Below, piece by piece: positions 1-64,000 of a DNA stretch of 64,000 nt. Source of the stretch: Sphingopyxis indica (lineage in GTDB: Bacteria; Pseudomonadota; Alphaproteobacteria; Sphingomonadales; Sphingomonadaceae); contig NZ_FZPA01000004.1 in assembly GCF_900188185.1 (NCBI RefSeq), forward strand, positions 124,001 through 188,000. The letters are read 5' to 3'. The translations under genes were made by a program, and so were the position numbers. Position 1 is the first letter of the stretch; each line of letters opens with the position of its first letter. Under the pieces are notes generated by a model, which was not told the DNA's origin, ran no database searches, and saw only the letters and a list, made by a program, of their open reading frames with translations.

Positions 1-71
1 CCGTGCGGTCGGGCAAGCTGGTGCTGACGCTGGCGCTCGACCGGCTGGCGCGCTTCTATGGGACGGGGTGA
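1..71 (+). CDS. 3' end of an unrecognised gene (truncated by window)
   Basis: An open frame enters from the left edge and stops at TGA 69-71. The visible C-terminus reads VRSGKLVLTLALDRLARFYG followed by TG. This is too short to place in a family. GC-rich codon use is normal for the window. The following 113 bases up to position 184 hold no gene that I can see and look less GC-rich. Confidence 0.6.
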   Translation, partial: VRSGKLVLTLALDRLARFYGTG

Positions 72-184
72 ATGATGACGGTGGCTGGAATCAACCGAAA
101 TTAGCCAATGAACATATTTCGTATCGCATTCAAAAGCCGACACGATCTACAATGGATCGATAGGGCAACAGGAACATCGAGCGA

Positions 185-916
185 TTACGTTACCACGATT
201 GGCTCATATCCCATTTTGATTGCGGTCAAAGGCCAACCCCCGAGAGAGGGCGGGTAGGTTCTGATTATCGTGAACCGATAAGGCCGCGATGTGAATTCAT
301 GGCAGCCGTCTTTTTGGTCGGGGCATCGCCATATCGCAGTGATCTGCGTTGCAGCGGATAGGAATGTATTTTCGCATGTTGTCTGGATCGCATCGCTCGA
401 CAGATCTGCGCAATCGATCGTATATCTCTGGCCATTGCGCACGTCGTCCTCGGTGAACTTCAGTGTGGCGAGCGCGCCTGCCGAATAGTGCTCGCTGTCG
501 CCATACGCCCAATACGATTTTTTATCCGATAGCTGTTCACACGCCTTTTGCAGGCGTGATTGGCTCTTCTCATTCTCATGACCAAGATAATGATACTGCA
601 CGGAGACAGCCCGTATACCGATAGGCTGAAACGGAGCGTCCGCCCTGTCGGACCTTTTGCTTGCATATTTCAGTTCGATCACATCGCGCTGGCAAAGCCC
701 CGCTTCGGAAGAAGCGTATGGCTCTGTAGCAATGGTCGTCGGAGAAGTTGGCCCGGTAAGGACCGATATCAGGTCGCCGAGAACAAGGTCTCGCCGCCTT
801 GATTCCGACATCTCTATACGCTCGGGATGAAAGGTCCTGACGCGCGTTGCAGCTTGGAGAATGCCCGACATGGCAATCACTGCCGCTAGCGAAAGCCCAA
901 GACGAAAAACCCGCAT
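185..916 (-). CDS. secreted hypothetical protein of atypical composition
   Basis: A 243-residue product starts with a clear Sec signal peptide (MRVFRLGLSLAAVIAMSGIL, residues 1-20, cleavage probably after AA at 22-23). I chose the ATG at 914-916 because GGGAGGGG lies just upstream and the signal peptide begins there; the open frame upstream up to 1171 lacks a plausible start. The mature part has several scattered Cys residues, compatible with disulfides, and no motif I recognise. The gene and its surroundings (about 72-1170) are visibly richer in A and T than the neighbours, which suggests acquisition or weak selection. Function unknown. Confidence 0.7.
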   Translation of the reverse strand: MRVFRLGLSLAAVIAMSGILQAATRVRTFHPERIEMSESRRRDLVLGDLISVLTGPTSPTTIATEPYASSEAGLCQRDVIELKYASKRSDRADAPFQPIGIRAVSVQYHYLGHENEKSQSRLQKACEQLSDKKSYWAYGDSEHYSAGALATLKFTEDDVRNGQRYTIDCADLSSDAIQTTCENTFLSAATQITAIWRCPDQKDGCHEFTSRPYRFTIIRTYPPSLGGWPLTAIKMGYEPIVVT

Positions 917-1175
917 ACGCCCCTCCCGGCCGTGCCGCTCAAAAGCACTATGTGCCTGCGTTCGTAAATGAGAGGTATTGATGCGATAAATTGCCGGCGG
1001 AACATCGTACGGCGGAGGTGGAGAGCCGCACCGCCGATATTTATCCAAGGTCCGCCTTTCACAGCACCTCGATTGAAAGGTGCCCTTCGTCTTTCCACTC
1101 CATTTGCGCCCCTCGTCGCCGATTTTCATGCAATGCCGGAAACGACCGATAGGCGATGATCGGCATTTCATAACC

Positions 1176-1205
1176 TTGTCATTCCCGCTTTCGCGGGAAT
1201 GACAA
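1176..1205. repeat. perfect hairpin repeat, probable terminator of the ABC-F gene
   Basis: Arms TTGTCATTCCCGC (1176-1188) and GCGGGAATGACAA (1193-1205) pair perfectly over 13 bp around a TTTC loop. Palindromes of this 'CATTCCCGC' kind are dispersed in many proteobacterial genomes. The hairpin sits 28 bases beyond the stop of the leftward ABC-F gene, so it can also end that transcript. The rest of the gap 917-1233 shows no gene. Confidence 0.75.
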
Positions 1206-1233
1206 ACGGCCGCTTCTCGCCCCGAGGTTGACG

Positions 1234-3015
<1,782 letters not shown>

Positions 3016-3148
3016 GATGAACGGCTCGCTACCGGCGCGTTCAGCGCGATGCAAGCGGCGTTCGGGCAAAGGGCGGAACGGGTCCGCTCCGTCGGCGTTA
3101 CGGGGACGGCACAAGCATTGCCGGATTTCCGGCCGACAGGAGATATTT

Positions 3149-3892
3149 ATGAAAACGCAGATGTTCACCGCCATGGCGACCGGGCTGGCGCTGATCGCAG
3201 CGACGCCCGCCATTGCGCAGCAGGGAGGAACGACGGTGACGACGGCGACGACGCAGGGGCCGATCCTGAGCTTTTCGGTGAGCGAGGAGGTTCGCGCGCG
3301 GCCAGACCAGGCGACGGTTGGCGCGGGCGTGCAGACGACCGCGCCGACCGCGGTCGAGGCGATGCGCGCCAATGCTGCGGCGATGGACAAGCTGATCGCC
3401 GCCGCGAAAAAGCAGGGCATCGAGGCCGAGAATATCCAGACGAGCGGCATCAACCTGTCGCCACAATATGATTACAGCAACCGCAGCGACGGGCAGCCGC
3501 CGCGTTTTCTGGGCTATCAGGTGACGAACAGCGTGCGCGCGACGACGAACGACATTGCCGGAATCGGCCCGCTGCTCGACGCGCTGGTCGCGGCGGGCGG
3601 CACCAATATCGACGGGCCGTGGTTCGCGATGAAGGACCCCGACGCGATGCTCGTCGGCGCGCGCGGCGCGGCGATCAAGGCGGCCGAGGCGAAGGCGCTG
3701 GATTATGCGAAGCTCGCCGGCTATCGCGGGGTCGAGCTGGTGTCGATCGGCGAAGGCAGCTTTGGCGGTCCGCAGCCGCCGATGCCGATGGTGCGGATGG
3801 AAATGGCGGCCGACGCCAAATCGACTCCGGTCGAACCGGGGCAGGTCGGCAACACGCTGACGCTGAGTTTCCAGTACCGGCTGGTGCGGTAG
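3149..3892 (+). CDS. periplasmic SIMPL-domain (DUF541) protein
   Basis: A 247-residue exported protein with a signal peptide at residues 1-23 (MKTQMFTAMATGLALIAATP, AIA|Q). The body (about 35-245) shows the SIMPL/DUF541 pattern: an early SFSVSEEVRARPDQATV strand, then a helix with many Ala/Lys residues, and IQTSGINLSPQYDY. Family members are oxidative-stress-linked periplasmic proteins without known catalysis. The start ATG 3149 follows ACAGGAG. The gene diverges from the ABC-F gene, leaving about 130 bases for two promoters. Confidence 0.85.
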   Translation: MKTQMFTAMATGLALIAATPAIAQQGGTTVTTATTQGPILSFSVSEEVRARPDQATVGAGVQTTAPTAVEAMRANAAAMDKLIAAAKKQGIEAENIQTSGINLSPQYDYSNRSDGQPPRFLGYQVTNSVRATTNDIAGIGPLLDALVAAGGTNIDGPWFAMKDPDAMLVGARGAAIKAAEAKALDYAKLAGYRGVELVSIGEGSFGGPQPPMPMVRMEMAADAKSTPVEPGQVGNTLTLSFQYRLVR

Positions 3893-3917
3893 GGCTTCGG
3901 GAGAAACGAGTCCGTAT

Positions 3918-4000
3918 TCCCGAGCGAAGACGAGGCCTCCGGCGTGGGAGCTTCTCGCTTCGCTCGAAGGAGCCCCTCGGCTTCGCTCGGGGAAGCGGAT
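3918..4000. repeat. dispersed repeat, family C copy 1
   Basis: It carries CCCGAGCGAAGACGAGG, then CTTCGCTCGAAGGAGCCCCT and TTCGCTCGGGG. The two ends are partly complementary. The same vocabulary recurs at 6681-6801 and 56251-56395. It lies in the convergent gap between the SIMPL gene and the leftward oxygenase gene and may serve both as a terminator. Confidence 0.7.
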
Positions 4001-4026
4001 GTTGGTTCCTCTTTGTCCGCTGCCGC

Positions 4027-4707
4027 CTAACCCAGCTCCCCCTCGGCCCAGGGCCAGGGGCGCTCGCGGAACCATTTGGTGATGATATATTTGCGCCCCT
4101 TGCGCACCTTCATCCCGTGGTGGAGCGTGTCGGGGTTGGGCTCGCCGTCGGGACGGACATTGTTCCAGGCGAGCAGCTTGCCGGCTTCGGGCTGGTGCAT
4201 CTTGCCGGTCGCAAGGAAGCGCGTGGCGCCGCCGGCGGGAGGCTCGTTGAGATAGACCATCAGCGTCCAGCTGCGCTGGCCGGGGATCGCGCAATAGGTT
4301 TCCCAATCCTCTCCGTGCGGGTCGAAATAGTCGGTGTGCGCCTTGAACTCCTGCCCCACGTCATAGCGCTGGCCCTGCAGCGGCTCGCCATATTCGAGCG
4401 GGATGCCGGTGAGGTCGTGGAGCCGCTGGTTGACCGCATGGACGAAGGGATCGCGATGGTCGAGGTCGCAGGTCGTGCTTGTGCGAAAGGCGGCGTCGCC
4501 GTTGGGATCGGCGATCGTCGAGGGGTGAACGTCGCGGTCGATCCGCGCGATCAGCCCGGCGCAGGTTTCGGCGTCGAGAAAGCGTGGCAGCATGAACTGC
4601 TGGAGCTTCGGTGTCGGGGCGCGGCGGATGCCGGGAACGGCGGCGAGCCGATCGGCGGTGCGGTCGGCGTGCGAGGTCGCGAGATCGACGAAGCTGGGGG
4701 CGGCCAT
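4027..4707 (-). CDS. 2OG-Fe(II) oxygenase (prolyl 4-hydroxylase-type)
   Basis: A 226-residue protein with a double-stranded beta-helix dioxygenase fold. The iron ligands are visible as H and D of KAHTDYFDP and the distal H in TLHHGMKV; the 2-oxoglutarate-binding Lys is probably in VRKGRKY. The RSWTLMVYLNEPPAGGATRF block is typical of P4Hc-domain proteins. The substrate cannot be deduced. The start ATG (4705-4707) follows AAAGAGGCGCC. It stands alone on its strand, head-on to the SIMPL gene and divergent from tRNA-His. Confidence 0.88.
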   Translation of the reverse strand: MAAPSFVDLATSHADRTADRLAAVPGIRRAPTPKLQQFMLPRFLDAETCAGLIARIDRDVHPSTIADPNGDAAFRTSTTCDLDHRDPFVHAVNQRLHDLTGIPLEYGEPLQGQRYDVGQEFKAHTDYFDPHGEDWETYCAIPGQRSWTLMVYLNEPPAGGATRFLATGKMHQPEAGKLLAWNNVRPDGEPNPDTLHHGMKVRKGRKYIITKWFRERPWPWAEGELG

Positions 4708-4745
4708 GGCGCCTCTTTAGAGCGGGCCGCCCGCGCGAACAATGC

Positions 4746-4774
4746 TTGACGAAAGCGGGCGTGCCGCCTATCGC
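4746..4774 (+). promoter_or_regulatory. promoter of tRNA-His
   Basis: TTGACG (4746-4751) and TATCGC (4769-4774) are separated by exactly 17 bases. The expected start point lies about 30 bases before the tRNA. This is the best sigma-70-like match in the gap between the oxygenase gene and the tRNA. Confidence 0.6.
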
Positions 4775-4810
4775 CCGCCCGCTGCCGGCGGCGCGTCCGT
4801 CCGGCCCTGT

Positions 4811-4888
4811 GGCGATCGTAGCTCAGTTGGTTAGAGCACCGGTTTGTGGTACCGGGGGTCGTGGGTTCAAGTCCCATCGGTCGCCCCA
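4811..4888 (+). tRNA. tRNA-His (GTG)
   Basis: A full cloverleaf: acceptor GCGATCG (4812-4818) pairs with CGGTCGC (4878-4884). The D arm holds AGCTCAGTTGGTTAGAG. The anticodon stem CCGGT/ACCGG encloses loop TTGTGGT with anticodon GTG at 4846-4848. The T arm is GTGGG-TTCAAGT-CCCAT. The extra G at 4811 faces C73 at 4885, giving the G-1:C73 pair that identifies tRNA-His, and CCA is encoded at 4886-4888. Confidence 0.97.
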
Positions 4889-4947
4889 TTTTCTCGATCT
4901 TCGCGCATATCGCGGCTTTGGGCGTGACTCGCCGGGCCTGTTGTATT

Positions 4948-4970
4948 ATTACGCCTTCGCGTAATTTTTG
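4948..4970 (+). terminator. intrinsic terminator after tRNA-His
   Basis: ATTACGC (4948-4954), loop CTTC, GCGTAAT (4959-4965), then TTTTG. The stem is a perfect 7 bp. It lies 60 bases after the tRNA and 19 before the dehydrogenase start, so it could also attenuate read-through into that gene. Confidence 0.75.
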
Positions 4971-4988
4971 AACGTGAAGGGTCAAGCC

Positions 4989-6038
4989 ATGTCCGCTGTC
5001 TGGGATTTCGCCGATTTCGACGATCACGAGCATGTCCACATGTTCCGCGATCGCGCGAGCGGGCTGACCGCGGTGATCGCGGTGCATTCGACCCACCTCG
5101 GCCCCGGCGCGGGCGGGGTGCGATACTGGCATTATCCGCAGCGCGCGGCGGCGATCACCGACGCGCTGCGCCTGTCGCGCGGCATGAGCTACAAGAATGC
5201 GATGGCGGGGCTGCCGATGGGCGGCGGCAAGGGCGTGATCCTGGCCGACGAGGGGCAGGCGAAGACCCCCGAACTGCTCGCGGCGTTCGGCCGCGCGGTC
5301 GAATCGCTCGGCGGCGCTTACGTGACCGCCGAGGATGTCGGGATGAGCGACGCCGACATGGTCGCGATCGCCAAGGAAACGCGCCACGTCAGCGGCCTGC
5401 CGGTGGCGAGCGGCGAAGCGGGCGGCGACCCCGGCCCGCTGACCGCGCTCGGCGTCTATCTGGGCGTCAAGGCGGCGATCGCCGAAGGGCTGAAGACCGA
5501 TAGCGCGAAGGATGTCCGCATCGCGATCCAGGGTGTCGGCAGCGTCGGCGGCGGGCTCGCGCGGCGGCTCGCGGCCGAGGGCGCGAAGCTGACCCTCGCC
5601 GACGTCAACATCGCGAAGGCAAAGGCGCTCGCCGAGGAACTCGGCGCCGAACTTGCCGATTCGGCGGCGATCATGGAGGTCGAGGCCGACGTGCTGAGCC
5701 CCAATGCGCTGGGTGCGATCCTGACCGAACGCAGCATCGAGGCGCTGAAGGTGCCGATCGTCGCGGGCGGCGCGAACAACCAGCTCGCGACCGCGGCCGA
5801 CGGCCAGCGCATCCACGACCGCGGCATCGTCTATGCCCCCGACTATGTGATCAACGCGGGCGGCATCATCAACGTCGCGCTCGAATATCTCGGGCAGGGG
5901 AGCCGCGAAGAGGTCGAGAGCCGGATCGCGCAGATCCCCGGCCGCCTGACCGAAATCTGGACCGAGAGCCGCGCGAGCGGCACGCCCGCATCGGTGGTCG
6001 CCGACCGCATGGCGCAGAAGCTGATCGGGCGGGGGTGA
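4989..6038 (+). CDS. Glu/Leu/Phe/Val dehydrogenase family (leucine-dehydrogenase-like)
   Basis: A 349-residue NAD-dependent amino-acid dehydrogenase that oxidatively deaminates branched-chain or aromatic amino acids to 2-oxo acids. The substrate-binding and catalytic lysines are K69 in GMSYKNAMAG and K81 in PMGGGKGVI. The Rossmann segment GVGSVGGG is near 176-183. NPVYAPDYVINAGG-like sequence (APDYVINAGGIINVA) is typical of the leucine/phenylalanine branch. The ATG at 4989 is preferred over that at 4968 because AAGGG lies 7 bases upstream of it and the protein then begins MSAVWDF, as family members do. The substrate is not settled. Confidence 0.88.
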   Translation: MSAVWDFADFDDHEHVHMFRDRASGLTAVIAVHSTHLGPGAGGVRYWHYPQRAAAITDALRLSRGMSYKNAMAGLPMGGGKGVILADEGQAKTPELLAAFGRAVESLGGAYVTAEDVGMSDADMVAIAKETRHVSGLPVASGEAGGDPGPLTALGVYLGVKAAIAEGLKTDSAKDVRIAIQGVGSVGGGLARRLAAEGAKLTLADVNIAKAKALAEELGAELADSAAIMEVEADVLSPNALGAILTERSIEALKVPIVAGGANNQLATAADGQRIHDRGIVYAPDYVINAGGIINVALEYLGQGSREEVESRIAQIPGRLTEIWTESRASGTPASVVADRMAQKLIGRG

Positions 6039-6047
6039 CGAGGTACT

Positions 6048-6179
6048 AAGCCCCTCCTCTTCAGAGGAGGGGTTGGGGTGGGGCTATCGGCGTAAGCTCA
6101 AGGCCGCGATGCCCACCCCGCTGCGGCTGGCGAGCAAGCTCGCAAGCCTCGCTGCCCCTCCCCTGAAGGGAGGGGTTTT
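6048..6179. repeat. dispersed palindrome-bracketed repeat, family A copy 1
   Basis: The left palindrome CCCCTCCTCT-TC-AGAGGAGGGG (6051-6072) and the right CCCCTCCC-TGAA-GGGAGGGG-type hairpin (6155-6175, followed by TTTT) bracket about 80 bases containing GGGGTGGG and CCCACCCCGCTGCGGCTGG. The right hairpin with T-run could terminate the dehydrogenase transcript. Five relatives occur in this window. Confidence 0.85.
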
Positions 6180-6210
6180 GTTGTGCGCGATTTCCGCTAA
6201 GCCCGCAGCG

Positions 6211-6561
6211 ATGAAGCGGCATTTCTATCTGGTCGGCGGCTGGGCGTCGCTGGCGCTCGGGGCGCTGGGGGCGTTCCTGCCGCTGCTGCCGACGGTGCCC
6301 TTCGTGATTCTCGCCGCCTTTTGCTTCGCGCGCTCGTCGCCGCGGCTCGAGGCGTGGCTCGTCACCCATCCGCAGTTCGGCCATCACATCGTCGCGTGGC
6401 GCGAGAAGGGCGCGATCAGCCGCAAGGGCAAGATCGCCGCGACGATCGCCTTCGCGGTCAGCATCGCGCTCGCCGCGATTTTTTCGCCATGGCCGTGGGT
6501 GATGGTGCCGGTGATCGCGGCGGCGGTGACCGGAAGCTGGATCTGGACGCGGCCCGAGTGA
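6211..6561 (+). CDS. YbaN/DUF454 family membrane protein
   Basis: A 116-residue inner-membrane protein. The N-terminal pattern GGWASLALGALGAFLPLLPTVPF is the DUF454 hallmark, followed by FARSSPRLEAWLVTHPQFG. Three to four hydrophobic segments are visible (about 5-25, 24-40, 78-95 and 96-113). Family function is unknown. I chose the ATG at 6211 because the upstream in-frame sequence is repeat A1. Confidence 0.85.
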   Translation: MKRHFYLVGGWASLALGALGAFLPLLPTVPFVILAAFCFARSSPRLEAWLVTHPQFGHHIVAWREKGAISRKGKIAATIAFAVSIALAAIFSPWPWVMVPVIAAAVTGSWIWTRPE

Positions 6562-6680
6562 GGGGCAGCGGGTTGGATGGCGGATTTGGGGGGAAAGGAG
6601 ATGCATCCGATCCTCCCTGTCGCGCAGCGATGGGGAGGTGGCAGCCGCTTAGAGCATCGTGCCGGAAATCTGCACCATAT

Positions 6681-6801
6681 CCCCGAGCGAAGTCGAGGCG
6701 GCGACGCTGCGGTTCTCGCTCCGCTCGAACGAGCCCCTCGTCTTCGGCCAAAGGCCGAAGTTCATCCTGAGCGCCCGCCAGGGCAGTCGAAGGGCTCGGG
6801 G
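6681..6801. repeat. dispersed repeat, family C copy 2
   Basis: It starts CCCCGAGCGAAGTCGAGGCG and ends TCGAAGGGCTCGGGG, with TTCGGCCAAAGGCCGAA inside. About 70 bases (from AGCCCCTCGTCTTCGGCC onward) differ at only two positions from copy C3 at 56251-56395, 50 kb away. The gap 6562-6991 holds this copy, repeat B1 and no gene. Confidence 0.85.
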
Positions 6802-6865
6802 ATGCGGATGATTCAGATTTCGCGCAATTTGCTCTAGAGCAAGATCACCTTTGACTGAATAAGCC

Positions 6866-6953
6866 GTGTGCTCCCGCGCAGGCGGGAGCCCATCTCCCGA
6901 CCCTTCTGTCTTGAACCCGCCGGAGATGGGTCCCCGCCTGCGCGGGGACACAC
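6866..6953. repeat. dispersed repeat, family B copy 1
   Basis: GTGTGCTCCCGCGCAGGCGG ... CCGCCTGCGCGGGGACACAC. The outer arms are imperfect inverted repeats of each other, each with an internal small hairpin, and CATCTCC/GGAGATG pairs inside. Copies recur at 35349, 42014 and 50657. Confidence 0.85.
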
Positions 6954-6991
6954 GCGCTTTCTCAAGCGCTTCATTCAAAGATGATCGGGCA

Positions 6992-7432
6992 CTAGGTCTT
7001 CCGCTTCTGCCCGTAGTGACCGGGCAGGGTCGGCGTGTGGCTCAGCCCCGGCCGCCAGGTCGTGAGCTTGGGCGCCGGGACGAGCTGGAAATCGACCTTG
7101 CTGTCGGCGGTGACCAGATCGTCGCCGTGCGACGCCCGGAGGCGGACGGTTTCGATCGGCTCGTCGGTTTCGAAGCCGAATCGCGTATCGGCGACCCAGC
7201 GCACCGTGCCCATCATCGGCTGGTGCCCCGGCATGAAGAGCGTCATTCGCTCGCCGATCTGCAGCATGTGCGGCGCCTTTCCGCCGACGCCGGTTTTCGA
7301 AACATTGCGAATCGTCACGTCGAACCGGCCGAGCCGCTCGCAGCCGAGCGACGCCTTCACCAGACGCGCCTGGCGCGGCTGGCGTTTCTCGGCTTCGGCC
7401 GGTGAGGCGGTATCGGCCTCGGGGTTGGACAT
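6992..7432 (-). CDS. PilZ-domain protein
   Basis: A 146-residue soluble protein. After a polar N-terminus an RQPRQAR segment (about 17-23) and NVSKTGVGG (about 43-51) supply the RxxxR and (D/N)xSxxG elements through which PilZ domains bind cyclic di-GMP. The following RMTLFMPG and GTVRWVADTRFGFETDEP strands fit the PilZ barrel. Together with the diguanylate-cyclase module at 18.5-20.8 kb it suggests c-di-GMP signalling. The C-terminal 40 residues are basic and family-unspecific. No strong Shine-Dalgarno is visible at this ATG. Confidence 0.85.
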   Translation of the reverse strand: MSNPEADTASPAEAEKRQPRQARLVKASLGCERLGRFDVTIRNVSKTGVGGKAPHMLQIGERMTLFMPGHQPMMGTVRWVADTRFGFETDEPIETVRLRASHGDDLVTADSKVDFQLVPAPKLTTWRPGLSHTPTLPGHYGQKRKT

Positions 7433-7535
7433 GCGCGACCCAATTCTTGCCGCCCGTCACCCACGCCAGGCGGTTATCGTGGTCCCATCACAGGCTCTAA
7501 AGGAAGAAGGTAAATAATCAAATAGCGTCGGGCGA

Positions 7536-8861
7536 TCATTCGGCCGGCTTCGGCAAACCGGCGAAGGTGACCAGGCTTTCGCTGCCGTCGGCCGAAAGCG
7601 CTGAAACGCCGAAGAAATGGTCGTCGATGACAACGCCGGGAAGCACGAGCTGCGCGCTATCCGCGGGAACGTCGCGGCTCTCGGTCCAATCGGTCCGATC
7701 GGCCCGGCGCCAGCGAATCCGATAACCGGCGGCGTCCTTCACGGGGGCCCAGCGCACGGTCGTATTCGAACTGACCGCGCCTTCGATGCTCGCGGTGGCG
7801 GGGGCGGCCGGCGCGTCGGCGAGTTCGCTGGCCAGCGCGACATTGAGGTCGGTCACCCGCGCCAGATAGGGAAAGTCCATATAATCGACGGTGTCGCCAT
7901 AGAAATGCCCGTCCTCGGTGCGCAGATCCTGATGCTGATGGTCGTAATTTTCGACCCCGGCGGTGAAGCGGATCGCGGGATAGCCCATTTTGAGCGACGG
8001 CAGATGATCGCCGCCGCGGCTGAAGCGGTCGGGGCGGCGGACCGCCACCACCTCGAGCCCGATGCCGGGGGCATCCGATGCCGCGCGCGCCGCGGCTTTG
8101 GCGAGCGCTCGCGAGGGGCCGTCGTCCTCGCCCCCGATCGCGCGGCGCGCCATTTGCGCGGGCAGGTCTTCGGACGCGCGGATGCCTTCGCTGAACACGC
8201 GGACGCGGTCTTCGACGATCGCGCCGTCGGTGCCGCGCGTGCCGCCGACGATGTCGTTGTTGAGCATCGCGGCGACGTGCCAGCCCTCGTCCCGGGCATG
8301 GCGGGCGAGCAGTTCGCCGCCCCACAGCCCCTGTTCCTCGCCCGACAGCAACGCATAGACGATCGTCGCGCGATGCGGCCGCTGCGACAGGATGCGCGCG
8401 GCCTCGAGCACCAGCGCGGTGCCCGATCCGTCGTCGTTGGCGCCGGGGGCGTCGCTTTCGGCGTCCATCACGTCGGAGACGCGGCTGTCGATATGGCCGG
8501 CGATGATGATGACGCGATCGGGTTCGCCGGTTCCTTTCTGGATCGCCAGCACATCCTCGACCACCACCCCGCCGGGCGCGCGCGGGCCTTCGAACCGGCC
8601 GCCGGTCGACATGACCGACAGGCAGCCGCCGCACGCCTGCCCGATCCGCTCGAATTCGGCGGCGCCCCAATCACGCGCCGCGCCGATCCCGCGCTTCGGA
8701 TCGCTGGCCGACGAGAGCGTATGGCGGGTGCCGAAGGATACGAGCTTTTCGACGAGCATCTTGAGACGGGCCGGGTCGGCGGTGGCGGGTGCCGTCTTGT
8801 CCTGGGCGACGGCAGGGGCGGCAACGAGCAGCAGGGCGAGCAGCGATGACGAACGAATCAT
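7536..8861 (-). CDS. secreted M28-family zinc aminopeptidase
   Basis: A 441-residue protein with a signal peptide (MIRSSSLLALLLVAAPAVA|Q). Two-zinc peptidase ligands are visible in order: H of IIAGHIDSR, D of APGANDDGSG, EE of LLSGEEQG, D of MLNNDIVG, and H of YDHQHQD. A C-terminal segment (about 350-435) with TTVRWAPVKDAAGYRIRWRR looks like a fibronectin-III-like fold. It probably trims peptides in the periplasm or outside the cell. A second M28 protein begins at 62782. A single gene, with a 96-base gap to the next leftward gene. Confidence 0.9.
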   Translation of the reverse strand: MIRSSSLLALLLVAAPAVAQDKTAPATADPARLKMLVEKLVSFGTRHTLSSASDPKRGIGAARDWGAAEFERIGQACGGCLSVMSTGGRFEGPRAPGGVVVEDVLAIQKGTGEPDRVIIIAGHIDSRVSDVMDAESDAPGANDDGSGTALVLEAARILSQRPHRATIVYALLSGEEQGLWGGELLARHARDEGWHVAAMLNNDIVGGTRGTDGAIVEDRVRVFSEGIRASEDLPAQMARRAIGGEDDGPSRALAKAAARAASDAPGIGLEVVAVRRPDRFSRGGDHLPSLKMGYPAIRFTAGVENYDHQHQDLRTEDGHFYGDTVDYMDFPYLARVTDLNVALASELADAPAAPATASIEGAVSSNTTVRWAPVKDAAGYRIRWRRADRTDWTESRDVPADSAQLVLPGVVIDDHFFGVSALSADGSESLVTFAGLPKPAE

Positions 8862-8957
8862 GCGCGCAGCTTGGGGCTCAATCTCCCGTTGCGCAACCCG
8901 AACGGCACAGCCCCGCCGACACGGGGTCGACGGGGCTGTGTGTCGGGGTGCCGCGGC

Positions 8958-9482
8958 TTAGCGGAGTCCAGAAAAGTCGATGTCGCGGATGCGGCCGTAG
9001 CGCACCTCGCAGCTGAACTTGCCGCGGTCGTAATAGCCGCCGCGATCCCAGCGCCCGCGATAGCCGTCGCGCACGACGAGGCGACCCTTGACCTTGTAGC
9101 CGTCGCGCTTGCGGTCGATGTCGGTGATTTCGGTAACCTCGGCACGGCCGTAACGGCTCGCGCTGCGCTGAACCGCGCCGACGCACTGGTTTACCGCGCT
9201 GCGGCCGCCGCCATAGCGGGCATAGTCGTAGCGATAGCCATAGCGCGGATCGTCGTAGCGCCCGCGATAGCGGTCGTCATAGCGATCGTAGCGATCATTG
9301 TCCGAGGCGAGGATGGCGGCGAGGCCGCCGATCACGACCGCGCCGGCGATGATCTCGCCCGCGTCGATGCCGTCGTCGTCATAGCGGTCGCGCGCCATCG
9401 CGGGCGCGGCGCTCAGCATCGCGCCGGCGGCGGCCGCGCCGATGGCGGCCTTGCCAAGGGTGTGAGGGATCGTGCGAGCCAT
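8958..9482 (-). CDS. exported Asp/Tyr/Arg-rich protein with DDGIDAG segment (paralogue 1)
   Basis: A 174-residue product. The ATG at 9480-9482 has AGGAGAG upstream and opens a signal peptide (MARTIPHTLGKAAIGAAAAG ... AMA). It is followed by DDDGIDAGEIIAGAVVIGGL, a short hydrophobic segment, then a stretch of DRYDDRYRGRYDD-like repeats and a C-terminal domain with two Cys (NQCVGAV, FSCEVRYGRIRDIDF). The layout (signal, DDGIDAG-hydrophobic segment, low-complexity linker, Cys domain) is shared with the next gene upstream (9610-10143). Function unknown. Confidence 0.8.
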   Translation of the reverse strand: MARTIPHTLGKAAIGAAAAGAMLSAAPAMARDRYDDDGIDAGEIIAGAVVIGGLAAILASDNDRYDRYDDRYRGRYDDPRYGYRYDYARYGGGRSAVNQCVGAVQRSASRYGRAEVTEITDIDRKRDGYKVKGRLVVRDGYRGRWDRGGYYDRGKFSCEVRYGRIRDIDFSGLR

Positions 9483-9609
9483 GCTCTGCTCTCCTGCAAA
9501 TGCGGCCTGCACCATCGCGGGCCTGTTGCAGAGTTAATAGCAAGGGCGGGGTGACATGCGGCTGAACCCCTCGCTTATCTGCGGTTCAGCAAGCGGTCGC
9601 GCCGCCGCA

Positions 9610-10143
9610 TCAGTCGACGCGGACGTCGGTAACGCGGCCATTGCTATAGGTGCAGCCAAAGCTGCGCGTCCTCTCGCCGGGGCGTGACAGGTCGCCGGTG
9701 ACATAGACGCCATAGCCGACGTCGGGGCGTGTGCCGCCGATGCTCTGGACGCGGGCGCCCTCGCCCGCCTCGGCCTCCGCGGCCCAGCTGCAGGCGTCGG
9801 TCGCGCGCTGCCCGATTTCGTTGCTCGTATAGCGCGGCATGTCGGGCGCATCGCGCTCGTCCCGATAGCCTGCGTCGCGCGGCGCGTCGGGGTAGGGCGG
9901 TTCGTCGCGATAGTCGTCGTCGCGGCCATCCTTGCCCGCCGCGCTCGCGATCGCGGCGATCGCGCCGATGAGGAACAGCCCGCCGATCACGTCGCCGGCG
10001 TCGATGCCGTCGTCATGGCGATGCCCCCAGCCGCCGCCGTGATGACCGCCGCCGTGATGGCGCCCGCGCGCTTCGGTGGGCGCGGCGCCGAGCGTGGCGA
10101 GGAGAAGAGCGGTGCCTGCGGCGAAGCCGGTCAATGTGCGCAT
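9610..10143 (-). CDS. exported His/Gly/Asp-rich protein with DDGIDAG segment (paralogue 2)
   Basis: A 177-residue product. Signal peptide MRTLTGFAAGTALLLATLGA (APTEA|R), then a His/Gly-rich stretch (HHGGGHHGGGWGHRH) that could bind metal, then DDGIDAGDVIGGLFLIGAIA. A polar Asp/Tyr/Pro linker follows, and a Cys-containing C-terminal domain (TDACSWAAEAEAGEGA ... FGCTYSNGRVTDVRVD). The same layout as the neighbour at 8958 suggests tandem duplication and divergence. Same strand, 127-base gap. No enzymatic motif seen. Confidence 0.8.
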   Translation of the reverse strand: MRTLTGFAAGTALLLATLGAAPTEARGRHHGGGHHGGGWGHRHDDGIDAGDVIGGLFLIGAIAAIASAAGKDGRDDDYRDEPPYPDAPRDAGYRDERDAPDMPRYTSNEIGQRATDACSWAAEAEAGEGARVQSIGGTRPDVGYGVYVTGDLSRPGERTRSFGCTYSNGRVTDVRVD

Positions 10144-10308
10144 CGTGCGGTGGTCCTGTGCGGCGGGCGTGTCGGCCGGGCCCGCATCATGTTGTCCGAT
10201 AGACCCGTCAGGCTTTCGCGAGCGTGAACCGCTCGAAGGAAGAAAGGCCCGCCATCATAGGGATGACGGGCCTTCCGCGCGCGCGGCGCCCCCCAGCAGC
10301 CGCAGCGC

Positions 10309-10911
10309 CTATTCGTAGAAAGTCTCGGTCGTCGTCTCGACCGTTTCGGTCACCACCGGCGGCGAAGTCGTAATGGTCACGCTGCCGGGCGAATAGCCGC
10401 CATAGCCATAGCTGTATCCCTGCCCGCGGCCGCCGCCCGGATAAGCGGTCGAATAATAGGTGCCCGGCGGCGCCGGAGCGGATGCAGGTGCGGGCGGCGG
10501 CGGGGCATAGCTCGTCCCCGGGCGCCCCTCGACCGTGCCCTGATAATATCCGCGATAGAAGCGGCCGTCGGACGCCTGAAACGTGCCGTCCCAAGTGCCC
10601 GTCCAGCGTCCGCTGGCATCGTAATTGCCGTTGTAGGGGGCCGCCGACGGCTGGCCGCTGCCGTCCCATGCGCCGGCCCAGCGCCCCTCGGCGTCGTAAC
10701 TGCCGCCATAAACCGCGTCGGGCTGCGCGGGCGGCGGCGTCTCGCTCGCGGCCGGCGCCCGGTCGGCGTTGCCGGCATAGACCCGGTCATCGGGCGCGCC
10801 GGGTGCGCCATAGTCGAGCGCGGGCGCCGGATTTTGGGTAAAGGCGCTCGCGGATTGAGCCCCGCCGAACAGCGACGCGGCGGCAGTGCTCAGGAGCAAA
10901 AGGGTGCGCAT
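10309..10911 (-). CDS. exported Gly/Tyr/Pro-rich protein with WDG repeats
   Basis: A 200-residue product. The ATG at 10909-10911 opens a signal peptide (MRTLLLLSTAAASLFGGAQS, ASA|F). Two near-copies, YGGSYDAEGRWAGAWDGS (about 83-100) and YNGNYDASGRWTGTWDGT (about 107-124), are followed by DGRFYRGYYQG. The C-terminal third is Pro-, Gly- and Thr-rich and ends VETTTETFYE. It is the third small exported protein in a row on this strand. Possibly a surface or periplasmic structural protein; no family recognised. Confidence 0.75.
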   Translation of the reverse strand: MRTLLLLSTAAASLFGGAQSASAFTQNPAPALDYGAPGAPDDRVYAGNADRAPAASETPPPAQPDAVYGGSYDAEGRWAGAWDGSGQPSAAPYNGNYDASGRWTGTWDGTFQASDGRFYRGYYQGTVEGRPGTSYAPPPPAPASAPAPPGTYYSTAYPGGGRGQGYSYGYGGYSPGSVTITTSPPVVTETVETTTETFYE

Positions 10912-11038
10912 GGCCGACCTCCCTGCTGGCGCGACTGCCGCGTCCGGCGACAACCGCTTGGGTTACAGCCTGTTAGCAAATTCCGAACGATTGCGCGAAT
11001 CCGTTAACCTTTTGCCTTACGTCCCATTTTGGGGCGGG

Positions 11039-11530
11039 TCAGGCGCCCGCGAGCGCCGCGGCGATCCGCGCCACGAGCGCTTCGGCGCCCACCTGATCCT
11101 CGGCCGCGAAGCGCCCGGGCCGGGGGCTGTCGAGGTCGAGCACGCCGATCAGCCGGTCGCCCGCGACGATCGGCACGACGAGTTCGCTGCGGCTCGCGGC
11201 GTCGCACGCGATATGGCCGGGAAAGGCGTGGACGTCCTCGACCCGCTGGCTCGCGCGCAGACGCGCCGCGGCGCCGCACACGCCCTTGTCGAGCGGAATG
11301 CGGATGCACGCCGCCTTGCCCTGAAAGGGGCCGAGCACCAGCTCCTCGCCGTCGAAGCGATAGAAGCCCGCCCAGTTGAGATCGGGGATCGCCTGCCAGA
11401 TCAGCGCGGCGACATTCGCCATATTGGCGATCGCATCGGGCTCGCCCGCGACGAGCGCCTCGGCGGCGTCGGCAGCCTCGGCCCACAAGGCGTCGGTTTC
11501 GGTCGCGGTGAAGGTCAAAGCATAGGACAT
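11039..11530 (-). CDS. msrC: free methionine-(R)-sulfoxide reductase (GAF domain)
   Basis: A 163-residue single GAF-domain enzyme that reduces free Met-R-sulfoxide using thioredoxin. The three family cysteines are present in KAACIRIPLDKGVCGAA and GHIACDAAS (spacing C-x9-C-x23-C), as in fRMsr. The N-terminal PDLNWAGFYRF and C-terminal GVLDLDSP strands are also family-typical. It fits with msrA at 20936 and SoxR at 16181 as oxidative-damage functions. The stop overlaps nothing; the prolyl oligopeptidase gene lies upstream in the same direction and ends 35 bases before this start. Confidence 0.92.
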   Translation of the reverse strand: MSYALTFTATETDALWAEAADAAEALVAGEPDAIANMANVAALIWQAIPDLNWAGFYRFDGEELVLGPFQGKAACIRIPLDKGVCGAAARLRASQRVEDVHAFPGHIACDAASRSELVVPIVAGDRLIGVLDLDSPRPGRFAAEDQVGAEALVARIAAALAGA

Positions 11531-11565
11531 GGGCGTCTTTCAACGAGGGTCGGAACCGATAGGGC

Positions 11566-13725
11566 CTATTCGACGGCGAGGCCGGTCCATTTCGCGGCGA
11601 AGGCATATTTGTCGGCGGCCTCGTCGATGATCTTGTCGGTCGGCTTGCCCGATCCGTGGCCGGCGCGCGTTTCGATGCGAATGAGGTGCGGCTTGTCGCC
11701 CGCGTCGGCGTGTTGGAGCGCCGCGGTATATTTGAAGCTGTGCCCCGGCACGACGCGATCGTCGGTGTCGGCGGTGGTCACCAGCACCGCCGGATACTCC
11801 ACCCCGTCGCGGATGTTGTGATAGGGCGAATATCGGATCAGATTTCTGAAATCGGCCTCCTTCGACGGATAGCCATAATCGTCGACCCAATAGCGCCCGG
11901 CGGTGAAGCGGTCGAAGCGCAGCATGTCCATCACGCCCACCGCGGGCAGCGCCGCGGCGAAAAGGTCGGGGCGCTGGTTGGTCACCGCGCCGACGAGCAG
12001 CCCGCCGTTCGACCCGCCCTCGATCGCGAGCTGGCCCTTGCCGGTGATGCCTTGCGCGATCAGATATTCGCCCGCGGCGATGAAGTCGTCGAACACATTC
12101 TGCTTGTTCGCAAGGCGCCCGGCGTCGTGCCACGCCTTGCCATATTCGCCTCCGCCGCGCAGGTTCGCGATCGCGAGCACCCCGCCCTGATCGACCCAGG
12201 CGAGCTTGGTCGGCGAGAAGGCCGGGGTCATCGAGATGTTGAAGCCGCCATAGCCGTAAAGCAGCGTCGGCGAGCCCTTGCTGCGGTCGAGCCCCTTCTT
12301 CATCACCACGAACATCGGCACTTCGGTGCCGTCCTTCGACTTGTAGAAGCGCTGTTCGACCGAAAATTGCTTCGGATCGAAGGTCAGCTTGGGCTCGGCG
12401 AAGATCGTCGTCTTTCCGGTCACCGTGTCGAGCCGATAGATGGTCGTCGGCCGCGCATAGCTCGAAAAGGCATAAAAGGTTTCGGGGTCGCCGGGCTTGC
12501 CGTCGAAGCCCGACGCGGTGCCGATGTCGGCGAGGTTGATCTCGGCGACCGGCTGGCCGTCCAGCGTCACCATCCGCGCCTCCGACTTGGCATCGCCGAG
12601 ATAGGAGAGAATGATGCGGCTGCCGACCTGCGACGCGCCGACCAGCGTGGCCTCGCTTTCGGCGACGAGCGGGGCGATCGCGTCGGGCTTGCCGATGTCC
12701 ATCGCGACGAGCCGCTGGCGCGGCGCATCCTTGTTGGTGAGGAAGACGAAGCGCGAGCCGTCGTTGCCGACATATTCCCAATTGTTGGCGAAATCGTCGA
12801 CGAGGATTTGGGGCTTCGGCGCCTGTTTCGACAGGTCATAGAGCGTCAGGCCATAGCGTTCGTCGGTGCCCTGCGACGAGGTGACGAGCAGGTAGCGGCC
12901 GTCGTCGGTCACCTGTGCGGTGTGGTTGAGCGCGGGCTTGTCGGGGGTCGCGTGAATCAGCAGGTCGGCGCTCTGCGGGGTGCCGAGCCGGTGGAAATAG
13001 ACCGCCTGATTTTCGTTGAGCGACTGGAAGGTTTCGCCGTCCTCGGGCACAGGGAAGCGCGAATAGTAAAAGCCGCTGCCGTCCTTCGCCCAGTCGAGCG
13101 CCGAAAATTTCACCCACCGAATCTCGTCGGGCAGATCCTTGCCGGTCGCGACATCCTTGACGCGCACGATGCGCCAGTCGGTGCCGCCGTCCTGTACCGC
13201 ATAGAGGAGGTGGGTGCCGTCCTTCGACGGCGTCCATTCGGCGAGCGCGGTCGCGCCGTCCTTTGCCCATAGATTGGGGTCGATCAGCACGCGCCCTTCG
13301 CCGCCCAGCCCGTCGCGGACATAGAGCACCGACTGCGGCTGCAACCCGTCGTTGCGCGTGTAGAAATAGCGGCTTCCCGCCTTTTCGGGCAGGCCGAAGC
13401 GCTCGTAATTATAAAGCTCGGTCATCCGCTTGGCGAAGACGTCGCGCCCCGGCAGCGTATCGAGATAGGCGTCGGTGACCTTGTTTTCGGCGGCGACCCA
13501 TGCCGCGACCTTCGGATCGGTGCGCACGTCGTTCTCGAGCCAGCGATAGGGATCGGCGACCTCGACCCCGAACTGCGTATCGACCGTGTCGCCGCGCGCG
13601 GTCGCCGGATAGGCGAGCCCGCTCGCCGGTGCCGCCGCGGCCGCGCTTTCCGCCGCCTGCGTTGCTCCCGGTACGGTCATCAGCAGGGCAAGCGCCAGCG
13701 GCGCGCGATATTTGGGTCGAAGCAT
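11566..13725 (-). CDS. secreted prolyl oligopeptidase family serine peptidase (S9A)
   Basis: A 719-residue protein with a signal peptide (MLRPKYRAPLALALLMTVPG, ATQA|A). Residues about 45-420 form the seven-bladed propeller region typical of S9A (the domain starts VADPYRWLEND). The C-terminal alpha/beta-hydrolase has nucleophile Ser in GGSNGG (about 572), Asp in TADTDDRV (about 655) and His in RAGHGSG (about 690). It hydrolyses short peptides after proline, here in the periplasm. I chose ATG 13723-13725; longer frames upstream belong to the shadow of the DUF1232 gene. Upstream of msrC in the same direction. Confidence 0.93.
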   Translation of the reverse strand: MLRPKYRAPLALALLMTVPGATQAAESAAAAAPASGLAYPATARGDTVDTQFGVEVADPYRWLENDVRTDPKVAAWVAAENKVTDAYLDTLPGRDVFAKRMTELYNYERFGLPEKAGSRYFYTRNDGLQPQSVLYVRDGLGGEGRVLIDPNLWAKDGATALAEWTPSKDGTHLLYAVQDGGTDWRIVRVKDVATGKDLPDEIRWVKFSALDWAKDGSGFYYSRFPVPEDGETFQSLNENQAVYFHRLGTPQSADLLIHATPDKPALNHTAQVTDDGRYLLVTSSQGTDERYGLTLYDLSKQAPKPQILVDDFANNWEYVGNDGSRFVFLTNKDAPRQRLVAMDIGKPDAIAPLVAESEATLVGASQVGSRIILSYLGDAKSEARMVTLDGQPVAEINLADIGTASGFDGKPGDPETFYAFSSYARPTTIYRLDTVTGKTTIFAEPKLTFDPKQFSVEQRFYKSKDGTEVPMFVVMKKGLDRSKGSPTLLYGYGGFNISMTPAFSPTKLAWVDQGGVLAIANLRGGGEYGKAWHDAGRLANKQNVFDDFIAAGEYLIAQGITGKGQLAIEGGSNGGLLVGAVTNQRPDLFAAALPAVGVMDMLRFDRFTAGRYWVDDYGYPSKEADFRNLIRYSPYHNIRDGVEYPAVLVTTADTDDRVVPGHSFKYTAALQHADAGDKPHLIRIETRAGHGSGKPTDKIIDEAADKYAFAAKWTGLAVE

Positions 13726-13814
13726 GGCAAGGCGATCCTCATGGCTTGGGTAATAATCGTGCGCGGCACTGTAAGCATCGGTGGGGGACGGGCAAGGGGG
13801 TTTGGGGGAGGCAA

Positions 13815-14222
13815 TCAATGCGCGGGCGAGACCCGCACGCTCCAATAGAGGATATAAAGCAGGCCCGCCCAGATGAGCAGGATGGCGATCATGCCGGCGC
13901 GGCTCGACGGGCGCTCGCTTGCGGCCTCGGCTACCCCGCGAAATTCGGCCCACAGCGTTGCCGGGATCAGGCGCCGAACAGCCCACAGGCCCGCGGGGAC
14001 GAGGATCAGATCGTCGATCCAGCCGAGGACGGGCACGAAATCGGGGATCAGGTCGATCGGCGACAGCGCATAGGCGGCGACCGCGACCGCGAGCAACCGC
14101 GCGGCCACGGGCACGCGCGGGTCGCGCGCGGCGAGCCACGCGGCGTGCGCCTCGATCCTCAGCCGATGGCCCAGATCGGCGATGCGTTCGGAAAGGGATT
14201 TGCCCGGCATGGCCGACAGCAT
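13815..14222 (-). CDS. DUF1232 (YkvA-like) small membrane protein
   Basis: About 135 residues. The motif AYALSPIDLIPDFVPVLGWI is diagnostic of DUF1232. A final hydrophobic segment, MIAILLIWAGLLYILYW, forms a C-terminal membrane anchor. The start is either ATG 14220-14222, with GTGAAG upstream, or ATG 14208-14210 (MPGKSL), which lacks a Shine-Dalgarno; I took the first. The start lies only 12 bases from the divergent epimerase start, so the two genes must share or overlap promoter sequence. Function of the family is unknown. Confidence 0.8.
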   Translation of the reverse strand: MLSAMPGKSLSERIADLGHRLRIEAHAAWLAARDPRVPVAARLLAVAVAAYALSPIDLIPDFVPVLGWIDDLILVPAGLWAVRRLIPATLWAEFRGVAEAASERPSSRAGMIAILLIWAGLLYILYWSVRVSPAH

Positions 14223-14234
14223 TACTTCACTTGC

Positions 14235-15227
14235 ATGGCTATCCAACTGAAAAGCGCGCGCGTCGAACGCTGGCCGGTCGCGGGGCAGTTCGTCATCAGT
14301 CGCGGCGCGACCGACCATGTCGACGTCGTCGTCGCCGAGATCGAAGGCGAAGGCGCGCTGGGCCGCGGCGAAGGCACGCCGGTCTATTATCTCGGTGAGG
14401 ATGCGGCCGGGTGCCGCGACCAGATCCTCCACACCGCGGCGCATATCGCGGCGATGGGTGCGGCCGAGGCGCGCGCGGCGATTCAGGAGCTGATGCCGCC
14501 GGGCGCCGCGCGCAACGCGCTCGATTGCGCGCTGTGGGACCTCGAGGCGAAGCAGCGCGGGCTGCGCCTCTGGCAGCTTGTCGGCTGCGACGGTGCCCCG
14601 ACCGCGCGCGTCACCGCCTTCACCATTTCGCTCGGCACGCCCGGCGCGATGGCCGAGCAGGCGGCGACCGCGGCGGCCGACGGCTATCGCCTGCTCAAGA
14701 TCAAGCTGACCGGCACGGACGACCGCCTGCGCGTCGCCGCGGTGCGCAAGGGCGCGCCCGATGCGCGGCTGATCGTCGATGCCAATGAAAGCTGGGGGCA
14801 GGTCGATCTTTTGACCGAGGCCGAAGCACTCGCCGACCTTGGCGTCGAGATGATCGAGCAACCGGTGCCGGTGGGCACCGACGCGCTGCTCGACGGCGTC
14901 TATGCGCCGGTCCCCTTCGTCGCCGACGAAAGCTGTCACACCGCCGCCGACGTCGCGCGGATCGGCGCCTTCTATGACGGGGTGAACATCAAGCTCGACA
15001 AGGCGGGCGGGCTGACCGAGGCGCTGCGGCTCGCCGATGCCGCCGACGCGGCGGGGCTTGCGATCATGGTCGGCTGTATGCTGTCGACCAGCCTCGCGAT
15101 CGCGCCTGCCTTCGTCCTCGCGCAGCGCGCGCGCTGGGTCGACCTCGACGGCCCCGCGCTGCTCGCACGCGACCGCGAGGAAGGGTTCGAGTTTCGCGAG
15201 GGGATGGTGGGGCCAAGGATCGGGTGA
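14235..15227 (+). CDS. dipeptide epimerase (enolase superfamily, L-Ala-D/L-Glu epimerase type)
   Basis: A 330-residue enolase-superfamily protein. The barrel carries the acid/base Lys pair in LLKIKLTG (KxK), then metal ligands in IVDANESW, MIEQPVP and VADESCH, the second Lys in NIKLDKAGG, and the DLDGPALL terminal strand. This set is that of dipeptide epimerases, which interconvert L-Ala-D-Glu and L-Ala-L-Glu in murein-peptide recycling; other dipeptides are possible. The start ATG 14235 faces the divergent DUF1232 start. Confidence 0.88.
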   Translation: MAIQLKSARVERWPVAGQFVISRGATDHVDVVVAEIEGEGALGRGEGTPVYYLGEDAAGCRDQILHTAAHIAAMGAAEARAAIQELMPPGAARNALDCALWDLEAKQRGLRLWQLVGCDGAPTARVTAFTISLGTPGAMAEQAATAAADGYRLLKIKLTGTDDRLRVAAVRKGAPDARLIVDANESWGQVDLLTEAEALADLGVEMIEQPVPVGTDALLDGVYAPVPFVADESCHTAADVARIGAFYDGVNIKLDKAGGLTEALRLADAADAAGLAIMVGCMLSTSLAIAPAFVLAQRARWVDLDGPALLARDREEGFEFREGMVGPRIG

Positions 15228-15264
15228 CCGTCCGCACTGGGGTGGGTTTGAGACATTGGCTGCA

Positions 15265-15455
15265 CCCCTCCTCTTCAGAGGAGGGGCAGCGAGACTTGGG
15301 CGCTTCGCGCCCTAGTCGCAGCGGGGTGGTGCTCGAAGTCTTGCGCGCTATCGCGCGCCACCACCGGCGTCGGGTGAACAGTCCCCCGGACTGTTCAGGT
15401 CGGTCCGGGGGACCGACCGACCCGACACCCCCCTCCTCTGAAGAGGAGGGGCTTA
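15265..15455. repeat. family A repeat copy 2, interrupted by a nested cruciform
   Basis: Outer palindromes at 15265-15286 (CCCCTCCTCT-TC-AGAGGAGGGG) and 15430-15451. The interior up to CACCACC matches copy A6 (57588-57722) almost exactly, then diverges: 15369-15426 is an extra block of nested inverted repeats (GTCGGGT/ACCCGAC outside; GAACAGTCC/GGACTGTTC and GGTCGGTCC/GGACCGACC inside) where A6 reads straight on to CCCAACCCC. The gap 15228-15697 contains this copy, repeat D1 and no gene. Confidence 0.88.
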
Positions 15456-15494
15456 AGAAGGTCCGCAATCGCTCGGATGCCGCCTTCCAAACAT

Positions 15495-15565
15495 TTCGCG
15501 CAGAGACGCAGAGAACGCAGAGATTTTCACGCTTGCCCTCTGCGCTCTCTGCGTCTCTGCGCGAA
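15495..15565. repeat. dispersed 'CAGAG' inverted repeat, family D copy 1
   Basis: Arms 15495-15522 and 15538-15565 match as inverted repeats at 27 of 28 positions, each built of GCGCAGAGACGCAGAG-like units. The loop is 15 bases. Related elements lie at 59378-59525 and 62492-62713. Confidence 0.85.
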
Positions 15566-15697
15566 TCTGGCGACGGCCTGACGGCAGCAATCGGTCGTTT
15601 CCGGTCATTGCGTCCAGATTGGCACGAATGGCCGCTTCCACCCGTCATCACCTCATCCCCTTCGCCGTCGCGCTGACGCAGTGCCGGCTTGCCCGGC

Positions 15698-16093
15698 TCA
15701 ACGCCCGCGCGGCTCGGCGTAGCTCACCACCTCATATTCGATGCCGTCGGGGTCGAGGAAATAGAAGCGGCGCCCGGGCTCGTAGTCGCCGTGGTTGAAC
15801 GGGGTCAGGCCGACCGCCTTGACGCGCATCTCGATCGTGTCGAGGTCGTCGACCTGCACCCCGACATGGTTGAGCGGCGCGCCCTTGGGATAGCGCCCGT
15901 CCGCATCTTCGCCGTCGGGCCCGGTATAGAGCGCGACATAGGCGGCCTCGCTGCCGAGGTGGATGGTGCGTCCGCCGTCGCGCGCCGGGCCGCGCCAGCG
16001 TTCGTGCCAGCCGAAGATCGCCGACAATATGCCCGCGGTCCGGTCGGGATCGCTGACGGTCAGGTTCACATGTTCGATAAAGGGGGACGTCAC
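15698..16093 (-). CDS. VOC-family (glyoxalase/dioxygenase-fold) protein, likely SoxR target
   Basis: About 131 residues. The single VOC module pair starts PFIEHVNLTVSDPDRTAGIL and ends RRFYFLDPDGIEYEVVSY, with the metal-site patterns H of EHVNL, H of NHVGVQV and E of IEYEVV. Members detoxify methylglyoxal, bind antibiotics or cleave catechols; which applies here is unknown. I chose GTG 16091-16093 because AGGAGCGAAGACC precedes it; the upstream ATG at 16139-16141 lies inside the promoter. Its promoter has the long spacer and operator expected of a SoxR-activated gene. Confidence 0.83.
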   Translation of the reverse strand: MTSPFIEHVNLTVSDPDRTAGILSAIFGWHERWRGPARDGGRTIHLGSEAAYVALYTGPDGEDADGRYPKGAPLNHVGVQVDDLDTIEMRVKAVGLTPFNHGDYEPGRRFYFLDPDGIEYEVVSYAEPRGR

Positions 16094-16126
16094 GGTCTTC
16101 GCTCCTGATTCGGGTTGACGTCGCGC

Positions 16127-16157
16127 CATATGAAAGCTCAACTGAGGTTGAGATCAA
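16127..16157 (-). promoter_or_regulatory. SoxR-type promoter with 19-bp spacer driving the VOC gene
   Basis: On the minus strand the -35 TTGATC (16152-16157) and -10 CATATG (16127-16132) are 19 bases apart, the over-long spacing that MerR-family regulators such as SoxR require. The SoxR box lies inside the spacer. The predicted start is about 26 bases before the GTG. Confidence 0.7.
16137..16152. promoter_or_regulatory. SoxR box
   Basis: CTCAACTGAGGTTGAG, with perfect 6-bp arms. It has the CTCAA-N6-TTGAG pattern and spacing of the classical SoxR operator and lies 29 bases upstream of soxR itself, so it can both activate the VOC gene and regulate soxR. Confidence 0.78.
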
Positions 16158-16180
16158 GCGAAAGCCGAACGGAGACGAGA

Positions 16181-16693
16181 ATGCACCGGACCGACCTGAT
16201 CGCGATCGGCGAACTGGCCGCGCGCACCGGCGTCGCGGTGTCGGCGATCCGCTTTTACGAAGCGAAGGGACTGGTCGAGGCGCTGCGCACGCGCGGCGGC
16301 CAGCGCCGCTTCCTGCGCGCCGACATCCGCCGCGTCTCGTTCATCCTGATCGCGCAGCAATTGGGATTGAGCCTCGAGGAAATCGCCGACGAACTGGCGC
16401 GCCTTCCCGCCGGGCGGACGCCCAACGCCGCCGACTGGGCGCGGATCAGCACCGACCTGCGCGCGCGGATCGACGCGCGGATCGCCGCGCTCGAACGCAC
16501 GCGCAAGCTGCTCGACCAGTGCATCGGCTGCGGCTGCCTGTCGCTGAAGAAATGCAGGCTCTATAATGCGCAGGACAAGGCGGCGCAGCGCGGCGCGGGG
16601 CCGCGCTACCTGCTCGGCGACCGGCCGGGGGAGATTGCCGAGGTGAGCGATGGCGGCAAAACGGGCGCATCGCGCCCGTCGCCCGGACCATGA
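16181..16693 (+). CDS. soxR: redox-sensing transcriptional activator SoxR
   Basis: A 170-residue MerR-family regulator. The winged helix-turn-helix occupies residues 7-75 (IGELAARTGVAVSAIRFYEA), then a dimerisation helix and the [2Fe-2S] ligands C114, C117, C119 and C125 (CIGCGCLSLKKC), exactly the SoxR C-x2-C-x-C-x5-C spacing. The cluster responds to redox-cycling compounds. There is no soxS in view; as outside the enterics, SoxR here probably acts directly, with the divergent VOC gene as target. The start ATG follows GGAGACGAGA. Confidence 0.95.
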   Translation: MHRTDLIAIGELAARTGVAVSAIRFYEAKGLVEALRTRGGQRRFLRADIRRVSFILIAQQLGLSLEEIADELARLPAGRTPNAADWARISTDLRARIDARIAALERTRKLLDQCIGCGCLSLKKCRLYNAQDKAAQRGAGPRYLLGDRPGEIAEVSDGGKTGASRPSPGP

Positions 16694-16802
16694 TGAACGA
16701 AAATGGCTCGTCTTCGGAAAAGCTTGCGGTGCGCCGCCCCGGCGCTAGGATGCCGCTTGCGCCGGCGGCGCTTATGGCCATCCGGCGGAAGGAGAGGGTC
16801 AT

Positions 16803-17528
16803 ATGAGCAATATGCAAAAGGGGTTGGCCGAGTTTATCGGCACTTTTTGGCTTGTCTTCGGTGGCTGCGGCAGCGCGGTGATCGCGGCGGGATTTCCCGA
16901 CGTCGGCATCGGCCTGCTGGGGGTCGCGCTGGCTTTCGGTCTCACCGTTCTCACCATGGCCTATGCGATCGGCCATATTTCGGGATGCCATCTCAATCCG
17001 GCGGTAACCGTCGGCCTGTGGGCCGGAGGGCGCTTCGAGGCGCGCGACATCCCGCTCTATGTCGTTGCACAGGTGCTCGGCGCGATCGTCGCGGCGTTCC
17101 TGCTCTTCTACATCGCCAGCGGCAGCCCGGCCTATGATCTGGCGACCAACGGTCTCGCCGCCAACGGGGTCGGCGAGGGATCGCCGGGCGGCTATGACCT
17201 CTGGTCGGGCCTGATCATCGAAATCGTGCTCACTGCGGGATTCGTCTGGGTGATCATGGGAGCGACCGACGGCCGCGCGCCTGCGGGTTTCGCGCCGATC
17301 GCGATCGGACTTGCGCTCACCTTGATCCACCTGATTTCGATCCCCGTGACCAACACCTCGGTCAACCCGGCGCGCAGCACCGGCCCGGCGCTCGTCGTCG
17401 GCGGGCTGGCGCTCCAGCAGCTGTGGCTCTTCTGGCTCGCCCCGCTGATCGGCGGCGCGGTCGGCGGCTGGCTCTATCGGACCGTGGGCGCCGACACGCA
17501 TCCCAAGCCCGATATCGAGGGGCAATAG
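16803..17528 (+). CDS. aqpZ: aquaporin Z
   Basis: A 241-residue water channel of the inner membrane with six membrane helices. The N-terminal [14 protein letters not shown] is the AqpZ signature. The two pore NPA boxes are HLNPAVT (N65-A67) and SVNPARS (N188-A190), with selectivity-filter H174 and R191. [11 protein letters not shown] has Cys where Gly is common. Start ATG 16803 follows GGAAGGAGAGGG. It ends 38 bases before the convergent galU stop. Confidence 0.95.
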
Positions 17529-17529
17529 G

Positions 17530-17566
17530 GGCGGCGCGCCGGCCGGAGTCCCCGGTCGGCGCCGCC
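17530..17566. terminator. GC-rich hairpin between convergent aqpZ and galU
   Basis: GGCGGCGC (17530-17537) pairs with GCGCCGCC (17559-17566), with an inner stem GGCCGG/CCGGTC around AGTCC. There is no long T-run, but the position exactly between two convergent stops supports a shared transcription end. Confidence 0.55.
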
Positions 17567-18429
17567 TATTTCAACAGGTCGACCGCAAAGGCGCGCACCT
17601 CGTCCGCCATGTCGGGGCGTTCGAGCGCGAGCGCGAGATTGGCCTGGATATAGCCCGCCTTCGATCCGCAGTCGTAGCGGGTGCCGTCGAAGGTCACGGC
17701 ATGGAAAGGCTGCTGCCCGATCATCGACGCCATCGCATCGGTGAGCTGGATTTCGCCGCCCGCGCCCTTTTCCTGCCCTTCGAGCACGCGCATCACCTCG
17801 GGCTGGAGGATATAGCGGCCCGAAATGATCAGGTTCGACGGCGCCTCGGCGACCGGGGGCTTTTCGACGAGGCCGGTGACTTCGGTCAGCGCGCCGTCGC
17901 GCGCGCCCGGCGCGATCACGCCATAGCTCGATACCTTATCCTGCGGGACTTCGAGCACCGAGATCAGATTGCCGCCGACCTTGGCATAGGCATCGACCAT
18001 CTGCTTCATGCAGCCGGGCGAGCCGTGCATGAATTCGTCGGGCAGGAAGATGGCGAAGGGTTCGTCGCCGACGATGTCGCGTGCGCACCAGATGGCGTGG
18101 CCGAGCCCGAGCGGTTCCTGCTGGCGGACATAGGCGCAATTGCCGGGGCCGAGGCGCGTCGGTGCGAGCACCGACAGATTCTTGCCGCGTTCGGACATCG
18201 TCTTTTCGAGCTCGAAGGCGATGTCGAAATGGTCCTCGATCGCGCTCTTGCCGCGGCCGGTGACGAAGATCATCTGCTCGATCCCCGCCTCGCGCGCCTC
18301 GTCGACCGCATATTGGATCAGCGGGCGGTCGACGACCGGCAGCATCTCCTTGGGAATAGCCTTGGTCGCGGGCAGGAAGCGGGTGCCGAGGCCGGCGACG
18401 GGAAAAACGGCTTTGCGGATCGGTTTCAT
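17566..18429 (-). CDS. galU: UTP-glucose-1-phosphate uridylyltransferase
   Basis: A 287-residue enzyme making UDP-glucose from UTP and glucose-1-phosphate for exopolysaccharide and envelope sugars. The N-terminal nucleotide-binding loop VFPVAGLGTRFLPATKAIPK (about 7-26) and MLPVVDRPLIQYAVDEA are typical of GalU. IFVTGRGKSAIEDHFD and FAIFLPDEF are further family blocks. ATG 18427-18429 has AGGA 9 bases upstream. Length is normal for the family. Confidence 0.95.
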   Translation of the reverse strand: MKPIRKAVFPVAGLGTRFLPATKAIPKEMLPVVDRPLIQYAVDEAREAGIEQMIFVTGRGKSAIEDHFDIAFELEKTMSERGKNLSVLAPTRLGPGNCAYVRQQEPLGLGHAIWCARDIVGDEPFAIFLPDEFMHGSPGCMKQMVDAYAKVGGNLISVLEVPQDKVSSYGVIAPGARDGALTEVTGLVEKPPVAEAPSNLIISGRYILQPEVMRVLEGQEKGAGGEIQLTDAMASMIGQQPFHAVTFDGTRYDCGSKAGYIQANLALALERPDMADEVRAFAVDLLK

Positions 18430-18547
18430 GGGAACGGTCCTATTGGCGGCGAGATCGAAATCAATGGGCAAGATCGTCGATACGACGAAACCTCTCGACC
18501 CTGCGTCCCGTCGATATAGCGGTCCGCCGATCTTGGCTCGACGACTA

Positions 18548-19045
18548 TTATGGCGTGACGATGATCACGACGCGGCGATTGTCCTGCCGCCCCTCGGCGG
18601 TCGCATTGCTCGAAACGGGCAGCGCCTCGCCGCGGCCCACCACCTGTCCCGGCGCGAAATGCATGCCGCCCGCGCGCATCGGCCGCGCGACCGTTTCGGC
18701 ACGCTCCTGCGACAGCGCGAGATTATAGGCGTCGGTGCCGACCGAGTCGGTATGTCCCTCGACCCGCGCGGTCCCGATCCCCACCGCGACCAGATGCCGG
18801 GCCATGGTGGCGATGCGATCCTCCTGTTCGGGCGGCAGCTTGCTCTCGTCGAAGGGGAAGAGCAGCCGGTCGTGAAAGGTCAGCGACCAGTCGGGATCGC
18901 CCTCGACAAAGCCTTCCGCCCTCAGCACCGCCATTTGTTCGGCGGTGAAGCCCGCGGGGCGCGGCAGGCTCTGGCACGCGGCGAGCGTCGCAAGCAGCAG
19001 CAACAGCGACAGGTTGCGCAGCGGAGCAAGAAGGGGCTGGGTCAT
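18548..19045 (-). CDS. yfiB: OmpA-family outer-membrane lipoprotein, YfiB-like
   Basis: A 165-residue lipoprotein (signal MTQPLLAPLRNLSLLLLLAT, lipobox LAAC with C24). After a short linker comes an OmpA C-terminal peptidoglycan-binding domain (about 55-165: FPFDESKLPPEQEDRI ... VEGHTDSVGTDAYNLALSQERA ... GRQDNRRVVI). Third gene of the yfiR-yfiN-yfiB operon, starting 22 bases after yfiN. In Pseudomonas YfiB sequesters the periplasmic repressor YfiR on cell-wall stress and so frees YfiN; the same role is inferred here from gene order. Confidence 0.85.
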   Translation of the reverse strand: MTQPLLAPLRNLSLLLLLATLAACQSLPRPAGFTAEQMAVLRAEGFVEGDPDWSLTFHDRLLFPFDESKLPPEQEDRIATMARHLVAVGIGTARVEGHTDSVGTDAYNLALSQERAETVARPMRAGGMHFAPGQVVGRGEALPVSSNATAEGRQDNRRVVIIVTP

Positions 19046-19067
19046 GGGGGGCTTTCCGTGCTTTCGA

Positions 19068-20267
19068 TCAGTTTCGGTTCGACAGCTTGTGCGCGTACAT
19101 GTCCGAATCGGCGACGGTGAGCAGCGCGGTGCCGTCGCCGCCGTCATCGGGGTAGATCGCAACGCCCACGCTGACCGCGGGGCGATAGTCTTCGCCATCG
19201 GTCAGCGCGACGGGTTCGGCCACGGCGTTGCAGATGCGCAGCGCCAACTCCTCGGCATCGGCGCGTGCGTCCACCGGTTCGGCGATGACTGCGAATTCGT
19301 CGCCGCCGATCCGCGCTGCGAAGTCGGCGCGGCGCAGGACGGCTCTGATCCGCGCGGCGAGCGCAACGAGCACCGCATCGCCCGCCGCATGGCCGAAACC
19401 GTCGTTCGCCGCCTTGAAATTGTCCACGTCGATGAACAGCAGCGCGAAGCGCGACCGGCGCGTTGCGGCGCCCTCGATGCGCGCGGCGAGCTGTTCGTCG
19501 AAGGCCGCGCGGTTCGGCATCGCGGTGAGCATGTCGTGCGAGGCGCGGTGCGCGAGCATCGCATGCTCGCTTTCCATATGGCCCTGCCAGCCCTGAAGCT
19601 CGTCGAGCAGCGCATTGATGTCGCCGCCGAGCCGGTCGAGTTCGGCGATGCCGAGGCTCTGCACGCGCTTGTCGAAGCGGCGGTGCAGGCGCACGTCGTG
19701 CGCGACGCTCGCGATTTCGCCGAGCGGCTTGACCAGTTCATATTCGAAGCGCCGCGCGAGCGCGACCGTGCCGAGGCCGGTGACGATCAGGCAGATGAGG
19801 CCGGCGAGCAGGCCGATGCGGACATAGTCGAGCAGGGTCGAGGAATCGCCGCTTATTTCGATCGTGCCGATGCGCGATCCGTTGCGCCTGACCGGCAGCG
19901 CAAAGGGTTCGGGAAAGAAGATGCGGGTGAGCAGCGGCGCCGGATCGGGCTGCGGCGAGACCCATTCGGTGAGCAGTGCGCCGCGATCGTCGAGGATACG
20001 CAGCTGCGCGATGCCAGGAATATGGGTAAGCGGCTCGATCCCCTCGCGCGCCGCCTGCGGGTCGCGGAAGACGAGGGCGGGCTCGACGCCATAGGCGCCG
20101 AGCTGCGCCGCAAGCTCGATATTGCGATCGGCATAGCCGCGCAGCGCGGCGACGCCCGCGAGCATGATCGCGAGGCCCGAGAGCGCGACCGCGAACAGGG
20201 TGACGCCGAAGTGAAAGCGCGAGAGCAGCTTTTGCAACGTGGTGCGCGGCGGCTTGCGGTCGCTCAT
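19068..20267 (-). CDS. yfiN: membrane diguanylate cyclase, YfiN/TpbB-like
   Basis: A 399-residue inner-membrane protein that makes c-di-GMP. Membrane segments lie at about 20-45 and 157-180, enclosing a periplasmic sensor domain. A HAMP-like region (about 180-230) precedes the GGDEF domain, with the intact active site RIGGDEF (GGDEF about 321-325) and the inhibitory-site pattern RRAD just before it (product feedback possible). The ATG overlaps the yfiR stop by ATGA, so the two are translationally coupled, as expected of an enzyme and its periplasmic inhibitor. Confidence 0.9.
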   Translation of the reverse strand: MSDRKPPRTTLQKLLSRFHFGVTLFAVALSGLAIMLAGVAALRGYADRNIELAAQLGAYGVEPALVFRDPQAAREGIEPLTHIPGIAQLRILDDRGALLTEWVSPQPDPAPLLTRIFFPEPFALPVRRNGSRIGTIEISGDSSTLLDYVRIGLLAGLICLIVTGLGTVALARRFEYELVKPLGEIASVAHDVRLHRRFDKRVQSLGIAELDRLGGDINALLDELQGWQGHMESEHAMLAHRASHDMLTAMPNRAAFDEQLAARIEGAATRRSRFALLFIDVDNFKAANDGFGHAAGDAVLVALAARIRAVLRRADFAARIGGDEFAVIAEPVDARADAEELALRICNAVAEPVALTDGEDYRPAVSVGVAIYPDDGGDGTALLTVADSDMYAHKLSNRN

Positions 20268-20800
20268 GATACGCTCCGCCCGATCTGGAGCACGCGCGGA
20301 TCGACCCGAAGCGGCCCGCGCGCGATCGCATCGAGATTGACCGAAAAGCTGAGCCCTGCCTCCCGATGGGCGAGGCAGAACATCGCCCCATAGAGGCACG
20401 CCGGATCGTCGTCGGTGATCGTCAGGACGGGGCGCGCGCGGACCCATTGCACCAGCCGCATCCGGTCCGCTGACGACAGGCGGCCGAGGTAGAGGATATC
20501 GCAGCCGCCGTTCGCAATCACCGCGCCGGCAGAGGTCTTTCGCAGGCTCAGCGGCCGGTCGCCGGGAATGTCGGGCGCAAGCGAACTGGCGAGGCGCGGC
20601 GTGCCGACCTGGCAGAGCGTCAAACTGTCGCCCGCGCGCCGGCCGGGCCAGCCGACATAGCTGATGATCCCGCCGACCATCCGGTTGACCGCTTCGGTCA
20701 GGCCGCCGCCGCTTTCGTCGACGATCGCCTGGCTTGCCTGCTGCACCGTCATGCCCGGCGTGGCGAGCGCGGCGCCGATCAGGAACAAGGATGCCAGCAC
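20264..20800 (-). CDS. yfiR: periplasmic repressor of diguanylate cyclase, YfiR-like (DUF4154)
   Basis: About 178 residues, with an N-terminal hydrophobic export signal and a GTG start at 20798-20800; a slightly longer start cannot be excluded because no good Shine-Dalgarno is seen. Four cysteines, C63, C100, C135 and C142, match the two disulfides of Pseudomonas YfiR, including the 7-residue spacing of the last pair. IISYVGWPG and CDILYLGRL are DUF4154 features. First gene of the operon, before yfiN and yfiB. Confidence 0.88.
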   Translation of the reverse strand: MLASLFLIGAALATPGMTVQQASQAIVDESGGGLTEAVNRMVGGIISYVGWPGRRAGDSLTLCQVGTPRLASSLAPDIPGDRPLSLRKTSAGAVIANGGCDILYLGRLSSADRMRLVQWVRARPVLTITDDDPACLYGAMFCLAHREAGLSFSVNLDAIARGPLRVDPRVLQIGRSVS

Positions 20801-20883
20801 AACCGAAAAACCCCAGCTTGCGCCGGGAAACCAGCGCCCGGCTGCGGCCGCGTCCGCTAGCTTAACCTATGTAAAAGTCAAGA

Positions 20884-20907
20884 AAATTGGCGTCATGACG
20901 TCAATTT
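20884..20907. promoter_or_regulatory. 24-bp near-perfect palindrome upstream of yfiRNB, candidate operator
   Basis: The core TTGGCGTCATGACGTCAA (20887-20904) extends by AAA and TTT on each side. Only one of the 12 base pairs is mismatched (G20890 against T20901). It lies 84 bases upstream of the yfiR start and 29 beyond the msrA stop. No T-run follows a hairpin loop and the palindrome has no loop, so an operator is likelier than a terminator. Confidence 0.6.
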
Positions 20908-20935
20908 ATGTCCCGAATGGAGACAGTTTTGCCGG

Positions 20936-21472
20936 TCAGGCCGGGCGCAGACGCTCGCCGAATCCCTTGCGCAGCTTGGCGAGCTTGGGGGGGATGACCG
21001 CGAGGCAATAGGGGTTGCGCTGGCCTTCGCCGTCCCAATAGGCCTGGTGATAATCCTCGGCCGGATACCAGTCGGACGCGGGTTCGATCGTCGTCACGAT
21101 CGGCGCGGGCCAGCCGGGCTGCGCGCGCTCGATGCCCGCACGCGCCGCCGCGGCCTGCGCTTCGTCCAGCGGAAAGATCGCGCTGCGATATTGCGTGCCG
21201 ACGTCATTGCCCTGGCGGTTGAGCTGCGTCGGATCGTGCGTCGCGAAGAAGACGTCGAGCAGGTCGTCGTAGGAGATGACCGCGGGGTCATAGCTGATGC
21301 GGATCGCCTCGGCATGGCCGGTATCGCCGCCGCACACCTGCTTGTAGGTCGGGTCGGCGACGCTGCCGCCGATATAGCCGCTCTCGACACCTTCGACCCC
21401 GGCGAGCGATTGAAACACGGCCTCGGTGCACCAGAAGCAGCCACCGGCGAAAATCGCGGTCTCACGGGTCAT
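20936..21472 (-). CDS. msrA: peptide methionine-(S)-sulfoxide reductase MsrA
   Basis: A 178-residue repair enzyme. The catalytic motif [13 protein letters not shown] near the N-terminus holds the nucleophilic Cys; [29 protein letters not shown] and [10 protein letters not shown] are the standard MsrA blocks. Two consecutive ATGs exist; the second (21470-21472) has better spacing from AAAGGA. Reduces Met-S-sulfoxide in proteins, complementing MsrC at 11039. Transcribed in the same direction as yfiRNB but separated from it by the palindrome. Confidence 0.95.
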
Positions 21473-21527
21473 CATTTGTCCTTTGCGGGAAAAGTTCGTC
21501 CGGTGCCCAAAATAGGAAGCGGCGGCG

Positions 21528-22529
21528 CTATTCCAAGGGCGGTGGCGCGTCGATCAGCGGCGGATGGAGCGGTCGGCCCGCGGCGTCGGCCGCCTCGATG
21601 GCGGCAATCTCCTGCTCGAAGCTCTTCACCCGGTCGCCCCAGCGCGGGTGCGTGCCCGGCTGGATCAGCACCGGCCCGTTGCGCGTGCCGAAGCGCTCCC
21701 AGAAACGGATCGCGGTCTTGGGATCATAGCCGGCACCGCGCATCAGCCACACCGACAGCCGATCGGCCTCGACCTCGGTCTGGCGGAACAGCCGTGCGCT
21801 GCGCCCGAAATTCTGGAACAGTCCGCGATCGACGCCGGCGGCGTCGAGCCGCTCGCGGTGGCGCAATATATTATGCGCCAGCTCGTGCGCGACCGCTGCG
21901 GCAAGCTCGTCATCGTCGGCGGCGAAGGCGGCGAGGCCGGCGCTGATCAGCACCAGCCGCCCGTCCGCTGCGCCGCTTTCGGTATCGCGCGCCTCGACGC
22001 GAAAATCGCTTGCGCAGCCGGCGACGGGGTGGAGCGCAAAGCGCGTCGCGGCGTTCGACACGATCGTCGCGGCATCGAGAGGCGTCGCCGCCATCCGCGT
22101 TTCGAGCGCAGTGATGCGCGCAAAGGGATCGTCGGCATCGGCCGGGACGAGGATCGCCGCATCGTCGACCGCGGTGATCGTCTCGCCGGTCCGAAGGCCC
22201 GCCTCGGCGGCCGGCGAGCCCGGGGCGACCGCGGCAAGGAAGGGAAGGTCGAAGGCGGCCGCGCCATAGGCGGCAAGCGCTTCGCCGCGCCGGTCCGCGC
22301 CGTAAAGCCGCGGATCGCCCCAGATCCAGCCATATTGCGCCTGTTTCTCCGGGCACCAGCCGGCGTTGGCGGTGGTCAGCCGAAAGCCGATCGCCGCGAC
22401 CCGCGCTTCGAGCGCGGCGAGAGTGCGATAGGGCGAGGCGGGCGATGCAGTCTCCGCGGGCACGGCCGCTGCGGGAGCGGTGAGTGCGGCGGCGAGCAAG
22501 GCAAGGAACGGACGGACGAGCGGCGGCAT
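21528..22529 (-). CDS. exported M48-family metallopeptidase with PDZ-like insert
   Basis: A 333-residue protein with a signal peptide ([25 protein letters not shown]). A PDZ-like segment with [20 protein letters not shown] (about 98-117) precedes the peptidase domain. The zinc site is HELAH in [13 protein letters not shown], with the third ligand Glu in [14 protein letters not shown]. The family includes the periplasmic chaperone-protease BepA; a similar quality-control role is possible, not proven. Upstream lies repeat A3. Confidence 0.88.
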
Positions 22530-22622
22530 CGGCGCGGGCTTATCAAGCTCCGCCTGTCGCGACCATGAATTTCGCGACGCGAAAGGCGGCCGTATCGCTG
22601 GAAATTGCAACCGCTTTCGGAC

Positions 22623-22821
22623 GATACCAGTCGTAGGGATAAGGAAGCCCCTCCCCTTCAGGGGAGGGGCAACGAAGACTTGGCAGTCCTGAGCTTGTCG
22701 AAGGGCTGCCTAGTCGCAGTGGGGTGGGGGCCATCGGCCTTGCGCTACGCCCATGACCCCCACCCCAACCCCTCCCCTGAAGGGGAGGGGCTTAAAGGCC
22801 GCAACGTCCTCTCCCCACCCC
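22623..22821. repeat. family A repeat copy 3, inverted partner of copy A4
   Basis: It starts GATACCAGTCGTAGGGATAA, contains the palindromes at 22648-22669 and 22769-22790, and ends CTCCCCACCCC. It is nearly identical over its whole length to the reverse complement of 25242-25426, except that A3 carries an extra TCCTGAGCTTGTCGAAGG near 22687-22704, a family C fragment. The gap 22530-22944 holds nothing else that I recognise. Confidence 0.9.
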
Positions 22822-22944
22822 AAAGCCGCCGCGCGTCTGCAAGGGACATTATCCGCCGACAAACAGGAACTGCCCGCATTGATCGACCCGCGTGCAACGC
22901 ACCGGCCTCTTGCCTATCGCGGGGCGAGCGACGATAGGGCGGCG

Positions 22945-23997
22945 ATGACCGAGGCTTCGTCCGCCAGAACCCGCCCCGCCGCGCTGTCGCGCTGGCTGTG
23001 GGTCGTCGCATTGCTCGTGATCGCCATCGTTGCGGTCGGCGGCATCACCCGCCTGACCGAATCGGGCCTGTCGATTACCGAGTGGAAGCCGGTGTCGGGT
23101 ATCCTGCCGCCGCTGAGCGATGCGGCATGGCAGGCCGAGTTCGAGAAATACAAGCAGATTCCCGAATATCAGCAGATCAATCGCGGCATGTCGCTCGCCG
23201 CGTTCAAGGGCATTTTCTTCTGGGAATGGCTGCATCGCATCCTCGGGCGGTTCGTCGGGCTCGCGCTGCTCGTGCCGCTCGTCTGGTACGCTTTCCGCCG
23301 CGCGATCCCCGCGGGCTACGGCTGGCGGCTGTTCGCGCTCGCCGCGCTCGTCGGGCTGCAGGGCGCGATCGGCTGGTGGATGGTCGCCTCGGGGCTCGTC
23401 CAGCGCACCGACGTCAGCCATTTCCGCCTCGCGACCCATTTGCTGACCGCGCTGTTCCTGCTCGCGGGCCTCGTCTGGACCGCGCGCGACCTCGCGCAGC
23501 TGGCGCGCGATCCCGGCGCGCGTCCGGCGCGGCTGACCGGCGGCGCGATCGCGGTGATCGCGGTGCTCGTCGTCCAGCTCTTGCTCGGCGCGTGGACCGC
23601 GGGGCTCAACGCCGGCTATGTCGCGAACACCTGGCCGCTGATGAACGATCGCCTCTTCCCCGAAGGTATCGACTGGTCGTCGGGCGCGTGGATGGCGATC
23701 ACCAACGACCCCTTCCTGATCCATTTCCTCCATCGCTGGTGGGCGTGGGTCGCGGCGCTCGCGCTGCTGCTTCTTGCGCGCGCGCTGTGGCGGCGCGGCG
23801 GCCGGACCGAGGCGCGGCTGCTGCTGCTCGTCGTCGCGGCGCAGATGACGCTCGGCATCGCGACCGTCGTCACCGGCGTGTCGATGTGGATCGCGGTGCT
23901 GCATCAGGTTACGGGCGCGCTGCTGGTCGCGACCACCGCCGCGGCGCTGCACCGGCTGGGACGCTGCGACGCACAGGGCGCTGCCCCCAAAATGTGA
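22945..23997 (+). CDS. ctaA: heme A synthase (CtaA/Cox15 type)
   Basis: A 350-residue membrane enzyme converting heme O to heme A for aa3-type cytochrome oxidase. Eight hydrophobic segments. The four heme-ligand histidines are visible in [34 protein letters not shown] and [32 protein letters not shown] is the Cox15-type N-terminal signature. The start ATG 22945 was chosen because the hydrophobic start follows and upstream frame is repeat sequence. No other oxidase genes are nearby. Confidence 0.93.
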
Positions 23998-24078
23998 CGC
24001 GAGGTATCATATTACCCGTCAGCAATCGCGCGCTGAGCTTGACTTTCGGCGCGTCACTCGTCATTGGGCCGCATCGAA

Positions 24079-24119
24079 GCGCCGCCGCGTCCGTTCGGAT
24101 CAGGCGGCGCGGTTTGTTT
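24079..24119 (+). promoter_or_regulatory. hairpin in the rplM leader (terminator or leader element)
   Basis: GCGCCGCC (24079-24086) pairs with GGCGGCGC (24103-24110), followed by GGTTTGTTT. It may end ctaA transcription or be part of a regulatory leader of rplM-rpsI, whose mRNA start is not known. The sequence alone does not decide. Confidence 0.4.
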
Positions 24120-24175
24120 CCGGACGGCGGGCGGCAAGCCCTATGCCCAAGTCCATCTCTGTCAAGGAGCGTGCC

Positions 24176-24655
24176 ATGAAGGCGCTGACCAAGACGACCC
24201 AGTCGGCGAACGCCGCGACGGTCGAAAAGAAATGGGTGCTGATCGACGCCGACGGCCTGGTCGTGGGCCGCGTCGCGACGATCATCGCCAACATCCTGCG
24301 CGGCAAGCACAAGCCGAGCTTTACCCCGCATGTCGATTGCGGCGACAATGTCATCGTCATCAATGCCGAAAAGGTGCAGTTCACCGGCAAGAAGATGGCC
24401 GACAAGCGCTATTACAAGCACACCGGCTATGCCGGCGGCATCAAGGAAACCAGCCCCGCGAAGATCCTCGAGGGCCGCTTCCCCGAGCGCGTGCTCGAAA
24501 AGGCCGTCGAGCGCATGATCCCGCGCGGCCCGCTCGGCCGCCAGCAGATGCGCAACCTGCGCATTTTCGCGGGCACCGACCATCCGCACGCCGCGCAGAA
24601 CCCCGAAGTGATCGACGTCGCGTCGATGAACCGCAAGAACAAGGTGGGTGCATAA
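24176..24655 (+). CDS. rplM: 50S ribosomal protein L13
   Basis: A 159-residue large-subunit protein. The body [52 protein letters not shown] and [20 protein letters not shown] is L13 throughout. Start ATG 24176 follows AAGGAGCGTGCC. The stop TAA shares one base with the rpsI start, the usual tight rplM-rpsI pair. Confidence 0.98.
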
Positions 24656-25152
24656 TGGCTGACGAACAGACCATGACCGATCTCAAGGATCTCGCCGGCG
24701 CCGTCGAAGGCGTCGAGACCCCGGAAACGCCGTCGGCGCCGCTGCGCGAGCAGCAGCTCGACAAGCAGGGCCGCGCCTATGCGACCGGCCGCCGCAAGGA
24801 CGCCGTCGCCCGCGTGTGGGTCAAGCCCGGTTCGGGCAAGATCACCGTCAACGGCCGCGACCAGGAAGTCTATTTCGCGCGCCCGACGCTGCGCCTCGTC
24901 ATCAATCAGCCCTTCGGCCTGACCGACCGCGTCGGCCAGTATGACGTCGTCGCGACCGTCAAGGGCGGCGGCCTGTCGGGCCAGGCGGGCGCCGTGCTGC
25001 ACGGCATCGCGCAGGCGCTGACCCGTTACGAGCCCAAGCTGCGCGGCACCGTGAAGGCCGCGGGCTTCCTGACCCGCGACAGCCGCGCGGTCGAGCGCAA
25101 GAAGTACGGCAAGGCGAAGGCCCGCCGCAGCTTCCAGTTCTCGAAGCGCTAA
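24655..25152 (+). CDS. rpsI: 30S ribosomal protein S9
   Basis: A 165-residue protein. An acidic N-terminal extension of about 40 residues ([15 protein letters not shown] ...) precedes the S9 core, which begins [20 protein letters not shown] and ends with the basic tail [11 protein letters not shown] that reaches the ribosomal P site. The extension is common in alphaproteobacteria. Overlaps rplM by one base. Confidence 0.98.
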
Positions 25153-25182
25153 TCATTTTTCCGCCGACGGGTGGAGAAAAGG

Positions 25183-25213
25183 AAGGGCGGTCCGGCGACG
25201 GGCCGCCCTTTTT
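25183..25213 (+). terminator. rho-independent terminator of rplM-rpsI
   Basis: GGGCGGTCC (25185-25193), loop GGCGAC, GGGCCGCCC (25200-25208), then TTTTT. A 9-bp stem with one wobble pair, 32 bases after the rpsI stop. Confidence 0.9.
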
Positions 25214-25241
25214 CGTGGCGGACGAGCGGGGATGTCGGTTT

Positions 25242-25426
25242 CGGGGTGGGGAGCGGACGTTGCGGCCTTTAAGCCCCTCCCCTTCAGGGGAGGGGTTGGG
25301 GTGGGGGCCATCGGCGTAGCGCAAGGCCGATGGCCCCCACCCCACTGCGACTAGGCAGCAAGCTGCCAAGTCTTCGTTGCCCCTCCCCTGAAGGGGAGGG
25401 GCTTCCTTATCCCTACGACTGGTATC
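25242..25426. repeat. family A repeat copy 4, inverted partner of copy A3
   Basis: Reverse complement of A3 at nearly every position, from the GGGGTGGGGAG end to GACTGGTATC. It lacks the 18-base family C fragment present in A3, so it reads CAGCAAGCTGCC there. The pair brackets ctaA, rplM and rpsI. The gap 25153-25458 contains only the terminator and this repeat. Confidence 0.9.
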
Positions 25427-25458
25427 GCCCGTTTCCAGACGATCCGCGAACTGCCGGC

Positions 25459-26505
25459 CTAGAGCAAATCGAGGCTTCCCAGCGCGAGCGCCTGCCGCGC
25501 CGGGCGTTCGGCCATCACCGCGAACATCTCGTCCCCGCGCGGCGTGCGTTCGACGTTCATCGACGCGAAGACCGCCATGAAATAGCCGCTGAGCGCGCCG
25601 ACGCGATAATCGTCCCACAGCGCGTCGGCGTCGGCTTCGATCCCCTGCGCCCGCAAGGCCGAGAGCCAGCGGTCGAACGCCGGGCGGTCGGCGGCCGCGC
25701 GCTCGACCGGATCGGCGATGCTGGTGCCGACCAGATAGGCAAGGTCGGCGGCGCCGCTGCCGCGGCCAAGCGTCTGCCAGTCGACCAGCCAGCATTCGCG
25801 CGGGTCGGGCGCGAAGAGGATATTGTCGAGGCGAAGATCGCCGTGGACGATCGTCCGCGCCGCCGGCGTGCGCGTCAGCCAGGCTTCGAGCCGCTCGACG
25901 AGCGCCGCGCCGACGCCCAGAATGTCGGGCGCGAGCCGTCCGGCATAGCGCTCGCGAAAGCCGAGATAGAGCTGCGGAAACAGCGCGCGGACCAGATCGC
26001 CGCTATCGCGCGAAAGCCACGGCAGCGCGTCGAGCCGCGCATCGTTCCACAGCAGCGCGTGCAGCCCCGCCGCCGCGTCGATACAGGGGCCGAGCGCGTC
26101 GAGACCCATCCCCGCGAGCTGATCGCCCGGCCGCGCGGGAGCAAGGTCGGCGAGCAGCAGAATGAAGTCGACGCCGTCCGGCGCAATCTGTGCATGATAG
26201 CAATGCGGCGCCGCGACGCCGCTGTCCGCCGCCAGTTCGCGATACCAGCTCACTTCCTTGACATAGGTGCCGGTCAGCGCCGCGATATTGCGGCTCGCCG
26301 CGTCGTGGCTCGGGCATTTGGCGACGATGCTCGCGGGCGCGTCGTCGATGCCTTCCGCCCAGTCGAGCGTCAGGCGGAAGCTGTCGCACATCTGGCCGGT
26401 CCCGACCTTGGCGGTCGTGAAGCCGCGCAGCGCGCCCGCGGGTTGCCCCAGCCGCGCCGCGATCCAGGCCGGGGTCATCGCCTCCGGCGACGTCGGAAAG
26501 CTCAT
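25459..26505 (-). CDS. phosphotransferase (aminoglycoside-phosphotransferase/EcKinase-like fold)
   Basis: A 348-residue kinase-fold protein. The catalytic loop is VHGDLRLDNILF with the metal-binding VDWQTLG further on; an N-lobe Lys in SIVAKCP is the likely ATP-contact residue. The small-molecule substrate is unknown: the family covers aminoglycosides, choline, ecdysteroids and acyl-CoA-related compounds. Its ATG overlaps the stop of the next gene upstream (26502-27602) by ATGA, so the two are translated together and probably act on one compound. Confidence 0.85.
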   Translation of the reverse strand: MSFPTSPEAMTPAWIAARLGQPAGALRGFTTAKVGTGQMCDSFRLTLDWAEGIDDAPASIVAKCPSHDAASRNIAALTGTYVKEVSWYRELAADSGVAAPHCYHAQIAPDGVDFILLLADLAPARPGDQLAGMGLDALGPCIDAAAGLHALLWNDARLDALPWLSRDSGDLVRALFPQLYLGFRERYAGRLAPDILGVGAALVERLEAWLTRTPAARTIVHGDLRLDNILFAPDPRECWLVDWQTLGRGSGAADLAYLVGTSIADPVERAAADRPAFDRWLSALRAQGIEADADALWDDYRVGALSGYFMAVFASMNVERTPRGDEMFAVMAERPARQALALGSLDLL

Positions 26506-27602
26506 CGCGCGGGGTCCATCAGGCCCGTAAGGCCGGTCGGCGCGTGCGGGCCGACGAATAATTGTTCGAGTACGCCGGTGCCGCGATGCATGGCATCGCC
26601 GTCGGCCAGTTCGGCGGTGACGAGCGCCTGGATGTGCATCGCGAGCGGATTGGCCCAGCTTCGTTCCTCCTCGGTCAGCGCGTCATGCGCGACGACCGGA
26701 TCGGCGCCGTGATCGAAGCCATGGCCCCAGACTGGATGCGTGTAGCCGAGGCCGCTCATCGCGAAGACCGGCCCGGACGGCACGAGTGCCAGCGTGCTGC
26801 GGGCTCCGAGATCGACGTCGAGCCGCGCGAGCCGCCGCGTTCCCGATTCCCACGTCGCGGCGAAGGTCGCGCCATCGAAATGGCGTTCGACGCCGCCATC
26901 GCCGACGATCACCGCGCGGCGGTTCCACGGGCTGCCCTCGCCGTCGTCGTTGCTGTGGAAGAAGAGCGAGCGGCCGGCGAAATTGCACGGCGTCCACAGC
27001 CAGAAGAACTGGCTGAAATTGCCCTGCGGCGGCGGCTGCGATTCGGCGGCCCCGACGGGGCGTATCCCCCAGCTGCGGTCGCGCGTGCCGGTCCAGCCGG
27101 CATCGAGGTCGATCCGCTGTCCGTCGACCGACAGCCAGCCCGACCAGCGGCCGTTCTGCGTCATGCGCGTATAGTCCATGAACAATCGCGTGCCGTTGCG
27201 GCGGACGAAGCGCGGCTCCAGAATCGGGAAATGACGCCCGGTGAACAGCAGCTCGCCCGCGAGCAGGCCGTCGTTCGCCGCGATGGTCAGAGCGAGGCGC
27301 TCGAGCGGGGCGTCGATATGGATCGCGATCGGGCCGACCGCCAGGTCGAGCCGCTCGCCGCCCGAGCGGCGGCTCGCATGGAGGATATGCTGCACGCCAT
27401 CGACGATGACGCTGAAACTCGCATCGACGATGCCGAGCTGCGGGTAAAAGCCCATCGCCGCGGCGAAGAAGAGCGACCCGTCGGCGCTGTAGCCGTTGAA
27501 GAAATAGCGGTCATAGAAATTGCGGTCGGTGCCCGCGAAAGCCACCGGCTCGCTCGTCTGGTGCAGCGGATACTCGTCGCCTTTTGTCAGCATCATCCTC
27601 AT
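26502..27602 (-). CDS. protein of unknown function coupled to the phosphotransferase
   Basis: A 366-residue cytosolic-looking protein without signal peptide. It reads as a beta-rich fold: FAGTDRNFYDRYFFNGYSAD, DASFSVIVDGVQHILHASRR, MTQNGRWSGWLSVDGQRIDL, TGTRDRSWGIRPVG, FFWLWTPCNFAGRSLFFHSN. This resembles the lipocalin-like DUF7064/DUF7065 proteins that I recall beside phosphotransferases in sphingomonads and mycobacteria; I am not certain of that assignment. Several ATGs near 27596-27602 are possible starts. First gene of a two-gene operon. Confidence 0.7.
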   Translation of the reverse strand: MRMMLTKGDEYPLHQTSEPVAFAGTDRNFYDRYFFNGYSADGSLFFAAAMGFYPQLGIVDASFSVIVDGVQHILHASRRSGGERLDLAVGPIAIHIDAPLERLALTIAANDGLLAGELLFTGRHFPILEPRFVRRNGTRLFMDYTRMTQNGRWSGWLSVDGQRIDLDAGWTGTRDRSWGIRPVGAAESQPPPQGNFSQFFWLWTPCNFAGRSLFFHSNDDGEGSPWNRRAVIVGDGGVERHFDGATFAATWESGTRRLARLDVDLGARSTLALVPSGPVFAMSGLGYTHPVWGHGFDHGADPVVAHDALTEEERSWANPLAMHIQALVTAELADGDAMHRGTGVLEQLFVGPHAPTGLTGLMDPAR

Positions 27603-27796
27603 CCCGTTTTTTCTTGCAACCTAACGGCAGGATGGGCTGCGTCAATCCGGCCGCGAGGCGGCGGGCGACATGGCGCGGATGTTGCCGGCGAGGCCGGGCC
27701 GCACGGCGGCAGCGATGGTGCGAAAGGATCGCGGCGCTTGTCGCGACCCGCAGCGCGCGGTAGGGCGCGCGAGACGCGCAGCAAGGACGGCGAGGC

Positions 27797-28723
27797 TTGG
27801 TCAAATTTCTGTTCGTGGCGATCCTGCTTCTGCTGCTGTTCGGCGGCGGCGCGAAGGCGGTGTTGCGTGGCGGCGCCAGGTCGCTGAATCTTGCCGATCG
27901 CCTGCTCGGGCCGGGCGACGGCGCGCGGCTGTTGCTCGCCGATCAGCCCTATGGCCAGGGGCCGCGCCAGTCGCTCGACATATGGGTGCCCGAAGCCGCC
28001 CAGCCGCACGACCGGCTGCCAGTCGTCGTCTTCTTCTATGGCGGCGGCTGGAACAGCGGCGCGCGCGAAAGCTATGGCTTTGCGGGCCGCGCGCTCGCGC
28101 AGCAGGGGTTCGTCACCGTCATCCCCGACTATCGGCTGGTTCCGCGCGCGCACTGGCCCGATTTCCTGAAGGACAGCGCCGCCGCGGTCGCGTGGGTGCA
28201 TCGGCATATCGCGAGCCTCGGCGGCGATCCCGACCGGATCGCGCTGATGGGCCATTCGGCGGGCGCCTATAATGCGATGATGCTCGCGCTGGATCCGAGC
28301 TGGCTGCGCGAAGCGGGCAGCGATTTTTCGGTGATCCGCGGCGTCGCCGGGCTCGCCGGCCCCTATGATTTCCTGCCGTTCGAAAAGGGGGGCTTTGCCG
28401 ACAAGGCGATGGGCAAGGTCCGTCCGCTCGAAAAGACACAGCCGATCGCCTTCGCGCGCGGCGATGCGCCGCCGCTGTGGCTCGCCACTGGTGACGCCGA
28501 CGATGTGGTGCGCCCGCGCAACAGCCAGAATCTGGCGGCGGCGATTCTGCGCGCGGGCGGCGCGGCGGCGCTGCGCATCTATCCCGGCATGGGGCACACG
28601 GCCATCGTCATGGCGCTGTCGGCGCCGTTCCGCGGCAAGGGTCCGGTGCTCGAAGAGGCGAGCGATTTCCTGCGCGGCGTCACCGCGCGCCGCATCGCGC
28701 CGATCGGGGCTGCCGCGCAGTGA
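27797..28723 (+). CDS. membrane-anchored alpha/beta hydrolase (esterase/lipase-like)
   Basis: A 308-residue hydrolase. An N-terminal hydrophobic segment (KFLFVAILLLLLFGG, about 3-17) anchors or exports it. The oxyanion motif is FFYGGGWNSG, the nucleophile Ser is in LMGHSAGAYN, the acid is probably Asp in TGDADDVV and the base His in GMGHTAI. This pattern suits carboxylesterases of the BD-FAE/HSL group. The start is TTG 27797 with AGGACGGCGAGG upstream. The last four bases overlap the GTG of the following nucleotidyltransferase, so both belong to one operon. Confidence 0.87.
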   Translation: MVKFLFVAILLLLLFGGGAKAVLRGGARSLNLADRLLGPGDGARLLLADQPYGQGPRQSLDIWVPEAAQPHDRLPVVVFFYGGGWNSGARESYGFAGRALAQQGFVTVIPDYRLVPRAHWPDFLKDSAAAVAWVHRHIASLGGDPDRIALMGHSAGAYNAMMLALDPSWLREAGSDFSVIRGVAGLAGPYDFLPFEKGGFADKAMGKVRPLEKTQPIAFARGDAPPLWLATGDADDVVRPRNSQNLAAAILRAGGAAALRIYPGMGHTAIVMALSAPFRGKGPVLEEASDFLRGVTARRIAPIGAAAQ

Positions 28724-29490
28724 ACGGACTGATCCGCGTCCTCGTCATGGCGGGCAGCCGTCCGGGTCCCGACCCCTTGCTCTCGGGCAGCGGCGTGGCG
28801 ACCAAGGCGCTGCTCCCCATCGCGGGCCGTCCGATGCTCGCGCATGTCGTCGCGGCGCTGCGCGCGGCGTCCGAAGTAGGGCCGATCACCATTTTGGCGC
28901 AGCGCAGCGCCGAACTTGCCGCACATCCAGCGCTCGCCGGTTTCGCCGACCTGCATTTCGCCGATTCGGGGCAGGGGATCAGCGCGTCGCTCGCCGCCGC
29001 GCTGCCCGAGGGCGATGCGCCGGTGCTCGTGACGACCGCCGACAATGTGCTCCTGACGCCTGCGATGATCGCCGAATTTCTGGCCGGTGCGGAGGATAGC
29101 GACGTCGCGGTTGCGATGGTCGAAAAGCGGGTGCTGCTCGCGCACTATCCCGAATCGAAGCGCACCTGGCTCAAATTCCGCGGCGGCTGGTGGTCGGGCG
29201 CCAACCTCTTTCGCCTCCGCGGACGCCGCGTGCTGCCCTTGCTCGATTTCTGGGGCCGGATCGAGCGCGACCGCAAGCGGGGCATGAAGATCGTCGCGGC
29301 CTTCGGTCCGGCGCTGCTGCTCGCGGTGGTGCTGCGGCTGATCACCATCCAGCAGGGCGTCGCGCGCGCCGGGCTGCGCTTCGGCCTCAAGGCGAAAATC
29401 GTCCCGATGACCGAGCCGGAGGCGTGCATCGACGCCGACAAGCCCGCCGACGTCGAATTGATCGAAAGCATCCTCGCCGCCCGGCCCTGA
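28720..29490 (+). CDS. MobA-like NTP transferase domain protein
   Basis: A 256-residue nucleotidyltransferase-fold protein. The N-terminal loop VLVMAGSRPGPDPLLSGSGV with ATKALLPIAGRPMLAHVVAA, and VLVTTADNVLLTP with the metal-binding Asp, mark the GT-A NTP-transferase fold. The C-terminal half (FRGGWWSGANLFRLRGRRVL, LLLAVVLRLITIQQG) is unlike MobA and contains a hydrophobic stretch. It likely activates a phosphate ester with CTP or another NTP. GTG start coupled to the hydrolase by GTGA; it lies beside the CDP-alcohol cluster. Confidence 0.75.
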   Translation: MNGLIRVLVMAGSRPGPDPLLSGSGVATKALLPIAGRPMLAHVVAALRAASEVGPITILAQRSAELAAHPALAGFADLHFADSGQGISASLAAALPEGDAPVLVTTADNVLLTPAMIAEFLAGAEDSDVAVAMVEKRVLLAHYPESKRTWLKFRGGWWSGANLFRLRGRRVLPLLDFWGRIERDRKRGMKIVAAFGPALLLAVVLRLITIQQGVARAGLRFGLKAKIVPMTEPEACIDADKPADVELIESILAARP

Positions 29491-29610
29491 CCGGCGGGGT
29501 GCGCTTTTTTGGTGAAACGAACGTCAAGCGGCTCTTGAGTGCCGGTTTTGCCGTGATTTCCGAGCCGTGAAATGTTCCATTTCACTCGAAATCACTCTAG
29601 GGCGTCAGCC

Positions 29611-30375
29611 ATGAGCATCAAGAAAGCCATCATCCTGTCCGCCGGGCAAGGGTCGCGCCTGTTGCCGCTGACCCGCGACCTGCCCAAATGCCTGATCGAG
29701 TTCAACGGCCGCAGCCTTTTGGGCTGGCAGGTTGCGGCGCTCGTTGCCAACGGGATCAAGGATATCGTCGTCGTGACCGGTTTCCGGACCGAACGCGTCG
29801 AGGATCACGCGCTGGAACTTTATCGCGACACCGGCGCGCGCGTTCGCACGCTGTTCAATCCCTTCTTTCAGGTCGCCGACAATCTGGGCACCTGCTGGAT
29901 CGCGCGCGCGGAAATGGACCGGGATTTCATCATCCTCAACGGCGATACCATCGTCTCGGACGAAATCGTCGCCCGGCTGATCGCCGGCGCGGTCGATCCG
30001 ATCACCGTGACCGTCGATGTCAAGGACAGCTATGACGACGACGACATGAAGGTGACCCGCGATGCCGAAGGGCGGCTCCACGCCATCGGCAAGCGGCTGT
30101 TGCCCCCCGACACCGACGCCGAATCGATCGGTATGCTGGCGTTCGCCGGCGACGGGCCGGCGATCTTTCGCAATCAGGTCGATCAGATGATGCGCACGCC
30201 CGACGGCGTCGAGCGCTGGTATCTGCGCGCGATCGACATCATCGCCAAGGGCAACCGGGTCGGGACCGTGTCGATCGAGGGCCTCGAATGGCAGGAAGTC
30301 GATTTTCCCGGGGACGTCGAGGCCGCCGATGCGCTGACCGCGCGATGGGCCGCGGAAAAACGCTACGCGAAATAG
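29611..30375 (+). CDS. CTP:alcohol-phosphate cytidylyltransferase-like (LicC/phosphocholine type)
   Basis: A 254-residue nucleotidyltransferase. The N-terminal IILSAGQGSRLLPLTRDLPK (about 7-26) with CLIEFNGRSLLGWQ is the signature of sugar-1-phosphate and phosphocholine nucleotidyltransferases; NPFFQVADNLGTCWIARAEM and FIILNGDTIVSDEI follow the LicC-like layout, with GDT holding the metal-binding Asp. It should make a CDP- (or NDP-) activated alcohol for the convergent CDP-alcohol phosphotransferase. Its 3' end overlaps the end of the HIT gene by 13 bases on the opposite strand. Confidence 0.83.
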   Translation: MSIKKAIILSAGQGSRLLPLTRDLPKCLIEFNGRSLLGWQVAALVANGIKDIVVVTGFRTERVEDHALELYRDTGARVRTLFNPFFQVADNLGTCWIARAEMDRDFIILNGDTIVSDEIVARLIAGAVDPITVTVDVKDSYDDDDMKVTRDAEGRLHAIGKRLLPPDTDAESIGMLAFAGDGPAIFRNQVDQMMRTPDGVERWYLRAIDIIAKGNRVGTVSIEGLEWQEVDFPGDVEAADALTARWAAEKRYAK

Positions 30376-30791
30376 GGTTTCAGCCAGGCGACGAGCGCCG
30401 CGACCTGTGCCGCGTCCGGCTTCGCCGCCTGGCCGAGATCGGGCTGACCGGGCCAGCCCGCATCCGTCACCGTCATGCCGGCCGCCGTGCGGTTCCCCTC
30501 ATAACGGGGGATCACATGAAAATGCACATGCGGATCGACCATCATCAGCATCAGATAGTTGATCTTGGCGTAGCTCACGGCCGCCGACAGCGCCGCCTCG
30601 ATCGCCGAGGTGACCGCCTTGAGCTCGGCATGGGCGGCGGCCGGCAGGTCGCCGAACGCCGTTGCGGGTGATTTTGCGGCCAGCACCAGCGCGCCCAATG
30701 TCGGCTGGGCCGGGCGCAGCAGGATGAGCCAATGATCGAATTCGGCGATCAATGTCGCGGGATAGCCGAATTTTTCGATGGTTTCGTTCAT
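30363..30791 (-). CDS. HIT-family nucleotide hydrolase/transferase
   Basis: A 142-residue protein with the histidine triad HVHFHVIP (H88, H90, H92), the catalytic His being the middle one. The N-terminal part (LIAEFDHWLILLRPAQPTLG) fits the HIT fold. HIT proteins release NMP from nucleotide adducts; in this context CDP-alcohol turnover is a reasonable guess. Its ATG overlaps the stop of the CDP-alcohol phosphotransferase by ATGA. Last gene of the leftward operon. Confidence 0.87.
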   Translation of the reverse strand: MNETIEKFGYPATLIAEFDHWLILLRPAQPTLGALVLAAKSPATAFGDLPAAAHAELKAVTSAIEAALSAAVSYAKINYLMLMMVDPHVHFHVIPRYEGNRTAAGMTVTDAGWPGQPDLGQAAKPDAAQVAALVAWLKPYFA

Positions 30792-31882
30792 GGAACGGGC
30801 TCCTCCATCCAGCTGACGATCGGCCGCCCCGAACGGTGTGTGCGATAGGCCTGGGCCAAACGCACCGCATGGACGGCCAGCGAGATGACGGTCCACCAGG
30901 CGAGCGCGACAAGGCCGACGTCGGGACGCCCGGCGAGCAACGCGACGAACAGGATCGCCATATTCGGATTGCGGCGCGCGGTGATCAGGCGAAAATCGCT
31001 GTCGAACCGCCGCCAGACATGAATGTCCATGCCGAAGTCCTTGAGGAACAGGCCCTCGATCACCCGCTGGAGAATATAGCCCGCGATCACCGCGACCATC
31101 ACCAGTGCGAATGTCTGGGTCGAAAGCGCCAGCCCCCAGCTGCCCAGGCCGACGCCCCAGAAATACCACCAGAAGGGCGGATGGATCAGGTCGACGCCAT
31201 GGTCGGCGACATTGCCCCATTTGGACGAGGTGATCGTGCAGCGTGCGAGCTTTCCATCGACGGTGTCGAGCACCATGAAGATAAAGCCCGCGAGCATCCC
31301 GGTCCAATATTGGCCATGGGCGAAGAGATAGGTCGCATAGATGCACAGCGCCGCGCCGATCGCCGTCACCATGTTCGGCGTCATGCCGATGCTCGCTGCG
31401 CCGCGCGTCAGCCACAGCGCCAGTTCGGGCCAGAGATATTTGGTCAGCAGGTCGGTGACGCCCTTATAGGCGCCGAAATAGCTGCGGCGTTCGATTTCGC
31501 GCCGGGTGGCAGGGGTCAGATCGCGCACGAAAGGTTGTTCGAGTTTGCGAAGCTGGCGGTTGTAGAGCTTTCGCCCGTCCGCCAGGTCGACGACCGAGGC
31601 GGTCATCGGATCGCGGCCCAGCGGCGCCTGTCCGACCACCGGTACGCCGTTCCACGCGAAAACCAGCCCGGGCTGGCCCAGGACTTCGCGGAGCAGCATC
31701 GGGTCGAAAACAAAGTCGAGGTTGAACAGCAGTTCGTGCCCCGGCGCGACCGCCGCGCCGTCCTTCCCGGCGCTTTCCGCCAGCCGGCGGCAGCGTTCGG
31801 CGTTGGTCATGCCCCAGATGGGCGTGGCATTGTCGCCGATCAGGCGCACCGGCCCGGCGGCGGTCGCGATCGTGCCGCTCAT
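30788..31882 (-). CDS. CDP-alcohol phosphotransferase with extra N-terminal domain
   Basis: A 364-residue integral membrane enzyme. Residues 209-231 carry the complete family motif DG-x2-AR-x8-G-x3-D-x3-D (D209, G210, A213, R214, G223, D227, D231), so it can transfer a phospho-alcohol from CDP-alcohol to an acceptor alcohol. Five to six membrane helices lie between about 170 and 350. The first ~160 residues (GDNATPIWGMTNAERCRR, LLFNLDFVFDPMLLREVLGQ) are extra and resemble a nucleotidyltransferase remnant, as in bifunctional inositol-phosphate enzymes. Both ends overlap neighbours by ATGA, in a tight operon. Confidence 0.87.
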   Translation of the reverse strand: MSGTIATAAGPVRLIGDNATPIWGMTNAERCRRLAESAGKDGAAVAPGHELLFNLDFVFDPMLLREVLGQPGLVFAWNGVPVVGQAPLGRDPMTASVVDLADGRKLYNRQLRKLEQPFVRDLTPATRREIERRSYFGAYKGVTDLLTKYLWPELALWLTRGAASIGMTPNMVTAIGAALCIYATYLFAHGQYWTGMLAGFIFMVLDTVDGKLARCTITSSKWGNVADHGVDLIHPPFWWYFWGVGLGSWGLALSTQTFALVMVAVIAGYILQRVIEGLFLKDFGMDIHVWRRFDSDFRLITARRNPNMAILFVALLAGRPDVGLVALAWWTVISLAVHAVRLAQAYRTHRSGRPIVSWMEEPVP

Positions 31883-32952
31883 CCGTTCGCCCTCGCAAAG
31901 TCGAGGATGAGGTCGGCCTGGCGCCGGGAGGCGGGGATCGGGGACTGGTCGATGGAATCGCGCATGGCCGTTTCCTGAGCATCAATGAAGCCGGGTTGCA
32001 AGTCCGCCGCCCGGGCCAGCGCGCGGGGCAGGTCGGCCAGATCCTCGATCACCTGGCCCAGCCGCCAATGCGCAAAGGCGGGATCGCCCTGCCATGCCCG
32101 CCGGTCGAGGTTCAGGAAAATGCAGGGGCGCGGGCGCACGACAAATTCATAGATCTGGCTCGATACGTCCCCCAGATAGACGTCGGCGCTCGTCGTATAG
32201 CTCATGTCGATCGAATGGTGGCTGCCCATATCGACGCGCACATGGGGGGCCTGCGACGTGATCGGCGGCACCTGGCGCGCCAGCTTGATATGCGGTGCGA
32301 CGATGACGTTCCATCCGTCGAGCGCTTCCAGCGCCGCGAGAATGGCGGGGCCGTGGCGGATCCACGACGACAGCTCCGCATCGAAATGCGGATTGTAGAG
32401 AAGCACCGGGCGGTCGTCGGGGAAAAAGCGCTGAGGCTCCGTGTCGAGTTCGAATTTGGGATAGCCGGCGACGACGATATTCTGCTCCGTGCCCAGGCCG
32501 CGCTCGATCATTCGGCGGCGATCTTTGATCCCGCCGACCAGCGTCAGGTCGAAATAGCGGTGGCGTTGCTTATATCCTCCTTCGCGATCGCCCGCCCCAT
32601 GCTTGATGAGAATCGTGCGCGAAGGAAATCCGGGGACGCGGGAGAGCCAGGCGGTGGTGATTTCGGTCGTCACGAGAACCGGGAAGCGCGTGAGCGTGCG
32701 ATAGTTGAGCAGCAGGGTGGCCAGCCGCGACGGCTGGCGAAAGAGCGTGTCGGGGCCGGGCGGGCGGCGCAGGCGCACCGGATCGAGCAATCCCTGCGGA
32801 TCGCGGCTTCGGATCAGATCGAGAATGCGCTCCGACGGCGACAGGACCGAAATCCGCACATCGTCGCGGCGGGCAAGTTCCAGCGCGGTCGGCAGCCAGT
32901 GATAGAGTTGCTGCGCTTCGGCGATGGCGAGAAAGGCGATGGAGGTCGGCAA
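31879..32952 (-). CDS. CDP-glycerol:glycerophosphotransferase family protein (TagB/TagF-like)
   Basis: A 357-residue GT-B-type transferase. ILIKHGAGDREGGY, IVVAGYPKFEL, PVLLYNPHFD and particularly DVYLGDVSSQIYEFVVRPRP are features of the glycerophosphate transferases of teichoic-acid synthesis (TagB, TagF). It would add a glycerol- or polyol-phosphate unit from a CDP donor to a lipid or glycan acceptor at the inner membrane face. The start is TTG 32950-32952 with GGAG upstream. It ends by ATGA overlap into the CDP-alcohol phosphotransferase. Such enzymes are unusual in Gram-negatives outside some capsules. Confidence 0.83.
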   Translation of the reverse strand: MPTSIAFLAIAEAQQLYHWLPTALELARRDDVRISVLSPSERILDLIRSRDPQGLLDPVRLRRPPGPDTLFRQPSRLATLLLNYRTLTRFPVLVTTEITTAWLSRVPGFPSRTILIKHGAGDREGGYKQRHRYFDLTLVGGIKDRRRMIERGLGTEQNIVVAGYPKFELDTEPQRFFPDDRPVLLYNPHFDAELSSWIRHGPAILAALEALDGWNVIVAPHIKLARQVPPITSQAPHVRVDMGSHHSIDMSYTTSADVYLGDVSSQIYEFVVRPRPCIFLNLDRRAWQGDPAFAHWRLGQVIEDLADLPRALARAADLQPGFIDAQETAMRDSIDQSPIPASRRQADLILDFARANG

Positions 32953-33017
32953 GGATAGACTCCGGGAGGCGCGGAATTAGCCGGGAATGTGGAGCTGCGA
33001 CAAGGGCGCAATCGAAG

Positions 33018-33719
33018 TTAGCAGGCCGCGGTATCGGTTTCGAAATCCGCCGTCCGCCAGCCGTGCCGCGCCGCGTGCGCGGCCGGCCCTTTGCCCCGCC
33101 CGATCAACCAGGCTTCGTGGGCGAGCGCAAAGGTCGGGGCATCGCTGACATGATCCGAATAGAAGCGGATGCGGCGGGCGCCGCCGGGGACGTTGGCATC
33201 GAGCCATTCGGTCACGCGCCGGGCCTTTTCCGCGCCATAGCAATTGCCCCCGTCGAGCGCGGGCAGCCAGTTGCCCGCGGCATCGCGCTGGTGGCGGGTG
33301 GCGACGACGGCGTCGAATCCCAGCGCTTCGGCGATCGCATGAGCATAGAATTCAGGCGCGGCGGTCGCCATCAGCAGGCGAAACCCCTCGGCGCGATCGC
33401 GCGCCACGGCGGCGCTGGCACCCGGCGGAACATCGGCGGGGACGCGCCAGCCCGCAAAGCGTTCCGCCAGCTTTTCGGCGCGGTCCGGGGTCAGGCGCGG
33501 CCCCAGCATCAATCGAATGGCGGCGGGCTTGAAACGATCGCGCCCATAAAGCCGCAGCGCATGGCCGAGACCCAGCGCTGCGAGGCCGGGCAGCAGCAGC
33601 AGGCGCCAGGGGGCTTCGTGCCAGGCCGCCCAGATCAGGAACAGGGTGAAGGTCGGCCGGCGCAGCAGGGTGCGGTCGAGGTCATAGATGGCGACGCGCG
33701 TCGCTGTGGGGTCTGTCAC
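33018..33719 (-). CDS. HAD-superfamily phosphatase (HAD-IB/SerB-like)
   Basis: A 233-residue hydrolase. Motif I is YDLDRTLLRR (nucleophile D13, acid/base D15); motif II is Thr/Ser in LLMATAAPEF; FYSDHVSDAPTF gives the final metal-binding Asp pair. This is the HAD-IB layout of phosphoserine- and PGP-phosphatase-like enzymes. A helical cap near 25-90 includes a hydrophobic stretch. It could dephosphorylate the product of the CDP-alcohol phosphotransferase. GTG start with AAGGA 10 bases upstream. It lies 65 bases upstream of the CDP-glycerol transferase gene in the same direction. Confidence 0.83.
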   Translation of the reverse strand: MTDPTATRVAIYDLDRTLLRRPTFTLFLIWAAWHEAPWRLLLLPGLAALGLGHALRLYGRDRFKPAAIRLMLGPRLTPDRAEKLAERFAGWRVPADVPPGASAAVARDRAEGFRLLMATAAPEFYAHAIAEALGFDAVVATRHQRDAAGNWLPALDGGNCYGAEKARRVTEWLDANVPGGARRIRFYSDHVSDAPTFALAHEAWLIGRGKGPAAHAARHGWRTADFETDTAAC

Positions 33720-33753
33720 GCGGATCGGGTCCTTTTGGCGGGATTCGTTGGAG

Positions 33754-35310
33754 TCATGACGCTTCCGATAGGGTTCCGCCTTGGAGGCGCAGCCGTCGCC
33801 CGACGCTGCCGAGTGAGGCGCGGTCGGCGTCGGGCAAGGCGAACCGCACCGACAGCCAGATGGCGGCCATGGCCAGCAGGATGATCAACGGCAACGCCGC
33901 GGCGTCGGGCAGCCGTCTTGCCACAAAGGCCAACAGCCCCGCCACCAGCGCAACCAGCCCGCCGCGCAGCGCTACCGACAGAAATTGCCCATCGAAGGGA
34001 TGCAGCTTCTCGGTCAGGGCGAGCTGGAGCATCGGAATGCCCGCCATCACGATCAGGCCGGCCGCCATGCCCAGCGTAACCCCGGTCAGCGCGTCCATAT
34101 GACCGACGATCAGCGAACCCGCCCCGATGGCGACAAGGACGCCGGCGATGCTGGCGGTGAGCTGGTGGCGAAAGGCCGCCACGACTTGCAGGATGGGCTG
34201 CGAAATGCCGAGAACCGCCTCTGCCGCGCGGGCGAGGAACAGGATGATGACCGCGCCCTGCGCGACATGCGCCTCAGCGCCGAACAGCCCGAGCAGCGAC
34301 GAGCTGCCCGCCGCCAGCACCGCCGCCAGCGGCAGCGCGACGGCTGAAATCAGGCGTGTCGCATAGGCATAGATGGCGGCGACCTGTGCGCGGTCGGCGC
34401 GCTCGGCGCTCGCCGCGAGCGGCGCGAGGACATAGACGAAGGCGATGCGGACGAGCTGGACGACGCTCGACAGCTTGCGGGCGATGGTGAACAGGCCCGC
34501 CGCCGCGGCGCCGCCCGCGCCGGGGATCAACAGGTTGAGGATCAGCGCCGGCGCATCGCCGAACAGGCGGGCGATGACGTTCGAGGGCAGGATCGAAAGT
34601 CCCGCCCAGAAGGTGTTCTTCGCGGTCGCGCTGCCGCGCGGCGCGCGGCGCAGCTCGGCGAAGCTGTAATAGCGCGCGAGCAGCCGGACGCAGAGGAAGG
34701 CGGTCACCGCCAGCGAGCAGATGTGCGCGATGAACAGCCCCTTGAGCCCGAGCCCGCCCGCGAAGAACAGGCCCGCAAAGACGAGCCGCAAAATCTGTTC
34801 CCAGACGATCCGCAGGCGGATCTCGGCCCCGAACACCATGCGCGCGCGCATCGCCGACGTCGCAATCTCGACGAACGCCCAGAGGGGGAGCGCCCAGACG
34901 AAGAGCTGGATCGCAGGCACGACGAGCGGCCGGTCGCGCGTCGCGACGTTGAGGAAGGGGGCGAGGTCGGCGGCGAACAGTGCGATCCCGCCGGCGACGA
35001 CCAGGCACGGGCCGACGCCAAACAGCATCGCGGTGCGCAGTGCGGCTGCGGCTTCGGCATCGCTCGCCGATTGCGGCACGGTGCGCTGCATCGCGCTCGT
35101 CATGCCGAGGTCGAAGATATTCTCGATCAGGTTGATCGCCGCCCAGAGCACCGCATAGAGGCCATAGCCCGCGAGCCCGAACATCGCGACATAGAGCGGC
35201 TGCGCGACGATCTCGACCACCGCGCCGAGCCGCGCGAGCACGGTCGTGCCAAGCCCCTTCGCAACATGGCGACTGGTGACGGCTGGCGCTGGGGCGGGCT
35301 CTTCGCTCAT
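33754..35310 (-). CDS. polysaccharide/lipid flippase (MOP superfamily, Wzx-like)
   Basis: A 518-residue protein with 12-14 hydrophobic helices. The N-terminus (GLGTTVLARLGAVVEIVAQP, MFGLAGYGLYAVLWAAINLI) and the repeated six-helix organisation match O-antigen/teichoic-type flippases of the MOP group. It would move the lipid-linked product of the cluster across the inner membrane. ATG 35308-35310 (MSEEPAP). It starts the leftward set flippase - HAD - CDP-glycerol transferase - CDP-alcohol phosphotransferase - HIT. Confidence 0.88.
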   Translation of the reverse strand: MSEEPAPAPAVTSRHVAKGLGTTVLARLGAVVEIVAQPLYVAMFGLAGYGLYAVLWAAINLIENIFDLGMTSAMQRTVPQSASDAEAAAALRTAMLFGVGPCLVVAGGIALFAADLAPFLNVATRDRPLVVPAIQLFVWALPLWAFVEIATSAMRARMVFGAEIRLRIVWEQILRLVFAGLFFAGGLGLKGLFIAHICSLAVTAFLCVRLLARYYSFAELRRAPRGSATAKNTFWAGLSILPSNVIARLFGDAPALILNLLIPGAGGAAAAGLFTIARKLSSVVQLVRIAFVYVLAPLAASAERADRAQVAAIYAYATRLISAVALPLAAVLAAGSSSLLGLFGAEAHVAQGAVIILFLARAAEAVLGISQPILQVVAAFRHQLTASIAGVLVAIGAGSLIVGHMDALTGVTLGMAAGLIVMAGIPMLQLALTEKLHPFDGQFLSVALRGGLVALVAGLLAFVARRLPDAAALPLIILLAMAAIWLSVRFALPDADRASLGSVGRRLRLQGGTLSEAS

Positions 35311-35348
35311 CGCTGCGCAAGTAGCATCATTCGCCGCAAAAAAAAGCT

Positions 35349-35437
35349 GTGTGCACCCGCGGAGGCGGGTGCCCATCACCCGACGGCGCAAAATAGAGCC
35401 GGAGGGAGATGGGGCCCCGCCTTCGCGGGGACACACG
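35349..35437. repeat. dispersed repeat, family B copy 2
   Basis: GTGTGCACCCGCGGAGGCGG ... CCGCCTTCGCGGGGACACAC, the same layout as copy B1. It occupies most of the gap between the divergent flippase and sdhB genes (35311-35538). Confidence 0.85.
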
Positions 35438-35538
35438 AAAGGGATAGGGCCAAAGAGATTCGATGGGGACATCACCCCCTTGCCGTCGCGGTTCATCGGG
35501 TCTAGGCGTCGGCGCGATTGCACAAGGGAGCCCGCGAT

Positions 35539-36321
35539 ATGGCCGAATTTCGCCTGCCCAGGAACAGCCGCGTGAAGAAGAATGGCACGGTTCACACTGC
35601 CGAGGGCGCGACCAACGTCAAAAAGTTCAAGGTCTATCGCTACAATCCCGACAGCGGCGAAAATCCGCATTTCGACACCTTCGAGATCGATCTCGACACA
35701 TGCGGGCCGATGGTGCTCGACGCGCTCATCAAGATGAAGAGCGAGCAGGATTCGACGCTCACCTTCCGCCGCTCGTGCCGCGAGGGCATTTGCGGCAGCT
35801 GTTCGATGAACATGAACGGCAAGAACGGCCTTGCCTGCACGACCGCGATCGAGGATCTGAAGGGCGACATCCGGATCACCCCGCTGCCGCACATGGAAGT
35901 CATCAAGGATCTCGTCCCCGACTTCACCCATTTCTATGCGCAATATGCGTCGATCGAGCCCTGGCTCAAGACCAAGACGACGACGCCGAGCGGCAAGGAG
36001 CGGCTGCAATCGCCCGAGGAGCGCGAGAAGCTCGACGGTCTCTACGAATGCATCCTCTGCGCCTGCTGCTCGACGAGCTGCCCGAGCTATTGGTGGAACA
36101 GCGACAAGTTCCTCGGCCCCGCGATCCTGCTCCAGGCCTATCGCTGGCTCGCCGACAGCCGCGACGAGCTGACCGGCGAACGCCTCGACGAGCTCGAGGA
36201 CCCGTTCCGCCTCTATCGCTGCCACACGATCATGAACTGTGCCAATGCGTGTCCCAAGGGCCTGAACCCTGCGCGCGCGATCGCCGAGATCAAGAAGCTG
36301 GAAGCCGAGCGGCAGGTTTGA
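35539..36321 (+). CDS. sdhB: succinate dehydrogenase iron-sulfur subunit
   Basis: A 260-residue subunit of complex II carrying three Fe-S centres. The [2Fe-2S] ligands are C80, C85, C88 and C100 (CREGICGSC ... C); the [4Fe-4S] and [3Fe-4S] clusters use [12 protein letters not shown] and [15 protein letters not shown] 35539 follows GGGAG. It is isolated: sdhC, sdhD and sdhA are not upstream, where the flippase cluster runs the other way, although sdhB normally follows sdhA. It is followed in the same direction by the thioesterase and zapE genes. Confidence 0.97.
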
Positions 36322-36385
36322 TGGCGGCTGACGCCAGGGATGGGGGAGCGGGCCGGTGCCGCTCCGCCTTCGCGGACGATCGACA

Positions 36386-36877
36386 ATGAACGACAGCATC
36401 GAGGAGCCGAAGCGGCGCGACAATTTCAGCGCCGAAGAGGTCGGCGACGGCTGGGTCAGCTGGAATCTCAAGGACCCGAGCCGCTTCAACAGCTTCATCG
36501 AGCCCTTGTCGGTGCGCGTCGAGGCGCCGACGCCCGACGGCCGCCCGTGCGCGCGCGTGCGCATGTTGCCGCAGCGCAAGCACAGCAACCTCGGCGACAA
36601 TGTCCATGGCGCGGTGACGCTCGCACTCGTCGACATCGCGCTCTTTGCCGCCTCGCACCAGTTCGGTGCGCTCGACGCCGGCCATTCGGTGACGCTCGAT
36701 CTGTCGACGCAGTTCGTCGGCGCCGGGCGGACCGGCGAGCCGATGGACGCGGTCGTCGAGCTGGTGCGCGAGACCGGCCGGCTGATCTTCCTGCGCGGGC
36801 TCGTCGTCCAGGGCGCCGGGGACGAGCATATCGTGCTGAGCTTCGCCGGCACCATCCGCAAGGCGAGCAAGCGCTGA
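36386..36877 (+). CDS. hotdog-fold thioesterase (PaaI-like)
   Basis: A 163-residue single hotdog domain. NLGDNVHGAVTLALVDIALF is the catalytic helix region (family pattern 'HGG..A..D'), and HSVTLDLSTQFVGAGRTGEP is the following strand pair. It hydrolyses acyl-CoA thioesters; substrate unknown. Stop TGA is followed directly by the zapE start GTG with no gap, so the two are coupled. Confidence 0.85.
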   Translation: MNDSIEEPKRRDNFSAEEVGDGWVSWNLKDPSRFNSFIEPLSVRVEAPTPDGRPCARVRMLPQRKHSNLGDNVHGAVTLALVDIALFAASHQFGALDAGHSVTLDLSTQFVGAGRTGEPMDAVVELVRETGRLIFLRGLVVQGAGDEHIVLSFAGTIRKASKR

Positions 36878-38005
36878 GTGCCGCTGCTCGCGACCTATGA
36901 CGCGCTGGTCGCCGCGGGCGAGCTGAAGCCCGACCCCGAGCAGCGCGCGGCGGCCGAACGGCTCGCGCTGCTCCAGCAAGAGCTCGAAGCCGCGCCGCCG
37001 CGCGGCAGCCTGCTCTGGCGTATCGCCCGCCGCAAGCCGCCGTCGCCGCGCGGCGTCTATCTGTGGGGCGCGGTCGGGCGCGGCAAGTCGATGCTGATGG
37101 ATCTCTTCTACGATCGGCTCGCGATCCAGCGGAAGCGGCGCGTCCATTTCCACGCCTTCATGCAACAGGTCCACGCGCAAATGCGCGAGGTCCGCAAGAC
37201 CGAGAGCGGCGACCCGATCCCGCAGGTCGCGGCGATGCTCACCGACAATGTCCGCTGCCTCGCCTTCGACGAGATGGTCGTGAACAACAGCGCCGACGCG
37301 ATGATCCTGTCGCGGCTGTTCACCGCGCTGATCGAGCATGGCGTGACCGTCGTCGCGACCTCGAACCGCCCGCCCGCCGATCTCTACAAGGACGGGCTCA
37401 ACCGCGAGCATTTCCTGCCCTTCATCGCGCTGATCGAGGAGCGGCTGGACGTGCTGGGTCTCAACGGCCCGACCGATTATCGCCGCCACCGGCTCGGCGA
37501 CGGCAAGCGCTGGTTCGTGCCCGCCGACGCCGCGGCGACCGGGGCGCTGTCGGCGGCCTTTTTCCGCCTGACCGACTATCCGCCCGAGGACCGCGCGCAT
37601 GTCCCCTCGCTCGACCTCGACGTCGGCGGCGGGCGCGTGCTCCATGTTCCCAAGGCGCTGAAGGGCGTCGCGGTCTTTTCGTTCAAGCGGCTGTGCGGCG
37701 AGGCGCGGGGGGCGGCGGACTATCTCGCGGTCGCGCGCCATTTCCACAGCGTGATCGTCGTCGGCATTCCGCGTATGGGGCCGGAAAACCGCAACGAAGC
37801 GGCGCGCTTCGTCACGCTGATCGACGCGCTCTACGAATATAAGGTCAAGCTGCTCGCGAGTGCCGCGGCCGAGCCCGACCAGCTCTATGTCGCGGGCGAC
37901 GGCGCGTTCGAATTCGAACGCACGGCAAGCCGCCTCGCCGAGATGCAGTCCGATGCGTATCTCGCGCTAGGCCACGGGCCCGGCGACAGCACCCGCGAGG
38001 TTTGA
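36878..38005 (+). CDS. zapE: cell division protein ZapE (AFG1-family ATPase)
   Basis: A 375-residue P-loop ATPase. Walker A is GAVGRGKS (about 64-71) in YLWGAVGRGKSMLMDLFYD; Walker B is CLAFDEMVV; TSNRPPADLYKDGLNR is the AFG1 signature. ZapE interacts with FtsZ under stress, and AFG1 relatives assist turnover of respiratory subunits. GTG start directly after the thioesterase stop. The last 12 codons (LGHGPGDSTREV) lie in the left arm of the structured element 37967-38236, which may have altered the natural C-terminus. Confidence 0.94.
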   Translation: MPLLATYDALVAAGELKPDPEQRAAAERLALLQQELEAAPPRGSLLWRIARRKPPSPRGVYLWGAVGRGKSMLMDLFYDRLAIQRKRRVHFHAFMQQVHAQMREVRKTESGDPIPQVAAMLTDNVRCLAFDEMVVNNSADAMILSRLFTALIEHGVTVVATSNRPPADLYKDGLNREHFLPFIALIEERLDVLGLNGPTDYRRHRLGDGKRWFVPADAAATGALSAAFFRLTDYPPEDRAHVPSLDLDVGGGRVLHVPKALKGVAVFSFKRLCGEARGAADYLAVARHFHSVIVVGIPRMGPENRNEAARFVTLIDALYEYKVKLLASAAAEPDQLYVAGDGAFEFERTASRLAEMQSDAYLALGHGPGDSTREV

Positions 38006-38236
38006 AGCGATTTTGCTCAGGGCGAGGAGGGAAGCCGCAGGAATATGTCAATATTTCAAGACTTCCCGACGAAGCCATGGGCAAAATCGGTCAAATCCCG
38101 AAGGGACGCCGAAATGGCTTCGATCTCGTCTCCGCGCGGCCTTGCGGATAGAGCCACTATCCCCTGTGGCCGCGCGAAGGCGATATCTTCGCCATTTCGA
38201 CGCCTCGCGGGTGCTGTCGCCGGGTCCGTGGCCTAG
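37967..38236. repeat. 270-bp structured element with 34-bp inverted arms and two inner hairpins
   Basis: The arms 37967-38000 and 38203-38236 are inverted copies matching at 33 of 34 positions. Between them, 38009-38098 folds with GATTTTGC/GCAAAATC, GGGAAG/CTTCCC and AATAT/ATATT. Then 38110-38199 folds with CGAAATGGC/GCCATTTCG, CGCGCGGCC/GGCCGCGCG and GGATAG/CTATCC. Together this is a three-way-junction shape. The left arm codes the end of ZapE; the right arm begins in the stop codon of the convergent deacetylase-like gene. Confidence 0.85.
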
Positions 38237-39276
38237 GCCATGGCCAGGATGATGCCGCCGACGACCTTGCCCCAGCGCGATGAGTTCGCCGCGACATAGG
38301 TGAGGCTGCGGACATAGCGCACCTCGTGCGCCAGATGGCCGATCGCCTGTTCGGCGACGCGCTTCCAGGTGCGCACCGGACGCGGGGCGGCGGCTTCGAT
38401 GCGGCCGGGCTGGGCGGGCGGCAGCGGCAGCCCTGCAAAGCCGCCGCTCGACACGCGCGGATCGTCGGCGACCGCGCGGCACAGCGCCCTGAGCCGCGCG
38501 ACCGCGAGCCGGTTGACCACCGCGCGGTCGCGGCTCATCAATTCGAAACTGTGGCTGAACGCCGAAAACTGGATCGCGCCGCTCGCCGCCGCATGATCCA
38601 GCGCGTCGCGCATTTCCTCCTTCGACATCGCGCAAAGCTGCGCGGGGCGAAAGCTGCCGGGACGGTCCATCAGCCCGCTCACCGGTACTTCGCACACACC
38701 GTGGTGAAAGCGCATACCGAGATTGTCGGCATCGAGCCCGATCCTGCACTCGCGGCCCAGATAGGCGGCATTGAAGCTGCTGTCGTAGCGAAAGCCGAGC
38801 GCGGCGAGCGCGGCGAGCGTATCGTCGTTCGCGCCGAAATTTCCCGCGCGAAAGGCGATCGGGTCGGGCGCGCCCGCGCTCACCAATATGTCGCGTGCGA
38901 GGCCGATCAGCTTCTTCTGCGCGGGCAGGGCAAAGTCGGCGATGTTGCGGCCGGTCTGCTTGCCGACCGGATTGAAGCGCGCGAACTTCAGCCATTCGGT
39001 ATGGATGTGCAGCTGAACCTCGTGCCCGCGCGACACGATCGGGTGGACGATCGCCTCGATGATCTTGGGGCCATAGACGAGCGCGGGCATCGGATCGACG
39101 AAGAAAACGCCCTTGATCCCGTGCGCCTCGAGCACGTCCATCTGATATTCGATCCCGAAATCGCCGTCGCGGCAGCGGCCGAGGACCGAGCTTTCGAAAT
39201 TGGCACGCGCATCGGCGCCCTGCTGAAAAAGGGCAGCCGACAATTCGGTGTCAAAGCTGATGATCGCCCGCGTCAT
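38233..39276 (-). CDS. polysaccharide-deacetylase-like protein
   Basis: A 347-residue protein of the NodB/carbohydrate-esterase-4 fold. The N-terminal ISFDTEL (catalytic Asp), a metal-binding HxH in EVQLHIHTEW, and FRAGNFGANDDTL (a NodB block containing the conserved Arg) are visible. LEAHGIKGVFFVDP fits the barrel. No signal peptide is seen, so it may be cytoplasmic or act on a membrane-face sugar. ATG 39274-39276 begins MTRAIISFDT. The stop is shared with the right arm of the structured element. Confidence 0.8.
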   Translation of the reverse strand: MTRAIISFDTELSAALFQQGADARANFESSVLGRCRDGDFGIEYQMDVLEAHGIKGVFFVDPMPALVYGPKIIEAIVHPIVSRGHEVQLHIHTEWLKFARFNPVGKQTGRNIADFALPAQKKLIGLARDILVSAGAPDPIAFRAGNFGANDDTLAALAALGFRYDSSFNAAYLGRECRIGLDADNLGMRFHHGVCEVPVSGLMDRPGSFRPAQLCAMSKEEMRDALDHAAASGAIQFSAFSHSFELMSRDRAVVNRLAVARLRALCRAVADDPRVSSGGFAGLPLPPAQPGRIEAAAPRPVRTWKRVAEQAIGHLAHEVRYVRSLTYVAANSSRWGKVVGGIILAMA

Positions 39277-41100
<1,824 letters not shown>

Positions 41101-41104
<4 letters not shown>

Positions 41105-41991
41105 GCATCCTCATCGACAAGAATACCAAGGTCATCACGCAAGGGATGACCGGCGCCACAGGCACCTTCCACACCGAACAGGCGCTCGCCTATGGCACGC
41201 AGATGGTCGGCGGCGTGACGCCGGGCAAGGGCGGCACGACGCACATCGGGCTGCCGATGTTCGACACCGTCGCCGAAGCCAAGGCGGCGACCGGCGCGAC
41301 CGCAAGCTGCATCTATGTCCCGCCGCCGTTCGCCGCCGATTCGATCCTCGAGGCGATCGACGCCGAGATGGAGCTGATCGTCTGCATCACCGAGGGCATT
41401 CCGGTGCTCGACATGGTCAAGGTGAAGCGCGCGCTGTCGGGCTCGAAGTCGCGGCTGATCGGCCCGAACTGCCCCGGCGTGCTGACCCCCGACGAATGCA
41501 AGATCGGCATCATGCCGGGCAGCATCTTCAAAAAGGGCAGCGTCGGCGTCGTCTCGCGCTCGGGCACGCTGACCTATGAAGCGGTGTTCCAGACCACCAA
41601 CGCCGGCCTCGGCCAGACCACCGCGGTCGGCATCGGCGGCGACCCGGTGAACGGCACCAACTTCATCGACGTGCTCGAACTCTTCCTCGCCGACGACGCC
41701 ACGAAGAGCATCATCATGATCGGCGAAATCGGCGGCGACGCCGAGGAGCAGGCGGCGCAGTTCCTGATCGACGAAGCCAGGCGCGGCCGCAAGAAGCCGA
41801 TGGTCGGCTTCATCGCGGGCCGCACCGCGCCTCCGGGCCGCCGCATGGGCCACGCCGGCGCGATCGTGTCGGGCGGCAAGGGCGACGCCGAAAGCAAGAT
41901 CGCCGCGATGGAAGCCGCGGGCATCACCGTGTCGGCGAGTCCGTCCGAACTCGGCACGACGCTCGCCGAGGTGCTGAAGGAACGCGTTTGA
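41101..41991 (+). CDS. sucD: succinyl-CoA synthetase alpha subunit
   Basis: A 296-residue CoA-binding subunit. The N-terminal [20 protein letters not shown] binds Co[21 protein letters not shown] and the phosphohistidine region [20 protein letters not shown] (His in GHAGA) are intact. Forms succinate + CoA + NTP from succinyl-CoA with the beta subunit SucC, which is not in this window. ATGA overlap with the preceding hypothetical gene. Confidence 0.97.
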
Positions 41992-42013
41992 TTTTGGAGC
42001 GGTCTGCCAATTC

Positions 42014-42080
42014 GTGTGTCCCCGCGAAGGCGGGGACCCATGGCAGCGTCGAATGGGTCCCCGCCTTCGCGGGGACACGC
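42014..42080. repeat. dispersed repeat, family B copy 3
   Basis: GTGTGTCCCCGCGAAGGCGG ... CCGCCTTCGCGGGGACACGC. Both halves are hairpins and also inverted copies of each other. It separates sucD from the GIY-YIG gene. Confidence 0.88.
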
Positions 42081-42097
42081 GGAAAGCGAGGCTGAAG

Positions 42098-42388
42098 ATG
42101 GTTCGACCCGGCTATGTTTACATCATGGCGAGCCAGAAAAACGGTACCATCTATATCGGCGCGACGAGCGATCTGCCCCAACGGGCATGGCAACATCGCG
42201 AAGGCATGATCGAAGGTTTTACAAAGGATTATGGCTGCAAATTGCTGGTTTGGTTCGAGGTGTTCGAGAGCATATATGACGCCCGGCAGTTTGAAGCGCG
42301 AATGAAGAAATGGAACCGGGCTTGGAAGATCAAGCGAATCGAGGAACGAAATCCCGATTGGGCCGATCTATTCGAGACGCTTGTTTAG
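42098..42388 (+). CDS. GIY-YIG nuclease superfamily protein
   Basis: A 96-residue single-domain protein. The family core is visible: GYVYIMASQKNGTIYIGATS (about 4-23, the GIY...YIG strands), Arg in DLPQRAWQHREG, and Glu in FEARMKKWNRAWKIKRIEE. This is the UPF0213/small GIY-YIG type, cellular function unknown. It stands between repeats B3 and B4 and interrupts the sucD-sucAB order. Less GC-rich than its neighbours, consistent with later insertion. Confidence 0.88.
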   Translation: MVRPGYVYIMASQKNGTIYIGATSDLPQRAWQHREGMIEGFTKDYGCKLLVWFEVFESIYDARQFEARMKKWNRAWKIKRIEERNPDWADLFETLV

Positions 42389-42425
42389 TCCCCAGGAGAT
42401 GAGCTCCTGCCTTCGCAGGGGCACG
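42389..42425. repeat. family B-like half copy (B4)
   Basis: TCCCCAGGAGATGAGCTCCT then GCCTTCGCAGGGGCACG. It is a degenerate single hairpin of the B type immediately after the GIY-YIG stop, 14 bases before sucA. Confidence 0.65.
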
Positions 42426-42439
42426 AAGGGTTTGGAAAA

Positions 42440-45253
42440 ATGAACCTCGAACGACAGAGCTTTGATATCGACGAGCCGCAGGCGGGGCCGAGCTGGGCGC
42501 CGAAGAACTGGCCGCCCGTCGACAGCGACGACTGGACCGCCGCGCTCGACCCGCAGCAGATGCAGGTCGCGGTGAAGGCTGCGGCGGCAAAGGCGGGCGC
42601 ACCGCTCTCGAACGCCGAGGTCGAGCGCGCCGCCGACGATTCGATCCGCGCGATGATGCTGATCCGCACCTATCGCGTGCGCGGGCATCTTGCCGCCAAT
42701 CTCGATCCGCTCAATCTGTCGACGCGCGAGCTTCCGGCCGACCTCACCCCCGAATATCACGGCTTCGTCGGCGCCGATCAGGACCGTCCGGTTTTCATCG
42801 GCGGCGCGCTGGGGCTGGAAAAGGCGACGGTGCGCGAGATCGTTTCGATCCTGCAGGCCAATTATTGCGGCCACGTCGGCCTCGAATATATGCACATCGC
42901 CGACGTCGAGGAGCGGCGCTTCCTGCAGGAGCGGATGGAGGGCGCCGACAAGCGCGTCGAATTCACCCGCGAGGGCAAGCAGGCGATCCTCAAGAAGGTG
43001 ATCGAGGCCGAGGAATGGGAGAAATTCCTCGCCAAGAAATATGTCGGCACCAAGCGCTTCGGGCTCGACGGCGGCGAGGCGATGATCCCCGCGCTCGAAA
43101 GCATCATCAAATATGGCGGCGCGCTCGGCGTGCGCGAGATCGTCTATGGCATGGCGCATCGCGGGCGCCTGAACATGCTCGCCAATGTGATGGCGAAGCC
43201 CTATCGCGTGATCTTCCACGAATTCCAGGGCGGCAGCGCGAACCCCGACGACGTCGGCGGGTCGGGCGACGTCAAATATCACCTCGGCACCTCGACCGAC
43301 CGCGAATTCGACGGGATCAGCGTCCATATGTCGCTCGTCCCCAACCCCTCGCACCTCGAAGCGGTCGATCCAGTGGTGCTCGGCAAGGTGCGCGCGCAGC
43401 AGGTCCACCGCGACGACCTCGAAAAGCATGAGCAGGTGCTGCCGGTGCTCATTCACGGCGACGCGGCCTTTGCGGGGCAGGGCATCGTGTGGGAATGCCT
43501 CGGCTTCTCGGGCGTTCCCGGCTATAATACCGGCGGTTGCATCCACTTCATCGTCAATAACCAGATCGGTTTTACGACGAGCCCGCAATTTGCCAGATCG
43601 TCCCCCTATCCGTCGGACGTCGCGAAGGGCGTCCAGGCGCCGATCCTGCACGTCAACGGCGACGATCCCGAGGCGGTGACCTTTGCGTGCAAGCTCGCGA
43701 TCGACTTCCGCCAGCAGTTCAAGCGCGACATCGTCATCGACATGTGGTGCTATCGCCGCTTCGGCCACAATGAGGGCGACGAGCCGGGCTTCACCCAGCC
43801 GCTGATGTACAAGATCATCCGCAAGCATCCGCCGGTCAGCGAATTGTTCGGCGCGCGGCTGGTCGATGAGGGCGTGATCGACGGCGATTATGTCGCGACG
43901 CACCGCCGCGAATTCGTCGCGCACCTCGAAGAAGAGTTCGAGCTCGGCGCGAGCTACAAGGCGAACAAGGCCGACTGGTTCGCGGGCCGCTGGTCGGGGC
44001 TCTATGCGCCGAAGGACGAAGGCAATACGCGCCGCAACGTCGATAGCGGGGTGACAAGCAAGCTGTTCGATGCGGTCGGCCGCGCGATCACGACGATCCC
44101 CGACGATGTCGATGTCCACAAGACGCTGCGCCGGGTGATCGACGGGCGCGCCGAAATGTTCCGGTCGGGCGAGGGCTTCGACTGGGCGACCGGCGAGGCG
44201 CTCGCCTTTGGCACCCTGCTCAGCGAAGGCTATCAGGTGCGCCTGTCGGGTCAGGATTCGGGCCGCGGCACCTTCAGCCAGCGCCATGCGGTATGGGTCG
44301 ACCAGACGACCGAGGCGAAATATGTGCCGCTGAAGACGCTGCCGCACGGCCGCTTCGAAGTGCTCGACAGCCCGCTTAGCGAATATGGCGTGCTCGGTTT
44401 CGAATATGGCTATGCGATGGCCGATCCGAAGAGCCTCGTGCTCTGGGAAGCGCAGTTCGGCGACTTCGCCAACGGCGCGCAGATCATGATCGACCAGTTC
44501 ATCGCATCGGGCGAAGCGAAGTGGCTGCGCGCCAACGGCCTCGTCCTGCTGCTGCCGCACGGCTACGAAGGGCAGGGCCCCGAGCACAGCTCGGCGCGCC
44601 TCGAACGCTTCCTGCAGCTGTGCGCGGGCGACAATATCCAGGTGTGCAACATCACCACGCCGGCGAATTATTTCCACGTCCTGCGCCGCCAGATGCTCCG
44701 CGACTTCCGCAAGCCGCTGATCATCATGACGCCGAAGTCGCTGCTCCGCCACAAGCTCGCGGTCAGCAGCCGCGACGAGTTCCTCGGCGACAGCCACTTC
44801 ATGCGCATCAAGTCCGACATGACGCCCCCCGCCGACGACAGGATCAAGCGGCTGGTGCTCTGTTCGGGCAAGGTCGCCTATGACCTGATGGAAGCGCGCG
44901 ACAGCGCCGGCCTCGACGATGTCAGCGTGGTGCGGATCGAACAGCTTTACCCCTTCCCGGGCGAAGCGCTCGCGGTGCGCCTCAAGCGGATGACGAATCT
45001 CGAAACGGTCGTCTGGGCGCAGGAAGAGCCGCGCAACAACGGCGCCTGGTTCTTCGTCGAATCGCTGATCGAGGAATCGCTGGACGAAGCCGGGCACAAG
45101 GGTATGCGCCCGCGCTACGCCGGCCGTCACGCCGCCGCCTCGCCCGCGACCGGCCTGATGAGCCGCCACCAGACCGAGCAGGCGGCGCTCGTCGCCGACG
45201 CGCTCGGCCTCAGCGTCCGCGCCGAAATCCGCCGCACCAAGAACAAAGCCTGA
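42440..45253 (+). CDS. sucA: 2-oxoglutarate dehydrogenase E1 component
   Basis: A 937-residue thiamine-diphosphate enzyme that decarboxylates 2-oxoglutarate and passes succinyl to SucB. The N-terminal [10 protein letters not shown] segment and [16 protein letters not shown], then [16 protein letters not shown], the ThDP motif around [14 protein letters not shown] and [10 protein letters not shown], and C-terminal [13 protein letters not shown] are canonical. Normal length. First gene of sucA-sucB; the next start is 20 bases downstream. Confidence 0.98.
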
Positions 45254-45272
45254 TCCCCAAGGAACGAACCCC

Positions 45273-46505
45273 ATGAGCACCGAAGTCAAAGTTCCCACCC
45301 TCGGCGAAAGCGTCACCGAAGCGACGATCGGCGAATGGCTGAAGCAGCCCGGCGAGGCGGTCGCGGTCGACGAACCGATCGCCAGCCTCGAAACCGACAA
45401 GGTCGCGGTCGAAGTGCCCTCGCCGGTCGCGGGTGTGATGGGGCAGCAGGTCGCCGCGGTCGGCGACACGGTCAATGTCGGCGCGGTGATCGCGACGATC
45501 GAAGCGGGCGACGGAAAGGCTGCTCCGGCAGCGGCGCCTGCGCCGAAGGCAGAGGCTAAGGCCGAAGCCGCCGCGCCTGCGCCTGCCGCGACCGGCGGCG
45601 AGAGCGTCGATACCGTCACCACCATGTCGCCCGCGGTGCGCCGCCTCGTCCTCGAGCATGGGCTCGACCCGACGAAGATCAAGGGCAGCGGCAAGGATGG
45701 CCGGCTGACCAAGGAAGATGTGCTCGCCGCGGCCAACGCGGCGCCCGACGCATCGCCCGCGCCGAGCCCCGCCGCCGCCGCCGCCGCGCCGGCGAGCGCC
45801 CCCGGCCGCCAGGAAGAGCGCGTCAAGATGACGCGGATGCGCCAGACGATCGCCAAGCGGCTGAAATCGGCGCAGGACACCGCGGCGATGCTGACGACCT
45901 TCAACGACGTCGACATGTCGGCGGTGATCGAGGCGCGCACCCGCTACAAGGATCTGTTCGAAAAGAAGCATGGCGTGCGGCTGGGCTTCATGGGCTTCTT
46001 CACCAAGGCGGCGTGCCTCGCGCTCAAGGATATTCCGGCGGTCAACGGCCGGATCGACGGCGACGAGATCGTCTACAACAATTTCATGGACATCTCGGTC
46101 GCGGTCAGCGGCCCCGCGGGCCTGGTCGTGCCGGTGATCCGCAACGCCGAAACCCTGAGCTTCGCCGAAATCGAAAAGACGATCGGCGACTTCGGCAAGC
46201 GCGCCAAGGACGGCACGCTGACGATGGAGGACATGACCGGCGGCACCTTCACCATCTCGAACGGCGGCGTGTTCGGGTCGCTGATGTCGACCCCGATCAT
46301 CAACCCGCCGCAGTCGGCGGTGCTCGGCCTCCACCGCATCGAGGACCGCCCGGTCGTCGCCAATGGCGAGGTGGTCGTGCGCCCGATGATGTATCTGGCG
46401 CTCAGCTACGACCACCGGCTGATCGACGGCCGCGAGGCGGTGACCTTCCTGAAGACGATCAAGGAAGCGATCGAGGATCCGACGCGGCTGCTGATCGACC
46501 TTTAA
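45273..46505 (+). CDS. sucB: 2-oxoglutarate dehydrogenase E2 (dihydrolipoyl succinyltransferase)
   Basis: A 410-residue core subunit. Lipoyl domain 3-77 with the lipoylated Lys in [11 protein letters not shown]; an Ala/Pro-rich linker; a peripheral-subunit-binding domain (about 115-150: [20 protein letters not shown]); a second Ala/Pro linker; then the catalytic domain with [12 protein letters not shown] carrying the active-site His near the C-terminus. Start 20 bases after sucA. Confidence 0.98.
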
Positions 46506-46540
46506 GGATGGCTGGGCGCGTCGGCGCAAAGGAGAAGGGC

Positions 46541-46855
46541 ATGAGCTTGCAGTCGTTCGCCGCGCGCCGCGCCCTGCTTCCGCTTGCCGGGCTCGCCGCG
46601 CTGACGGGGTGCGGCGAGGCCGAAAAGGCGTTCGACGACGGCTACAAGACGCAGTTCGTCGAATCCTTCACCAAGACGTGCCAGTCGAGCGCGACCAAGG
46701 GCGGCGCGCCGGCCGATGTCGCGGCAAGCGTGTGCCAATGCGCGGCGGACGAACTGGTCGCCAAATATGGCCCGGGCGAGCTGCTGTCGCTGTCGGACGA
46801 GGAAGCGCTGCCGGTGATGCAGGGCTGTGCGCGGCAGGCGGGGCTGGAGGTTTAG
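46541..46855 (+). CDS. small lipoprotein, unknown function
   Basis: A 104-residue lipoprotein. Signal MSLQSFAARRALLPLAGLAA, lipobox LTGC. The mature part has a C-x16-C-x-C-like arrangement (TKTCQSSATKGG, SVCQCAADEL, QGCARQ), suggesting a small disulfide-bonded helical domain. AAAGGAGAAGGGC precedes the ATG. In-line between sucB and lpdA with 35- and 4-base gaps, so probably co-transcribed with the 2-oxoglutarate dehydrogenase genes. Confidence 0.82.
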   Translation: MSLQSFAARRALLPLAGLAALTGCGEAEKAFDDGYKTQFVESFTKTCQSSATKGGAPADVAASVCQCAADELVAKYGPGELLSLSDEEALPVMQGCARQAGLEV

Positions 46856-46859
46856 ACCG

Positions 46860-47222
46860 ATGGTCGCGGCGCACGAACCGCTGTTCGCCTATGGCAGCCT
46901 GCAACGCGCCGACGTGCAGCGCGAGCAGATCGGGCGGCAGCTGGTCGGGACGGCGGACGCGCTCGCGGGCTTCCGCCTCGGACGCCTCGCGATCGACGAT
47001 CCCGAGGTCGTGCGGCGGAGCGGCGAGACGCATTATCCGGTGCTCACCGAGGACGCCGCGGCTTCGCAGCGCGTCGCGGGCACCCTATATTGGCTGACGA
47101 AGACGGAATTGGCCGCGGCCGACGCCTATGAGGCCGAAGATTATGAGCGAAGGCGGGTGACGCTGGAATCGGGCCGCACGGCCTGGGCCTATGTCGCGGC
47201 GCCGGGGCTCGAAACGGAGTGA
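46860..47222 (+). CDS. gamma-glutamylcyclotransferase-like (AIG2/GGCT) protein
   Basis: A 120-residue protein. FAYGSLQRADVQ near the N-terminus is the substrate-binding YGSL loop of the family; TLYWLTKTELAAADAYEAED includes the catalytic Glu region; YERRRVTLESGRTAWAYVA closes the fold. Likely acts on gamma-glutamyl or similar amides. Stop lies next to the lpdA start, so it shares its mRNA. Confidence 0.85.
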   Translation: MVAAHEPLFAYGSLQRADVQREQIGRQLVGTADALAGFRLGRLAIDDPEVVRRSGETHYPVLTEDAAASQRVAGTLYWLTKTELAAADAYEAEDYERRRVTLESGRTAWAYVAAPGLETE

Positions 47223-47225
47223 ATG

Positions 47226-48623
47226 ATGGCTGACTATGATTATGACGTGCTGGTGATCGGTGCCGGTCCCGGCGGCTATGTCGCGGCGATCCGCGCGGCG
47301 CAGCTCGGGCTCAAGACCGCGTGCGCCGAAGGGCGCGAGACGCTGGGCGGCACCTGCCTCAACGTCGGCTGCATTCCGTCGAAGGCGATGCTCCACGCCT
47401 CCGAATATTATGACGCCGCCGCGAACGGCGCGATGGAGAAGATGGGGATCAAGGTGAAGCCCCAGCTCGATCTCGACACGATGCACGGCCAGCGCAAGGA
47501 CGCGGTCAAGGGCCTGACCGGCGGCATCGAGTTTCTGTTCAAGAAGAACAAGGTCGACTGGCTGAAGGGCTATGCCAAGTTCACTTCGGCCGACACGGTC
47601 GAAGTCGCGGGTAAGGCGGTCCGTGCGAAGAATATCATCATCGCCACCGGCTCGTCGGTGACCCCGCTTCCCGGCGTCGAGGTCGACAATGACAAGGGCG
47701 TGATCGTCGATTCGACCGGCGCGCTCGAACTCGCCAGAGTGCCGGGGCATATGGTCGTGATCGGCGGCGGGGTGATCGGGCTCGAGCTTGGCAGCGTGTG
47801 GCGCCGGCTGGGCGCCAAGGTCACCTGTGTCGAGTTCCTCGACCAGATCCTGCCGGGCATGGACGGCGACGTCCGCAAGGAAGCGAACAAGATCTTCAAA
47901 AAGCAGGGTATCGAGTTCAAGCTCAAGACCAAGGTGACCAAGGCCGAGGTGAAGGGCAGGAAGGCGGTGCTGACGCTCGAACCCGCCGCGGGCGGCGACG
48001 CGGAAATGCTCGAGGCCGATGTCGTGCTGGTGTCGATCGGGCGGCGGCCGAATACCGACGGCCTTGCGCTCGACAAGGCGGGTCTCGCGACCAACCAGCG
48101 CGGCCAGATCGAGGTCGACCATGATTTCCGCACTGCGGTCGACGGCATCTGGGCGATCGGCGACGTCGTGCCGGGGCCGATGCTCGCGCACAAGGCCGAG
48201 GACGAAGGCATCGCCTGCGCCGAGAATATCGCGGGGCTGACCGGAATCGTGAACCATGACGTCATCCCGTCGGTTGTCTATACCATGCCCGAAATCGCCG
48301 GTGTCGGCCTGACCGAGGAGGCGGCAAAGGAAAAGGGCGAGGTCAAGGTCGGCAAATTCCCGATGCTCGCGAACAGCCGCGCCAAGACCAACCACGAGCC
48401 CGACGGCTTCGTGAAGGTGATCGCCGATGCCAAGACCGACCGCGTGCTCGGCGTGTGGTGCATCGCGAGCGTCGCCGGCACGATGATCGCGCAGGCCGCG
48501 CAGGCGATGGAATTCGGCGCGACGAGCGAGGACATCGCCTATACCTGCCACGCGCATCCGACGCACAGCGAGGCGATCAAGGAAGCCGCGATGGCGGTCA
48601 CGGGCAAGCCGATCCACATCTGA
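47226..48623 (+). CDS. lpdA: dihydrolipoamide dehydrogenase (E3)
   Basis: A 465-residue FAD flavoprotein disulfide reductase that reoxidises lipoyl groups of the 2-oxo-acid dehydrogenases. FAD loop VIGAGPGGYVAAI; redox disulfide GGTCLNVGCIPSK; NAD loop VIGGGVIGLELGSVW; C-terminal His-Glu pair in HAHPTHSEAIKEA. Two adjacent ATGs; the second (47226) has the better distance from GGAG. Last gene of the run, before a strong terminator. Confidence 0.97.
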   Translation: MADYDYDVLVIGAGPGGYVAAIRAAQLGLKTACAEGRETLGGTCLNVGCIPSKAMLHASEYYDAAANGAMEKMGIKVKPQLDLDTMHGQRKDAVKGLTGGIEFLFKKNKVDWLKGYAKFTSADTVEVAGKAVRAKNIIIATGSSVTPLPGVEVDNDKGVIVDSTGALELARVPGHMVVIGGGVIGLELGSVWRRLGAKVTCVEFLDQILPGMDGDVRKEANKIFKKQGIEFKLKTKVTKAEVKGRKAVLTLEPAAGGDAEMLEADVVLVSIGRRPNTDGLALDKAGLATNQRGQIEVDHDFRTAVDGIWAIGDVVPGPMLAHKAEDEGIACAENIAGLTGIVNHDVIPSVVYTMPEIAGVGLTEEAAKEKGEVKVGKFPMLANSRAKTNHEPDGFVKVIADAKTDRVLGVWCIASVAGTMIAQAAQAMEFGATSEDIAYTCHAHPTHSEAIKEAAMAVTGKPIHI

Positions 48624-48650
48624 TCGGGGCGCCCCGGCGGGAACGATAGA

Positions 48651-48688
48651 AAAAGGGCGGCAAGGTCACTCCTGCCGCCCTTTTGTTT
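48651..48688. terminator. bidirectional intrinsic terminator
   Basis: AAAAGGGCGGCA (48651-48662), loop AGGTCACTCC, TGCCGCCCTTTT (48673-48684), then GTTTT. The perfect 12-bp stem with A-run and T-run serves both lpdA and the convergent Pro/Thr/Glu-repeat gene. Confidence 0.93.
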
Positions 48689-48710
48689 TCGGCAGGATGC
48701 CGAATGCAGA

Positions 48711-48962
48711 CTAGGCCTGCGGTTCGGAGTCCGGTTCCTCCGTCGGAGCGGGTGCCGGATCGTCGGTCGGCGCCGGTGCCGGCTCTTCGGTGGGCGCGGG
48801 AGCCGGCTCGGTGGTCGGATCGCTGGAGGGATCGGTCGTCGGTTCGGGGGCCGGAGCCGGCTCTTCGGTCGGTGCCGGGGGCTGGGTTTCCTGGGCAATC
48901 GCAGCCAGCGGCGAAACGACGAAGCTCGCCGCTATGACGGACATAATCGCAATCTTACGCAT
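48711..48962 (-). CDS. secreted Pro/Thr/Glu/Ala tandem-repeat protein
   Basis: An 83-residue product. Signal peptide MRKIAIMSVIAASFVVSPLA (AIA|Q), then only low complexity: units of the type TEEPAPAPT and TTDPSSDPTTEPAPAP, ending TEEPDSEPQA. Acidic, proline-rich, no Cys. ACAGGAGATATC precedes the ATG. It may be a spacer-like periplasmic or wall-associated peptide. The DNA repeats are GC-rich 'GGTGCCGGCTCTTCGGT'-type units prone to slippage. Confidence 0.75.
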   Translation of the reverse strand: MRKIAIMSVIAASFVVSPLAAIAQETQPPAPTEEPAPAPEPTTDPSSDPTTEPAPAPTEEPAPAPTDDPAPAPTEEPDSEPQA

Positions 48963-49172
48963 GATATCTCCTGTGAGTTGAGCGATGAGGTCGGAACCGG
49001 ACCGCCTCGATCGCGCCGGGCTTGCCTTTTTCCGCAAACCGTGGGCCGCAACGTGCCCGCCTCCGCCATGGTTCCGGCCCGCCGCCGGCTCCGCGTTCAT
49101 TGTGGGACGGATGCCTCGATTCGTGCGGCGGGTCGTTCGTATCGGACCGAACGGCCTCGGCCCAACCGACGG

Positions 49173-49634
49173 TCAGCGCTGCATCAACGCGCGCCAGCGC
49201 ATCCGGGCCGCATCGCTCCACACGCCTTCGGCCGACGGATAGAATTCGGCGAAGACCGGCACGTCGTCGGGGAGGATCACCCACGGCTGCTTGCTGCTCG
49301 TGAAAATATGGACGTCGGGCGGGAAGGGCGCCGGATCGTCGAGCGTTCCGACGCGGACGAAGGACGAGCGCCGTCCCGACGTCGCATAATGACTCCACAG
49401 GGCGACGCGGCAGATCGGACAGCGCGCGATTTCCTGTCCCTTGCCGCTTTCCGAAGGGGTCGGAACATAATCGGGCGTCCCTTCGACCTCCAGCCGGTCG
49501 CTTTCGATCACCGCGTTGACAACAAAGGCGCTGCCGGTCTCGCGCTGGCACCAACGGCAATGGCAGCAGTGAACGATCATCGGCGCGTCGGTCATCCGGT
49601 AGCGGACCGCGCCGCAGCTGCATCCGCCTTCCAT
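49173..49634 (-). CDS. GFA-family zinc-binding protein
   Basis: A 153-residue protein of the glutathione-dependent formaldehyde-activating (GFA/CENP-V) fold. Zinc cysteines are in GGCSCGAVRY, HCCHCRWCQRETGSAF and ARCPICRVALW. Family members bind glutathione adducts or have unassigned roles. The gap 48963-49172 upstream of the repeat-protein gene contains no further gene. Divergent from the TRIC-like gene. Confidence 0.9.
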   Translation of the reverse strand: MEGGCSCGAVRYRMTDAPMIVHCCHCRWCQRETGSAFVVNAVIESDRLEVEGTPDYVPTPSESGKGQEIARCPICRVALWSHYATSGRRSSFVRVGTLDDPAPFPPDVHIFTSSKQPWVILPDDVPVFAEFYPSAEGVWSDAARMRWRALMQR

Positions 49635-49687
49635 CGCCCGCTCCTCTCCGTTGTGCGCCGACGCGTGCGATGATAGCGCCGCAGGCG

Positions 49688-50314
49688 ATGGATGCGCAAA
49701 CCCTCGTTCGCCTGCTCGACCTTGCCGGCATCGGCGTCTTCGCGCTGACCGGCGCGTTGATGGCGGTGCGCCTCCGCCAGACCTTCGTCACCGCGGGCTT
49801 CTTTGCGCTCGTCACCGGGGTCGGCGGCGGCAGCGTTCGCGACCTGCTCATCGGCGCACCGGTGTTCTGGGTGCAGGACGGCGCGGTCGCCGCGGTGTGC
49901 ATCGCGATCGCGCTGATCGTCTGGGTGACCCCCGAGCGCTGGTGGCGGGGGGATTTGCTCGAATGGGCCGACGCGGTGGGGCTCGCGGCCTATAGCGTGT
50001 TCGGCACCTGGAAGGCGATCAGCTGGGGGGTGCCGGTCGTGCCGGCGCTGTTGATGGGGATCATCACCGGCTGTGTCGGCGGCATCATCCGCGACGTGCT
50101 CGCGAGCGTGCCGTCGATCCTGTTGCGCCCCGAAATCTATGTGACCGCGGCGGCGCTCGCTTCGGGTCTTTATCTGCTCTTGTTGTGGGCCGGCGCGAGT
50201 ACCGTCGCCGCCGCCGCCTCCGGCGCCCTCGCCGGCTTCGCGCTGCGCGGCGCGGCAATCCGCTGGTCGCTCGCGCTCCCCGTCTATCGCGCGGGCGAGG
50301 ATAAAGAGTTTTAA
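49688..50314 (+). CDS. TRIC/UPF0126-family membrane protein
   Basis: A 208-residue protein with two repeated three-helix units plus one helix. The family glycines and Asp are in LTGVGGGSVRDLLIG and GIITGCVGGIIRDVLAS, the GG-x3-RD pattern of trimeric intracellular cation channels. Probably conducts monovalent cations in the inner membrane. ATG 49688 (MDAQTLV) preferred; ATG 49670 in frame is possible. Divergent from the GFA gene with about 50 bases between. Confidence 0.87.
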   Translation: MDAQTLVRLLDLAGIGVFALTGALMAVRLRQTFVTAGFFALVTGVGGGSVRDLLIGAPVFWVQDGAVAAVCIAIALIVWVTPERWWRGDLLEWADAVGLAAYSVFGTWKAISWGVPVVPALLMGIITGCVGGIIRDVLASVPSILLRPEIYVTAAALASGLYLLLLWAGASTVAAAASGALAGFALRGAAIRWSLALPVYRAGEDKEF

Positions 50315-50410
50315 ATTGTCATATTTTTCGTTAAGCAGGAACCTAATGATACCGGGATGACGCCCCGGTGAAAGAAACTGATCGAGGGTCGCAACCATCC
50401 TCCCGGGTTC

Positions 50411-50650
50411 ATGAATTTCCTTTTGCTTTCCTTCGGCGCCGGCGTGGAGGCACCCCCCTGCACCGGATCATGCTCGAATGACGGGTTCGCGGTGTCCGCG
50501 CTGGTCCTGCTGTCGGCGCTGACGCTCCTCTGGTTCGCCGGACGCGCATTGATGCCACATTGGCGCAGCCTTGCGGCGAGGATCCTTCGGTCGCGGACGT
50601 CGAGCATCCGGATGCGGTCCGAAAGGCTCTGGATCGACGCACTCTTTTGA
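50411..50650 (+). CDS. possible small membrane protein (doubtful)
   Basis: A 79-residue frame with one hydrophobic segment (VSALVLLSALTLLWFAGRAL, about 29-48) and a basic tail. No convincing Shine-Dalgarno and no family. The composition is a little less GC-rich than real genes nearby. It could be spurious. Confidence 0.3.
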   Translation: MNFLLLSFGAGVEAPPCTGSCSNDGFAVSALVLLSALTLLWFAGRALMPHWRSLAARILRSRTSSIRMRSERLWIDALF

Positions 50651-50656
50651 AAGAAG

Positions 50657-50740
50657 CCACGCCAACGCGGGGACCCATCTTCTGACGATCAACCCCGGGG
50701 CCGTCCGAAGATGGGCTCCCGCCATCGCGGGAGCGCACGG
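50657..50740. repeat. dispersed repeat, family B copy 5
   Basis: GCCACGCCAACGCGGGGACC ... GGGCTCCCGCCATCGCGGGA, with ATCTTC/GAAGAT pairing inside. The same organisation as B1 to B3. It lies just beyond the leftward sppA stop and may help end that transcript. Confidence 0.8.
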
Positions 50741-50766
50741 TTCATTCAATCAAACCTGACCCCGCG

Positions 50767-52746
50767 CTAGTTGAGCAGCAGCGCGATGCTGGCAAGCCAG
50801 CCCTTCGTCCCGGCCGCCCGGCGCGGCAGTGCTGGCTGATAGGCGCGGCAGTCGAGGCACGCGGCCTGCACCGACCCCGCATCGGTCAGCAGCGACAGAT
50901 CCTGCACCAGCCGCCGCTCGGTCAGCTGGCGGTTCAGCGCCGCGAGACCGAACCAGCCGCGCGGCGCGCGCGCCGTCTGGTCCTTGTCGGGACCGAACAG
51001 CTCGGCCAGCATCTTCGAAAATTCGCTCGGCTCGTCCTCGAAATATTCGGCGTGATAGTCGCCGTCGATCTTCGCGAGCTTCGCCGCCGCCGCCATCGCG
51101 TCGGGCAGCCCGCCGAACTGATCGACGAGGCCGATCTGGCGCGCGGTGCCGCCCGCCCACACGCGCCCTTCGGCGATCGTGCGGACCTTTTCGATCGGCT
51201 GCTTGCGGCTCTTGGCGACGAGGCCGGTGAAGCGCGCGTAGATATCTTCGACGCTCGCCTGCGCGAGCTGGTTGAACGTCTCGTTCACCCCGCCGAGCAG
51301 GTCGGGCTGGCCCGACAGCGGCGTCGTCGCGATGCCGTCGGCGTTGACGCCGATCTTGGCGAGCGCCTTGTCGAAGCTCGGCAAAATGCCGAACACGCCG
51401 ATCGAACCGGTGATCGTGTCGGGCTCGGCAAAGATGCGGTCGGCGGGGGTGGAGACCCAATAGCCGCCCGACGCGGCGACATTCGCCATCGACACGACGA
51501 TCGGTTTCTTCTTCGCCTTCGCGGCGAGCAGCGCCTGGCGGATCTGTTCGGATGCCATCACCGAACCGCCGGGGGAGTCGACGCGCAGCACGATCGCTTT
51601 CACAGCGTCGTCGCTCGCCGCGTCGAGGATATGGTTCGCGATCGTCTCGCCGCCCGCCGTGCCGTTCGACGCCTCGCCATCGACGATCTCGCCGACGACG
51701 GGGACGACGCCGATCGTGCTGCCCTTCTCTTCGGGCGGGTTGGCCGCAACCCAGGTGTCGAGCGGGATCGCGTTATAGTCCCACGGCCGGCTGTCGTCGG
51801 ACACGCCGCTGATTTCGGCGACGCGCTCGTCGAACGCCATGTGGCTGCCGAGCTTGTCGACGAGCCCGGCATCGAGCGAGGCTTTCGACAGGTCGTTGCC
51901 TGCCGCCTTCACCAGCCCGGGCGTGTCGGCGATGAAGGCGTCGAGCTTTGCCTTGGACCGCGCCTTCTTCACCTCGCCCAGCCAATCGTCCCACAACACG
52001 CCCGCATAGGCCAGGTTGGCTTCGCGCGCCTCGGGCGACTGGTCGCTGCGCAGAAAGGGTTCGACCGCGCTCTTGAAGGTGCCGACGCGATAGATGTGCG
52101 CCGTGATGCCGAGCCGGTCCATCAGCCCCTTGTAATAGAGCCGCGACCCGCCCGGCCCGGCGATCGCGACGCCGCCGATCGGGTCCGACCAGATTTCGCT
52201 CGCGTGCGCGGCGAGCTGATAGCTGTCGGTCGTGTAGGCGGTGGCAAAGGCCAGCACCGGCTTCTTCTTCGCGCGCACCTTGTCGATCGCGGCACCGATC
52301 TCGGACAGCGACACCTGCCCGCCGCCAAGGAAGCGATCGAGGTCGAGCACCACCGCGCTCACCCGGTCGTCGTCGGCCGCGGTCTCGATCGCATGAACGA
52401 CGTCGCGGACGCGAAATTCGCGCAGCTGTTGCCCGCCCGACAGCGCGGCGAGCGGATCGACCTCGGCGGGCTGCTCGGTGACGACCCCGTCGAGTTCGAG
52501 CACGAGCGCGCCCTTGCTTACCGGCAGCGCGGCATTGGGGCGCCCGGTGAGCAGGCCGAACAGGACGACGAAAAACAGCAGCAGAAAGATCAGCGCGAGC
52601 CCATCCTTGATCGCGACGAGCAGGTTCCAGACCTTGCGCGGAAAGCTGGTCGCAGGGCGCGGCGCGGGGGCGCCCGGCGGCGCGGCGCGCACGGGGATGG
52701 CCCAGGGACCCTGGCTGTTCGGCGGCGTAGAGGTGGTGTCGGTCAT
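50767..52746 (-). CDS. sppA: signal peptide peptidase SppA, 67K type
   Basis: A 659-residue inner-membrane serine protease of two tandem S49 domains. One membrane helix (about 47-68) follows a Pro/Ala-rich cytoplasmic N-terminus. The catalytic Lys is K225 in GTFKSAVEP of the first domain and the nucleophile Ser is S426 in MANVAASGGYW of the second, 201 residues apart, as in E. coli SppA. Cleaves remnant signal peptides. ATG 52744-52746 (MTDTTS). Confidence 0.94.
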   Translation of the reverse strand: MTDTTSTPPNSQGPWAIPVRAAPPGAPAPRPATSFPRKVWNLLVAIKDGLALIFLLLFFVVLFGLLTGRPNAALPVSKGALVLELDGVVTEQPAEVDPLAALSGGQQLREFRVRDVVHAIETAADDDRVSAVVLDLDRFLGGGQVSLSEIGAAIDKVRAKKKPVLAFATAYTTDSYQLAAHASEIWSDPIGGVAIAGPGGSRLYYKGLMDRLGITAHIYRVGTFKSAVEPFLRSDQSPEAREANLAYAGVLWDDWLGEVKKARSKAKLDAFIADTPGLVKAAGNDLSKASLDAGLVDKLGSHMAFDERVAEISGVSDDSRPWDYNAIPLDTWVAANPPEEKGSTIGVVPVVGEIVDGEASNGTAGGETIANHILDAASDDAVKAIVLRVDSPGGSVMASEQIRQALLAAKAKKKPIVVSMANVAASGGYWVSTPADRIFAEPDTITGSIGVFGILPSFDKALAKIGVNADGIATTPLSGQPDLLGGVNETFNQLAQASVEDIYARFTGLVAKSRKQPIEKVRTIAEGRVWAGGTARQIGLVDQFGGLPDAMAAAAKLAKIDGDYHAEYFEDEPSEFSKMLAELFGPDKDQTARAPRGWFGLAALNRQLTERRLVQDLSLLTDAGSVQAACLDCRAYQPALPRRAAGTKGWLASIALLLN

Positions 52747-52816
52747 GTCTGCAGAAGTAATCGCGGCATCCACCCTTGGCAATGCACGCTTCGACGGACG
52801 ACGTTTGGGGCCGGAT

Positions 52817-53734
52817 CTAGAGCCAGCCCTCGCGTCGATACCAGCGAACGGTTTCGGCGAGCGCGTCGTCGGTCGCGATTTCGGGTTGCCACAGATCGGA
52901 CGGCGGACAGGCGCCATCGGCGACCACCCAGTCGGGATGCGCGATATAGCGCGCGCGGTCGGGGGTCAGCTTGGCGCGGCCGCGGCGCAGCAGCGGGTCG
53001 AGCCGCCCGCCGGCTTTGAGCAGCGATGCCGGAATGGCGAGCGTCGAGACGCGGCTGCGCCCGACCGCGCGGCCGATCGCGCGCGCGAAGGCGCGGTGGG
53101 TCCAGCCGCCCGGCTCGCCGTCGTCGGGTTCATAGACCTGCGCGATGCTCGCCTCGCGATCGGCGGCGAGTGCGACGAGCAGCCGCGCGAGCTCGTCGAC
53201 ATAGATCGCCGACATGCGCCCGGCGGGGGGAAGCAAGGCGATGCCGCGCCGCGCCATGCGAAACAGGTCGAGCATCTCGGTGTCGCCGGGTCCGAAGACC
53301 GCGGGCGGGCGCACGATCGTCCAGTCGAGCCCGCTTTCGCACACGATCGTTTCGGCGCGCGCCTTCGACCAGCTATAGTTCGACAGTTCGGCCTCGCGCG
53401 CGGCGAGCGAGGAGACATGGACGAAGCGCGCGACCCCCGCCGCGCGCGCGGCGTCGACGACATGGCGCGTCGCGGTCGCATTGCCCGCCTCGAAATCGGC
53501 GCGCGTCGGGACGTTGACGACCCCCGCGATATGCATCACCGCGTCGCTGCCCTGCGTCATCGCGGCGAGCGCGTCGGGCCGGTCGAGCGCGCCCGCGATC
53601 CAGGTCACGCCTTCGCGCTCGGGCTGGGGGCGGCGGGTGAGCGCGCGGACGTGCCAGCCCGCCGCGACCGCCCGCGCCAGCGTTGCCCGGCCGACGAAGC
53701 CGGTCGCGCCGGTCATCGCGAGGGTGGGGGTCAT
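52817..53734 (-). CDS. NAD(P)-dependent epimerase/dehydratase (extended SDR)
   Basis: A 305-residue Rossmann protein. Cofactor loop GATGFVGRATLA (about 8-19) and the catalytic YxxxK in YSWSKARAE. AGVVNVPTRADFEAGN and the later WTIVRPPAVFGPGDTEML fit extended SDRs acting on sugar-nucleotide or steroid-like substrates; no specific substrate can be named. Single gene; A5 repeat lies directly upstream. Confidence 0.85.
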   Translation of the reverse strand: MTPTLAMTGATGFVGRATLARAVAAGWHVRALTRRPQPEREGVTWIAGALDRPDALAAMTQGSDAVMHIAGVVNVPTRADFEAGNATATRHVVDAARAAGVARFVHVSSLAAREAELSNYSWSKARAETIVCESGLDWTIVRPPAVFGPGDTEMLDLFRMARRGIALLPPAGRMSAIYVDELARLLVALAADREASIAQVYEPDDGEPGGWTHRAFARAIGRAVGRSRVSTLAIPASLLKAGGRLDPLLRRGRAKLTPDRARYIAHPDWVVADGACPPSDLWQPEIATDDALAETVRWYRREGWL

Positions 53735-53738
53735 CTTC

Positions 53739-53913
53739 CCCCCTCCCGCTTGCGGGAGGGGCAGCGAGACTTGCGAACTTGTTCGCTAATCGCAGCGGGG
53801 TGGGCCGTTGCAACGTCGCTGCCCACCCCCAACCCCTCCCGCAAGCGGGAGGGGGGAGGCATCGCCCTGTGCCTATGCGATTGCCCGCCCCCCTGAAGGG
53901 AAGGGGCTTCAAA
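53739..53913. repeat. family A repeat copy 5 (divergent)
   Basis: CCCCTCCCGC-TT-GCGGGAGGGG (53740-53761) and CCCCTCCCGC-AA-GCGGGAGGGG (53834-53855) flank about 70 bases with GCAGCGAGACTTGCGAACTT and CGCAGCGGGGTGGG, which are family A words. A third shorter hairpin CCCCCTGAAGGGAAGGGG ends near 53907. The palindrome sequence differs from the other copies while keeping the fold, showing compensating change. Confidence 0.85.
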
Positions 53914-53927
53914 AGATCGGCTGGCCT

Positions 53928-55034
53928 TCACAGCAGCACCAGATGATCGCGGTGGACCATTGCGCTGCGCGGGGCATAGCCGAGCGCGGCGGCTTGCGCC
54001 TCGCGCCCGAGGCCCAGGATCGCGGCGGCGTCGGCGGCGGGATATTCGGACAGGCCGCGCGCGACGGTGCGGCCGTCGGGGCCGGCGATGTCGAGGATGT
54101 CGCCGCGCGCGAACTCGCCGCTCGCGCTTGTGATCCCCGCGGCGAGCAGGCTCGCGCCGCCCTGCAGCGCCTTGACCGCGCCCGCGTCGATGACGAGCCG
54201 GCCCCTGGCGGTGAGCCCGCCGGCGAGCCACGCCTTGCGCGCGCTCGCGCCCTTTTCGGCGACGAAGATCGTGTGCCGCGCCGCGGTCGACAGCGGCCGC
54301 TCGATGCGGCCCGAGGTGATGGCCAGATGCGCGCCGGCCGCGCCGGCGATGCGCGCTGCGGCGATCTTCGATACCATGCCGCCCGATCCCATGCCCGACG
54401 CCGATCCCGCATCGGCCATCGCCTCGATCTCGGCGTCGATGCGCTCGACGCGCGCGATATGCTGCGCGCCCGCCAGCGCCGGGTTGCGGTCGTAAAGCCC
54501 GTCGATGTCGGACAGCAGCACGACGCCCTGCGCCCCCGCCGCCTGCGCGATGCGCGCGGCGAGCCGGTCGTTGTCGCCGAAACGGATTTCCTCGGTCGCG
54601 ACGCTGTCATTCTCGTTGATCACCGGCACCACGCCAAGGCCGAGCAGCCGGCCCAGCGTCGCGGCGGCGTTGAGGTAGCGGCGGCGATGCTCGAGGTCGT
54701 CCAGCGTCACGAGCATCTGCGCCGCGGTCAGCCCCTCGGCGCCGAGCACCTCGGCCCACACCTGGCTCAGCGCGATCTGCCCGGTCGCCGCGGCCGCCTG
54801 CGCGTCCTCGAGGCTCGCGCGGCCGCCCTTCGGCAGTCCGAGCCGCCGCGCGCCGAGCGCGATCGCGCCCGACGATACCACCGCGACCTGCTGCCCCGCA
54901 CGGGCGCGTTCGGCGATGTCGGCGGCGATCCCTGCCAGCCAGTCGCGCCGCACCGCGCCGCCTTCGTCGACGAGCAGCGCCGACCCGATCTTGACGATCA
55001 GCCGCGGGCAGGAGGCGGGGGCGAAAAGGCTCAT
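53928..55034 (-). CDS. proB: glutamate 5-kinase
   Basis: A 368-residue enzyme, first step of proline synthesis. Amino-acid-kinase domain (about 10-260): LIVKIGSALLVDEGG, VAVVSSGAIALGARRL, VPVINENDSVATEEIRFGDNDRLAARIA, VLLSDIDGLYDRNP, GSGGMVSKIAAARIA. A C-terminal PUA domain (about 278-365). ATG 55032-55034. It is usually found beside obgE; here a methyltransferase gene on the other strand stands between them. Confidence 0.96.
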   Translation of the reverse strand: MSLFAPASCPRLIVKIGSALLVDEGGAVRRDWLAGIAADIAERARAGQQVAVVSSGAIALGARRLGLPKGGRASLEDAQAAAATGQIALSQVWAEVLGAEGLTAAQMLVTLDDLEHRRRYLNAAATLGRLLGLGVVPVINENDSVATEEIRFGDNDRLAARIAQAAGAQGVVLLSDIDGLYDRNPALAGAQHIARVERIDAEIEAMADAGSASGMGSGGMVSKIAAARIAGAAGAHLAITSGRIERPLSTAARHTIFVAEKGASARKAWLAGGLTARGRLVIDAGAVKALQGGASLLAAGITSASGEFARGDILDIAGPDGRTVARGLSEYPAADAAAILGLGREAQAAALGYAPRSAMVHRDHLVLL

Positions 55035-55166
55035 GCCTGCGCCGATAGCGCGGCATCGGGGGAGTGCCAATGCGAATGTCTGCACTGGTGGCCGGGATAT
55101 GCTATGCTGTCGCTCTCATCGAGCCCTTCTGGAGAGTCGCGCTACCCCATTTGGAGGAGCGGAACG

Positions 55167-56228
55167 ATGACGACCGAACTGAACGAAGAAAAGCTGCACG
55201 CCTTCGTCGGCAAGATGCTCGGCGACGTCGGCGGCGGGATGAGCGTGCCCACGGTGCGGCTGGGCTTCCGGCTCGGGCTGTTCGAGGCGCTCGCCGGAGG
55301 ACCGGCGACGGCGCGCGAGCTCGCGGCGCGCGCGGGTGGGCTGCACGAACGCTATGTCCGCGAATGGGCGCTCGCGCAGGCGGCGAACGGCTATATCGAC
55401 TATGATGCGGACGCCGATCGTTTCAGCATCTCGCCCGAACAGGCGATGGTGTTCGTGAACCCCGACAGCCCCGTCTATCTGGCCGGCGCGTTCGAGATCA
55501 TCGCGGCGATGATCGAGGCCGAGGCGAAGGTCGAGGAATGTTTCCGGCACGGCTCGGGCGTGCGCTGGGGCGATCATGCCGGCTGCCTGTTCTGCGCGAC
55601 CGGCGCCTTTTTCCGCCCCGGCTATGTCAACAATATCGTCCAGGCGTGGATCCCGTCGCTGGGCGGCGTCGAGGCGAAGCTCAAAAAAGGCGCGCGCGTT
55701 GCCGACGTCGGCTGCGGCGTCGGCTTTTCGACCCTGCTGATGGCCGATGCCTATCCCGAAAGCGAATTCGTCGGCTTCGATTTCCACGAACCGTCGATCG
55801 AGGAGGCGCGGCGCCACGCCGAAGGCCATGGCTATGGCGACCGCGTGCGCTTCGAGGTCGCGACCGCGAAGGAGATCGCCGAGGACGGCTTCGACCTGAT
55901 CACCATGTACGACTGCCTGCACGACATGGGCGACCCGCGCGGCTGCGCCCGGCATATGCGGCAGATATTGGCGCCCGAGGGAAGCTGGATGATCGTCGAG
56001 CCGATCGCGGGCGACAATCCGGAGGAAAATATGAACCCGGTCGGCCGCCTCTATTACAATGCCTCGACGATGATCTGCGTCCCCACCTCGCTCGATCAGG
56101 AAGTGGGCGAGGGGCTCGGCGCGCAGGCGGGCGAGGCACGGCTGTCGCAGATCGTGCGCGAAGGCGGCTTCCGCAATGTACGCCGCGCGACCGAAGGGCC
56201 GTTCAACATGGTGCTCGAGGCGCGCTGA
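55167..56228 (+). CDS. class I SAM-dependent methyltransferase with winged-helix N-terminus
   Basis: A 353-residue protein. Residues about 5-90 form a winged helix (GLFEALAGGPATARELAARA). The SAM-binding motif I is VADVGCGVGFSTLLM (about 180-194); GFDFHEPSIEEARRHAEGHG and ITMYDCLHDMGDPRGCARHM are the following motifs. Organisation resembles O- or small-molecule methyltransferases. GGAGGAGCGGAACG precedes the ATG. It is a single rightward gene inserted between the leftward obgE and proB. Confidence 0.85.
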   Translation: MTTELNEEKLHAFVGKMLGDVGGGMSVPTVRLGFRLGLFEALAGGPATARELAARAGGLHERYVREWALAQAANGYIDYDADADRFSISPEQAMVFVNPDSPVYLAGAFEIIAAMIEAEAKVEECFRHGSGVRWGDHAGCLFCATGAFFRPGYVNNIVQAWIPSLGGVEAKLKKGARVADVGCGVGFSTLLMADAYPESEFVGFDFHEPSIEEARRHAEGHGYGDRVRFEVATAKEIAEDGFDLITMYDCLHDMGDPRGCARHMRQILAPEGSWMIVEPIAGDNPEENMNPVGRLYYNASTMICVPTSLDQEVGEGLGAQAGEARLSQIVREGGFRNVRRATEGPFNMVLEAR

Positions 56229-56250
56229 GCCGAAGCAAACTCCACCGTCT

Positions 56251-56395
56251 CCCCGAGCGAAGACGAGGGGCTCGTTCGAGCGGAGCGAGAACCGCAGCGT
56301 CGCAGCCTCGACTTCGCTCGGCCGAGCCCCTCGTCTTCGGCCAATGGCCGAAGTTTATCCTGAGCGCCCGCCAGGGCAGTCGAAGGGCTCGGGGA
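56251..56395. repeat. dispersed repeat, family C copy 3
   Basis: CCCCGAGCGAAGACGAGGGG at the start and AGTCGAAGGGCTCGGGG at the end, with TTCGAGCGGAGCGAGAA and TTCGGCCAATGGCCGAA palindromes inside. It lies in the convergent gap between the methyltransferase and obgE and occupies nearly all of it. Confidence 0.87.
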
Positions 56396-56425
56396 GACGG
56401 AATCCTCTGGATTTTCTGCATTCGC

Positions 56426-57484
<1,059 letters not shown>

Positions 57485-57587
57485 TTAGGGGGAAGGCGGG
57501 GATTTGGCTAGGTGGCGCCGGATTTCGCAGGCAGCGGGATCAAGCGTCGGTATGGGGATTTTTGAGGTAGGGGGAGCGGCCATATCC

Positions 57588-57722
57588 CAACCCCTCCTCT
57601 TCAGAGGAGGGGCAGCGAGACTTGGGCGCTTCGCGCCCTAGTCGCAGCGGGGTGGTGCTCGAAGCCTTGCGCGCTGTCGCGCGCCACCACCCCAACCCCT
57701 CCTCTGAAGAGGAGGGGCTTAC
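57588..57722. repeat. family A repeat copy 6 (intact form)
   Basis: CCCCTCCTCT-TC-AGAGGAGGGG at 57591-57612 and CCCCTCCTCTGAAGAGGAGG at about 57697-57718, with GCAGCGAGACTTGGGCGCTT between. It is nearly identical to A2 apart from the nested block in A2. It lies between divergent-looking obgE upstream sequence and the TetR gene end; the gap 57476-57764 has no gene. Confidence 0.88.
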
Positions 57723-57764
57723 TATACTTGCAGCCGTTCAAAGCCCGTCACTCGCGCTATGCTT

Positions 57765-58376
57765 TCAGCTCTCCGCCTTCCCGCCCTGCTCCGCCCAGAA
57801 GGCGGTGATGCGCCCGGTGATCAGCTCGGTCGCAAGCGCGCGCGCCGTGTCGCGCGGCAGGCCGAGCGCTTCGGCCATCGGGCCGCCGAGCTGGGCATCG
57901 CCCATCGCCATCAGCACGAGCGCCAGCGTATCCTCGTGCATCAGGCGCTTTTCGTGCGCGTCGGGGGTCATGCCGTCGATCAGGCGGTGGATCGCGCCGA
58001 TGATCGGGTCGAGCGCATCGTCGTTGCCCGTCGCCGCCATCCATGTCGAAAGCGCGCCCGCGCCGCCGCTGTCGAACGCATCGAAGGCGAGGTCGACGAT
58101 CTCGCGCACATTGCGTTCGCCGGGCGGCGATCCGGTCATCTTGGCCGCGATCGTGTCGCATACCGTTTCGGCGAGATAGGCGGCGAGCGCCTTTTGCAGT
58201 CCCGCGGCGCTGCCGAAATGATGGAGGAGATTCGCGTGCGTGCGGTCGATTCGCGCCGCGACGGCCTTCAGCGTGACCGCCTGCGGCCCCATTTCGATCA
58301 GGATCTGCCGCGCCGCTTCGAGCGCGACCGACCGGCTCTCTTCCGGGCTCAGACGCTTCTTGGCTATTGACACCAC
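57765..58376 (-). CDS. TetR-family transcriptional regulator
   Basis: A 203-residue regulator. The N-terminal helix-turn-helix is LEAARQILIEMGPQAVTLKA then VAARIDRTHANLLHHFGSAA (about 18-58). The C-terminal ligand domain is family-unspecific. GTG start (58374-58376). It diverges from the metal-dependent hydrolase gene with a 73-base gap, so that gene is the likely target. The gap contains ATTACTTACAG, but I could not define a clear operator. Confidence 0.87.
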   Translation of the reverse strand: MVSIAKKRLSPEESRSVALEAARQILIEMGPQAVTLKAVAARIDRTHANLLHHFGSAAGLQKALAAYLAETVCDTIAAKMTGSPPGERNVREIVDLAFDAFDSGGAGALSTWMAATGNDDALDPIIGAIHRLIDGMTPDAHEKRLMHEDTLALVLMAMGDAQLGGPMAEALGLPRDTARALATELITGRITAFWAEQGGKAES

Positions 58377-58449
58377 TGTAAGTAATTCCTAGATATTCGA
58401 CCCTGAGGCTTTCCCGCGCCTGCCACACCTAAACGCTGCCGAGGAACAT

Positions 58450-59325
58450 ATGTCCAGCCTTTCGCACACGCCGACCCCGCAGGACCTTTCGATCACGCCG
58501 CGCGATCGCCGCTTCGGCCGCGACGACAGGCAGGGGCGCTGGTGGCTGAACGGCGACCCCGTCGCCTCGGCCTTCCACACCGCGCTGTCGGTGACCTTTC
58601 CAAAGGGCGAGGCGATGTTCATCGAGGCGGTGAAGGCGCACCGCGACGGTGTGCCCGACAAGCTGGCGCGCGAAATCCGCGCCTTCACCCAGCAGGAAGT
58701 CATCCACAGCCGCGAGCATGTCGTGTTCAACCGCAAGGCGGCGGAGGCGGGTTACGATCTTTCGGAGCTCGAGGGCGACGTCGATCAGGTGATGGAACTG
58801 ATCAGGCAGCGTCCGCCGATCGTCAACCTGATGGCGACGATCGCGCTCGAACATTATACCGCGATGCTCGCCGCGATCATGCTGTCGAACCCCAGGATGT
58901 ACGAAGGCGCCGAGCCCGAATGGGGCGCCTTGTGGAAATGGCACGCGATCGAGGAGATCGAGCACAAGGGCGTCGCCTATGACACCTGGCTCCATGCGAC
59001 GAAGGACTGGAGCCGCTGGCGGCGCTGGAAGGCGAAGTCGCTGATGATGCTGGTCATCACCACGCGCTTCTGGCCGAGGCGGGTCAAGGGCATGAAGGCG
59101 CTGCTCGCGCAGGACGGGCTCACCGGCTGGCGCGTGACGGCGCGCATCTGGTGGTATCTGCTCGGCTCGCCCGGCGTGCTGCGCAAGAGTTTCCTGCCCT
59201 GGCTCGCCTATTTCCTGCCCGGCTTCCACCCGTGGAACCACGACGACCGCGCGCTGATCGGCAGATATGAAGGCGATTACGCCGACGCGCTGATGCCCGG
59301 CGACAAGGTGGCGGCCGCAGCCTGA
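58450..59325 (+). CDS. metal-dependent hydrolase, PF10118/COG3687-like
   Basis: A 291-residue helical protein. Ferritin-like metal-ligand patterns are visible: TQQEVIHSREHVVFN, IALEHYTAM and WHAIEEIEHKGVAYD. These are the EX2-3H motifs of the PF10118 family, whose activity is not well established. Near the C-terminus RIWWYLLGSPG and LPWLAYFLPGFHPW are hydrophobic. The ATG follows GAGGAACAT. It diverges from the TetR gene, which may control it. Confidence 0.85.
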   Translation: MSSLSHTPTPQDLSITPRDRRFGRDDRQGRWWLNGDPVASAFHTALSVTFPKGEAMFIEAVKAHRDGVPDKLAREIRAFTQQEVIHSREHVVFNRKAAEAGYDLSELEGDVDQVMELIRQRPPIVNLMATIALEHYTAMLAAIMLSNPRMYEGAEPEWGALWKWHAIEEIEHKGVAYDTWLHATKDWSRWRRWKAKSLMMLVITTRFWPRRVKGMKALLAQDGLTGWRVTARIWWYLLGSPGVLRKSFLPWLAYFLPGFHPWNHDDRALIGRYEGDYADALMPGDKVAAAA

Positions 59326-59377
59326 CGGCTTGTCCCCGCATCGGCGGGGTCGGGGTACGAGGGCGGTTCCGATAGGG

Positions 59378-59525
59378 TTCGCGCAAAGGCGCTAAGAGCG
59401 CAAAGAGGCCGGTTCGGGCCGGCAGGCCCCATTTCCAGCTTCGTTGCGGCATCCGCACCGTCGATCGGCAAACCCGCTTCGCGGGCTCGCGCAACCTCTT
59501 TGCGTTCTTTGCGCCTTTGCGCGAA
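59378..59525. repeat. dispersed inverted repeat, family D copy 2
   Basis: The arms 59378-59408 and 59495-59525 match at 29 of 31 positions when inverted, built of TTCGCGCAAAGGCGC-type units. The 86-base centre holds GGCCGGTTCGGGCCGGCAGG and TTCGCGGGCTCGCGCAA. The gap 59326-59588 has no gene. Confidence 0.85.
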
Positions 59526-59588
59526 CTGAAAATAATATCAAGTTCGGGCCTACTTGCCGCCCGCGGGGCGCGCTGATAGCGCAGCATC

Positions 59589-60119
59589 ATGCCCGCCTCG
59601 CCCCCCGTCATCGAAACCGCGCGCCTGCGCCTGCGCGAACCCCGCCTAGCCGACAAGGACGACCATATCGCGATGTGGGCCGACGCGCGCGTGACGCGCT
59701 TCATCGGCGGCGAGCCGCGCGCGCCCGACGTCAGCTGGGGAAAGTTCCTGAGTTCGGCCGGGCTATGGCCGGTGATGGGGTTCGGCTATTGGGTCTTTGC
59801 CGACAAGGCCGATGACGCGCTGATCGGCATGGGCGGTCTGTCCTATTTCTGCCGCGGCATAGCCGAACTCGAAGGATTGCCCGAAGCCGGCTGGGCGTTC
59901 GATGCCGACCATTGGGGCGGCGGGCTCGCGACCGAAGCGATGACCGCCGCGCTCGGCTGGGCCGACGCGCATCTCGACGCCAAAGAAGTGCGCTGCATCA
60001 TCGACCCCGGCAATGCCGCGTCCGAACGCGTCGCGGCGAAACTGGGCTTCGCCCGCATCGGCGACAGCGATGCGCTGGGGCATGTCGTGGCGATCTATTC
60101 ACGGCCGCGGGGCGGCTGA
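59589..60119 (+). CDS. GNAT-family N-acetyltransferase (RimJ-like)
   Basis: A 176-residue acetyltransferase. IETARLRLREPRLADKDDHI at the N-terminus and a shortened acetyl-CoA loop region DHWGGGLATEAMTAAL (family R/Q-x2-G-x-G/A replaced by H-W-G-G-G-L-A), then NAASERVAAKLGFARIGD, give the RimJ/RimL-type layout. The substrate is unknown. Single gene between repeats D2 and E. Confidence 0.87.
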   Translation: MPASPPVIETARLRLREPRLADKDDHIAMWADARVTRFIGGEPRAPDVSWGKFLSSAGLWPVMGFGYWVFADKADDALIGMGGLSYFCRGIAELEGLPEAGWAFDADHWGGGLATEAMTAALGWADAHLDAKEVRCIIDPGNAASERVAAKLGFARIGDSDALGHVVAIYSRPRGG

Positions 60120-60123
60120 ATTG

Positions 60124-60211
60124 GTCGTCATTGCGAGCGGAGCGAAGCAATCCAGAGAGGTTTGCGCTACGCTGGATTGCCGCGTCGCCTTCGGCTCCTC
60201 GCAATGACGAC
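60124..60211. repeat. dispersed repeat, family E
   Basis: CGTCATTGCGAGCGGAGCGA ... TCGGCTCCTCGCAATGACGA. The ends form an inverted repeat (GTCATTGCGAG/CTCGCAATGAC); inside, GCAATCCAG pairs with CTGGATTGC. It is of a widely dispersed 'CATTGCGAGCG' kind and separates the convergent GNAT and NfeD genes. Confidence 0.85.
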
Positions 60212-60216
60212 TTGGA

Positions 60217-60663
60217 TCACACCGCCTCGACCACCAGCACGCCGCCGTCGGCACTGACGACGCGGACCTTGGTGCCCTCGGCGGCGTCGGGGCCGCGCAC
60301 CGGCCATTCGCCGTCGCCGACCTTCGCGCGGCCGCGGCCGTCCTCGATTGCCTGCGTGACCGTCAACACCTCGCCGATCAGGCGGCCGCCGCGCTGGTTG
60401 AGCAGCGGGTCGGTCGAAACGATCGGATTGTCGCGCAGCCATTTGCGAGCGCCATAGAGGATGATGACCGCCAGCACGGCGAAGATACCGAGCTGAAGCG
60501 GCACGCCGATCGGCAGCACCCATGCGACGATGCCGGTGATGACCGCTGCGCCGCCGAGCCAGATCAGGAAAAAGCCCGGCGCGACGATCTCGGCCGCGGC
60601 GAGCAGCACGCCGAGCGACAGCCACGCCCAATGCGGTTCCATGTTCGCGATCCAGTCGGGCAT
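60217..60663 (-). CDS. NfeD-family membrane protein
   Basis: A 148-residue protein with two to three membrane helices (about 13-35, 36-52 and 53-70), then a C-terminal OB-fold-like domain (LIGEVLTVTQAIEDGRGRAK, GEWPVRGPDAAEGTKVRVV). The short NfeD type is always paired with an SPFH protein; here its ATG is one base past the SPFH gene stop. It probably assists membrane-microdomain organisation. Confidence 0.9.
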   Translation of the reverse strand: MPDWIANMEPHWAWLSLGVLLAAAEIVAPGFFLIWLGGAAVITGIVAWVLPIGVPLQLGIFAVLAVIILYGARKWLRDNPIVSTDPLLNQRGGRLIGEVLTVTQAIEDGRGRAKVGDGEWPVRGPDAAEGTKVRVVSADGGVLVVEAV

Positions 60664-60664
60664 G

Positions 60665-61588
60665 TCAGCGCGCTCCCGCCTCGCCGCGCTTGCCGAGCGC
60701 ATCCTTGGCAAGTTCGCCGATCCCGCCCAGCGTGCCGATCAGCTGCGTCGCCTCGACCGGGAAGAGGATCGTCTTGCTGTTCGGGCTCGTCGCGAACTGG
60801 CTCACCGCCTCGACATATTTCTGCGCGACGAAATAGTTGATCGCCTGCGCATTGCCGCTCGCGATCGCGTCCGACACCATCTGCGTCGCCTTGGCCTCGG
60901 CCTCGGCCTCGCGCTCGCGCGCCTCGGCGTCGCGAAAGGCGGCTTCGCGGCGGCCTTCGGCCTGCAAGATCTGGCCCTGCTTCTCGCCCTCGGCGCGCAG
61001 GATTTCGGAGGCGCGCAGCCCCTCGGCCTCGAGGATCGCGGCGCGCTTTTCGCGTTCGGCCTTCATCTGCCGCGCCATCGCGTTCGAAATGTCGGCGGGC
61101 GGGCGGATGTCCTTGATCTCGACGCGGGTGATCTTGACGCCCCACGGCGTCGTCGCATCGTCGACGACGTGCAGCAGCCGGGCGTTGATCTCGTCGCGCT
61201 TCGACAGCGTTTCGTCGAGGTCCATCGAGCCCATGACGGTGCGCAGGTTCGTCGTCGTCAGGTTCATGATCGAGAGATAGAGGTCGCTGACCTCATAGGC
61301 CGCCTTCGCGGCGTCGAGCACCTGAAAGAAGACGACGCCGTCGACCGCGACCATCGCATTGTCCTTGGTGATGATCTCCTGCCCCGGAATATCGAGCACC
61401 TGTTCCATCATGTTCACCTTGCGCCCGACGCGGTCGAAGATCGGCATGATGAAGTTGAGGCCCGGCTGCGCGGTGTGCGTGTAGCGGCCGAAGCGTTCGA
61501 TCGTATAGGCAAAGCCTTGCCGCACGGGCGTCAGCGCCCAGATCAGGAAGACGAGTGCGAGCAGCACCAGCGCGAGCGCGAAATACAT
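60665..61588 (-). CDS. SPFH/band-7 membrane protein (QmcA/stomatin-like)
   Basis: A 307-residue protein. N-terminal membrane anchor [22 protein letters not shown] domain (about 25-190: [50 protein letters not shown]), then a long Glu/Ala/Arg coiled coil (about 190-245). ATG 61586-61588 is taken because AGAGGGG lies 6 bases upstream. Forms oligomers with the downstream NfeD protein. Confidence 0.92.
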
Positions 61589-61657
61589 GATCATCCCCTC
61601 TTGCAAATTGCCCGCCCACTATTGCGGCAACCGCCGCGCTGCGCCACAGAAAAGCGC

Positions 61658-62467
61658 ATGACCCAGGCCGATTTCGCTCCCCGCTCTTTGCTCTACGTCC
61701 CCGCCTCGAACGCACGCGCGCTCGAAAAGGCGCGGGGCCTCGCCGCCGACATGCTGATCATCGACCTCGAGGATGCGGTGCCCGAGGATCGCAAGGACGA
61801 AGCGCGCGCGGCGATGCGCGCCGCGGTGGCCGAAGGCTATCCGGGCAAGCGCGTCGCGGTGCGGATCAACGCCAGCGGCAGCGTGCATCAGGCCGCCGAT
61901 CTGGGCGCGGTCGCGGGCCTCGCGCTCGACGCGGTGGTGCTGCCCAAGGTCGATGCGCCCACCGATCTCGATGCCGTGCGCGGCCTCGGCGTGCCGATCC
62001 TCGCGATGATCGAGACCCCCGCGGCGATCTATGCCGCGCGAGAGATCGCCGCCGATCCGGCGGTGCGCGGGCTGATCGCCGGGCTCAACGACCTCGCGCA
62101 CGCGCTGAGACTGCCCGGCGGCGACCGCGGCGCGATGAGCCTTTCGATCCAGGCGATCGTCCTCGCCGCGCGCGCGGGCGGCGTCTGGTGCTTCGATGGC
62201 GTCTATAATGCGATCGACGACGCCGGGGGGTTCGCCGCCGAGGCGGCCGACGGGCACCGGCTCGGTTTCGACGGCAAGACGCTGATCCACCCCTCGCAGG
62301 TCGATCCGTGCAACCGCGCCTTTGCGCCCACCGAGCGCGAGGTGGCCGCGGCCGAAGCGCTCGTCGCCGCCGCGACCGGCGGCGCGCAGCGGCACGAAGG
62401 CCGGATGATCGAGGATATGCACGTCGCGGCGGCGCGCGCGCTGCTCGCGCGGGCCGGGCGCTCGTAA
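61658..62467 (+). CDS. CoA ester lyase (CitE/HpcH-HpaI family)
   Basis: A 269-residue TIM-barrel lyase. RSLLYVPASNARALEKARGL, DMLIIDLEDAVPEDRKDEAR (metal-binding region), the catalytic-region ILAMIETPAAIYAAREI and HRLGFDGKTLIHPSQVDPCN are the CitE-family blocks. It likely cleaves or forms a malyl-CoA- or citramalyl-CoA-type ester; no citD/citF partner is visible, so it is not a citrate lyase complex subunit. Diverges from the SPFH gene with a 69-base gap. Confidence 0.88.
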   Translation: MTQADFAPRSLLYVPASNARALEKARGLAADMLIIDLEDAVPEDRKDEARAAMRAAVAEGYPGKRVAVRINASGSVHQAADLGAVAGLALDAVVLPKVDAPTDLDAVRGLGVPILAMIETPAAIYAAREIAADPAVRGLIAGLNDLAHALRLPGGDRGAMSLSIQAIVLAARAGGVWCFDGVYNAIDDAGGFAAEAADGHRLGFDGKTLIHPSQVDPCNRAFAPTEREVAAAEALVAAATGGAQRHEGRMIEDMHVAAARALLARAGRS

Positions 62468-62491
62468 ATCGGGCGAGGGACGCTGGCTGAT

Positions 62492-62713
62492 TTCGCGCAG
62501 AGGCCGCAGAGAGCGCAGAGGGGCTGAATCTTGTTCACGCGGAGACGCGGAGACGCGGAGATGGCCCGGCCGACAGGCCTCTTCATCTCTGCGGCCCTTA
62601 TCTGGAACGCGGGAATCGGAAAAAAGGCCGCTCCGCGGCATGCTCCAATTCTCCGCGTCTCCGCGTCTCCGCGTGAACCGAAATCTCTGCGCTCTCTGCC
62701 GTCTCTGCGCGAA
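62492..62713. repeat. dispersed inverted repeat, family D copy 3 (longest)
   Basis: The left side 62492-62560 (TTCGCGCAGAGGCCGCAGAG then TTCACGCGGAGACGCGGAGA) is mirrored by the right side 62651-62713 (TCTCCGCGTCTCCGCGTGAA then CTCTGCGCTCTCTG...). Two types of unit, CAGAG and CGGAGACG, are stacked. The centre of 90 bases is non-coding. The gap 62468-62781 contains nothing else. Confidence 0.85.
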
Positions 62714-62781
62714 TCCAATCCCGCCGCCGCCCGTCGAACGCGCCTTGCCTAGCCCACCCCGCCGTGCCATGCGGCCGGTCC

Positions 62782-64000
62782 ATGCAGAAATCCGCTTTTC
62801 GTGCCGCGGTCGCGGCCGTCGCTTTCCTCGCCTTCGCCGCGCCCGCTGCTCATGCCAAGGGCGCCGATACGCGCATCGCCGAAGCCGATCTCGCCGCGCA
62901 TATCCGCACGCTCTCGAACGACGCCTTCGAGGGGCGCGCGCCGGGCACCGAGGGGGAGGATCGCACCATCGCCTATATCGTCGGCGAATGGGCGAAGGCG
63001 GGGCTCGAGGCGGTGCCGGGCAGCGCGACGCCGTGGCTGCAGCCGGTGCCGCTCGTCGAAAGCGAGGCGCTGGGCGGCACGGCAAAGTTCAAGGTGCGCG
63101 GCCGCGATGCGAAGCTCGAGGAGGACGGGATCATCGTCAGCGGGCGCGACGCATCGGTGTCGCTAGAAGACCTCCCGGCGCTTTTCGTCGGCTATGGCGT
63201 CGATGCCGCAGGCCGGCCCAATGCCGACGTGCGCGGCAAGCTCGCGATCATGCTGATGGACACGCCGCCCTTTGGCGAGGCGCAGCCGCGCTATCGCGAG
63301 CGGCGGCAGATGCTCGCCGATGCCGGCGCGACCGGGGTGCTGGTGGTCGCGACCGACGCGGTGCCGTGGACGCAGCTTCGCGACGCGCTGGGCGGCAAGA
63401 CGGTGCGCCTCGGCGGCGACGCCGGCGCGGGGCCGCAGGTCAGCGGCTTTATGTCGCTCGAAGCCGCCGACGCGCTGTTTACGCGCGCCGGCCTCGACGG
63501 AGCGGCGCTGCGCGAGGCGGCGCGCGCAGCCGATTATCGCGGCGTGGTGCTGCCGGTGACCGCCGACATCGAAACGCGCACCGCGGTGCGGTCCTTCGCG
63601 AGCCACAATGTCGTCGCCCGGCTGCCCGGCGCCAATCCCGACGGCAAGGCGGTGCTGTTTCTCGGCCATTGGGATCATCTGGGCATCTGCCGCCCCGACG
63701 ACGACGCCGACCGCATCTGCAACGGCGCGGTCGACAATGCGAGCGGCATTGCCGTGCTGATCGAGGTCGCGAAGCGGCTCGCCGCGGGCGCGCGTCCCGA
63801 TCGCGACATCTATTTCCTCGCGACGACCGCCGAGGAGAAGGGGCTGCTCGGCGCGCGCTGGTTCGCCGATCATCCGGTCGTGCCGCTCGGCGACATCACC
63901 GTCGCGCTCAACCTCGACACCGTCGCGATCGCGCCGCGCGGCACGCCGGTCGCGACGATCGGGCGCGGCAAGCCGGCCTATGACGCGCTGGTGAGCAAGG
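62782..64000 (+). CDS. secreted M28-family peptidase (3' end outside window)
   Basis: The first 406 codons are visible, the frame still open at the right edge. Signal peptide MQKSAFRAAVAAVAFLAFAA (PAAHA|K). A PA-like insert (about 120-235) lies before the zinc domain, whose ligands appear in LFLGHWDHLG, CNGAVDNASG, TTAEEKGLLG and LNLDTVAI. This is the second exported M28 enzyme of the window, with a domain order different from that of 7536-8861. ATG 62782 opens the signal sequence. Confidence 0.9.
   Translation, partial: MQKSAFRAAVAAVAFLAFAAPAAHAKGADTRIAEADLAAHIRTLSNDAFEGRAPGTEGEDRTIAYIVGEWAKAGLEAVPGSATPWLQPVPLVESEALGGTAKFKVRGRDAKLEEDGIIVSGRDASVSLEDLPALFVGYGVDAAGRPNADVRGKLAIMLMDTPPFGEAQPRYRERRQMLADAGATGVLVVATDAVPWTQLRDALGGKTVRLGGDAGAGPQVSGFMSLEAADALFTRAGLDGAALREAARAADYRGVVLPVTADIETRTAVRSFASHNVVARLPGANPDGKAVLFLGHWDHLGICRPDDDADRICNGAVDNASGIAVLIEVAKRLAAGARPDRDIYFLATTAEEKGLLGARWFADHPVVPLGDITVALNLDTVAIAPRGTPVATIGRGKPAYDALVSK

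Follow-up and report, generated by a model that had tools for sequence, protein, structure and literature searches.

The eight-gene cluster at positions 27,797 to 35,310 of the window (the whole 64,000-nucleotide stretch of Sphingopyxis indica DNA analyzed here) most likely encodes, on the evidence of its sequence, the later half of a sphingolipid pathway already known in bacteria, which produces ceramide with phosphoglycerate head groups; here an enzyme with the shape of a teichoic acid polymerase is added to it. Five of the genes (cpgD-HIT-cpgA-TagF-HAD) form an exchangeable block inside a constant frame consisting of the esterase, cofC and flippase genes.

Gene content of the cluster

Checked on the window sequence, all eight open reading frames lie where the initial annotation had placed them:

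27797..28723, + strand: alpha/beta-hydrolase (esterase); Pfam BD-FAE, COesterase, Abhydrolase_3; constant frame
28720..29490, + strand: CofC/MobA-like nucleotidyltransferase, like CC_1153; Pfam NTP_transf_3; constant frame
29611..30375, + strand: CpgD-like CTP:phosphoglycerate cytidylyltransferase; Pfam NTP_transferase; active-site residues kept
30363..30791, - strand: HIT protein, coupled to cpgA; Pfam HIT
30788..31882, - strand: CpgA-like CDP-alcohol phosphotransferase; Pfam CDP-OH_P_transf, motif intact
31879..32952, - strand: TagF-fold (TagB/F-like) transferase, the cassette's variable position; structure model and Foldseek
33018..33719, - strand: HAD-IB phosphatase; Pfam HAD
33754..35310, - strand: MOP-type flippase; Pfam Polysacc_synt_3, Polysacc_synt; constant frame

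Pfam scores exceeded the cut-offs for NTP_transf_3, NTP_transferase, HIT, CDP-OH_P_transf, HAD, Polysacc_synt_3 and the alpha/beta esterase families. The two ATGA overlaps, between the HIT and phosphotransferase genes and between the phosphotransferase and TagB/F-like genes, could be read in the sequence. Because the block recurred in all nine relatives first read (with the TagB/F-like gene in 8 of 9), the grouping goes beyond chance. The expectation that all eight genes would co-occur across Sphingomonadales failed when we examined 80 CpgA loci: within about 10 kb of CpgA we found HIT in 76, cpgD in 63, cofC in 48, the TagF-like gene in 43, and HAD and the esterase in 17 each. Relatives without cpgD, HIT and cpgA retained the esterase, cofC and flippase genes.

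Alignment of the CpgA-like protein confirmed an intact CDP-alcohol phosphotransferase motif, with residues D206-x2-D209-G210-x2-A213-R214 and G223-x3-D227-x3-D231; we take D-x2-D-G-x2-A-R...G-x3-D-x3-D to be the signature of that family. The protein shares 38-46% identity with orthologs in distant cpg-type clusters. CpgA orthologs adjoin sphingolipid genes in distant alphaproteobacteria and in Novosphingobium, so that a CpgA-type phosphotransferase does occur in sphingolipid clusters; the distant clusters also contain a kinase and CpgC-, SPT-, CerR-, AasR-, CerS- and LptF2/G2-like genes in the order published for Caulobacter. We assigned the cpg names at relatives' loci ourselves from protein family and the order of genes; CpgC matches no Pfam family. 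A CpgB-like kinase neighbors cpgA in 14 of 75 loci, by weak matches. Where a HIT gene and cpgA pair on the same strand, 30 bases or fewer separate them in 86 of 87 cases; the second and third histidines of the HIT motif are invariant in 98 aligned rows and the first is present in 81. CC_1157 of Caulobacter is at most a candidate for the HIT gene: in the relative L043, HIT sits between the lptF2 and phosphoesterase genes, but in L042 and L047 that position is empty.

The CpgD-like protein is 53% identical to its homolog in the cpg-type cluster of L047. We mapped onto it, by numbering and motif and by eye, twelve CpgD active-site positions published in two reports (PMC12275187, PMC13228409). Across 78 rows, nine of the twelve were invariant, two were kept in 77 and the last carried T in 48 rows and S in the other 30; by this residue comparison, the active site, which would take CTP and phosphoglycerate, is of the CpgD type. 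No CpgD chain appeared among its 36 PDB matches. The activated unit is best read as glycerate, an acid, in place of the phospho-polyol originally suggested. The model of the CofC-like protein (pLDDT 94.3) matched the fold of 2dpw best, followed by GlmU, KdsB and IspD, and its family is present in 59 of 60 genomes of the window's genus.

Contrary to the view that no named pathway covers the cluster, three of its genes, those for the phosphotransferase, the CTP transferase and the CofC-like protein, correspond to Caulobacter genes for ceramide (di)phosphoglycerate. The protein families do agree with the accompanying idea that an alcohol is activated with CDP and moved onto a lipid, which a flippase exports. 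A pathway of the inositol-phosphate type, leading to phosphatidylinositol phosphate or di-myo-inositol phosphate, would draw on the top NCBIfam match of the phosphotransferase, PIP synthase (50.8 bits), and on the matches of the CpgD-like and CpgA-like proteins to the two halves of the bifunctional DIPP enzyme (58.7/25.6 bits). However, these scores fall far under the curated cut-offs of 170 and 580 bits, the CpgD glycerate-site residues are kept and CpgA is linked to CpgC, all of which makes this pathway highly improbable.

Sphingolipid genes, lipid A and the cassette swap

CpgC was present in 20 out of 20 CpgA genomes and in 34 of the 289 genomes sampled from the class (Fisher 4e-22, in a test that ignores kinship). 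In the window's own genome, contig C15 carries matches to spt (52%), cpgC (44%), cpgB (29%, partial), lptF2 (32%) and lptG2 (30%); the genome has an spt-like ceramide gene, the one ceramide gene that this search covered, together with cpgB- and cpgC-like genes. The window itself contained no match to spt, cpgB, cpgC, cerS or lptF2, and the cluster genes and spt lie on separate contigs, not in a single cluster. A search limited to the window locus revealed no CC_1158-like phosphoesterase (MPE) of the kind seen in relatives. A search for their DAGK-like gene, run with no positive genome alongside, came back empty for the window's genome; the same query found it in relatives by tblastn.

The lineage had been described as lacking classical LPS. 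LpxC (PF03331) gave no match in the window's genome, in a search whose controls were positive in 4 of 14, including E. coli and Caulobacter. Since LpxC is absent, classical lipid A is unlikely there.

CpgA and CpgD occur in the same 35 of the 60 genus genomes and are both absent from the other 25. In 20 of those 25, an LmtA-like (phosphate O-methyltransferase) gene stands no more than 1.9 kb from that same cofC gene; none of the 20 has CpgA, and full-length CpgA and full-length LmtA-like proteins were found together in 0 of 60 genomes. One genome (G009) combines CpgA with a partial, 63% LmtA-like match. The usual replacement of the block is this LmtA-like gene plus one for a P-loop protein. 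The LmtA-like protein, which has a PEMT domain, matched TIGR04571 at E 7e-31, its 107.9 bits falling short of the cut-off, 325. Among 13 CpgA-less relatives, all kept the flippase and 12 had the esterase beside cofC; it is missing from L187 and stands apart from cofC in L190. In a tree of five flanking proteins from 25 loci, the cassette trait changes several times, although a single change is all that is required when just the branches with strong support are counted. Related bacteria fill the slot with a different phosphate-modifying gene, a hint that the chemistry of a surface lipid is exchanged among bacteria lacking classical LPS.

The TagF-fold transferase and the proposed pathway

The TagB/TagF-like assignment stood on fold and failed on Pfam support. 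The protein gave no Pfam match at E 0.001 and scored 16.8 bits against PF04464, under the cut-off of 22.1. Its AlphaFold model (pLDDT 91.9) had TagF as all nine top Foldseek matches (E 2.5e-12 to 2.8e-11), with other GT-B enzymes and UDP-GlcNAc 2-epimerases ranking just behind and close in score; profile comparison gave TarL and Cps3D as top matches. Three relatives have a CpgA 84% and a TagF-like protein 74-76% identical to those of the window, and five have values of about 73% and 37-43%. These values would fit a co-evolving allele pair but are kept here as an observation, as kinship may explain the identities.

The data show directly the protein families, the order of the genes, the conservation of active-site residues, the co-occurrence, the fold shared with TagF and the swap; the substrates, step order and products of the pathway, as follows, are inferred. 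Ceramide phosphoglycerate (CPG) would be made by genes elsewhere (spt, the cpgB-like kinase and cpgC-like genes). The CpgD-like enzyme would convert CTP and 2-phosphoglycerate into CDP-glycerate, from which the CpgA-like enzyme would move phosphoglycerate to the lipid to form CPG2. One or more CDP-alcohol-derived phosphate units, most simply further phosphoglycerate, may then be added by the TagF-fold protein, and the putative product is a phosphoglycerate-extended ceramide. The HAD-IB, HIT and CofC-like enzymes would process phosphorylated or nucleotide-linked intermediates, the flippase would turn the lipid over and LptF2/LptG2-like proteins would carry it outwards. The swap would replace extension of the lipid phosphate with its capping.

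That the cassette belongs to phosphosphingolipid synthesis we hold with good confidence. Somewhat less firm, but also probable, is the full mechanism, in which the cluster supplies an anionic phosphosphingolipid with its second-stage head group. Whether the TagF-like protein and CpgA share a lipid substrate is evenly balanced, and the odds that the LmtA-like methyltransferase caps that lipid seem equally divided.

A substantial though not favored alternative is that the cassette stops at CPG2 and that the TagF-like protein uses another CDP-alcohol on a different lipid or polysaccharide, being beside cpgA by position only. Nineteen genomes of the genus carry a TagF-like gene but neither CpgA nor CpgD, and there the protein cannot use CpgD-made CDP-glycerate; in CpgA-less relatives, the gene sits with HAD in 13 of the 15 loci read, often beside an FkbM methyltransferase gene. 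Against this, the TagF-fold gene immediately adjoins cpgA in 31 of the 35 CpgA-bearing genus genomes and lies directly upstream of it in all 31 having both. Moreover, CpgC is present in 8 of 10 class genomes with the TagF-like gene and missing from two (6e-7; sample 289; the test ignores kinship), and in two relatives (L043 and L044) the gene lies inside the cpg-type cluster stretch.

The TagF fold and the MOP flippase would also suit a teichoic-acid-like polymer on an undecaprenyl carrier, independent of sphingolipids. We regard this as very unlikely: the CTP transferase belongs to the NTP_transferase family and not to TagD's (TagD is described as non-homologous to CpgD in PMC12275187), the cluster co-occurs with CpgC and none of the eight genes matches an initiating transferase family in Pfam.

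If the phosphosphingolipid reading is true, the anionic head group is set by this locus, whose type would tell apart the species that produce extended sphingolipids from those that produce capped ones; the cpgA-coupled HIT gene would gain a place in CPG2 synthesis, and a TagF-fold enzyme would work in a sphingolipid pathway of Gram-negative bacteria. The reading would bear on the way in which sphingomonads lacking lipid A assemble and diversify their outer leaflet, and it is directly testable, as strains of one genus carry opposite cassettes. More speculatively, and with a low probability, sphingomonads that lack classical lipid A may make a ceramide-anchored, teichoic-acid-like poly(phosphoglycerate), with CDP-glycerate feeding both CpgA and a TagF-fold polymerase and the head group cassette-swapped between extension and LmtA-like capping. 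The extension cassette would then comprise cpgD-HIT-cpgA plus a TagF-fold protein or a glycosyltransferase, and the swap would be analogous to that of O-antigen loci in LPS bacteria.

Comparison with known systems

The published literature searched, supplements lying outside the search (among them the S. wittichii table of PMC11324152), yielded no TagF-fold gene beside cpgA, no HIT-cpgA coupling and no exchangeable cassette or LmtA swap.

The alternative-cassette gene alone resembles LmtA, the Leptospira lipid A Kdo2 1-phosphate O-methyltransferase, through its TIGR04571 match and PEMT domain. It differs in scoring under the TIGR04571 cut-off and in its sphingolipid-linked frame, the absence of LpxC being established for the window's genome only. 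With the teichoic acid and capsule polymerases TagF, TarL and Cps3D, the window protein shares the fold and a D-x-SS-x2-YE type stretch; unlike them, it is short, single-domain and under the Pfam cut-off, and the neighbor of its gene is of the sphingolipid and not of the teichoic acid type.

The closest known system is the set of ceramide (di)phosphoglycerate genes of Caulobacter crescentus, described in three reports as CC_1152-CC_1165 and CpgA-CpgD (PMC11324152, PMC12275187, PMC13228409), with orthologs already reported in Sphingomonas wittichii (PMC11324152). Compared by family and gene order, the two share a CTP:phosphoglycerate cytidylyltransferase, a CDP-alcohol phosphotransferase and a CofC-like gene, and the flippase and LptF2/LptG2-like genes also occur in the window's genome. 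The CC_1158 phosphoesterase, which is reported to contribute to Caulobacter CPG2 synthesis without being essential, has no counterpart at the window locus. In contrast to Caulobacter, the window's genome splits the genes over two loci and adds TagF-fold, HAD-IB and cpgA-coupled HIT genes, and within its genus the block is exchangeable.

Gene families at the locus and the CTP transferase

The genome of the window (G000) comprises 4.15 Mb in 37 contigs. All eight genes of the cluster proved to have open reading frames, and the two ATGA overlaps among minus-strand genes reported in the initial annotation were confirmed in the sequence. Pfam agreed with the gene families proposed there, except that the TagB/TagF-like protein fell below the Pfam cut-off. 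Three of the genes lie as follows:
29611-30375, plus strand: CpgD-like CTP transferase (P0002)
30363-30791, minus strand: HIT protein
31879-32952, minus strand: TagB/TagF-like protein (hereafter, TagF-like protein)
The HIT and CTP transferase genes are convergent and overlap by 13 bases. Another contig of this genome, C15, carries spt-, cpgC-, cpgB-, lptF2- and lptG2-like genes, with a hybrid sensor kinase gene (L068:6806-8761) between spt and the cpgC-like gene. A search of the genome found no LpxC.

Twelve CpgD residues described as surrounding its CTP and glycerate were mapped onto P0002 visually, with residue numbers and motifs as guides and with some placements shifted by one or two. In an alignment of P0002 with 77 homologs (78 rows, with the window itself and some loci present twice), nine of the 12 positions (12, 16, 26, 110, 111, 112, 146, 161 and 172) were invariant, positions 91 and 203 were kept in 77 rows, and position 94 was T in 48 rows and S in 30. 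No threonine was kept at the position of Thr88, a residue that acts through its backbone.

Several relatives (L084, L085, L181-L189) carry DAGK-like lipid kinase and metallophosphoesterase genes between the Rv3169-family and esterase genes, where the window has only 195 bases (27602-27797); a search found no DAGK-like kinase gene elsewhere in its genome. A reductase-type open reading frame at 52820-53734 of the window shares 33% identity with the CerR-like protein of a distant cluster and, because the reductase family is broad, may be unrelated.

An exchangeable cassette in a conserved frame

Among 289 evenly drawn genomes of the class, CpgA was found in 20 and CpgC in 34. Every CpgA genome also had CpgC (20/20, Fisher 4e-22; 19/19, 3e-21, with the window's own genome excluded), as did eight of the ten with the TagF-like protein (6e-7), all in tests that treat genomes as unrelated; the other two were G150 and G324, and the G324 match was weak. 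Of 60 genomes from the genus, CpgC was present in 59, CofC in 59, and full-length CpgA and CpgD in an identical set of 35.

From a scan of named genomes we considered the best 80 of 544 confirmed relatives, a set that is therefore uneven in its sampling; 79 have titles naming Sphingomonadales, and one title says Proteobacteria. Within about 10 kb of cpgA in these 80, on contigs that were sometimes shorter, we found HIT (76), cpgD (63), cofC (48), TagF-like (43), cpgC (18), cpgB (7) and GT4 (5) genes. A CpgB-like kinase gene adjoined cpgA in 14 of 75 loci, with weak scores, 11 of them titled Novosphingobium. Of 90 loci, some of them counted twice, 87 had cpgA and HIT in the same orientation, and in 86 of those 87 the two genes lay within 30 bases of each other.

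The surroundings of cofC were examined in 13 of the 25 genus genomes lacking cpgA, and cpgD, HIT, cpgA and the TagF-like gene were absent from all 13 stretches. The frame (cofC, a slot, flippase and sdhB, then DAGK and metallophosphoesterase genes) was kept in 12, 11 of which had the esterase; it was rearranged in L190. Two substitute genes were present in 11 stretches, in the slot in ten and beside the flippase in L190. They encode a 246-residue PEMT-domain protein related to Leptospira LmtA (107.9 bits, E 7e-31 against TIGR04571, whose cut-off is 325) and a 229-residue P-loop protein. The slot was empty in L191 and held a HAD gene alone in L193.

The LmtA-like gene was full-length in 20 of the 60 genus genomes, in each case at most 1.9 kb from the best cofC match, and CpgA occurred in none of these, an absence of overlap with a chance of 1.3e-11 if the genomes are independent. 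Five genomes (G003, G013, G015, G047 and G058) had neither. The count of 20 leaves out a partial (63%) LmtA-like match at a contig end in G009, a CpgA genome that is 88% complete.

When up to five flanking proteins from 25 loci (12 with and 13 without CpgA) were placed in a tree, the cassette trait changed six times, and a single CpgA clade was rejected (AU p 0.0003). Counting against this result, strong support fell on only 3 of 22 inner branches, which alone force one change, the CpgA label showed some clustering (a value as low arose in 21 and 34 of 500 shuffles), and several rows were gappy. FastTree trees required six changes for the same flanks, four for the flippase and five for CofC.

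Because the CofC-like gene lies in the frame of both cassette types, it probably serves a step common to both. Its product was modelled as a nucleotidyltransferase, with helices at 188-219 that may contact the membrane. The window's genome and most genus genomes carry a further, less closely related gene of this CofC-like nucleotidyltransferase type (G000:C25:316506-317273 in the window's genome).

The TagF-like protein and a proposed mechanism

The AlphaFold model of the TagF-like protein (pLDDT 91.9, built from 29 sequences) had TagF structures as all nine of its top Foldseek matches; other GT-B enzymes scored almost as well. TarL and Cps3D led the profile matches to PDB sequences (E 0.0026 to 0.11). 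The protein was found in 50 of the 60 genus genomes, 31 with CpgA and 19 without, and its gene lay directly upstream of cpgA in all 31 genomes with both, as judged by comparing coordinates by eye. The 19 genomes that have the TagF-like gene and no CpgD argue against reading the protein as a simple CDP-glycerate polymerase. Among 11 relatives with CpgA, three had alleles of 74-76% at the TagF position and five had alleles of 37-43%; two carried a GT4 glycosyltransferase there instead, and in one the position was empty. Relatives lacking CpgA (L069-L079, L086, L087) have the TagF-like gene at another site, with a HAD gene adjoining in 13 of 15 loci, an FkbM methyltransferase gene often following and two-component genes nearby.

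Most likely, ceramide phosphoglycerate (CPG) would be made from genes at the other locus, and CpgA would add phosphoglycerate to it from CDP-glycerate, as in the published model, itself partly hypothesis. The TagF-like protein or a glycosyltransferase would extend the lipid further, and the extended lipid would be flipped and then transported outward. Where cpgA is absent, the LmtA-like protein may cap a lipid phosphate, as its family and gene position suggest.

Relation to the Caulobacter sphingolipid pathway

The CDP-alcohol phosphotransferase has relatives at 38-46% identity in distant alphaproteobacteria. In four distant stretches examined gene by gene (L039/L040, L041/L042, L043 and L047), with names assigned by family and order, it was accompanied by DAGK-type kinase, CpgC-like and metallophosphoesterase genes and by LptF2/LptG2-, CerS-, CofC-, SPT-, CerR- and AasR-like genes, not all in each. 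In g40, a distant genus, three CDP-alcohol phosphotransferase genes lie no more than about 22 kb from the sphingolipid cluster, two of them of a different, longer type (L042:6815-8026 and L041:5199-6494; L039:6975-8189 and L040:8147-9820). In another distant cpg-type cluster, a fatty acid hydroxylase gene (L043:3677-4459) lies between the cerS- and lptG2-like genes.

In the literature searched, we found no description of the TagF-fold step, the HIT-cpgA coupling or the swapped cassette. The core pathway, which the initial annotation had taken for a teichoic-acid-like CDP-polyol pathway, is already known in Caulobacter and has been noted for one Sphingomonas species. Ceramide diphosphoglycerate in C. 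crescentus requires CC_1159 (CpgA), CC_1152 (CpgD) and CC_1153 (CofC-like) (PMC11324152), and CpgD is a CTP:phosphoglycerate cytidylyltransferase (PMC12275187). The gene order of the distant cpg-type stretches follows that published for C. crescentus (PMC11324152).
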